Shown: positions 1-27,756 of the stretch, piece by piece | Numbering within the stretch: the stretch's first letter is position 1 | Layout of the letters: each line of letters begins with the position of its first letter | DNA from: a virus | Reading direction: 5' to 3' (one strand) | IMG/VR virus record: IMGVR_UViG_3300035703_000362 | Span: 1 to 27,756 of that record | DNA length: 27,756 nt | The notes under the pieces: model-generated | What the model saw: only the letters and a program-made list of their open reading frames with translations | Told to the model about the DNA's origin: nothing | Database searches by the model: none | Position numbers and translations under genes: made by a program

Positions 1-2
1 AC

Positions 3-383
3 GACTTTGAACAGGTCGCCTACAACCCGAAGCTGCCCATCACGGAAACGATGGCGCAAACCATTCAGTCTTCCGAGATCGGTCCCGATGTGATCTATCA
101 CTTGGGGTCGAACCCGAAGGAAGCCGAACGGATTGCGCGCCTCAGCCCGCTCTTGCAGGCACGGGAAATCGGGAAGATCGAGGCCAGACTGGCGTCGTCT
201 CCACCGGCCAAGAAGACCTCAACCGCCCCGGCTCCTATCAGTCCGGTCACGGCCCGCACCTCTGGTGCACCTGCGTTCGACACCACCGACCCGCGCTCCA
301 TCAAGAGCATGTCAACGTCGGAATGGATTGAAGCAGAACGGCTGCGCCAGACGAAGAAGTACGAGGCACAACGTAAACGCTAA
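3..383 (+). CDS. Scaffolding protein, C-terminal part (5' end outside window)
   Basis: The reading frame is open from base 3, so the gene is cut by the left edge; an internal ATG at 51 is not the true start. The visible 126 codons begin with a stretch (YNPKLPITETMAQTIQ) of the kind seen in phage scaffold proteins, followed by a segment on stepwise helices (GSNPKEAERIARLSPL), a Pro/Ala/Thr-rich linker and a basic C-terminal helix rich in Lys and Arg. In P22 the scaffold's basic C-terminal helical hairpin binds coat protein and is released after assembly. The coat gene follows after 15 bp, as in P22. Assignment rests on position and overall pattern. Confidence 0.75.
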   Translation, partial: DFEQVAYNPKLPITETMAQTIQSSEIGPDVIYHLGSNPKEAERIARLSPLLQAREIGKIEARLASSPPAKKTSTAPAPISPVTARTSGAPAFDTTDPRSIKSMSTSEWIEAERLRQTKKYEAQRKR

Positions 384-398
384 GCCAAGGAAAAGACA

Positions 399-1607
399 AT
401 GGCTAACAGCATTCTTACTATCGACATGATCACCCGGAAGGCTCTCGAAATCCTTGAGAACAACCTGGTGATCACCCGCAACGTCAACCGCGCCTACGAC
501 GACAGCTTCGCCGTTGAAGGTGCCAAGATCGGTTCTACCCTCCGCATCCGTCTGCCCGACCGTGCGTTGGTGACCGACGGTGCTGCCCTTCAGGTGCAGG
601 ACGACAACGAGCAGTTCACCACGCTCACCGTCTCCAGCCAGAAGCACATTGGCGTCAACTTCACGTCGGCCGAACTGACCATGCAGCTCGACGACTTCGC
701 TGATCGTGTGCTCAAGCCGCGTATCTCGCAGCTTGCGTCCTCCATCGACGCTGACGTCGCCAACTCCTACAAGTCGATATTCTCGACCGTTGGCACCCCC
801 GGCACGACCCCGGCCACTTCGCTTGTCCTGCTTCAGGCCCAGCAGAAGCTGAACGAGTACGCTGCCATGATGCCGAACCGCTACGCCACGGTGAACCCGG
901 CAGCCAACGCCGGTCTGGTCGAAGGCATGAAGGGTCTCTTCAACCCCGTTGACACGATCTCCCGCCAGTTCAAGAACGGCATGATGGGTGAAGGTGTCCT
1001 CGGCTACGAGGAGATCAATATGTCGCAGTCCATCAAGCAGCACACGACTGGCTCGCGCGCTGCCACGGGCGCGACCGTCAACGGCAACGCTACGGAAGGC
1101 GCTTCGACCATCACGCTCGCGTCCGCTGGCAACACCCTGACCTTCACCGTCGGCGACGTGTTCACGGTGGCCGACTGCTTCTCGGTCAACCCGCAGACCC
1201 GCGAAAGCACGGGTTCGCTTCAGCAGTTCGTCGTGACCGCTGCGGCTACCTCGTCTGCTGGTGGTGCCGTGACCCTCAGCGTTTCCCCGGCGCTCTACTC
1301 GCCGTCGAACGCTCTGGCGACCGTCAACACCCTGACGATCACCGGCAAGGCCGTCACCTTCGTCGGCGCGGCTTCGACCCAGTACCCGCAGAACCTTGTG
1401 TACCACAAGGACGCCATCTCCTTCGCTACGGCTGACCTTCTGATGCCGAGCGGCGTCGATATGGCTTCCCGCCAGGTTCACAACGGCATCTCGATGCGTA
1501 TCGTGCGCCAGTACGACATCAACAACGACCGGCTCCCCTGCCGTATCGACGTGCTGTACGGCTTCGCAACCATCCGCCCGCAGATGGCCGCGCGCATCTG
1601 GGGCTAA
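399..1607 (+). CDS. Major capsid (coat) protein, P22 gp5 type
   Basis: 402 residues, close to the 430 of P22 coat. The N-terminus (SILTIDMITRKALEILENNL) and the later DINNDRLPCRIDVLYG / IRPQMAARIWG ending are characteristic of the P22 coat family. The middle (about residues 215-320) is Thr/Ser/Ala-rich and beta-like (VGDVFTVADCFSVNPQT), in the place of the family's inserted domain. It builds the procapsid shell together with the scaffold. The ribosome site AAGGA lies 7-8 bases before the ATG. Codon use is strongly biased to C-ending codons, as expected for a highly expressed virion gene. Confidence 0.93.
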   Translation: MANSILTIDMITRKALEILENNLVITRNVNRAYDDSFAVEGAKIGSTLRIRLPDRALVTDGAALQVQDDNEQFTTLTVSSQKHIGVNFTSAELTMQLDDFADRVLKPRISQLASSIDADVANSYKSIFSTVGTPGTTPATSLVLLQAQQKLNEYAAMMPNRYATVNPAANAGLVEGMKGLFNPVDTISRQFKNGMMGEGVLGYEEINMSQSIKQHTTGSRAATGATVNGNATEGASTITLASAGNTLTFTVGDVFTVADCFSVNPQTRESTGSLQQFVVTAAATSSAGGAVTLSVSPALYSPSNALATVNTLTITGKAVTFVGAASTQYPQNLVYHKDAISFATADLLMPSGVDMASRQVHNGISMRIVRQYDINNDRLPCRIDVLYGFATIRPQMAARIWG

Positions 1608-1631
1608 CAGGTAAAGATAGGAGATACTCAC

Positions 1632-2048
1632 ATGGCACTTCCCAATGGCGGCGGCGGTTACCAGCTCGGTGACGGCAACCTCAACGAACCGCTCATCGAT
1701 GCTCTGCCCGATCCGATTTCGGTAACGACCGCCGCGACGCTCACCCCGGCTCAGGTTCTCAACGGCCTGATCTTCGCGAACAGCGGCATCACTGCGGCGT
1801 CCGTGACCTACACGCTGCCGACGGTGGCGGATCTGGAAGCCGTTCTGACCAACTCGGACAAGGTGGGCACTGCGTTCACGTTCCGTGTGGTGAACCTCGG
1901 CACCTCCTCGGCCACGGCGATCATCGCTGCGGGCACGGGCTGGACGGTTTCGGGTTCGCTCACCATGACGATCCCTGTGACGACCGGCGCGGCCCTCGTC
2001 GCCCGCAAGTCTGCGGCGGGCGCATGGACGCTGTACCGCGTAGCATAA
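1632..2048 (+). CDS. Small beta-rich virion protein, possible capsid decoration protein
   Basis: 138 residues, preceded by a good ribosome site (AGGAGA) 7 bases before the ATG. After a Gly-rich start (LPNGGGGYQLGDGNLNE) the protein is Ala/Thr/Val-rich with alternating hydrophobic residues, suggesting a beta sandwich; it ends with ARKSAAGAWTLYRV. Proteins of this kind often follow the coat gene in P22-like phages of alphaproteobacteria. I do not recognise a characterised family member; a decoration or head-fibre role is inferred from its position directly after the coat gene and its composition. A strong GC hairpin follows the stop codon. Confidence 0.6.
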   Translation: MALPNGGGGYQLGDGNLNEPLIDALPDPISVTTAATLTPAQVLNGLIFANSGITAASVTYTLPTVADLEAVLTNSDKVGTAFTFRVVNLGTSSATAIIAAGTGWTVSGSLTMTIPVTTGAALVARKSAAGAWTLYRVA

Positions 2049-2054
2049 CCAACA

Positions 2055-2078
2055 GGCGGGCGGCTTCGGCCGCCCGCC
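2055..2078 (+). terminator. Perfect 10-bp hairpin with TTCG loop after the coat/decoration genes
   Basis: Arms GGCGGGCGGC (2055-2064) and GCCGCCCGCC (2069-2078) are perfectly complementary and enclose the extra-stable tetraloop TTCG. Only a weak T-containing tail (ATCTATTT) follows, so it is at best a leaky terminator; it could equally protect the 3' end of the coat message. The next gene's ribosome site starts 9 bases after the stem. Confidence 0.5.
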
Positions 2079-2096
2079 ATCTATTTGGAGGGAACA

Positions 2097-2285
2097 ATGA
2101 TCTATCTTCGTCACCCCAAGCACGGCGTCAAGATTGCGTCCATGGAAATGGAAGCGCAGCACGACGAGATGAACGGCTGGTCGCGGTTTGACCCGGACGA
2201 ACCGTTGAATGACGCGCCGGAACAGGGTAATGTCATGCTCGAACCCCGGCGCCGCGGTCGGTCCCGGCTAGAAGCGAGCGAATGA
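2097..2285 (+). CDS. Small protein of the head-completion region, function unknown
   Basis: 62 residues when started at the ATG at 2097, which has the ribosome site GGAGGG 4 bases upstream; a TTG at 2085 overlaps that site and is not a likely start. The N-terminus (MIYLRHPKHGVKIASMEMEA) resembles small unnamed proteins beside the coat gene in other podophages. The middle is acidic and the C-terminus basic (EPRRRGRSRLEASE). No domain recognised. It sits one base before the gp4-type gene, so a role in head completion is possible but unproven. Confidence 0.6.
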   Translation: MIYLRHPKHGVKIASMEMEAQHDEMNGWSRFDPDEPLNDAPEQGNVMLEPRRRGRSRLEASE

Positions 2286-2286
2286 C

Positions 2287-2997
2287 ATGACGACGGCTGG
2301 CGACCTGATCAATGGATCACTGAGGCTTCTGGGCGTTCTGGCGGAAGGCGAAACGCCTTCGTCTGAAACATCGCAGGACGCCCTGCTCGCCATGAACCAG
2401 ATGATCCAGTCGTGGAACACCGAGCGCCTTGCCGTGTTCTCCACCCAGGATCAAGTCGTCAGTTGGCCGCCCAGCACCATCTCGCGCACGTTCGGGCCGA
2501 CCGGCGACATCGTTGCCAACCGCCCCGTCGCCATTGACGACAGCACCTATTTCCGCGATCCGTCCAACGGCATTTCCTATGGCCTCAAGCTGATCAATCA
2601 GCAGCAGTACAACGGCATCGCCGTCAAGACCGTCACCAGCACCTATCCGCAGGTGATGTGGGTCAACATGACCTACCCCGACGTTGAGATGTACGTCTAT
2701 CCCGTGCCGACCAAGGTGCTGGAGTTCCACATTGTCTCTGTCGAAGAGTTGACCCAACCTGCCAATTTGGCGACCGATCTGGCTTTTCCGCCCGGCTACC
2801 TGCGCTGCTTCCGCTACAACCTTGCCTGCGAGTTGGCCCCTGAGTTCGGCACCGAGCCGTCGCGGCAGGTGCAGCGCATCGCCATGACCTCGAAGCGCAA
2901 CCTGAAGCGCATCAACAACCCCGACGACATCATGTCGATGCCCTACAGCATCGTGGCCACCCGCCAGCGGTTCAATATCTTCGCTGGAAACTACTGA
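2287..2997 (+). CDS. Tail accessory factor / head-completion protein, P22 gp4 type
   Basis: 236 residues (P22 gp4 has 166). The N-terminal helical segment (TTAGDLINGSLRLLGVLAEG), the pair ALLAMNQMIQSWNTERLAVF and the later FPPGYLRCFRYNLACELAPEFG fit the P22 gp4-like tail accessory family. In P22 gp4 binds under the portal ring and starts tail assembly. The stop overlaps the ATG of the gp10-type gene by one base, indicating translational coupling. Gene order coat-gp4-gp10 is conserved with P22. Confidence 0.85.
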   Translation: MTTAGDLINGSLRLLGVLAEGETPSSETSQDALLAMNQMIQSWNTERLAVFSTQDQVVSWPPSTISRTFGPTGDIVANRPVAIDDSTYFRDPSNGISYGLKLINQQQYNGIAVKTVTSTYPQVMWVNMTYPDVEMYVYPVPTKVLEFHIVSVEELTQPANLATDLAFPPGYLRCFRYNLACELAPEFGTEPSRQVQRIAMTSKRNLKRINNPDDIMSMPYSIVATRQRFNIFAGNY

Positions 2998-4559
2998 TGC
3001 AGACGCCGATCCTTGGGTCCAGCTACGTCGCCCGCAGCGTCAACGCTGCGGACAGCCGCATGGTCAACCTGTTCCCCGAGGTCGTGCCGGAAGGCGGCAA
3101 GCAGCCCGCCTTCCTCAACCGCGCGCCGGGACTGCGCAAGTTAGCCACCGTTGGCCCCGGTCCTGTCCGGGGCTTGTGGTCACCTCAGATCACGGGTTCC
3201 GACGGCTACGTTGTGTCCGGCCAAGGCTTGTACAAGATCGACACATCCTACAACGCAACGTTCCTCGGCACCATCAACGGCACCGGCCCCGTGTCCATCG
3301 CCGACAACGGCACGCAGATCTTCATCGCTGCCAACCCGGACGGTTACATCTACAATATAAGCACCGGCGCGTTCGCGCCGATTGGCGACCCGGACTTCCC
3401 CGGCGCGTCCACGGTTGGCTACCTCGACGGTTACTTCGTGTTCAACGAGCCAAACAGCCAGAAGATCTGGGTGACAAGCCTGCTGGACGGCACCAGCGTT
3501 GACCCGCTGGACTTTGCCAGCGCCGAGGGTGCGCCTGACCAGTTGATCTCGGTGAACGTTGACCACCGCGAGGCGTGGCTGTTCGGCACGGGCACGACTG
3601 AGGTCTGGTACAACGCTGGCACGGCCGATTTTCCGCTCCAGCGCATCCAAGGCGCGTTCAACGAGTTGGGCTGCGCTGCGGTCTACTCGGTCGCCAAACT
3701 GGACAATACGCTGTTCTGGCTGGGCGCCGACGCCCGCGGCCGGGGCATCGTCTATCAGGCCAACGGTTACCGCGGCGAGCGCGTCTCAACCCATGCGGTT
3801 GAGTTCGCCATCCAGAGTTACAGCACGATCTCGGACGCCGTGGCGTATTCCTACCAGCAGGAAGGTCACAAGTTCTACGTCCTGACGTTCCCGACCGCCA
3901 ACGCAACATGGGTCTACGACACGATCACGGGCGCATGGCACGAGCGGGCGGGGCTGACCAACGGCGTGTTCACGCGGCACAGGTCGAACTGCCAGATGAA
4001 CTTCAACAACCAGACCATCGTGGGCGACTACGAGAACGGCAACATTTACGCTTTCGACCTCAACGTGTACGCCGACGACGACCAGCCACAGAAGTGGTTG
4101 CGGTCTTGGCGCGCGCTGCCGACGGGCACCAACAATTTGCGCCGCACGGCGCACCATACGCTACAACTTGATTGCGAAAGCGGTGCGGGATATGTAGACC
4201 CAGCATTGGCCTTGCAGCCTGAATACACGAGCCCGGCGCAACATCTATTAGACGGCTCTGCGGGCATGGCTATCGATTTTTTGTCGAATACCGCCTACAT
4301 CACTTCTACAGCAACGCTATCGTATGAAACGCCCGTTCCTCAAGCCATGCTGCGCTGGTCGGACGACGGCGGTCACACCTGGTCGCGTGAGCACTGGACC
4401 AGCCTCGGCGCCATCGGGCGCTATGGTACGCGCGTCTTCTGGCGGCGGCTTGGCATGACGCTGAAGTTGCGCGACCGCGTCTACGAGGTGTCGGGCACCG
4501 ACCCGACCAAGATCGTCATCATGGGTGCGGAGCTGATCCTCGATGGCACTTCTTCCTAA
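2997..4559 (+). CDS. Packaged DNA stabilization protein, P22 gp10 type
   Basis: 520 residues (P22 gp10 has 472). The opening (PILGSSYVARSVNAADSRMV then NLFPEV) and repeated beta-blade-like segments (GYLDGYFVFNEPNSQKIWVT; DNTLFWLGADARG; TWVYDTITGAWHERAG) are typical of this family, which closes the DNA channel below the portal and gp4 rings. A patch at about residues 384-446 (4150-4335) uses more A/T-ending codons than the rest of the gene and may be a recombined variable segment. The 3' end overlaps the next gene by 17 bp. Confidence 0.88.
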   Translation: MQTPILGSSYVARSVNAADSRMVNLFPEVVPEGGKQPAFLNRAPGLRKLATVGPGPVRGLWSPQITGSDGYVVSGQGLYKIDTSYNATFLGTINGTGPVSIADNGTQIFIAANPDGYIYNISTGAFAPIGDPDFPGASTVGYLDGYFVFNEPNSQKIWVTSLLDGTSVDPLDFASAEGAPDQLISVNVDHREAWLFGTGTTEVWYNAGTADFPLQRIQGAFNELGCAAVYSVAKLDNTLFWLGADARGRGIVYQANGYRGERVSTHAVEFAIQSYSTISDAVAYSYQQEGHKFYVLTFPTANATWVYDTITGAWHERAGLTNGVFTRHRSNCQMNFNNQTIVGDYENGNIYAFDLNVYADDDQPQKWLRSWRALPTGTNNLRRTAHHTLQLDCESGAGYVDPALALQPEYTSPAQHLLDGSAGMAIDFLSNTAYITSTATLSYETPVPQAMLRWSDDGGHTWSREHWTSLGAIGRYGTRVFWRRLGMTLKLRDRVYEVSGTDPTKIVIMGAELILDGTSS

Positions 4560-5049
4560 CGCCAGCCAGATACCCGCCCAGCGCGTGGCGATCAACGAGC
4601 GTTCGCGGACGGACGCGTCTTCTGGCCGTAACGCCGACCCCCCGCCGCCGCCAGTTTTTGTCGCGCGGGAATGGTATCGGTTCTTCGACACGATCCACAC
4701 CTACCTGCCAACCCCGACGGTTTTCACCCCTGTTTTCACCCCTGTCATCAACGTCACCACGGTGACGGCGGGGGCAAGTTTTTCCAACCAGATGGGCACG
4801 GTCATCGCGCTGACAGGCACGTTTACGCTTGACCCCATCGCAGCGGGCGACACCGTGTTCCAGATGACGCCGCCGATTTTGGATGACCTGTCCTTGTCCA
4901 CGGCTGCGGGCACATTCGTCACCACCGCCAGCGGCGTCACCGCAGTGGGCTCCGTTATTGCCACCGGGTCTTTGCTGGAGTTTCGTCTTAACGCGCCATC
5001 GGGCGCCGCTGCCACCTACGCCTACAACGTCAACTACCAGATTGCCTGA
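4543..5049 (+). CDS. Structural protein of the tail module, function unknown
   Basis: 168 residues. The N-terminal 55 residues are polar and Pro-rich with a run of prolines and end in REWYRFFDTIHTYL, a segment that in similar phage proteins links to virion partners. The remaining part is Thr/Val/Ala-rich and beta-like (TVTAGASFSNQMGTVIALTG), ending LLEFRLNAPSGAAATYAYNV. It starts inside the gp10-type gene, preceded by GGAG, and lies just before the tail fibre gene. It is probably a minor tail or fibre-attachment protein; no named family is claimed. Confidence 0.6.
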   Translation: MALLPNASQIPAQRVAINERSRTDASSGRNADPPPPPVFVAREWYRFFDTIHTYLPTPTVFTPVFTPVINVTTVTAGASFSNQMGTVIALTGTFTLDPIAAGDTVFQMTPPILDDLSLSTAAGTFVTTASGVTAVGSVIATGSLLEFRLNAPSGAAATYAYNVNYQIA

Positions 5050-5076
5050 TAACCCGATTTACGCTAGGTTCGCACC

Positions 5077-6144
5077 ATGACCGTCAACCTGTCCCCTTTT
5101 GCCAACCCCGGCGCGCAGTTCTTCGACGACAACGGCGATCCGCTGTCGGGCGGCAAGATATTCACCTACGCGGCAGGCACGACCACGCCCAAGGCGACGT
5201 ATACCGACTTCACGGGCAATACGGCGCACTCCAACCCGATCATCCTTGACGCTGCGGGCCGCCCGCCGTCCGAGGTCTGGCTGACCTACGGGGACTCCTA
5301 CAAGTTCATCCTCAAGGACAGCAACGACACGTTGGTCGGCACGTTCGACAACATTGACGGCATCCCGCCCGTCAACATCAACTTGATCCGACTGTATGGT
5401 TCAGTTTCCGGTTACGTTGAGTTGCAGGCAGTCCCCGTTGCTGGTGCCAACACCGTCACCTTCCCGGCGGCCACCGGCACGGTCGCGCTGACGAACAGCC
5501 CGACCTTCACGGGCACCACGGCGGTCGCCACGCTGACGGCATCCGAGAACATCACCGGGTCCAAGACGATCAGCGGACGCCTGCTGGCGGCATCGCAGAC
5601 CGTGACCGTCGATCAGTACCTCTACATGAGCGGCACGGGGCAGATGAAGCTGCCCGTTGGCTCTACGGCCCAGCGCGCAGGCGCGTTCAGCGGCACGGGC
5701 CAGATCAGCAGCACGACGCTGACCATCACCAACGTCGTCAGCGGCGCGATTTACATCGGCGCGACGATCACAGGCACGGGCGTCACGGCTGGCACTCGCG
5801 TCACCGACTTCCTGACCGGATCGGGCGGCATCGGCACCTACACCGTCAGCGTCTCGCAGACGGTCGCCGCAGGCACGTCGATCACGGACGCGCCCGTCAC
5901 GGGCATGATCCGCTACAACAGCACGAACAGTGCCTTCGAGGGCTACGGTGCGTCTGGCTGGGCGGGCATCGGCGGCGGTGCCACGGGTGCTGGCGGCGAC
6001 GAGGTGTTCATCCTCAACAGCCAGGTCGTCACGACGTCCTACGCCATCCCATCCGGCAAGAACGCCTCATCCACCGGCCCGCTGACGATCAACGGCAGCG
6101 TCACCATCACCATCCCATCCGGCTCGCGCTGGGTGATCCTGTAA
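5077..6144 (+). CDS. Tail fibre / tailspike-type protein with head-binding-like N-terminus
   Basis: 355 residues. Residues 1-95 carry the common pattern of phage fibre anchoring domains: [57 protein letters not shown] and DNIDGI. Residues 96-200 are a Thr-rich beta shaft. Residues 201-271 are a repeat-like beta module ([31 protein letters not shown]) that splits the usual fibre phrase LPVGSTAQR ... GMIRYNS. The C-terminus is a short Gly/Ser/Thr-rich tip. The product probably attaches to the tail hub by its N-terminus and contributes to receptor binding. Confidence 0.82.
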
Positions 6145-6154
6145 CGGAGCGACC

Positions 6155-6766
6155 ATGTCCCAACTGACCCTTACCAGCGACCCGCTCGGCAGCGCAACGA
6201 CCGGCACGTTTGAGTTCGAGAACCCCGCCTTCTTCATGACGGGCGCAACGTCCCAGCGCGGCGCAGTGCTGGTCGATCAGTACCTTGTGCTTCAGTCAAC
6301 CAACACGCTGACCAACAACACCAACGCGCAGGCGCTGTTCGACGTGACGGGCAGCGGTCAGGTCACGCTAGTGGCGGGCACCTACGAGTTTGACTGCCAG
6401 TTTCTGCTGTCCAGCATGAGCACTTCTTCCAGCACGTTTTCGTTTGCTTTGGCTGGAGGGGCAACGTTCAACCAGTATTGGACATCATCTGCGGTCAAAC
6501 AGGCGGCAGGGACGAGCGCCAACGCGCAGATAACGCACCATACCGGCGCTTCTGGTGTTTTCCCTACAAATATCGCGACTGCGTCCTCCGTTGCTGCGGG
6601 CGCGGCTCGCGTATCTGGCATTGTCATCGTAACCGTTGGTGGTACGCTGATCCCGCAAATTCAGCAGCTTACGGCTTCAACTGCTGCCGTTGTCGGCATT
6701 GGCTCTTACTTCAAGATCAGGGCACTCGGCGGCGCAGCGGCGACCAGCAGCGGCAACTGGAGCTAA
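6155..6766 (+). CDS. Tail fibre-associated beta-rich protein
   Basis: 203 residues, ribosome site GGAG before the ATG, 10 bp after the previous gene. The sequence is Thr/Ser/Ala-rich with a jelly-roll-like composition; phrases such as VAGTYEFDCQFLLSSMS and GIGSYFKIRALGG recur in phage fibre tip domains. Bases 6400-6720 are richer in A and T than the flanks, common for host-range modules acquired by recombination. Probably part of the adsorption apparatus; precise role unknown. Confidence 0.65.
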   Translation: MSQLTLTSDPLGSATTGTFEFENPAFFMTGATSQRGAVLVDQYLVLQSTNTLTNNTNAQALFDVTGSGQVTLVAGTYEFDCQFLLSSMSTSSSTFSFALAGGATFNQYWTSSAVKQAAGTSANAQITHHTGASGVFPTNIATASSVAAGAARVSGIVIVTVGGTLIPQIQQLTASTAAVVGIGSYFKIRALGGAAATSSGNWS

Positions 6767-6769
6767 CCC

Positions 6770-7171
6770 ATGACCATCACCATCGACGGCGGCGCAGGCA
6801 TCACGTTCCCCGACGCGGTTCAGCAGACCAACGGCATGACCATGACGGGCGGCAACCCGCTCTACTACGCGGCGCGGGCGTGGGTGAACTTCAACGGCAC
6901 GGGCACGGTGTCTATCCGTGCAGCGGTCAACGTCAGTAGCATCACTGACAACGCCACAGGCAACTACTCAGTGAATTTTACGACGGCTATGCCAGACGCC
7001 AGTTACGCTGCGGTTGTGGCGGGAATACAAGGCGATGGCGGCGGGACAAACACCGTTACGCAGTTGTTTCAGAGCGGCACATATTCTACGACGCAATTCC
7101 CTATTTTTTGCCAAGTTAGTGACGGAACAAATATAGACCTCGCCACTATTTGCGCCGTTGTTTTCAGGTGA
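6770..7171 (+). CDS. Tail fibre tip-like protein
   Basis: 133 residues, starting 3 bp after the previous stop with GGAG upstream. The first part (ITIDGGAGITFPDAVQQTNG) and the phrase AARAWVNFNGTGTVSIRAA ... SITDNATGNYSVNFTTAMPD are frequent in the last domains of phage tail fibres. The 3' third (from about 6960) is A/T-richer than the rest. It is likely a separate fibre subunit or a split fibre C-terminus; together with the two genes before it, it forms the receptor-binding locus. Confidence 0.68.
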   Translation: MTITIDGGAGITFPDAVQQTNGMTMTGGNPLYYAARAWVNFNGTGTVSIRAAVNVSSITDNATGNYSVNFTTAMPDASYAAVVAGIQGDGGGTNTVTQLFQSGTYSTTQFPIFCQVSDGTNIDLATICAVVFR

Positions 7172-7176
7172 TCAGC

Positions 7177-7365
7177 ATGGACCATCGCATCATATACCCT
7201 CGTAACGGCGGCGTCGCCATCATCGTCCCGGCTGCTGGCTGCGGACTGACGCTGGAACAGATTGCGGCCAAGGACGTGCCTGCGGGCGTCCCGTACAAGA
7301 TTGTGCACGTCAACGACATTCCGTCCGACAGGACGTTCCGCGACGCCTGGGAGTACACGCCGTGA
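7177..7365 (+). CDS. Small conserved tail-locus protein, function unknown
   Basis: 62 residues from the ATG at 7177; a TTG at 7150 inside the previous gene is less likely. The sequence MDHRIIYPRNGGVAIIVPAA and the ending VPYKIVHVNDIPSDRTFRDA resemble small proteins that accompany tail fibre genes in many phages and prophages. The stop overlaps the GTG of the next gene by 3 bp. A fibre assembly or chaperone function is often suggested for such neighbours but is not shown here. Confidence 0.65.
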   Translation: MDHRIIYPRNGGVAIIVPAAGCGLTLEQIAAKDVPAGVPYKIVHVNDIPSDRTFRDAWEYTP

Positions 7366-7589
7366 TCCGCATCAATCTCGACAAGGCCAAGGCCATCGCC
7401 CACGACAAGCGTCGTGCGGTCAGGGCTGCCGAGTTCGCGCCGCTCGACATCGAGGCCACCATCCCGGCCAAGGCCGTTGCGGCCGAGGCCAAGCGTCAGG
7501 CCATCCGCGACCGCGACGCGGTCCTACAGACGGCCCTCGACGCTGCCAGCACGCCGGACGAACTCAAGCGTCTGTTGGACGCGCAGTAG
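7362..7589 (+). CDS. Small helical tail-locus protein, function unknown
   Basis: 75 residues with a GTG start overlapping the previous stop. The sequence is almost entirely charged helix (DKAKAIAHDKRRAVRAAEFA; EAKRQAIRDRDAVLQTALDA), with no membrane segment. It is regularly paired with the preceding small protein in phage fibre loci as I recall them, so the two may act together. Coupling by overlap on one side and direct adjacency to the next ATG on the other indicate one polycistronic message. Confidence 0.62.
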   Translation: MIRINLDKAKAIAHDKRRAVRAAEFAPLDIEATIPAKAVAAEAKRQAIRDRDAVLQTALDAASTPDELKRLLDAQ

Positions 7590-8027
7590 ATGAGCAACGC
7601 TCTGCGCCACCACTTTGCAGAAACGCTTGACCTGCCCCCCGCAGCGGTCGAGTGGCTTCTGGACGTGTGGCGCATGATCCAGATGCTGGACGACGTGGCT
7701 GACGGCGACCCTGTCAGCCGTGATGACCTGAACGGCGCCATCTGGGCCTCGCTGGTCACCATGCCCGCCAACCCCTTCTTTCTGGCCAACGCCGTGGCCT
7801 TGCAGGCAGCTCTGGCGCAGATGGTGCTCAAGTGGCAAGCGTCCGACGACGCTGAGCGGGAACGCAAGGCCGACGCCCGGTCGTTCGTCTGGCGGGCGGG
7901 CTACTACGACCTTGTCCTGCTGGTTGTCCTTTTGACGAAAGGTCACGCAACTGCTATGTCTCAGGCCAAGACGGTGATGCACCTCTATGGCGAGACGCTT
8001 CACGAATATTTGAAGGAGTTTTCTTGA
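7590..8027 (+). CDS. Conserved phage protein of the tail module, function unknown
   Basis: 145 residues; the ATG follows the previous stop without a gap. The protein is helical, with an acidic middle (MIQMLDDVADGDPVSRDDLN), several Trp residues and a hydrophobic stretch (YYDLVLLVVLL) that is too short and too isolated for a clear membrane call. The C-terminus is a helix (KTVMHLYGETLHEYLKEF). No recognisable domain. It lies between fibre-associated genes and the DNA ejection genes and is translationally coupled to both. Confidence 0.58.
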   Translation: MSNALRHHFAETLDLPPAAVEWLLDVWRMIQMLDDVADGDPVSRDDLNGAIWASLVTMPANPFFLANAVALQAALAQMVLKWQASDDAERERKADARSFVWRAGYYDLVLLVVLLTKGHATAMSQAKTVMHLYGETLHEYLKEFS

Positions 8028-8752
8028 TGCCTGATCCGATAAGCGCAACCGTCGGTGCAGCCGTTGTCGGCGCAGGGGCGTCGCTTATCGGCGGCTCCCA
8101 GCAATCCAAAGCCGCCAAGAAAGCGGCCAAGGAACAGACCAAGGCCACCAAGGCCACCATTGCGCAGCAGGAGCGCGCGCTGGAGCGGCAGATCGGGCTA
8201 CAGGAGCCGTTCCGCCAGACCGGCGTCAACGCGCTGGCCGACTACGGCACCGCGTCTCAGTACACGCCGTTCGGCATGGACCAGTTCCAGGCCGACCCCG
8301 GCTACCAGTTCCGCATGTCCGAGGGCCTCAAGGCTCTGGAGCGGTCTGCGGCCTCCCGCGGGATCTTGCAGTCCGGCGGCACGCTCAAGGACATCACGCG
8401 GTTCGGGCAGGATGCAGCCAGCCAGGAATACCAAAACGCTTTCCAGCGGTATCTGACAGAGCGTCAGGCGCGGCTTCAGCCGCTGGAGTACCGGATCGGG
8501 CTTGGTCAGGCGGCAGCGTCGGGTCAGGCGGCGAACGTCGGCTCGACGGCGACCAACGTCGGTAATCTGACGACGTCGCTGGGTGACATCCGGGCGGCGG
8601 GCACCATGGGGCAAGCCAACGCATTTACGAACACGCTGGGTAATCTCTCAAGCCTTGCCACGCAAGGTGCTAACGCCTACGGCCAGTATCAGGCGGCGCA
8701 GCCGTATCAGAACTATCTTCGCGCGATTACGCCCGTGTCGCCGTCTCAATAG
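8027..8752 (+). CDS. DNA transfer / ejection protein
   Basis: 241 residues from the ATG at 8027, which has AAGGAG 8 bases upstream; the TTG one codon earlier is disregarded. The N-terminus is a Gly/Ala-rich hydrophobic segment (ATVGAAVVGAGASLIGG) followed by a Lys/Ala coiled coil, then a phrase typical of this family: DQFQADPGYQFRMSEGLKAL, SAASRGILQSGGTLKDI and FGQDAASQEYQNAFQRY. Family members are called DNA transfer or injection proteins, ejected with the genome to cross the cell envelope, as P22 gp7, gp16 and gp20 do. It is the first of three likely ejection genes. Confidence 0.75.
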   Translation: MPDPISATVGAAVVGAGASLIGGSQQSKAAKKAAKEQTKATKATIAQQERALERQIGLQEPFRQTGVNALADYGTASQYTPFGMDQFQADPGYQFRMSEGLKALERSAASRGILQSGGTLKDITRFGQDAASQEYQNAFQRYLTERQARLQPLEYRIGLGQAAASGQAANVGSTATNVGNLTTSLGDIRAAGTMGQANAFTNTLGNLSSLATQGANAYGQYQAAQPYQNYLRAITPVSPSQ

Positions 8753-8762
8753 CAGGTAGATC

Positions 8763-9782
8763 ATGCGGACCAACCCGAACATCATCCTCTCTGGCAACCA
8801 GATGGCAGCCCCGCAGTTGCCGGACGTGAACGCCATGACGCAGACGCGCACGGCGGGCATGGAGAACATCTACGCCATCGAGCAGCAGCGCGCCGCGCAG
8901 GCGCAAGCGGCTCAGAAGGAGCAGGCAGCGGCGCAAGAAGCTGCGCTGACCCAAGCGCTGCTTCCGGCGTACACCTACGGCATTCAGACCGGTGACATCG
9001 CGGGCGCGTTCGATCTGGTGCCGCCAGAGATGCAGGCAAACCTCGCGCCTTATGTGCAAGCGCTGGAGGGTAAGAACCCCGAGGAGGTGCGGTCGGCCCT
9101 GATCGGTTCGCTGTCCGCCAGCAAGGCCGGGCAGGAGGCGCTTGCGGCAATCCAGCGGGCCGAAACGGCGGGCATTCAGCGCGGGCAGTTGGAGTTGTCG
9201 CGGCAGCGGCTGGCGCAGGACGCAGCGGCCGCGAACCAGCCGCCGCAGATGACGCCCTATCAAGCCGCGCAGATTGAAATTGAGAAGCAAAAACTGGCCG
9301 CTGGCGCCAATGAAACAAGGCAAAAAGAAACTGCGGCAGAAGTAAAGGCGCGGCTGGATAACGAAAAGCGCGCAAAAGATATTGATTTTGCGGTGAAACA
9401 AGTCGAAGCCGCTGCCGCCGAAAACGGACTGCTGGACGTAGCTACGGGCAGCTATCTTGGAAACTTGGTTGATACGGCGGCGCAACTTGTAGGTTACGGA
9501 ACTGAAGGGGCGATTGCTAACGCCAGAATGAAGCCTATCGCCGATCTGGTTCTTAAACTTGTGCCGCGGTTTGAAGGGCCGCAAGCTATACCGGACGTGC
9601 AGTCGTATAAAGAGGCGGCTGGTGACTTGGCTAACCCAAATCTCCCCACAAGCGTCAAAAAAGCCGCAGCGGCGGAAATTGTACGCTTGCTTAAAGACTA
9701 TCCTGGGCAGTTTGAATACGCTGGCGACGGCGGCGCGGCTGCGGGCGGCGATGTCATTGACTTCAACGATCTGGGTGATTGA
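8763..9782 (+). CDS. Probable ejection / internal virion protein
   Basis: 339 residues. Long Gln/Ala/Glu-rich coiled-coil stretches (residues about 36-62 and 120-220) with the segment LLPAYTYGIQTGDIAGAFDL between them. This composition is usual for podophage internal proteins released with the DNA. The final 170 residues (9280-9720) are encoded by visibly A/T-richer DNA than the first half, suggesting a recombination join inside the gene. Its place between two ejection-type genes supports the role; sequence family not named. The stop overlaps the spacer of the next start closely. Confidence 0.55.
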   Translation: MRTNPNIILSGNQMAAPQLPDVNAMTQTRTAGMENIYAIEQQRAAQAQAAQKEQAAAQEAALTQALLPAYTYGIQTGDIAGAFDLVPPEMQANLAPYVQALEGKNPEEVRSALIGSLSASKAGQEALAAIQRAETAGIQRGQLELSRQRLAQDAAAANQPPQMTPYQAAQIEIEKQKLAAGANETRQKETAAEVKARLDNEKRAKDIDFAVKQVEAAAAENGLLDVATGSYLGNLVDTAAQLVGYGTEGAIANARMKPIADLVLKLVPRFEGPQAIPDVQSYKEAAGDLANPNLPTSVKKAAAAEIVRLLKDYPGQFEYAGDGGAAAGGDVIDFNDLGD

Positions 9783-9784
9783 CC

Positions 9785-11605
9785 ATGGACGTGCGGCTTC
9801 CTGACGGCACCGTCATCAAGAACGTCCCCGAGGGTACAACCAAGCGCCAGCTTCTGGATAAGCTGAAGGCCAAGGGCTATGACGTGGGCGCAATGGCAGC
9901 GCCTTCTGCCCCTGCGCCTCCCGCGCCTGAACCTGAAACCTTTGGTCAGCAGGTGCTGCGCGGCGCGGCCTCAACGGCTGACATCGTAGCGGAGAGCGTT
10001 CCCGGCATGGCGGCCATGGTGGCCTACCCGTTCCAGCGCGTCGCTGGGCTGGTCACCGGCCAGAGTGCGGAAGATGTTGCCGCCAGCCAGGCGCGCGTTC
10101 TGGGCGCGGTGTCGGCACCTATCGGTCGCATGACCGGCGTGTCTGAGACGCCGTCCTACCAGAACAACCTCGCCAAGCAGGCGCTGGGCTTTGTTGCCGA
10201 GAACATGGACAAGGGCGCGGACTGGATTTCCGGCCAGACGGGGCTGCCCAAGCCTGACGTGATGAACATGATGCAGGTCGTCATGTCGGCGGCGCCCGTC
10301 AAGGTTCCGGGGGCCAAAACCGCAGGTACAGCCGCGCGCGCTGCCGTTCAAAAAGGCCGCGACATCATCGACCCCAAGACGGCCTTCTACACGGACCTCG
10401 CGGAGGGCCGCGGCAGCGCGCTGCTGGCGGCTGCCCGCGCGCCGGAAGCCGAGATCATTCCCGGTGTCCGGCCGACCTTTGCGCAGGCTACTGCCGATGT
10501 CGGCTTGCCCCGCGTCGCTGCCGTGGGCGAACAGGCCGCAAAGAAGCTGCCGACCGAGGCGCTGGCGCTGAAGGACGTGCAGGAAGCAGGGCGCGTCAGC
10601 CAGCTTCGTGCTATCGAGCGCACGCCGGAAGCGCGGGCGCGCGCTGAACGTGTGCGTGAGGCGCGGTCTGAGCCGCTGTACACCGCTGCCGAAATGGCGG
10701 GCGATGTCGTGGACACGACGCCCGTGCTGGACCTCATCGACGGCACCATTCGCAAAAACCCGGGCAACCAGCCGCTGCTGGTCGAAATGCGCCGCATCCG
10801 CAAAGGCTTGGTCAAGCCGGGTGTGGACGAAGAAGGCAACCCGATCCTCGTGCCGCGCACCAACGCCAAGGAAGTGGCCTCGACAATCGATGGCCTCAAG
10901 TCGGCCATCGCCAAGGAAGACAACAAGTTCATCAAGGGCGAACTGACCCAAATCAAGGATGATCTGACGGCGGCCATTCCTTCGATGAAGGAAGCGCAGG
11001 CAGCATTTAAGAAGGGCTCCAAGCCGATCAATCAGATGGACGTCGGCAAGTACCTTCGCGAGAAGCTGGAGGCTCCGGTGCCGGAAGGTGGCCAGCGGGC
11101 GTCCGTGTTTGCTGGTGCAGTGCGTGAAGCTCCGCGCACCATAAAGCAGGCGCTCAAGGGCGGCCCGACCTACGAGAAGCTGACCGACATCTTGTCGAAA
11201 GAGCAAAAGGCCAACGTGGACCGCGTGCTGATGGACCTGTCGCGCGACCAGCGCGTCAAGGAACTGGCGCAGATGGGCCGAGAGGCCGCGCCCGACCTCG
11301 CCATGCCTGCTGGCAAGGCTGAGCGGCTCAACCTGCTGAACCGTTTGGCAACCATAGCCAACGTCATCATCGACCGTCTGGAAGGTAAAATTAACGAAAA
11401 GTTGGCGGTAGAAATTGCGTCTGAATTTTTGGATGCTGACAAGGCCGCCGCAGCACTGGAGACCGCCATGCGCCGGTCTGCCCAGCGTGCACCCGCGCCG
11501 CGCAGGCCATCCGGCCCGATCAGCCGCGCCGTCAAGCGTGCGCCCGTCGTGACGGCACCGAACCAGATGAACAATCGGGAAAACCGCAACGCGATGTCGA
11601 GGTGA
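9785..11605 (+). CDS. Large internal virion / ejection protein
   Basis: 606 residues from the ATG at 9785; the TTG at 9779 overlaps the previous stop. Residues 1-40 form a small module (VRLPDGTVIKNVPEGTTKRQ, LLDKLKAKGYDV) found at the front of many phage virion proteins. A hydrophobic Ala/Val/Met-rich part (about 60-110) could insert into membrane. The rest is mostly helical with many Ala/Arg/Glu residues (EARARAERVREARSEPLYTA) and a basic Pro/Arg-rich tail. It is the largest of the three ejection-type genes, comparable in size to P22 gp16, though no direct homology is claimed. Confidence 0.62.
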   Translation: MDVRLPDGTVIKNVPEGTTKRQLLDKLKAKGYDVGAMAAPSAPAPPAPEPETFGQQVLRGAASTADIVAESVPGMAAMVAYPFQRVAGLVTGQSAEDVAASQARVLGAVSAPIGRMTGVSETPSYQNNLAKQALGFVAENMDKGADWISGQTGLPKPDVMNMMQVVMSAAPVKVPGAKTAGTAARAAVQKGRDIIDPKTAFYTDLAEGRGSALLAAARAPEAEIIPGVRPTFAQATADVGLPRVAAVGEQAAKKLPTEALALKDVQEAGRVSQLRAIERTPEARARAERVREARSEPLYTAAEMAGDVVDTTPVLDLIDGTIRKNPGNQPLLVEMRRIRKGLVKPGVDEEGNPILVPRTNAKEVASTIDGLKSAIAKEDNKFIKGELTQIKDDLTAAIPSMKEAQAAFKKGSKPINQMDVGKYLREKLEAPVPEGGQRASVFAGAVREAPRTIKQALKGGPTYEKLTDILSKEQKANVDRVLMDLSRDQRVKELAQMGREAAPDLAMPAGKAERLNLLNRLATIANVIIDRLEGKINEKLAVEIASEFLDADKAAAALETAMRRSAQRAPAPRRPSGPISRAVKRAPVVTAPNQMNNRENRNAMSR

Positions 11606-11611
11606 CGTGCC

Positions 11612-11854
11612 GTGCTTGACGATCAGACGCTGAAGGTGTTGAACGCGGTCATGCAGTGGGTCATCATGCCTGTGGCTGCGTTCGTGTGGGTCATCTACCG
11701 AAATCAGCAGCGGCACGACACGGCCATCGCGGTGCTCCAGGCCCAGACTGAAACATCGCGGTTGGCGCATGACCGCGAGATCAAGGAAATCCGCGAAACA
11801 AGCCGCGCCATCATGGCGAAGTTGGACAGCATCGAGGAGGCGCTGCGCAAATGA
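11612..11854 (+). CDS. Small membrane protein of the lysis cassette (spanin- or holin-like)
   Basis: 80 residues with a GTG start. One membrane segment at about residues 12-30 (VMQWVIMPVAAFVWVIY) is followed by a polar coiled coil (DREIKEIRETSRAIMAKLDS). This N-in, C-out layout resembles an inner-membrane spanin, but a class of small phage holin-like proteins has the same form. The ATG of the endolysin overlaps its stop (ATGA), so it belongs to the lysis operon. Assigning it as spanin rather than holin is inference. Confidence 0.6.
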   Translation: MLDDQTLKVLNAVMQWVIMPVAAFVWVIYRNQQRHDTAIAVLQAQTETSRLAHDREIKEIRETSRAIMAKLDSIEEALRK

Positions 11855-12276
11855 AGCTCAACAGCGCGTCCTTCGCCAAGCTCAAGGGCGTCCATCCCGA
11901 CCTAGTGCGCATCGTGCTGCGCTGCGCTGAAGACTGGGCCGAGGCCGACACGGGCTTCATTGTCACCTGCGGCGTGCGCACGCTGGAGGAGCAGAAGATC
12001 CTCAAGGCCAAGGGCGCCAGCAAGACGCTGCGCTCGCGCCACATCCCTGCCGCCAACGACTACTCTCACGCCGTCGATCTGGCCTGCACGATCAAGGGCG
12101 CGGTGCGCTGGGACTGGCCGCTCTACGACAAGCTGGCCAAGCGTATGAAGGCCGCCGCCAAGAAGGAAGGTGTGCTACTGGAGTGGGGCGGCGACTGGAA
12201 GACGTTCAAGGACGGTCCACATTTTCAACTGCCGTGGGTCCAGTATCCCGGCGCCAAGACAGGAGCAAAGACATGA
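11851..12276 (+). CDS. Endolysin, M15 family L-alanyl-D-glutamate-type peptidase
   Basis: 141 residues, typical length for phage M15 endolysins. Zinc-site residues are visible: His64 in RSRH, Asp76 in AVDL and His124 in GPHFQLP, with a likely catalytic Asp115 in EWGGDWKTFKDGPHF. It would cut the peptide part of peptidoglycan once the holin opens the membrane. No signal peptide. The spacing between His64 and Asp76 is about five residues longer than the usual SxHxxGxAxD arrangement because of a short inserted loop (IPAANDYS). The gene is coupled by overlaps to the membrane gene before and the holin after. Confidence 0.9.
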   Translation: MKLNSASFAKLKGVHPDLVRIVLRCAEDWAEADTGFIVTCGVRTLEEQKILKAKGASKTLRSRHIPAANDYSHAVDLACTIKGAVRWDWPLYDKLAKRMKAAAKKEGVLLEWGGDWKTFKDGPHFQLPWVQYPGAKTGAKT

Positions 12277-12434
12277 CGAAGGAAATGGTTTGGGGCGTAG
12301 TGCGCGCCGTTCTGGCCGCTGGCGGCGGCTACGTTGTCGGCACCGGCGTCATTGACGCCACCGCCATGAACGAGATCATCGGCGCGCTCGGCGTTATCTT
12401 CGCCGCTGGCTGGTCTATCTGGGCCAAGAAGTGA
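12273..12434 (+). CDS. Holin, two-helix type (Pam3 gp28-like)
   Basis: 53 residues; the ATG at 12273 overlaps the endolysin stop and has AGGAG 7 bases upstream. Two hydrophobic segments (about 8-26, VVRAVLAAGGGYVVGTGVI, and 36-50, IIGALGVIFAAGWSI) joined by a short polar turn, with a Lys tail. Length and the phrase pattern fit the small holins called Pam3-gp28 family. It would form inner-membrane lesions at the time of lysis. The stop overlaps the GTG of the next small membrane gene. Confidence 0.8.
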   Translation: MTKEMVWGVVRAVLAAGGGYVVGTGVIDATAMNEIIGALGVIFAAGWSIWAKK

Positions 12435-12673
12435 ACTGGCTTGAGATCGCCGCCGTCGTCGTGCTGTTGATCGGTATTGGCGCTGGTGGCTTTCTCGTTG
12501 CCCAACGGCCGTCCTTCTGGATCGGCCTGGTCACGGCTGCTGCGCGGCCCGTTCTTCCTCTTCTTCTGGCGTTATTGGCCAAACGGATGCCCCCCGAACA
12601 GGAGCAGGCGTGGCGGGATTGCATCCGCCGTGGCGGCGAGTGGGATCATCATCGGAAGCGGTGCAAGAGGTAA
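12431..12673 (+). CDS. Small membrane protein at the end of the lysis cassette, function unknown
   Basis: 80 residues with a GTG start overlapping the holin stop. Two hydrophobic stretches (about residues 5-25, EIAAVVVLLIGIGAGGFLVA, and 31-50) are followed by a charged, strongly basic C-terminus ending HHRKRCKR. It could be a spanin partner or antiholin. Its last 143 bp overlap the 3' end of the minus-strand gene at 12531-12914, so the late rightward operon and the leftward operon collide here. Similar small proteins sit in this place in related phages as I recall; no family named. Confidence 0.6.
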   Translation: MNWLEIAAVVVLLIGIGAGGFLVAQRPSFWIGLVTAAARPVLPLLLALLAKRMPPEQEQAWRDCIRRGGEWDHHRKRCKR

Positions 12674-12914
12674 GCCACCGCTCGATCAGCGTGGCATAGC
12701 CCGCGATGTCACGCCAGTGGTCTACCTCGTGCGGGTTGCCTGACAGGATGCGGCCGATCTTGCTGGCGATCAGCTCCAGCGTCTCGCGCTGGGTGTCGTC
12801 AAGCGTCCTCCAGTTCTTGCCTCGGCGCATGGCGTCCTTCAGCTCTTGGGCCATCATCGCCACCCGGTGGTAATCGCCGTGGGTCTTCTCGCGTTCGTCT
12901 AGAATGTCAAACAT
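12531..12914 (-). CDS. DUF6378-like phage protein
   Basis: 127 residues. The first 85 residues match the pattern of a phage domain annotated as DUF6378: EREKTHGDYHRVAMMAQELK, NWRTLDDTQRETLELIASKI, GRILSGNPHEVDHWRDIAGY. Function of the domain is not known. The last 40 residues are Pro/Asp/Glu-rich and lie opposite the 3' end of the lysis-cassette gene. It is the last gene of the leftward operon; its ATG overlaps the stop of the small regulator gene by 8 bp, so the two are co-translated. Confidence 0.75.
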   Translation of the reverse strand: MFDILDEREKTHGDYHRVAMMAQELKDAMRRGKNWRTLDDTQRETLELIASKIGRILSGNPHEVDHWRDIAGYATLIERWLTSCTASDDDPTRRHGGCNPATPAPVRGASVWPITPEEEEERAAQQP

Positions 12915-13143
12915 CGATTTCCTTTCTGAGTGTCAGTTGTAGCCCGAGTGCGGCGAAGCACGCATCTAGGTTCTGGACCTGCGGGTTGCTGCGGTTCTTC
13001 CAGTCGTTGATCGTGTTCTTGTTGACGCCGGTCCTGTCTGCCATATCCAAGATCCCGATCCGCTGGTGGTTCATCTCTTCAAACATCCGGCGCACCAGCG
13101 GGTGCGCGTGCTGCGGTATGGACAGGCGACGAAAACGTCTCAC
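12907..13143 (-). CDS. Small XRE-type helix-turn-helix regulator
   Basis: 78 residues. A basic N-terminus (MRRFRRLSIP) precedes a helix-turn-helix region at about residues 28-70 (GILDMADRTGVNKNTINDWK, followed by LDACFAALGLQLTLRKE), which has the layout of Cro/CI-type DNA-binding domains. It has no oligomerisation or cleavage domain, so it is more Cro-like than CI-like. It is embedded in the leftward operon with ATGA-type overlaps on both sides. Candidate targets are the palindromic sites near 16659, 24943 and 25674, but none is assigned. Confidence 0.78.
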   Translation of the reverse strand: MRRFRRLSIPQHAHPLVRRMFEEMNHQRIGILDMADRTGVNKNTINDWKNRSNPQVQNLDACFAALGLQLTLRKEIDV

Positions 13144-13394
13144 GGCGTCTCCTGCGGCAAAATCAGTTCGATCCAGTCCTCAGTGCCGTCAGTGTGGATT
13201 TCTATCCCCGGCCACGCTGCCAGCCCTGCAATGAGAGCGGCGCGGGCCAGTGGGACAACCTGTTGCCATGCCTTGATTGTGGTTTTGTGTATGGTCAGAC
13301 GCAGAAGAGCATCAGGATCACCACCGTTTGCGATGATGATAGCTCTTGCAGCCGCCTCCACAGCTTCGTCTGAAAGCTGCTCATCCTTAATCAT
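13140..13394 (-). CDS. Small hypothetical protein
   Basis: 84 residues. It begins with a charged helix (IKDEQLSDEAVEAAARAIII), continues with an Ala-rich helix (VVPLARAALIAGLAAWPGIE) and ends with a short acidic strand region (TDGTEDWIELILPQETP). No domain recognised. Both ends overlap neighbouring genes (8 bp with the gene before, 4 bp with the regulator after), so it is part of one message. Proteins with an ARAA-type helix of this size are common fillers in phage early operons. Confidence 0.6.
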   Translation of the reverse strand: MIKDEQLSDEAVEAAARAIIIANGGDPDALLRLTIHKTTIKAWQQVVPLARAALIAGLAAWPGIEIHTDGTEDWIELILPQETP

Positions 13395-13695
13395 CGTTGT
13401 TCTCCTTCAGTGCAACGGTGGCGGGATTGGACGCCATTGCCTGCGCCAATTTCTTCTGGCTGTATGGAAGATTGCTCGGATATTCCATCCGGTAGTAGGC
13501 ATTCAATTTCGCCTCGCACTCACGCAGCGCCGCCCGCAGCTTCTCGTTCTCTGCGAGTGCAGCATCTCTTTCGTCCCGCGCTTCCTCAACTATTGTCTGC
13601 CTAACGCGCGCCTCTGCGGTGAGGCTGGCGATCTCTTTGTCTTGGCGGGCAAGCTCTTCCGCATACTCCCCCAAAAGGGTGATCATGTCACTCAT
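13387..13695 (-). CDS. Small coiled-coil protein, function unknown
   Basis: 102 residues when started at the ATG at 13695, which has AGGAGA about 6 bases upstream on the minus strand; the longer open frame further upstream is an unrelated shadow. Residues 8-65 form one coiled coil (LLGEYAEELARQDKEIASLT; EEARDERDAALAENEKLRAA), followed by CEAKLNAYYRMEYPSNLPYS and a short tail. No known domain. It overlaps the genes on both sides by 8 bp. Confidence 0.62.
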   Translation of the reverse strand: MSDMITLLGEYAEELARQDKEIASLTAEARVRQTIVEEARDERDAALAENEKLRAALRECEAKLNAYYRMEYPSNLPYSQKKLAQAMASNPATVALKENNDD

Positions 13696-13888
13696 GCTTG
13701 TCTCCTGAGAGCGCGGCCATAATTTCCTTGCGTTCGCGCACCGCACGCAGCGTCGTGTAGCGCTGGTGGATGCGCACCGCGTAGGTCGGGCGCTTGTGGA
13801 CCTCGACCTCCTCATCCAGCATGGCCTTGACCTGGTGCTCGTCACGCATCGCCAGAACCACGTTCAAATCGTGCCAATTCCAACTCAT
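13688..13888 (-). CDS. Small hypothetical protein
   Basis: 66 residues from the ATG at 13888, overlapping the helicase stop (ATGA). The sequence starts MSWNWHDLNVVLAMRDEHQV and contains a charged helix and a basic segment (RPTYAVRIHQRYTTLRAVRE). No domain recognised. Its position directly after the SNF2-type helicase and tight coupling suggest co-expression with it; an accessory role is possible but not shown. Confidence 0.62.
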   Translation of the reverse strand: MSWNWHDLNVVLAMRDEHQVKAMLDEEVEVHKRPTYAVRIHQRYTTLRAVRERKEIMAALSGDKHE

Positions 13889-15207
13889 CCCTTCAACTCC
13901 TCCAGTGCAATGTCCGATATGGCGCGCTTGTCGGCAAGGGCCGCCCAGATGCGCTCGTCGATGGTCTTGTTCGTCAGCAGGACGTAGACCCACACGTCGC
14001 GCGCCTGCCCGCTGCGGTGCAGACGGCCGACGACCTGCTCGTAGAGTTCCAGCGACCACGGCAGCGACAGGAACACCAGGTGGTGGCCGCCATGTTGCAG
14101 GTTGAGGCCGTGGCCCGCCGACTTGGGGTGAACCGCCAGCAGCGGAATCTTGCCCGCGTTCCAGCGCTCGATCACGTCGGCGCCGTCGTCCAGCGTCCAC
14201 AGCCGCCCCGGGTAACGGCGCTTCAGTTCCGCCAACTCCTCGATGAAGTTGTAGACGATCAGCGTATTGGCCCGCTGGTTGCCCTCCAGCACCTCGTCCA
14301 GCAGGTCGAAGCGGTGCGTCGAGAACCAGACCGGCAGACGGTACGGCCCGTTCCAGTCCACCGTATGGTAAACCCAACCGCTGGCCATCTGCTGAAGCTT
14401 GGTCGTGACCGCAGCCGCCGACATGGCGGTGATGTCCTTGCCCTGCATCTCAACCATGAAGTCGCGCTTCATCTTCTCGTATGGCTCGCGGTCGGGCATG
14501 TCGCAGCGCATCTCGACGACATGGCACGGCGGCAGCTTGTCCTTGTAGACGCCGGGCTCCAGCACGAACGTCGCCGGGCGGATGCGGGCCATCACCTGCT
14601 CCAGCGCACCGCGGCGCGGCATCCACTCGCCAAAGTCGCGGTTGATGCAGACGAAGTACTGCTGCATGAAGGCCCCCTTGGTGCGGCCCAGCAGCTTCTC
14701 GTCGATCACCTTGCACTGGCCGAACACGTCCTCCAGCCCGTTGGACGTGAACGAGCCCGTCAGGCCCCAGCGCACCTTGAAACGGTCCAGCACCTTGACC
14801 AGTGCCTTGAAGCGCATACCCGACGGGTTCTTGAGCCGGGTCAGCTCGTCGAAGACGATGCCGTCGAAGTCACCCTCGGGCATCTTGTCGAGGTTGTCGT
14901 AGTTGAACACGACGATGTTCACCTTGGCCGCGAACGCCGCCTTGCGCTGCGCTGCGCTGCCGATGGCGACCGCCATGGTCAGGTCGGGTGCCCACTTCTT
15001 GGCCTCGACCGGCCACACGTCGGTGCAGACGCGCTTGGGGGCGACGACCAGCCAGCGCTTGGCATGGCCGTCGCGCTTCATCTCGGCCATGGCCCGCAGC
15101 GTGATGGCCGTCTTGCCCGCGCCCACAGGGGCCAGGATCATGGCGCGGTCACGCTCGAACAGGAACGTCACGGCGTCGTTCTGGTATGGTCTAAGGGCGA
15201 GCGTCAA
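13885..15207 (-). CDS. SNF2/superfamily 2 helicase-like ATPase
   Basis: 440 residues with a TTG start at 15207, supported by GGAG 6 bases upstream. Superfamily 2 motifs are visible: LRPYQNDAV (Q-motif-like, 5-13), Walker A APVGAGKT (26-33), DEAD-box equivalent FDELTR (119-124), motif III LTGSF (149-153), and motif VI QVVGRLHRSGQ (391-401) preceded by SAGHGLNLQ. This is the compact phage form of SNF2-type translocases, lacking accessory domains; such proteins are implicated in replication or recombination. It overlaps the methyltransferase stop by 17 bp. Confidence 0.9.
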   Translation of the reverse strand: MTLALRPYQNDAVTFLFERDRAMILAPVGAGKTAITLRAMAEMKRDGHAKRWLVVAPKRVCTDVWPVEAKKWAPDLTMAVAIGSAAQRKAAFAAKVNIVVFNYDNLDKMPEGDFDGIVFDELTRLKNPSGMRFKALVKVLDRFKVRWGLTGSFTSNGLEDVFGQCKVIDEKLLGRTKGAFMQQYFVCINRDFGEWMPRRGALEQVMARIRPATFVLEPGVYKDKLPPCHVVEMRCDMPDREPYEKMKRDFMVEMQGKDITAMSAAAVTTKLQQMASGWVYHTVDWNGPYRLPVWFSTHRFDLLDEVLEGNQRANTLIVYNFIEELAELKRRYPGRLWTLDDGADVIERWNAGKIPLLAVHPKSAGHGLNLQHGGHHLVFLSLPWSLELYEQVVGRLHRSGQARDVWVYVLLTNKTIDERIWAALADKRAISDIALEELKG

Positions 15208-16378
15208 GGTAGGCTCCGATCACTTCTGCCGCTGCTTGCGGGACGATGGCATTGCCGTAGGCGCGCAGGCGTCCCACGCGGGCGGGAGCCCCATGAGCCA
15301 GCGGGAATGTGCCGGGTTCAACTGGCCGCCACTTTCCATCCCGGCAGCAGAGCCAGTCAGCAGCTCGCCAGTGGCCGTTAGTCGGGCGGGCTCCGTCTTG
15401 AGAAAGCCGATGTGAACCTGCGAGGCCAGCCCCATGTTCACCTTCCTGCCTTCCGGGTGCTGACCCGTCATCGTCGTGTCCGGGTGCGGGCGTTTGCCTC
15501 CGTTCCCGTCCGAGGCCGCTGGCGTGTTCCAGCCCGTCAGCATGTGCGCCTGTTTTGCTAGGTTGCTTTGAGACGCACCCGGCCTGTTCCATTCCCGTGC
15601 CATTGCTTCCGGCGACATGCGGCTCTGATTGTCGTCCTGCACCGATGGGGTGCCCCAGCCCGCCAAGTTCGCCTGTCTCGGCAGTTGGTCGAACCGCTCC
15701 GAGCCGTCCTCCCTCGGCCTGATGTCCGCTCCGCTGTCCTTCCAGTCCCTGGTGGTGGTGACCCAGCCCGCAAGGTCCGCGTCCCTCACCAGACAGGCGC
15801 AGCCGTGCTTCGTCCCGTGCTTCTCCTTCTGCCCGAGCGAGCGCCCCGAGGTGTCGTGCGCCTGTGGTGTCGTCCAACCTTTCTCCAACAAACCAGAGGC
15901 GCTGGCGGATGTGCGGGGCGCCGACGCCCGCAGCGCACAAATCGGCCGCCCCAATGGCGTAGCCCGATGCTTCCATGTCAGCGTATACAGCGTCGAGCCA
16001 GCCAAGACCGTCCTTACTCGCAACTTGCTCTCCAAAGACAACTGTAGGGCGGCACTCGCTGATGAGGCGATAGAACTCGGGCCAGAGGTGGCGCTCGTCG
16101 GCAAATCCTGCTCCTTTTCCGGCGGCGCTGAACGGCTGGCAGGGGCAGGAGCCGGTCCAGACGGGCCGGTCGTCGGGCCATCCTGCAAGACGGAGGGCGT
16201 AGGACCAGACGCCGATACCGGCGAAGAAGTGGCATTGCGTGTAACCCTTGAGGTCGCCCGGAGCCACGTCCCGAATTGATCTGTCATCTACGTCACCTTC
16301 CGCTATCAGTTTACTGTCGATCAGGTTTCGCAGCCATTGGGCTGCGTAGGGGTCGAACTCGTTATAGTATGCCGCCAT
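15191..16378 (-). CDS. C5 cytosine-specific DNA methyltransferase
   Basis: 395 residues from the ATG at 16378 (GGAG 8 bases upstream); an ATG eight codons earlier has no ribosome site. Motif I HFFAGIGVWSYAL (50-62), motif IV PCQPFS with catalytic Cys80 (79-84), motif VI-like FGEQV (115-119), motif VIII HIRQRLWFV (156-164) and a motif X-like AYGNAIVPQAAAEVIGAYL near the C-terminus. It transfers methyl to cytosine C5, probably guarding phage DNA against restriction. Residues from about 166 to 340 are a Gly/His/Arg/Ala-rich stretch unlike a normal fold; this is where a second frame on the same strand looks more protein-like. Confidence 0.88.
   Translation of the reverse strand: MAAYYNEFDPYAAQWLRNLIDSKLIAEGDVDDRSIRDVAPGDLKGYTQCHFFAGIGVWSYALRLAGWPDDRPVWTGSCPCQPFSAAGKGAGFADERHLWPEFYRLISECRPTVVFGEQVASKDGLGWLDAVYADMEASGYAIGAADLCAAGVGAPHIRQRLWFVGERLDDTTGARHLGALARAEGEARDEARLRLSGEGRGPCGLGHHHQGLEGQRSGHQAEGGRLGAVRPTAETGELGGLGHPIGAGRQSEPHVAGSNGTGMEQAGCVSKQPSKTGAHADGLEHASGLGRERRQTPAPGHDDDGSAPGRQEGEHGAGLAGSHRLSQDGARPTNGHWRAADWLCCRDGKWRPVEPGTFPLAHGAPARVGRLRAYGNAIVPQAAAEVIGAYLDARP
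15220..16287 (-). CDS. Overprinted second gene inside the methyltransferase locus, with methyltransferase-like C-terminus
   Basis: 355 codons in the +1 frame relative to the methyltransferase, fully inside it. The ATG at 16287 has a strong ribosome site (GGAAGG, 8-base spacing) and the stop lies 12 bases before the helicase start. Residues 1-135 are Ser/Pro/Ala-rich. Residues 136-262 hold four spaced GWxTP-like elements (GWTTPQAHD, LAGWVTTTRDW, LAGWGTPSVQD, LTGWNTPAASD). Residues 318-350 (ESGGQLNPAHSRWLMGLPPA, then WD..CAPTAMPSSRK) resemble the region around motif IX of phage C5 methyltransferases. I recall similar proteins in other phage genomes labelled hypothetical; translation is inferred, not proven. 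Confidence 0.62.
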   Translation of the reverse strand: MTDQFGTWLRATSRVTRNATSSPVSASGPTPSVLQDGPTTGPSGPAPAPASRSAPPEKEQDLPTSATSGPSSIASSASAALQLSLESKLRVRTVLAGSTLYTLTWKHRATPLGRPICALRASAPRTSASASGLLEKGWTTPQAHDTSGRSLGQKEKHGTKHGCACLVRDADLAGWVTTTRDWKDSGADIRPREDGSERFDQLPRQANLAGWGTPSVQDDNQSRMSPEAMAREWNRPGASQSNLAKQAHMLTGWNTPAASDGNGGKRPHPDTTMTGQHPEGRKVNMGLASQVHIGFLKTEPARLTATGELLTGSAAGMESGGQLNPAHSRWLMGLPPAWDACAPTAMPSSRKQRQK

Positions 16379-16635
16379 TCGTCTATCTCCGTCTTTGACC
16401 ATAGTATCGTGTAGTTCTGCTTGAGTTCCTTCATGCGGGCCGCAAAGAGCTTCTGGAGCGGCGATGGCCGCCCGCCGGGTGCCTTCAGCTCAACGAAGTG
16501 GACGGACCCGTCCGGCAGACAGGCGATGCGGTCGGCCACGCCGCGGTGGTTGGGCGACTTGAACTTGTAGGCCGTTCCACCCATGCGCTGCACCGTCCAG
16601 ACGAAATACTTCTCGATCTCACTTTCGCGTACCAT
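16321..16635 (-). CDS. VRR-NUC domain nuclease
   Basis: 104 residues from the ATG at 16635, spaced suitably after AGGA; a much longer open frame upstream is antisense to the nuclease gene on the other strand. The VRR-NUC fold of the PD-(D/E)XK group is indicated by HRGVADRIACLPDG with Asp35, then HFVELKAPGGRPSPLQ with Glu49 and Lys51 and Gln61. Stand-alone VRR-NUC proteins in phages are thought to cut branched or flapped DNA. First gene of the leftward operon; its 3' end overlaps the methyltransferase start by 58 bp. Confidence 0.9.
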   Translation of the reverse strand: MVRESEIEKYFVWTVQRMGGTAYKFKSPNHRGVADRIACLPDGSVHFVELKAPGGRPSPLQKLFAARMKELKQNYTILWSKTEIDEWRHTITSSTPTQPNGCET

Positions 16636-16641
16636 GACCAT

Positions 16642-16694
16642 CCTGTAACAAACAATGCTTGACAGGTCAACAAGAAATCTGTAACGGTTGACGA
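16642..16694. promoter_or_regulatory. Divergent control region with operator-like inverted repeat
   Basis: Between the leftward and rightward operons. TTGAC (16659-16663) and GTCAA (16666-16670) form a perfect inverted repeat with a 2-base centre, and another TTGACG lies at 16688-16693. On the minus strand TTGACC and TACAGG stand 17 bases apart (-35/-10 candidates for the VRR-NUC operon). On the plus strand TTGACA (16659-16664) lies about 17 bases before TAACGG, a weak -10. The repeat would overlap both -35 boxes, a natural place for the XRE-type regulator. Confidence 0.45.
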
Positions 16695-16713
16695 AACAAC
16701 AGGAGACGACAGT

Positions 16714-17838
16714 ATGGCCCAACACTCTAACATCGTCGGCGGCTCGACCGCCAAGCGTGTCATCGCGTGCCCCGGCAGCGTCGCGCTTGTGCAGCAGGTG
16801 CCGCCCAAGCCGTCCAGCAGCTACGCCGACGAGGGCACGCTGCTGCACAACGTCATCGCCACCATTCTGGAAACGACCAAGAAGCCCGAGGAGTTCCTTG
16901 GGCTGATGTACAACGGCATCGAGTTGACGGAGGACCGGCTGGAGCGCAAGCTGCTGCCCGCACTGGCGGTGCTGGATGAGATCGACCCAGATGGACAGTT
17001 GGAATACGCGGTCGAGCAGGTGGTGGGCTTTGGGGACGCTCTCCCTGGTGTTTTTGGTTCCGCCGATCTTGTTGGCCGGATTGGCAATCGCGGCATTCTG
17101 CTGGATTGGAAGTTTGGCGATGGCGTGCCTGTCGAGGCTGAAGAGAACCCGCAGGCGCTCTTTTACACGGCTGCCGCACTTCGCACCGAGGCGACACGCT
17201 GGGCCTTCGAGGGCGTCGAGACGGTCGAGGTGATCATCGTGCAGCCGCCGCATGTGCGGCGCTGGGTGACGGACCTCGACCGAGTGCGCCGCTTCGAGGC
17301 CGAGCTGATCATGGCCGTCAAGACCGCGCAGCGGCCGGACGCGCCGCTGGCGACCGGCGACCACTGCCGCTGGTGCGCTGCCAAGTCGATCTGCCCGCTG
17401 GTCAATGGCGCCGTTGAGCGCGCCAAGCGCGAGAACATCAAGGCGGTCAACATCTTCCGGCTTTCGGAAGCCTTGGCCAGCATCGACCTGCTGGAGGGCT
17501 GGATCAGGGACGCTCGCGAGATGGCCGTCGAACTGCTGGAAGCGGGCGTTGAGCTGCCCGGCTGGAAGCTGGTGCCCAAGCGGGCGACGCGGCAGTGGGT
17601 GAACGAACAGACGGCATTGACAGCCCTTGCCGAAGCAGGCTGTAGTGCTGAGGAATTGACGGAGCTGAAGAGCCCGGCGCAGGTCGAGAAGGTGCTGAAG
17701 AAGCACAAGCTCGCCATGCCGGAAGGGCTCATCACCGCCGTCTCATCGGGTGACACGCTGGCACCCGCGGATGATCCGCGCCCGGCGTCGTTGCAGGTCG
17801 GCAAGCATCTCGCTGCTGCCCTTGGTAAACTTGTCTAG
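16714..17838 (+). CDS. Cas4/RecB-like PD-(D/E)XK nuclease (DUF2800 type)
   Basis: 374 residues; AGGAG 8 bases before the ATG. Nuclease core residues: EGTLLH (40-45), GSADLVG with Asp118, and ILLDWKFGDG with Asp131 and Lys133. Four cysteines are arranged as in iron-sulfur nucleases of the AddB/Cas4 group: Cys19 near the N-terminus, then Cys218, Cys221 and Cys227 in HCRWCAAKSICPL. The family is annotated DUF2800 in phages and is thought to process DNA ends in replication or recombination. First gene of the rightward replication operon. Confidence 0.85.
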   Translation: MAQHSNIVGGSTAKRVIACPGSVALVQQVPPKPSSSYADEGTLLHNVIATILETTKKPEEFLGLMYNGIELTEDRLERKLLPALAVLDEIDPDGQLEYAVEQVVGFGDALPGVFGSADLVGRIGNRGILLDWKFGDGVPVEAEENPQALFYTAAALRTEATRWAFEGVETVEVIIVQPPHVRRWVTDLDRVRRFEAELIMAVKTAQRPDAPLATGDHCRWCAAKSICPLVNGAVERAKRENIKAVNIFRLSEALASIDLLEGWIRDAREMAVELLEAGVELPGWKLVPKRATRQWVNEQTALTALAEAGCSAEELTELKSPAQVEKVLKKHKLAMPEGLITAVSSGDTLAPADDPRPASLQVGKHLAAALGKLV

Positions 17839-17851
17839 AAAGGACAATAAG

Positions 17852-18490
17852 ATGAACGCGATTACCTTTGCGAAGGCCAACCTTCCCTCCGTCCAGAACC
17901 TGTCGCAGGCACTGCGCTCGCTTGATGCGAGCGTCGGTGGTGCCGATGGTGTGGCGATCCTCAAGATGGACAAGACCGGACACTGGGTGTTCGGCGCTGA
18001 CCAGACCGAGGTCGAGGACGGCAGCACCTGGGCCGTCAACCCGTTCTCGTTCGTGCACGGTTACATCGCCTGGGGCGATGGCGAGGTGCTGGCCGAGAAG
18101 ATGGTGCCGGTCAACGAGCCGCTGCCCGAACTGGACCCCGCGCCGCCGCAGGCCAAGCGCGGCTGGGAGCTTCAGGTCGGCATGAGCCTCAAGTGCACGT
18201 CCGGTGATGACGCCGGGCTTGAGGTGCGCTACAGCGTCACCAGCGTCGGCGGCAAGCGTGCCGTGCAGAAGCTGGCCCTTGACATTGCGGCGCAGGTCGA
18301 GGCCGATCAGGCCAAGCCGGTGCCCGCGGTGAAGCTGAAGAAGGACCACTACACCCACAAGTCCTACGGGCGCATCTTCACGCCCGTGTTCGAGGTCGTG
18401 AATTGGCTGAGCCTTGATGGTCAGGCCGAAGAGAAGCCCGCAAGCGAAGCGCCGGTGGATGCCCCCACCCGCCGCCGTCGCAGCGCGTAA
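17852..18490 (+). CDS. Conserved phage replication-module protein, possible ssDNA-binding protein
   Basis: 212 residues from the ATG at 17852, preceded by AAAGGA. Recognisable phrases include ILKMDKTGHWVFGADQTEVE, WAVNPFSFVHGYIAWGDGEV and KSYGRIFTPVFEVVNWLSLD, which I recall from unnamed proteins next to DUF2800 nucleases and DNA polymerases in phages. The middle is mixed alpha/beta; the tail is Pro/Glu/Ala-rich and ends in a basic RRRRS. Position between nuclease and polymerase and an acidic/flexible tail suggest a single-strand binding role, but this is inference. Confidence 0.6.
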   Translation: MNAITFAKANLPSVQNLSQALRSLDASVGGADGVAILKMDKTGHWVFGADQTEVEDGSTWAVNPFSFVHGYIAWGDGEVLAEKMVPVNEPLPELDPAPPQAKRGWELQVGMSLKCTSGDDAGLEVRYSVTSVGGKRAVQKLALDIAAQVEADQAKPVPAVKLKKDHYTHKSYGRIFTPVFEVVNWLSLDGQAEEKPASEAPVDAPTRRRRSA

Positions 18491-18497
18491 CGGGCGA

Positions 18498-18527
18498 GGG
18501 GCGCGGTTTCTGCCGAGGCCGCGCCCC
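18498..18527 (+). promoter_or_regulatory. Intergenic hairpin before the DNA polymerase gene
   Basis: GGGGCGCGG (18498-18506) and CCGCGCCCC (18519-18527) form a perfect 9-bp stem with a 12-base loop. No T-run follows, so it is not a standard terminator. The polymerase ATG at 18538 has no clear ribosome site, so the hairpin may set translation or message stability for the polymerase. Confidence 0.4.
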
Positions 18528-18537
18528 GACCACATCC

Positions 18538-20616
18538 ATGACAATACTCTGGGTTGATTTCGAGACCCGCTCGCGCTGCGATCTGCCGAGCCGGGGCGTG
18601 TACAACTACGCGCAAGACATCTCCACACAAGCGCTCTGCATGTCCTACGCCTTCGACGACGAGGACGTGCAGACGTGGACGCCCGACCAATCCTTTCCAC
18701 AGAAAGTTTCAGCGGCAATTCTTTCTGGCGCACAGATCCGCGCCCACAACGCCGCCTTCGAGCGGCTGATCTTCTGGTACGTCATCTGTCCCGACCACGG
18801 CGTGCCCGAGCCTGCGCTGACGCAGTTCTACTGCACCGCGGCGCAGGCCCGCGCCAACTGCGCGCCGGGCAGCCTGGAGGACGTGGGCCGCTTCGCGGGC
18901 GCAGGGATGCGCAAGGACCACCGCGGTGCGGCTCTGGTGCGTGCGCTGTCCATCCCGCAGGCCAATGGCACGTTCCGCGAGGACGCCGGGCTGATGCAGG
19001 AGATGATCGAGTACTGCGAGCAGGACGTGCGCGCCATGCGGGCTTTCTCCAAGGCCATGCGCGGGCTGACCGACGAGGAGCTGCTCGACTACCACGTCAA
19101 CGAGCGCATCAACGACCGCGGCGTGCGCCTCGACCGCCCGCTGGCGCAGGCCGCCGTCAAGTATGCTGCCGCCGAGCAGGAGGAGATCGAGACGATCTTC
19201 CGCGAGATCACGGGGCTCACCAGCGTGCGTAGCCCCCGTATGCGCGAGTGGGTGCTGGAGCGCGTCGGGCCGCAGGCACGGGCCATGATGATGGTTGAAG
19301 ACGTAAAGATAAAAGACGCGAGCAAAAAACAAGAGCAGAAAGAACATCTTGTTCGCAAAGGTTTATTGGGTGACGACATCTACACGTCAAAGTTAGTTCA
19401 CCTAGAAAGTAAACGGTTTAAGGTCAGCATCGACAAGACCGTGCGTGCTAATCTCTTGGCGATGGAGAACCCTGATGAAGTACCCTCGGAAGTCCATGAG
19501 GTGGTGCAGTGCGCGGACGATTTGTGGGCATCGTCCGTGGCGAAGTTTGAGCGAGCTGCATCGCTCTCAGATGATATCGACAGTCGCGTCCGGGGTGCGT
19601 TTGTATTCGCTGGCGGAAGTGCTACGGGCCGAGCATCAAGCTACGGATTACAGGTACACAACTTCCCCCGAAAGTGTGCCAAAGAGCCTGAACTAGCCCG
19701 CCAGGCGCTCGTGCGCGGGCACCAGATCGTGCCCGAGTTCGGCAAGCGCGTCACCGACGTGCTGAAGTCGATGCTGCGTCCTGCGCTGATCCCAGCCGAG
19801 GGCAAGTCCTTTGCCGTGTTCGACTACGCCCAGATCGAGGCCCGCGTCACGCCATGGCTGTCGATGGACGGCGAGGAGACGCTGGACGTGTTCCGCGAAG
19901 GCCGCGACATCTACGTTGCCGTCGCCGCGCGCATGTTCAACGTCGAGGAGACGGCCGTCACTGACGAGCAGCGGCAGCTTGGCAAGGTGGCCGTGCTGGC
20001 CTGCGGGTTCGGCGGCGGCGTGGGCGCGTTCAGTGCCATGGGCCGCGTCTACGGCGTCCACATGCCCGAGAGCGAGGCGAGGCGCACGGTCGATCTGTGG
20101 CGCCGCGCCAACCCGTGGGCCGTGCCGTTCTGGTCGGATCTGGAGCAGGCCTACACCCGCGCCATCCGCAACCCCGGCGAGGTGTTCAAGGCGGGTCGCG
20201 TCCAGTACATGAAGCAAGGCGATCACCTCTGGTACGCGCTGCCGTCGGGCCGCGTGCTGTGCTACCCCTACGCGCGGTTCGAGGAGGACGGCGTGTCCTA
20301 CGCCAAGGCGTCGTGGAAGCCTGCGGCGGATGCCAAGGAGTGGCCGCGGGCGCGGCTCTGGCGCGGGCTTGCCTGCGAGAACATCGTGCAGGCCACCGCC
20401 AACGACATCCTGCGCGAGGCGCTGCGCGGTCTGGACGCCGCGGGCGTCGAGGTCGTGCTGCACGTCCACGACGAAATTGTAGCCGAGGTTGATACAGAAA
20501 AATCAGCGGAATTGGCAGCCGCGATGCGGGCTGTTATGATCACCCCTCCCGCGTGGGCCGAGGGGCTACCCTTGGGTGCCAGCGGCAAAGTGCTTGCTCG
20601 TTACGGTAAGGCATGA
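18538..20616 (+). CDS. DNA polymerase, family A, with 3'-5' exonuclease domain
   Basis: 692 residues. Exonuclease motifs: VDFETRS (Asp7, Glu9), HNAAFE (70-75) and YCEQDV (Tyr159, Asp163). Polymerase motifs: RASSYGLQVHNFPR (365-378), motif A FDYAQIEARV with Asp429, motif B RQLGKVAVLACGFGGG (479-494) and motif C HVHDEIVAEV with Asp645. It replicates the phage genome. Residues 250-385 (19290-19690) are encoded by clearly A/T-richer DNA, with Lys-rich sequence (KIKDASKKQEQKEHLVRKG), unlike the flanking GC-rich domains. The phage type lacks a 5'-3' nuclease domain. Confidence 0.95.
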   Translation: MTILWVDFETRSRCDLPSRGVYNYAQDISTQALCMSYAFDDEDVQTWTPDQSFPQKVSAAILSGAQIRAHNAAFERLIFWYVICPDHGVPEPALTQFYCTAAQARANCAPGSLEDVGRFAGAGMRKDHRGAALVRALSIPQANGTFREDAGLMQEMIEYCEQDVRAMRAFSKAMRGLTDEELLDYHVNERINDRGVRLDRPLAQAAVKYAAAEQEEIETIFREITGLTSVRSPRMREWVLERVGPQARAMMMVEDVKIKDASKKQEQKEHLVRKGLLGDDIYTSKLVHLESKRFKVSIDKTVRANLLAMENPDEVPSEVHEVVQCADDLWASSVAKFERAASLSDDIDSRVRGAFVFAGGSATGRASSYGLQVHNFPRKCAKEPELARQALVRGHQIVPEFGKRVTDVLKSMLRPALIPAEGKSFAVFDYAQIEARVTPWLSMDGEETLDVFREGRDIYVAVAARMFNVEETAVTDEQRQLGKVAVLACGFGGGVGAFSAMGRVYGVHMPESEARRTVDLWRRANPWAVPFWSDLEQAYTRAIRNPGEVFKAGRVQYMKQGDHLWYALPSGRVLCYPYARFEEDGVSYAKASWKPAADAKEWPRARLWRGLACENIVQATANDILREALRGLDAAGVEVVLHVHDEIVAEVDTEKSAELAAAMRAVMITPPAWAEGLPLGASGKVLARYGKA

Positions 20617-20624
20617 GGTGAACC

Positions 20625-20978
20625 ATGAAGAACGTACTGCTTGCGGCTCTGGCCGCGCTGCTGATCTCCACCGTTAGCGTTGAGGCCCGTGAACCCGGCC
20701 AGCCGAGGGGCTGCCCGTCACGCTGGTGCGGCTGCTATCTGGCACACTATTTCGGAATGCCGCACCGCAAGGATCTGTGGCGCGCGCGGAACTGGGCCAA
20801 GGTTGGCCGCCCGACGCGGGCGCGGATCGGTGCCATTGTCGTCTGGCGCAATCACGTCGGCGTGATCGTCGGCAGGACGGCCAAGGGCTGGATTGTCAAG
20901 TCCGGCAATGACGGCAACCGCGTGCGGTCGCGGGTGAGAACGGTCAACAACGCAATCGCGTTCCGCACACTGAAGTAA
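20625..20978 (+). CDS. Exported cysteine-peptidase-like (NlpC/CHAP-type) protein
   Basis: 117 residues; GAGGTG before the ATG. A classical signal peptide (NVLLAALAALLISTVSVEA, cleavage likely after Ala21) is followed by GCPSRWCGCYLAHYFG with a candidate catalytic Cys35 and by VVWRNHVGVIVGR with a candidate His77, then IVKSGNDGN. The pattern resembles small rhizobial proteins related to the NlpC/P60 and CHAP peptidoglycan hydrolases. It would act outside the inner membrane. A secreted protein between the polymerase and primase-helicase is unexpected; superinfection exclusion or envelope modification are possible roles, not shown. Confidence 0.65.
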   Translation: MKNVLLAALAALLISTVSVEAREPGQPRGCPSRWCGCYLAHYFGMPHRKDLWRARNWAKVGRPTRARIGAIVVWRNHVGVIVGRTAKGWIVKSGNDGNRVRSRVRTVNNAIAFRTLK

Positions 20979-20996
20979 CGACGACAAGAGGAAACA

Positions 20997-23300
20997 ATGT
21001 CAGACTTTTTAGAATACTTGACCGGCCTTGCGCCGGAAGGCGAAACAGCCCTCATCTTGCGCCAGAAGCCATCGCTGCGCGACGGTGAAATACAGTATCA
21101 TTCGGATGGCGCGCCCAAGGCGACGTTTCCGGCGTTCTTGCCGAACCACAAGCGCCGCGACGGTGAGAGCTGGTTCATTAACACGGGCTCGTTCATCATC
21201 GACCGTTTCGACGGCAAGCCGTCCGCCAAGCGCGAGAACGTCGAGTTCGTTCTGTTCATGATGCTCGACGACGTCGGTACCAAGTCGAAGGTGTCGCCGC
21301 TGCCGCCCACATGGATCATGGAGACGTCGGAGGGCTCGTTCCAGTGGGGCTACGCATTCAAGGAACAGCCGACCAAGGGCGCGTTTTCATCTGCTATCAA
21401 GGCCATCGCAGCGGCGGGCTATACCGACCCCGGCGCCATCAACCCCGTCCGCAATTGCCGCCTGCCCGGCTCGGTCAACCTGAAGCTCGGGCGCAACAAT
21501 TTCCCGGCGCGGCTGGTCGAGTTCCACCCAGAGCGCGAGTATACCCTGCCGCAGATCTGCGAGGCGATAGGCGTCGCGCCGGGCGAGGACGAAGGGCCGG
21601 GGCTCCAGTCCATCAAGATCCGCGACACGGGCAGCGACAGCGTGCTGCGTTGGATGTCGGCTCAAGGGCTGGTGCTCTCCCAGGTCAACCGCGAGGGCTG
21701 GTGCGGCGTCGTCTGCCCGAACAGCGGCGAGCATACGGACGGCAACCCGGAGGGCCGCTACTCGCCCGTCAACCGCGCGTTCTGTTGCTACCATGGACAC
21801 TGCCAGCATCTCGACAGCAACGCCTTCCTTGCATGGGTGGCCGAGCAGGGCGGGCCGACGGTGCAGGCGGGCTTCCGCGAGGAGCTGGTGGCCGAGCGCA
21901 TGGCCATGGTAGCCGCGACGATCCGGCCGACCGAGGCGTTCCCTGATGCGGCTGCCGAGGTCGTGGCCGAGGTTGACCGCAAGGAGCTGGGCCGCCTGAC
22001 CAAGCGCGAGTGGTTCAGCCGCTTCGCGTACATCGTCGAGGACGACGCCTATTTCGACATGATCGACCGGCGGGAGATGACGCGCGGCGCGTTCAACGCA
22101 GTGTTTAGACACGTCGATTGCAAGTCCATCCACACGCAGCGTAAGGTCGAGGCGTCCGTCTGCTACGATGAGAACCGCCAGGCGTCCGGCGCGCGGGTGC
22201 TGCGCGGGCTGACCTACGCCGCTGGCGAGAGCGTGCTAGTGGCGCGCGATGGCGAGGTCTACGGCAACCGCTGGATTGACGCGCGGCCGGACCTGTCCGG
22301 TGTTGCGGCCAGTGAAATTTCACCGTGGCTGGCCCATGCCGAGCTGCTGATCCCCGACCCGGTCGAGCGCGAGCACGTCCTTGACGTGATGGCCTACAAG
22401 CTCCAGCACCCGGAGGTGAAGATCAATCATGCGGTCCTGCATGGCGGCGATGAAGGTTGTGGCAAGGACACGCTCTGGTTTCCGTTCATCTGGTCGGTCT
22501 GCGGGCCGAACCTGCGCAACCGGGGCCTTGTGGATGCCGACGGCATCAATTCCCGCTGGGGCTATGCCTTGGAAAGCGAGATCCTGATCCTGAACGAATT
22601 GAAGGAGCCGGAGGCGAAGGAGCGCCGCGCGCTGTCGAACAAGCTGAAGCCGATCATCGCGGCACCGCCGGACACGCTCACCATCGAGCGCAAGGGCTTG
22701 CACCCGTATGACATGGTCAACCGCCTGTTCGTGCTGGCCTTCACCAATGACCCGGTGCCGATCACGCTCCCGACGCAGGACCGGCGCTGGTTCTGTATCT
22801 GGTCCTATGCGCCGCGCATGAACAAGGCCGACGCCGCGGTGCTCTGGGACTGGTACAAGGGCGGCGGGCTGCAGGCGGTCGCGCGATGGCTCAAGGCGCG
22901 CGACGTGTCGGCGTTCAACCCCAAGGCGATGCCGCCTTGGACGGACTACCGCACGCGCCTGATTGAGACGGGCCGCAGCATGGCCGAAAGTTATGTGATC
23001 GAGCAGGTCATGCGGCCATCGCCTGAGTTCGCCGCGGGCGTCATCGCCTCCCCGTTCCACAAGCTTTGCAGCACCTTGCAGCAGGGTGCGCCGGGCGGCG
23101 TCAAGATCCCGCAGGCGGCGTTCCTGCACGGTCTCAAGGAAGCGGGCTGGATCGACCTTGGCGCCGTCAAGTCAGCCGAGTTCCAGACCAAGAAAAACAT
23201 CTGGGCGCGCGAGGACATGGTGCGCACCTACTCAAAGAGCGACCTGCGGCGCATGGTCGAGCACGCCGCAGGTCCGGGGCTTACAGTGGTGAAGAGTTAG
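20997..23300 (+). CDS. Primase-helicase (RepB-like primase plus D5/DUF5906-type helicase)
   Basis: 767 residues; ribosome site AGAGGAA. The N-terminal part (about 40-190; FMMLDDVGTKSKVSPLPPTW, WIMETSEGSFQWGYAF, NPVRNCRLPGSVNLKLG) matches RepB-like primase modules. Residues 234-270 contain Cys and His residues of a probable zinc site (CGVVCPNSGEH, FCCYHGHCQH). The C-terminal half is a superfamily 3 type helicase: Walker A GGDEGCGKDT (483-492), Walker B-like LILNELKEPEAK (about 528-540) and DRRWFCIWS. It would prime and unwind at the origin. Last gene of the rightward replication operon; its stop overlaps the minus-strand micro-ORF. Confidence 0.88.
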   Translation: MSDFLEYLTGLAPEGETALILRQKPSLRDGEIQYHSDGAPKATFPAFLPNHKRRDGESWFINTGSFIIDRFDGKPSAKRENVEFVLFMMLDDVGTKSKVSPLPPTWIMETSEGSFQWGYAFKEQPTKGAFSSAIKAIAAAGYTDPGAINPVRNCRLPGSVNLKLGRNNFPARLVEFHPEREYTLPQICEAIGVAPGEDEGPGLQSIKIRDTGSDSVLRWMSAQGLVLSQVNREGWCGVVCPNSGEHTDGNPEGRYSPVNRAFCCYHGHCQHLDSNAFLAWVAEQGGPTVQAGFREELVAERMAMVAATIRPTEAFPDAAAEVVAEVDRKELGRLTKREWFSRFAYIVEDDAYFDMIDRREMTRGAFNAVFRHVDCKSIHTQRKVEASVCYDENRQASGARVLRGLTYAAGESVLVARDGEVYGNRWIDARPDLSGVAASEISPWLAHAELLIPDPVEREHVLDVMAYKLQHPEVKINHAVLHGGDEGCGKDTLWFPFIWSVCGPNLRNRGLVDADGINSRWGYALESEILILNELKEPEAKERRALSNKLKPIIAAPPDTLTIERKGLHPYDMVNRLFVLAFTNDPVPITLPTQDRRWFCIWSYAPRMNKADAAVLWDWYKGGGLQAVARWLKARDVSAFNPKAMPPWTDYRTRLIETGRSMAESYVIEQVMRPSPEFAAGVIASPFHKLCSTLQQGAPGGVKIPQAAFLHGLKEAGWIDLGAVKSAEFQTKKNIWAREDMVRTYSKSDLRRMVEHAAGPGLTVVKS

Positions 23301-23356
23301 AGGTCGAGCCAGGCGGCCACAAGGGCCGCCAGCACCAAGGCCGCCAGCATGATCAT
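23297..23356 (-). CDS. Possible 19-residue membrane peptide
   Basis: The ATG (23356-23354) overlaps the stop of the DnaA-like gene as ATGA, and the frame runs 19 codons to TAA. The peptide starts MIMLAALVLAALVAAW and is one hydrophobic segment, enough for a short membrane helix. The DNA carries a tandem repeat of about 15 bp (LAALV twice) and the plus strand has a 7-bp GC hairpin (23312-23330). It fills the gap up to the convergent primase-helicase stop. Such a short, GC-rich frame could arise by chance; coupling is the only support. Confidence 0.35.
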   Translation of the reverse strand: MIMLAALVLAALVAAWLDL

Positions 23357-23817
23357 GACAGGGCGCGCTCCACAAGGGCGCGCTCTTCTTCGTACTGGCC
23401 GCTTGCGCGCAGTTTGCGGAACGTCTTCAAGCTGTGGATCATCGTTGCATGGTCGCGCCGGTTCAACCAAGCCGCGATCTTGTCGAGCGGCAGGTCAGGC
23501 CGCCGCAGGCGCAGCTCCCAAACCGCATGGTGTCGCGCCATGCTGACGTCGCGTGTGCGTAGCGGGCCGCGCAGGATGTCGGCTGTGAGCCCATGCGCCG
23601 CCGCCACGGCCCACACGATCCGTTCCGGATGCGTCGTCGGCAGCGTCACGGGCTCGCTGTCGGGCGCGTCGGCAGCCCGCCGCAGGTGCTCCATGGCCAT
23701 GCGGGCCGCGCGCCAGACCGTCACGGGGCCGCCCGCGAGCTGCACCAGGTCGTCGAGGTACGCCCGCAGGCGACGTTCAATCTCTATTGCGTCCAGTAGC
23801 ACGTCGTGATACGTCAT
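23353..23817 (-). CDS. Stand-alone DnaA domain IV-like DNA-binding protein
   Basis: 154 residues. Residues 64-135 follow the DNA-binding domain IV of bacterial DnaA: RIVWAVAAAHGLTADILRGP, SMARHHAVWELRLRRPDLPL, KIAAWLNRRDHATMIHSLKT; the last includes the DnaA signature-like RDHATMIHS used to contact DnaA boxes. There is no AAA+ domain or N-terminal DnaB-binding domain, only a 60-residue helical leader. It may bind the phage origin or interfere with host initiation. It lies at the end of the leftward operon headed by the clamp homologue. Confidence 0.8.
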   Translation of the reverse strand: MTYHDVLLDAIEIERRLRAYLDDLVQLAGGPVTVWRAARMAMEHLRRAADAPDSEPVTLPTTHPERIVWAVAAAHGLTADILRGPLRTRDVSMARHHAVWELRLRRPDLPLDKIAAWLNRRDHATMIHSLKTFRKLRASGQYEEERALVERALS

Positions 23818-24020
23818 GGCTGTTTCCTCCCTATTGCTTGGCCCCCGGTGACGGGGGCCTTTTCTTTTATGAGGTTGCGGCGCAGGGCCTCCGCTTGCGC
23901 GGCCGCAAGGGCTGCGTCGTAGCGGCTGCGGCTGGCCTCCACGGCCACGAGGAAGCGTAGCAGCGTTGCGTCGTCAAACGCGCTGCAATGGCCCGCCCAA
24001 TAGGCGCGGTCGGGGGTCAA
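23814..24020 (-). CDS. Small hypothetical protein
   Basis: 68 residues, overlapping the DnaA-like gene by 4 bp (ATGA) and the next upstream gene likewise. The first part reads MTPDRAYWAGHCSAFDDATL, then an Ala-rich helix (ASRSRYDAALAAAQAEALRR) and a basic tail (EKAPVTGGQAIGRKQP). No domain recognised. A rho-independent terminator for the opposite strand is encoded inside its 3' part; the residues PVTGG come from the hairpin. Confidence 0.6.
   Translation of the reverse strand: MTPDRAYWAGHCSAFDDATLLRFLVAVEASRSRYDAALAAAQAEALRRNLIKEKAPVTGGQAIGRKQP
23840..23868 (+). terminator. Rho-independent terminator for rightward transcription, inside minus-strand genes
   Basis: GGCCCCCG (23840-23847) and CGGGGGCC (23852-23859) form a perfect 8-bp stem around a GTGA (GNRA) loop, followed by TTTTCTTTT on the plus strand. 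It would stop the replication-operon transcript about 570 bases past the primase-helicase stop. On the minus strand there is no T-run after the stem, so leftward transcription should pass. Confidence 0.85.
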
Positions 24021-24310
24021 TAGGTCAGCTCCTTCACGCGGCCGTTCAGCGCTTCAGCGGTGGCCTGCCATTCGTTGCGGGCGCGCTCCAATTCGGAAAC
24101 CTCTTCTGCAAGGGCTTCCGCGCGCTGGTTGGCCTCCATGAGGGCGTCATTGACCGCGTCGTAATCCGCGGCGGCGTCGAGGTAATCTTCCAGCCGTTCG
24201 GCAAGCGCGCGGATCATGTGCGCCTCCGTGCCGGTCCAGTTGCCGCGGTGCGCACGGTCGAGCAGATCGACGACGCCGAGCTGGTTGAGGTAGGTGAAAT
24301 CATGTGTCAC
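24017..24310 (-). CDS. Small coiled-coil protein, function unknown
   Basis: 97 residues with a GTG start at 24310. The first 30 residues (THDFTYLNQLGVVDLLDRAH) are followed by a long acidic coiled coil from about residue 30 to 95 (RALAERLEDYLDAAADYDAV; EALAEEVSELERARNEWQAT). No domain recognised. Its start overlaps the end of the 59-residue gene upstream and its stop overlaps the next gene, so it belongs to the leftward operon. Confidence 0.62.
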   Translation of the reverse strand: MTHDFTYLNQLGVVDLLDRAHRGNWTGTEAHMIRALAERLEDYLDAAADYDAVNDALMEANQRAEALAEEVSELERARNEWQATAEALNGRVKELTY

Positions 24311-24479
24311 GGTCGAGTTCCTTTTCGTCTATAAGTTTGAGTTCACGCAGCACGGCCGCCATGCGCGACGGCGGCCACGATACTTCGTCCGTCACCGGGT
24401 CGCGGCGCACGTGGTGCGCCTCCGCGAGCCGCTCCGGGTCCGGCACCAGGCCGCGGGCGTCGTACAGTGGCCGCATCAT
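24300..24479 (-). CDS. Small hypothetical protein, 59 residues
   Basis: 59 residues with a double ATG (24479 or 24476). The sequence begins MMRPLYDARGLVPDPERLAE, continues AHHVRRDPVTDEVSWPPSRM and ends with a helix (AAVLRELKLIDEKELDRDT). It looks like a normal charged soluble protein. The start overlaps the stop of the gene upstream (ATGA at 24479-24476) and the stop overlaps the GTG of the coiled-coil gene, so translational coupling on both sides supports it. Function unknown; a link to methyl- or DNA-related function is not visible. Confidence 0.6.
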   Translation of the reverse strand: MMRPLYDARGLVPDPERLAEAHHVRRDPVTDEVSWPPSRMAAVLRELKLIDEKELDRDT

Positions 24480-24787
24480 AGGTCCGGGTCCATGTAGAGG
24501 TCACAGATACCGTCGCGCGCAAGCGCCTCGCGCGCTTGATCGTGAATCCATTCGCGGTCGCAATGGTCGTATAAGTCCTTAAACAGCGGGTCCGTTCGGC
24601 CGATTTCGTGGTGGATTGGTTTACCAAGGTATTGGCCCGTAAAGTAAAAGCCTGTCGCATCCCAGTCGAGCACGCCAGACGGCCCGTCTGGCAGCTCATA
24701 CTCGACGCGGGCCTCACAAGCGAAATCGGTCAAGTGAACACCATCGCGGTAGACGCCAATGGTCACGGGCACATAGAGATAAGACAT
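24476..24787 (-). CDS. Small hypothetical protein
   Basis: 103 residues from the ATG at 24787, which has GGAGGG 6 bases upstream; an upstream in-frame start is not supported. The N-terminus SYLYVPVTIGVYRDGVHLTD and CEARVEYELPDG are strand-like, followed by an acidic, aromatic region (LDWDATGFYFTGQYLGKPIH) and a helix (LFKDLYDHCDREWIHDQARE). It resembles unnamed phage proteins in early operons; no domain named. The stop overlaps the start of the 59-residue gene. Confidence 0.62.
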   Translation of the reverse strand: MSYLYVPVTIGVYRDGVHLTDFACEARVEYELPDGPSGVLDWDATGFYFTGQYLGKPIHHEIGRTDPLFKDLYDHCDREWIHDQAREALARDGICDLYMDPDL

Positions 24788-24798
24788 CTGTTTCCCTC

Positions 24799-24894
24799 CT
24801 AGAATAGCATGGTGACATAGGTGAAGGCATAGGCTGCCCCGCATAGCAGGGCGACCTTGGCGAGTTGCGCGGCAAGGTAAATCGTATCGGACAT
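24799..24894 (-). CDS. 31-residue single-pass membrane protein
   Basis: ATG at 24894 preceded by AAAGGA at suitable distance; 31 codons to TAG. The peptide reads MSDTIYLAAQLAKVALLCGA and then AYAFTYVTMLF, i.e. a short polar start and one hydrophobic segment (about residues 7-30) long enough to cross a membrane. The TAG stop overlaps the ribosome site of the next gene, and a likely regulated promoter lies 34-63 bases upstream. Role unknown; small early phage membrane proteins often act on host functions (general knowledge, not shown here). Confidence 0.55.
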   Translation of the reverse strand: MSDTIYLAAQLAKVALLCGAAYAFTYVTMLF

Positions 24895-24927
24895 AGTGTA
24901 TCATCCTTTAGTTGACATTGCGTGGAA

Positions 24928-24957
24928 AGTATACGGGCGGCATGTGCCGCCCGTCAA
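24928..24957 (-). promoter_or_regulatory. Promoter with palindromic operator filling its spacer
   Basis: On the minus strand TTGACG (24957-24952) and TATACT (24933-24928) are 18 bases apart, close to the sigma-70 consensus. The perfect inverted repeat ACGGGCGGCA / TGCCGCCCGT (24933-24942 and 24945-24954) occupies the spacer and touches both hexamers. It would drive the 31-residue membrane protein and the genes after it and looks repressor- or activator-controlled. The repeat could alternatively act as an RNA hairpin after the clamp gene. Confidence 0.6.
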
Positions 24958-24967
24958 TAGTTAGTTG

Positions 24968-25531
24968 TCAAGCGATAGATCGCGCGATGTTCCAAGGCGT
25001 GATTTCGGACTGTTGGCGCATGGGCATGATGACCGCGAAACAGTCTGTACGGTCGCAGAACGTCACGCCGTGCGGGCTTTCGCGGTTCCAAGCGTGGATC
25101 TTGAAGAACGTACCTGTTTTGGAACCAAGCGCGCGGGCGATTTGGCCAAGGTCATAGATGTAATCCGGGTTGAAATGCGCGGGCGTTTGGTCCTCGCGGG
25201 GGCTGAACCCGTCAACGGGCGGGATGACTGCTTTCCAGTTTGGAAAAGTGCCGTCGACGGGCGTGAACGTCACGCCGCCGAGTGTGTTGCCGTTCAGTTC
25301 GATCGTGGCGGCCTTCTTCGGCGCCAGCTTGAGCGCAGCCTTGACCGTATCAAGCGGAATGATGACATCGGCCGCTGGGGCTTCAGTCAGCTTGGCACAA
25401 AAGAGCCGGTGCCCGTCCGTCGTCACCAGGTGACCGGACGTGGCCAGGTGCACGCCGCGGAGATAGTAGCGGCTCTCTTCCTGCGAAGCACAAAGCAGGG
25501 CGGCCTTGAGTAGATCAGTAGCAATTAGCAC
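24968..25531 (-). CDS. Half-length DNA polymerase III beta sliding clamp homologue
   Basis: 187 residues from the GTG at 25531 (AAAGGAG 8 bases upstream). DnaN-like phrases in order: SRYYLRGVHL (20-29; compare RYYLNG of DnaN), VTTDGHRLF (36-44; compare ATDGHRLA), VIIPLDTVKAAL, VDGTFPNWKAVIP (92-104; compare VDGRFPDYRRVLP), and an ending CFAVIMPMRQ that recalls the DnaN C-terminus VVMPMRL. Bacterial DnaN has about 366 residues and three domains; this protein fits the second domain plus a shortened third. It probably tethers the phage or host polymerase, perhaps as a higher oligomer. Confidence 0.78.
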   Translation of the reverse strand: MLIATDLLKAALLCASQEESRYYLRGVHLATSGHLVTTDGHRLFCAKLTEAPAADVIIPLDTVKAALKLAPKKAATIELNGNTLGGVTFTPVDGTFPNWKAVIPPVDGFSPREDQTPAHFNPDYIYDLGQIARALGSKTGTFFKIHAWNRESPHGVTFCDRTDCFAVIMPMRQQSEITPWNIARSIA

Positions 25532-25561
25532 AGTGTAGTCTCCTTTCCTGTTGATGCACCC

Positions 25562-25590
25562 ACTATGCCGAAGCATTCACAGCATGTCAA
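25562..25590 (-). promoter_or_regulatory. Sigma-70-type promoter of the clamp operon
   Basis: On the minus strand a perfect -35 TTGACA (25590-25585) is 17 bases from CATAGT (25567-25562), a 4 of 6 match to the -10. Transcription would start near 25555, giving a leader of about 25 bases with the ribosome site AAAGGAG before the GTG at 25531. This is the strongest -35 in the window's gene-free segments. Confidence 0.6.
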
Positions 25591-25665
25591 CAACTATTTT
25601 ATGTCATGCAAAAACCAGGCTGAATAGGTCTCGCAACGGTCGCTTGACGCGGAAAAATGGACGTG

Positions 25666-25683
25666 CTACGGCTTAAGCCGTAG
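25666..25683. repeat. Perfect 18-bp palindrome
   Basis: CTACGGCTTAAGCCGTAG is its own reverse complement. It lies between the clamp promoter and the terminator at 25689, and a weak plus-strand promoter (TTGACG at 25644, 17-base spacer, TACGGC) would overlap it. Likely a protein-binding operator; no partner assigned. Confidence 0.6.
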
Positions 25684-25688
25684 TGAGC

Positions 25689-25716
25689 AAACGGCGGCCC
25701 AACGGCCGCCGTTTTT
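25689..25716 (+). terminator. Rho-independent terminator, plus strand
   Basis: AAACGGCGGCC (25689-25699) and GGCCGCCGTTT (25704-25714) form a perfect 11-bp stem with a CAAC loop, followed by TT and CG, so the transcript ends in five U. On the opposite strand only three U follow. Nothing recognisable as a plus-strand gene lies just upstream, so it may end a short RNA or block antisense transcription from the clamp operon. Confidence 0.75.
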
Positions 25717-25717
25717 C

Positions 25718-25760
25718 GTTGGGTAGTTGGTGGGGTACGCGTGGGGTACAGCGTGGGGCA
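25718..25760 (+). repeat. In-phase GTGGGGTA-type iterons (left cluster)
   Basis: Four 9-mers start at 25718 (GTTGGGTAG), 25730 (GTGGGGTAC), 25741 (GTGGGGTAC) and 25753 (GTGGGGCAA), i.e. 11-12 bp apart, about one helical turn. Such spacing places bound proteins on one face of the DNA, as at replication origins or integrase arm sites. Confidence 0.75.
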
Positions 25761-25841
25761 ATGCGGAGTGGCTCTAAAAGCCGTATTCTATCGGCTCATG
25801 GGTAATATGGGTTATCTCTCTAGTTAAAGGACTGTTAAGTG

Positions 25842-25863
25842 TATATTAGTAAATGCTAATATA
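25842..25863. repeat. AT-rich inverted repeat in the gene-free region
   Basis: TATATTAG (25842-25849) and CTAATATA (25856-25863) are perfectly complementary with a 6-base loop. It is the A/T-richest point of the region and the natural place for strand opening if this is an origin. Confidence 0.6.
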
Positions 25864-25875
25864 ATAGTATGCTGT

Positions 25876-25894
25876 TACTGGAAGATACTGGAAG
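25876..25894 (+). repeat. Direct repeat TACTGGAAG x2
   Basis: TACTGGAAG occurs at 25876-25884 and 25886-25894, a 10-bp step that again puts both copies on the same DNA face, next to the A/T-rich inverted repeat. Confidence 0.6.
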
Positions 25895-25924
25895 GGCGAC
25901 TTCGAGTAAAATTAACGTTCTACA

Positions 25925-25943
25925 TTACCCCACACTACCCCAC
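25925..25943 (-). repeat. Inverted copies of the GTGGGGTA iteron (right cluster)
   Basis: On the minus strand GTGGGGTAG (25943-25935) and GTGGGGTAA (25933-25925), 10 bp apart, repeat the left iterons in opposite orientation about 165 bp away. A weaker relative (GTCGGGGCA on the minus strand) is at 25976-25968. Confidence 0.7.
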
Positions 25944-25944
25944 A

Positions 25945-25959
25945 GTGACGCTACGTCAC
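25945..25959. repeat. Operator-like inverted repeat GTGACG/CGTCAC
   Basis: GTGACG (25945-25950) and CGTCAC (25954-25959) are perfect arms around CTA. It follows the right iteron cluster directly and precedes the promoter of the gene at 26044. Confidence 0.55.
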
Positions 25960-25978
25960 CTCTCCGCTGCCCCGACGC

Positions 25979-26007
25979 TTGCACTCCCGCTGTTAGTCTG
26001 CTAGATT
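25979..26007 (+). promoter_or_regulatory. Promoter candidate for the gene at 26044
   Basis: TTGCAC (25979-25984) is 17 bases from TAGATT (26002-26007), matching sigma-70 boxes moderately. Transcription would start near 26014, about 30 bases before the ATG, which has AAAGGA upstream. CTAG tetramers occur at 26001, 26026 and 26036. Confidence 0.45.
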
Positions 26008-26043
26008 GTTAGAGCAAACGAAACGCTAGAAAGGACTAGCCGC

Positions 26044-26328
26044 ATGGCACAGCTTTATGTCTACGCCGACACTTACGCCGACAATACCGCGACGCTGGAT
26101 GACACACTATCCATGCTAGCAAGCGATGAAATCATTACGTCAAGTCACAAGCAAACGCTGGCGCTGGCGATTGAGCCATTGCTTCCCTGCTCGTTAAAGA
26201 TAGGCGTGCGCACGCCTCTTAGCATTGTCTACTGCGAAGCTGGCGGCCGACGCTTCCGTGTCGGGCAACGCGGGCAGTTCATGCCAGGCAGCTGGCGCGC
26301 CAATCTGAGGACGAAACGTTTCTGGTAA
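26044..26328 (+). CDS. Small hypothetical protein before the packaging genes
   Basis: 94 residues; AAAGGA lies 9 bases before the ATG. The sequence starts MAQLYVYADTYADNTATLDD, has an acidic/polar first half with helix (SMLASDEIITSSHKQTLALA) and a second half with strands and basic residues (SIVYCEAGGRRFRVGQRGQF), ending SWRANLRTKRFW. The basic C-terminus could bind nucleic acid. No family recognised. It stands alone between two gene-free regions, and it contains one copy of the 9-mer CATGCTAGC that recurs before terS. Confidence 0.6.
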   Translation: MAQLYVYADTYADNTATLDDTLSMLASDEIITSSHKQTLALAIEPLLPCSLKIGVRTPLSIVYCEAGGRRFRVGQRGQFMPGSWRANLRTKRFW

Positions 26329-26377
26329 CAGAAAGGCCCACAGCACACAGCCGCCAGGCATCGATGCCAGCAACTAA

Positions 26378-26414
26378 CATGGTAGCATGCTAGCTAGGCT
26401 AGCCTGCTACCATG
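26378..26414. repeat. Ten-bp inverted repeat with nested GCTAGC palindromes
   Basis: CATGGTAGCA (26378-26387) and TGCTACCATG (26405-26414) are perfect arms. The 17-base loop holds GCTAGC (26389-26394) and the palindrome GGCTAGCC (26397-26404), and a third GCTAGC follows at 26414-26419. CATGCTAGC occurs at 26386-26394 and 26411-26419, 25 bp apart, and once more at 26112-26120 inside the upstream gene. Confidence 0.75.
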
Positions 26415-26558
26415 CTAGCAGATTGGTGCATTGCAGCATTTTGCTGCGAGTGCTCAGGGGGAGGGGGGGGCAGGGCCGAGCGCGGCTGCTGTTGCCGTGG
26501 CCAAGGACCGCAAAAACTTTTTATTTTTCCTCCACGCTCACAACAAAATACTTGACGC

Positions 26559-26587
26559 TTGCTCAAACAGCCAACCCGCGCTATCTT
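26559..26587 (+). promoter_or_regulatory. Promoter of terS, probably giving a leaderless message
   Basis: TTGCTC (26559-26564) is 17 bases from TATCTT (26582-26587), a 5 of 6 match to the -10 box. The terS ATG begins at 26594, seven bases after the -10, where transcription itself should start, and there is no ribosome site before the ATG. Confidence 0.55.
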
Positions 26588-26593
26588 AACGTC

Positions 26594-27034
26594 ATGACCT
26601 TCTACTCACTGCCCTATGACCCGCGTCCGCTGACCGCCACCGAGGCGCGTCTGGAGGCGATCTACGCGGCTGCCAAGCTGGGGCTCAAGGGCGACAGCCT
26701 GGCACTCGCCGCTGGCATGACGCCGGTCGAGTACCGCAAGCTCTGCCAGATGGACCCCATCGCGGAGTACGCCGAACAGAAGGGCCGCGCCGAGGGCGAG
26801 CGCGCCATGGCCACCACCCTGTACGCCGCTGCCGAGGCGGGCGACGCCAAGGCGGCGACCGAGATGCTGCGCTACGCCCATGGGTGGGTGGCCAAGCAGG
26901 CGGTCGAGGTCAGCATCGAACAGAAGATCAGCATCACGGCGGCGTTGGAGGAGGCGCAGCGTCGGGTGATCGACCTTGTCGCCACGGACCTGACAGAGGA
27001 GCTGCCACGTGCAGACCACGCGCTACAGCGCTGA
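26594..27034 (+). CDS. Terminase small subunit
   Basis: 146 residues from the ATG at 26594. The N-terminal half (ATEARLEAIYAAAKLGLKGD, LALAAGMTPVEYRKLCQMDP) is helix-turn-helix-like, followed by AEQKGRAEGERAMATTLYAA and EAGDAKAATEMLRYAHGWVA, typical of phage TerS proteins, and a helical C-terminus. TerS binds the packaging site and recruits the large subunit. The 3' end overlaps the TerL start by 26 bp, as expected for a terS-terL pair. No Shine-Dalgarno sequence stands before the start. Confidence 0.85.
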   Translation: MTFYSLPYDPRPLTATEARLEAIYAAAKLGLKGDSLALAAGMTPVEYRKLCQMDPIAEYAEQKGRAEGERAMATTLYAAAEAGDAKAATEMLRYAHGWVAKQAVEVSIEQKISITAALEEAQRRVIDLVATDLTEELPRADHALQR

Positions 27035-27756
27035 GGACGAGCAGAACCTGATGGCGTCCCTGTGGGCGCCGTCGCTCAAGGACGACCCGCTCAAGTTCGT
27101 GATGTGGCTGTTCCCGTGGGGGCAGCCCGGCACGCCGCTGGAGCACTTTGCGGGACCGCGCAAGTGGCAGCGCGAGGTGCTGCGCGATCTGGCCGAGCAC
27201 ATCCGCTCCAACGGCGGCAAGGTGGACTTCGACGTGTTCCGCATGGCCGTGTCTTCCGGCCGCGGCATCGGCAAGTCGGCCCTCGTCTCATGGCTGGTGA
27301 TCTGGATGCTGACGACCCGGATCGGGTCCAGCACCATCGTGTCGGCCAACTCCGAGACGCAGCTCCGGTCGATCACCTGGGCCGAAATCACCAAGTGGCT
27401 GGCACTCGCGTTGAACAGCCACTGGTTCGAGGTCTCGGCTACCCGCGTCATGCCCGCCAAGTGGCTGGCCGAGCTGGTCGAGCGCGACCTGAAGAAGGGC
27501 ACGCGCTACTGGGGCGTCGAGGGACGGCTGTGGTCGGAAGAGAACCCGGACGCCTACGCGGGCGTGCACAACTTCGACGGCGTCATGCTGGTGTTTGACG
27601 AAGCCAGCGGTATCTCCGACAGCATCTGGCAGGTGGCAGCGGGCTTCTTTACCGAGAACACGCCCAACCGCTTCTGGATGGCGTTCTCCAACCCCCGCCG
27701 CAACACGGGCTACTTCTACGAGGCGTTCAACGCCAAGCGGGACTTCTGGCGCAACA
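27009..27756 (+). CDS. Terminase large subunit, N-terminal part (3' end outside window)
   Basis: GTG start at 27009 with AGAGGAG 7 bases upstream; 249 codons to the window edge with no stop. Walker A SSGRGIGKS (82-90), Walker B VMLVFDEAS (192-200) with catalytic Glu, and the coupling segment AFSNPRRNTG (225-234) identify the packaging ATPase; the nuclease domain lies beyond the edge. Other indications are PRKWQREVLRDL (adenine-binding-like) and TIVSANSETQLRS. It pumps DNA into procapsids. In P22 order the portal and scaffold genes would follow, matching the left end of the window. Confidence 0.93.
   Translation, partial: MQTTRYSAEDEQNLMASLWAPSLKDDPLKFVMWLFPWGQPGTPLEHFAGPRKWQREVLRDLAEHIRSNGGKVDFDVFRMAVSSGRGIGKSALVSWLVIWMLTTRIGSSTIVSANSETQLRSITWAEITKWLALALNSHWFEVSATRVMPAKWLAELVERDLKKGTRYWGVEGRLWSEENPDAYAGVHNFDGVMLVFDEASGISDSIWQVAAGFFTENTPNRFWMAFSNPRRNTGYFYEAFNAKRDFWRN

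Follow-up and report, generated by a model that had tools for sequence, protein, structure and literature searches.

A gene in the +1 frame nested within a phage C5 cytosine methyltransferase gene and its probable role as the recognition half of the enzyme

The window, a viral sequence of 27,756 nucleotides (positions 1 to 27,756 of IMG/VR record IMGVR_UViG_3300035703_000362), carries a C5 cytosine methyltransferase gene that encloses a second long reading frame on the same strand (Table 1). An initial annotation of this DNA had described a 355-codon frame lying wholly inside the 395-codon methyltransferase frame, with a GGAAGG of its own eight bases before the ATG and a stop 12 bases before the helicase start, and the coordinates bear out each of these points. 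The sequence 5' of the inner start reads GGAAGG-TGACGTAG-ATG, to which we add AGGTGA, a stronger Shine-Dalgarno (SD) match than GGAAGG, 5 nt before the same ATG. The outer frame also has a longer form with an upstream start, and the outer proteins of relatives begin at the ATG equivalent to 16378 ('M.AYYNE'). The inner gene ends with a TGA at 15220-15222, and the downstream helicase gene, starting at the TTG at 15207, overlaps the last codons of the outer gene. On the upstream side, 16324-16674 (-) encodes a small protein that looks VRR-NUC nuclease-like by eye and gives no hit in Pfam at E 0.01. We saw no partner restriction enzyme beside the methyltransferase gene.

Table 1. Genes and protein segments of the methyltransferase locus, in window coordinates; residues are those of the respective chain.
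Feature	Position	Strand	Remarks
Outer gene, C5 cytosine methyltransferase	15191..16378	(-)	395 codons from ATG at 16378
Outer ORF, longer form	15191..16402	(-)	403 codons; longer start ATG at 16402
Outer residues 10-178, motifs I-VIII (FAGIGVW, PCQPFS, GEQV, IRQRLWFV)	15869..16375	(-)	folded; pLDDT mostly 85-97, dips 68-74
Outer residues 180-344, Gly/Arg/His/Ala low-complexity linker	15371..15865	(-)	pLDDT mostly 38-54, 64-71 at end
Outer residues 345-403, conserved C-terminal part with motif X	15194..15370	(-)	AYGNAIVPQ at 15236-15262
Shine-Dalgarno of nested gene	16293..16301	(-)	GGAAGG 16296-16301; AGGTGA 16293-16298
Nested inner gene	15220..16287	(-)	355 codons, +1 relative to outer, entirely within outer ORF
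Inner residues 1-75, Ser/Ala/Pro-rich	16063..16287	(-)	overlies motifs I-IV; pLDDT mostly 43-62
Inner residues 76-122, helix and beta hairpin (SLESKLR...GSTLYTLTWK..TP.GRPICALRAS)	15922..16062	(-)	pLDDT 62-87 (blocks of ten)
Inner residues 137-298, probable target-recognition region	15394..15879	(-)	4 [L]xGWxTPxxxD units
Inner residues 323-338, motif IX-like LNPAHSRWLMGLPPAW	15274..15321	(-)	invariant L, P, M, G, P, W in 44 sequences
SNF2-type helicase gene, downstream	13885..15207	(-)	TTG start; PF00176 E 6.7e-17, phrog_62 E 1.4e-120

The outer protein matches phrog_363 (E 5.9e-87) and PF00145 (E 1.2e-14). A Foldseek search with its model gave M.HhaI as the top match (E 3e-8), and M.HaeIII is also among the nearest folds, as is PDB 8yf3, a DNA cytosine C5-carboxymethyltransferase. 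The catalytic motifs I-VIII, which had been assigned to the outer frame, are indeed found there in a folded segment. PCQPFS and GEQ are invariant in the outer proteins of relatives; motif VI of C5 methyltransferases is usually ENV. As in C5 cytosine methyltransferases (PF00145), motifs I, IV (PCQ), VI and VIII stand together in this one chain. The target-recognition domain (TRD) and motif IX, which belong to the same chain in that family, do not: the outer protein is disordered and without purifying selection over residues ~180-344, and only the inner frame has a motif IX-like block. The low-complexity linker (180-344) results from reading the target-recognition region of the inner frame in the outer one, and its outer dN/dS is 1.26. 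Further on, W345, C353, D355, P360, G383, N384 and A385 are invariant, and AlphaFold places helices at residues 374-383 and 388-401, the C-terminal helix with motif X being predicted with confidence.

A search of both frames against phage proteins, which the initial annotation had proposed, assigned the inner protein to phrog_1008 (E 1e-27; residues 16-346) and phrog_31772 (E 2.6e-35). Both families, like the outer phrog_363, are labelled 'DNA methyltransferase'; for the inner family this label is an annotation, and the PHROG library links the two frames nowhere. Sequence and profile searches returned no Pfam, NCBIfam or PDB relative of the inner chain, the Pfam search no HNH domain, and a fold search with its AlphaFold model, which is poor overall (mean pLDDT 58.8), no fold match. 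Residues 1-75 are kept open with little inner amino-acid constraint (inner dN/dS 1.92 over outer residues 47-110). The best-predicted inner fold is the helix and hairpin of residues 76-122, in which L85, L89, G97 and R120 are invariant; elsewhere the model is weak. The number of GWxTPxxxD units in the region that follows varies from 0 to 6 across relatives, and we would guess that these repeats are recognition modules. Near the end of the overlap, the same bases were said to encode a motif X-like AYGNAIVPQ in one frame and a motif IX-like block in the other. This is the case, and the inner LNPAHSRWLMGLPPAW is spaced like motif IX of HhaI, LHPRECARVMGYPDSY, a likeness of pattern over 16 residues; a profile of the block searched against the PDB found no methyltransferase. 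About 5 codons separate the end of the inner motif IX, at its tryptophan, from the YGN of the outer motif X, compared to ~13 residues between the matching points in M.HhaI, which makes it unlikely that a single chain combines the inner motif IX with the outer motif X.

Openness alone is not evidence for a gene in GC-rich DNA, as the initial annotation itself cautioned. For this window alone, 6.8% of the synonymous shuffles keep the inner frame open, which makes for weak evidence, but the counts across relatives are far beyond chance. Eighty relatives were gathered by their outer protein without regard to the inner frame, and in each of them (80/80) no stop interrupts the +1 frame over the inner match. 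The stop counts were made on 55 non-redundant outer sequences, comprising 51 viral contigs found with the outer protein alone and 4 phage records from inner-frame hits. Compared to synonymous-codon shuffles, which preserve the outer protein and assume no other cause for motif avoidance, these relatives contain 3 stops in the +1 frame where 164 are expected, and the +2 frame is not depleted (713 seen versus 603 expected). Counted by position, outer residues 47-385 contain no +1-frame stop (about 151 expected), with 101 stops 5' of the nested start (65 expected), five in residues 43-46, and 25 stops 3' of the nested stop (16 expected). The edges of the stop-free zone are sharp at the nested start and the nested stop. 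Of 47 relatives, 38 have an ATG with an SD core at the expected position; the shuffles give 11.2 +/- 2.8, and none of the 300 exceeds 19. The ATG corresponds to outer residue 39, 45 or 49 and is often preceded by AAGGAG at 8 nt. We conclude that the nested frame is a genuine gene, started from its own ATG and SD, and that both frames are selected as protein.

Selection is shared out between the frames, with the catalytic motifs kept in the outer and the target-recognition region in the inner one. Substitution rates at outer codon positions 1/2/3, taken from frame-blind alignments, amount to 0.11/0.09/0.38 in outer residues 1-20, and this outer-like pattern extends to about residue 140; within the folded segment 10-178, only residues 141-160 depart from it, with a mixed pattern. 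Over residues 181-340, all intervals but one have the lowest variability at position 3, or there and at position 2 alike (e.g., 0.38/0.28/0.23), and a slowest position 3 is the signature of the +1 frame. Both frames are constrained in residues 341-380 (0.12/0.04/0.06 in 361-380), a zone that comprises the inner motif IX-like block and the outer run-up to motif X, and the outer pattern returns in residues 381-400, at motif X. The comparison of synonymous and non-synonymous change in both frames, also proposed in the initial annotation, gives the same division: dN/dS is 0.16 (outer) and 1.92 (inner) over outer residues 47-110, 1.26 and 0.64 over residues 179-340, and 0.54 and 0.42 over residues 341-380, although such values are mutually biased in overlapping frames and the contrast counts more than the values. 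Predicted disorder is complementary as well, affecting the outer chain at ~180-345 (mostly pLDDT <55) and the inner chain over its first ~75 residues. The remark that the inner frame looks more protein-like from ~15880 onward thus holds, with the onset slightly corrected to outer residue ~180 (window ~15865). Stops in homologues and a lack of purifying selection, named beforehand as signs against an inner product, were both looked for; 3 stops against 164 and an inner dN/dS of 0.64 point the other way.

The arrangement is not confined to GC-rich genomes. A second set of relatives, of lower GC (mostly 33-52% at the locus) and related to Paenibacillus phage Xenia, is nested likewise. It was chosen by the inner protein and is hence not blind to the inner frame; with this proviso, its 34 non-redundant loci contain 18 +1-frame stops compared to 226 expected. 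The inner proteins of both sets form one family (phrog_1008; hhalign E 1e-14), and the nested pair is found at 33-50% GC. It occurs in phages of E. coli (N15, K1ind1, Alma), Salmonella (epsilon15), Xanthomonas, Rhodobacter, Erythrobacter, Bacteroides, Paenibacillus, a cyanobacterium and an Acidobacteriota host, the hosts belonging to the Proteobacteria, Firmicutes, Bacteroidota, Cyanobacteria and Acidobacteriota. Apart from damaged copies, every relative in which both frames can be read across shows the nesting, and no intact relative with the inner gene only was found among the loci examined. Annotations suggest a free-standing inner gene in Komagataeibacter phage phiKX2 and Erythrobacter phages ZS04 and R6L, but each of the three also has the outer frame.

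A number of relatives depart from the common layout. The methyltransferase gene of phiKX2 carries an insertion, an HNH-type reading frame (2001-2400), where motif IX borders on motif X; the outer frame reads through it and the inner frame stops just before, which resembles out-of-frame HNH insertions (PMC11855218). In Edwardsiella phage eiAU (1486-2898), no stop separates the inner frame from a downstream Dam-type N6-adenine methyltransferase (PF05869, E 1.4e-40), and the sequence may encode a fused inner-Dam protein. The outer frame is broken by a single TAG at a conserved Trp in relatives L142, L144 and L145 and at a conserved Gln in L052, with the inner frame open in each; this may be due to damage, suppression or sequencing error. 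The N- and C-terminal parts of the outer protein lie in different frames in Krischvirus LF73P4 (1486-2341), as do the two inner parts, due to either an indel or a sequence error. Finally, Dunaliella viridis virus SI2 (1419-1823) carries a remnant from which the catalytic region is deleted, the outer start being joined to the C-terminal part, with both frames open over the C-terminus.

The same bases thus give two proteins, and these most likely constitute one C5 methyltransferase that protects the phage DNA against host restriction. The outer frame would supply the catalytic body (motifs I-VIII and X), with a disordered linker in the place where a TRD is expected. The inner +1 frame would be translated from its own SD and ATG without frameshifting; its first ~75 residues would be tolerated filler over the catalytic motifs, and the remainder would provide the conserved helix-hairpin, then the repeat-rich target-recognition region and then motif IX. 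Each frame would encode a working domain that the other lacks, and the filler over the other's domain would need only to stay open. The inner chain is most likely the recognition subunit, and the two chains would assemble into a single methyltransferase guarding phage DNA from host restriction. We infer this assembly, the methylation of DNA by the product and its specificity.

It is improbable that the inner gene encodes a real but separate protein (e.g., a regulator, an anti-restriction or a nuclease-related protein) unrelated to the methyltransferase reaction. The lack of detectable homology to known domains and the low confidence of the predicted inner fold would suit such a protein, but in nearly all of the loci examined the inner gene is nested in a methyltransferase, the part of it under selection corresponds to the domain missing from the outer chain, and it bears the motif IX-like block. 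The initial annotation had left the choice between a split enzyme and a fusion by a +1 shift. Of these, the split enzyme is supported by the own start and SD in most relatives, by the avoidance of stops from the start codon on, including the N-terminal part without inner amino-acid constraint, and by the complementary selection and predicted folding of the two frames. The fusion is disfavoured: a programmed +1 ribosomal frameshift near the VIII/TRD border, giving a single chain made of motifs I-VIII, the inner TRD and motif IX, would agree with an inner frame that is exactly +1 and with an inner-dominant region beginning directly after motif VIII, but we hold it to be very unlikely. It needs an open +1 frame only past the shift site, while stop avoidance starts at the nested ATG and the frame is already open upstream of such a site (0 stops versus about 60 in outer residues 47-145); the SD and ATG are conserved in relatives; and the fused chain would be devoid of motif X, on which selection still acts in the outer frame. 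An open frame that arose by chance in GC-rich DNA and has no product, to which the shuffles that stay open in this window alone would lend some credit, is contradicted by all cross-species tests (stops, ATG and SD, substitution pattern, dN/dS) and by the nested pairs at 33-50% GC, has a negligible probability, and is ruled out at the level of sequence evolution by the stop counts, the start/SD counts and the low-GC relatives.

Compared by description only, the nearest known enzyme appears to be the two-polypeptide M.EcoHK31I. The coding sequence of its small chain lies within that of the large chain, in a different frame, as is the case here. Of the two polypeptides of M.EcoHK31I (YGGCCR), the larger contains motifs I-VIII, X and a predicted TRD and the smaller only motif IX (PMC3404938). 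The phage pair resembles it in having two chains, a large one with I-VIII and X and a small one with motif IX, here by pattern only. It differs in that the TRD lies in the small chain, as judged from substitution patterns and folding, and in being phage-borne with no adjoining restriction enzyme seen. The two-subunit M.AquI is likewise split, with motif IX and a portion of the variable region on the second chain (PMC3404938), but its beta subunit also has motif X, which here is on the outer chain. A second frame in a phage methylase gene is also known from ShiLan, where an HNH endonuclease is hidden within an actinophage methylase (PMC11855218). That frame is an inserted homing element, whereas the present one is part of the methyltransferase gene itself; an out-of-frame homing insertion was rejected, as the nested frame occurs in all relatives, over the conserved catalytic region, and has no HNH or other Pfam domain.

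The arrangement is usually annotated as a single gene, since pipelines either retain only one of the frames or assign names to both by homology. The two overlapping CDS are both annotated in GenBank for E. coli phage K1ind1 (ORF28/ORF29), Paenibacillus phage Leyra (61/62) and Xanthomonas phage PhiXhv-18, in records that give no mechanism, and the RefSeq records examined contain the outer CDS only. In cyanophage Cy-LDV1 and Erythrobacter phage ZS04, part of the inner frame is annotated as a methyltransferase and the outer gene is missed; the annotation also has an antisense hypothetical protein, which is probably spurious. The ORFs themselves were already known from GenBank; new are the evidence of selection on both and the division of work. 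No account of this phage family as a nested two-chain enzyme was found in the open literature, the part covered by the search, so that priority is uncertain.

To our knowledge, long same-strand overlapping genes with selection shown in both frames are rare outside small viruses. The nested recognition frame would explain the low-complexity middle of the outer frame of these 'DNA cytosine methyltransferases', and it predicts that an enzyme expressed from the outer frame alone would be inactive or unspecific. The location of the recognition domain in M.EcoHK31I is worth re-checking in this light. We give even odds to the wider view of an ancient dual-frame gene, spread over phages of bacteria from at least five phyla, with two obligate halves of which the inner one would be exchangeable and the number of GWxTPxxxD units would set the specificity. 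The overlap is widespread, mostly invisible to annotation pipelines and apparently old, and the locus may serve as a natural system for the co-evolution of two proteins in one sequence.

Follow-up and report, generated by a model that had tools for sequence, protein, structure and literature searches.

A conserved two-sided iteron array in tailed phages: a very likely replication origin, probably read by a PrimPol-helicase

What function is served by a cluster of short direct repeats that faces inverted copies across A/T-rich DNA, in the non-coding gap between two phage operons? The window, meaning the whole stretch of DNA analysed, is a 27.8-kb linear IMG/VR fragment (27,756 nt; record IMGVR_UViG_3300035703_000362). 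The gap separates a leftward operon, which includes a gene for a sliding-clamp-like protein (24968-25576, minus strand) and one for a small protein with a DnaA domain IV helix-turn-helix (23353-23817, minus strand), from a rightward operon of the gene 26044-26328, TerS and TerL. An earlier note had proposed a candidate phage origin here, and the comparative evidence supports that as the best reading, with the start of replication itself inferred. We consider it very likely that the segment is the replication origin of the phage, read by its own PrimPol-helicase, because the layout is conserved, no integrase was found in the relatives searched and the repeats covary with that protein. Layout, conservation, independence of integrase and TerS, and a predictive link between repeat word and protein loop are shown by computation; direct binding, melting, ring loading and a bidirectional start are inferred.

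Layout of the site in the window and in its relatives

The outer left iteron set (25719-25760, plus strand) consists of TTGGGTA, GTGGGGTAC, GTGGGGTAC and GTGGGGCAA at steps of 11, 11 and 12. In longer form the repeats read GTGGGGTA at 25730 and 25741 and GTGGGGCA at 25753, with the weaker TTGGGTA at 25719. On the right, two inverted copies of TACCCCAC (25926-25933 and 25936-25943, minus strand) follow one another at a step of 10. The gap between the left and right repeats, 25761-25925, is 165 bp. All five matches to GTGGGGYA in the window fall within 214 bp, inside the site, compared with about two per whole window in shuffled sequence. The four left repeats, the two inverted right repeats and the A/T-rich gap of about 165 bp thus stand where the earlier note had placed them. 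That note had missed an inner left pair, the tandem ATGGGTAAT-ATGGGTTAT (25798-25815, plus strand), which abuts the core and is the best-kept part of the site in an alignment of 17 relatives. The core (25817-25921), presumed to be the melting region, is 67% A/T, compared with 37% for the window; only 26 of 27,651 segments of its size are equally A/T-rich, and the window maximum also falls in the site. An inverted repeat of strand-opening type had been reported in the core and is present, as a dyad TATATTAG(N6)CTAATATA at 25842-25863. Some relatives carry TATATTAG/CTAATATA, and others have a different core sequence. A second direct repeat with a 10-bp step (TACTGGAAG), also reported, is not conserved; the near relative L008 has one copy.

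A profile search recovers the site from over 25 close relatives, where it again lies in the gap before the terminase genes, 0.4-1 kb upstream of terS. In most of them, sets of TGGGG[T/C]A words occupy the matching position. The alignment of 17 relatives keeps the TGGGG[T/C]A words, a ATGGGTAAT-ATGGGTWAT pair, the A/T-rich core and the right repeats, either TGCCCAT or TACCCCAC. The position of the core is conserved and its sequence differs between relatives. The region corresponding to 25817-25921 is represented by several unrelated sequence types (L008, L009, L022, L044, L084), apparently swapped between close phages with the flanking iterons unchanged (L044 versus L084); the L084 core contains a perfect DnaA box, TGTGGATAA, near 12167-12175.

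The relatives are 36-40 kb long. They encode P22-like portal, coat and stabilisation proteins together with the PrimPol-helicase and a family A polymerase, and several have been assembled as circles whose ends overlap by 127 bp. One 75,554-bp record, which holds L008, contains segments 78-80% alike that recur about 36-39 kb apart (L303-L306). It resembles two related genomes of about 37.7 kb placed head to tail, and is likely a chimeric or concatemeric assembly.

Distant relatives, with PrimPols about 60-65% identical, share the position and the layout (left direct repeats, an A/T-rich core of about 100 bp and inverted right repeats) but differ in the words used. Their words include GGGTCAT, TGTGGGT, TGTGGAC, TGGACAA, TAGTCAT, TTGTCAA, TTAGGC, TTGGTAGT and more. 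A search of related phages for the repeat, suggested at the outset, thus returned the same site in close relatives and different words in distant ones. Under an exact-word rule requiring two copies in direct and two in inverted orientation, with 70-190 bp of core between them, the layout occurs at 46 of 103 loci upstream of terS; control windows give 2 of 356 and shuffles 1 of 515. The public genome MW202483 has at least four copies of TTGGTAGT, a core and then ACTACCAA twice. Two Vibrio phages with distant PrimPols show no such layout.

A further element lies directly left of the iterons (25643-25714, plus strand). It comprises a promoter-like sequence, CTTGAC-N16-17-CTAC, an 18-bp palindrome (25666-25683) and an intrinsic terminator hairpin (25689-25714), and about 30 relatives keep it, with compensatory changes; whether it belongs to the origin is undetermined. 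The -10 of the promoter-like sequence sits inside the palindrome, with the terminator hairpin next to it. In relatives the palindrome keeps CTAC....GTAG, and its inner 10 bp vary among symmetric alleles (GGCTTAAGCC, GCCATATGGC, ACGCTAGCGT, GGATGCATCC and others). Near-identical phages may carry different alleles, as the window and L010 do, and we have no explanation for this.

The position between divergent operons, together with the promoter-like element and terminator at the left edge, suggests an operator or promoter at which the repeats bind a phage regulator of the leftward (clamp and DnaA-like) and rightward (terminase) operons. We regard this as unlikely. A search of the leftward operon found no regulator gene common to the relatives and no gene shared by all, and the repeat word tracks the wing of a replication protein, as described below. 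An origin could possibly regulate as well, and the two readings are not mutually exclusive.

The PrimPol-helicase wing and the repeat word

The predicted initiator is the PrimPol-helicase encoded at 20997-23300 (plus strand), a DUF5906 protein with an NrS-1/SaPI-Rep-like fold. It meets the criterion for a DUF5906 SF3-type helicase C-terminal region, matching PF19263 above cut-off, and it occurs in every genome compared. Its best match in both sequence and fold is the NrS-1 PrimPol (6k9c/6k9e), and its fold also matches SaPI PriRep1 and SaPI5 Rep. Confidence in the structure model is moderate overall (mean pLDDT 62) and reaches 74-88 across most of residues 680-755, the wing region. At the C-terminus the model predicts a helix, a helix and a beta-hairpin, which we interpret as a winged helix with the hairpin tip, residues 721-731, as its wing.

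Iteron classes were set from DNA words before the protein was inspected, and the wing sequence tracks them. The class of the window has GAVKSAEFQT, the GGGTCAT class GRVASGDFQS, the TTGTCAA class GRLASHDYPS, the TAGTCAT class GRLMSRDYPS and the TTAGGC class GRIGSFEHSS. The TGTGGAC class has GRLKSREFDT, found also in L075, and KSREFDT recurs in L080, which lies far off on the tree. A provisional GATTGGC class for L042 was dropped, as both the inner left pair and the wing of L042 resemble those of L046. Permutation of class labels gives p = 0.0004 for the association between wing and class. Of 407 columns, the two with the strongest association are residues 725 and 727, in that order, with a family-wise permutation value of only about 0.05. 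A sliding scan of the PrimPol based on 6-mer sharing did not single out the wing; that scan is confounded by clade structure and was replaced by subclade comparisons. In two comparisons of sister groups that switch between GGGTCAT and TGTGGAC, the proteins are 86% identical overall but 36-37% identical in the wing, and both comparisons show parallel substitutions at 725 and 727.

The wing had been picked after the data were seen, and therefore a blind test was made. Viral contigs were chosen solely by their wing codons and the downstream DNA was scored afterwards, counting only new loci with enough DNA and requiring at least four copies of the predicted word. The predicted word was found in 58 of 63 new loci: TGTGGAC from wing KSREFD in 21 of 25, GGGTCAT from ASGDFQ in 29 of 30, TTGTCAA from ASHD(Y/F)P in all seven, and TAGTCAT from MSRDYP in the single locus available. 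The remaining five of the 63 had no word at threshold, and a wrong word reached threshold in none. These loci come from few clades, and independent switches number about four or five.

This result bears on a second alternative, in which the main reader of the origin is either host DnaA or the small DnaA-domain-IV-like protein 23353-23817, with TACCCCACA a variant of the DnaA box TTATCCACA. In its favour, the small protein matches PF08299 with an RDHAT signature, and one iteron class (TTGTGGAT/TTATCCACA) resembles DnaA boxes. Against it, many relatives share the layout yet yielded no DnaA-like protein, whereas a DnaA-box origin would call for a DnaA domain IV initiator in every phage with the site, and the wing predicts the word without a DnaA-like protein. 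We find this reading unlikely as well. The earlier note had suggested the 23353-23817 protein as the binder; as a determinant of specificity it is unsupported, although it may be an accessory factor. The clamp-like gene that adjoins the site carries conflicting annotations, with a sliding-clamp domain by Pfam (DNA_pol3_beta_2) and NCBIfam and a RusA-like Holliday junction resolvase as best PHROG.

Packaging and integration as alternatives

A pac site recognised by TerS is suggested by the location 0.4-1 kb upstream of terS, and the P22-like heads and the circular assemblies of complete relatives, with their overlapping ends, suit headful packaging. This is very unlikely, because TerS does not track the repeat word. 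TerS proteins 91-95% identical occur in phages with different words, and no TerS column separates the GGGTCAT class from the TGTGGAC class. The word changes needed number 19 on the TerS tree, 18 on the TerL tree and 15 on the primase tree, despite terS being closer to the site.

The repeats could instead be integrase arm sites of an attP. In support of this, tandem pairs of GTGGGGTA occur in other viral contigs, two or three of them in each of L085, L098, L133 and L156, and 19 of the 46 records found by this tandem pattern carry a tyrosine integrase, for which reason the word may possibly act as an arm site elsewhere. Among the relatives, tyrosine integrase (PF00589) was found in none of 31 records, several of them near complete, and serine recombinase/resolvase (PF00239) in none of 13. 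These absences all but exclude the attP reading here, and because of them the phages appear to be lytic.

Comparison with known origins and a proposed mechanism

Every PICI replication origin has an A/T-rich region between two sets of iterons, and these origins have been described as without parallel among bacterial replicons (PMC6092414). In SaPI Rep and SCCmec Cch2, it is a C-terminal domain that binds the origin iterons (PMC7581432). The site studied here resembles the PICI/SaPI pri-rep-ori arrangement (SaPIbov1, SaPI5, EcCICFT073) in its two iteron sets around an A/T-rich region and in a predicted AEP/D5-type helicase initiator with a fold match to PriRep1 and SaPI5 Rep. Where the C-terminal domain of the self-loading PICI/SaPI initiator reads the iterons, we have a predicted winged helix and wing covariation, from which binding is inferred. 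Several features differ. The phages that carry the site have their own capsid, terminase, portal and coat genes and no integrase, and a single phage clade shows turnover of the iteron word. The PICI/SaPI origin lies immediately 3' of rep, but here about 2.4 kb separates the end of the PrimPol-helicase gene (23300) from the start of the site (25719), which lies beside terS. The site would work like PICI/SaPI origins, with autonomous replication inferred, yet it is no PICI, as the criterion of an integrated satellite with integrase and without capsid genes is unmet.

For the NrS-1 PrimPol, primers start just 5' of the word TTTGGTTA, and two sites on opposite strands form a proposed origin (PMC8718748, PMC7102993). 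The short word occurring twice on opposite strands is a likeness, and TTTGGTTA is close to TATGGGTTAT and TTGGTAGT. The NrS-1 enzyme differs in that a single-stranded template is recognised by a helix-bundle domain, whereas here the C-terminal wing covaries and the words form arrays. In the PLE satellites of Vibrio cholerae, the DNA-binding domain of the RepA initiator covaries with the origin iterons and the two swap as a module (PMC8263062). Covariation with swapping is shared, but PLE has a RepA_N initiator and iterons of about 30 bp, and both protein and layout are unrelated.

If the site is a replication origin, as we favour, the iterons flanking the A/T-rich core would be bound by the PrimPol-helicase through its C-terminal winged helix. 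Rings would assemble face to face, load on the core and melt it, and the attached AEP primase would initiate leading strands departing both ways. If the NrS-1 priming rule applied here, by analogy, the facing words would direct outward synthesis on both sides. Some observations count against the origin reading. Cumulative GC skew, proposed earlier as a check, was followed in seven long relatives and does not turn at the site, and by analogy with PICIs the origin would be expected directly 3' of the initiator gene, where it is not.

A bolder reading, which we put forward tentatively and do not quite favour, is that origin recognition in the clade follows a code that switches rapidly. The 7-9-bp word of the whole array would be set by a few wing residues (725, 727 and 730), and phages that are otherwise alike would repeatedly have changed word and wing in concert. 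The likely driver would be evasion of superinfecting kin, of parasites of the origin or of nucleases directed at it, as is known for PLE and Odn.

Relative to the open-access literature searched, three things are new: the kind of element that carries the site, the code that links wing to word, and how far the words have turned over. The two-sided iteron arrangement, very likely an origin, is found here in a group of freshwater, seemingly lytic tailed phages that occur in many environmental metagenomes. The iteron word, as lock, is predictable from a loop of the primase-helicase, as key, and this link amounts to a code of protein-DNA specificity that can be read off and that comes in natural variants. 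A change of partners between initiator and origin would be directly testable through wing swaps, and origins in uncultured phage genomes may be locatable from one protein loop.
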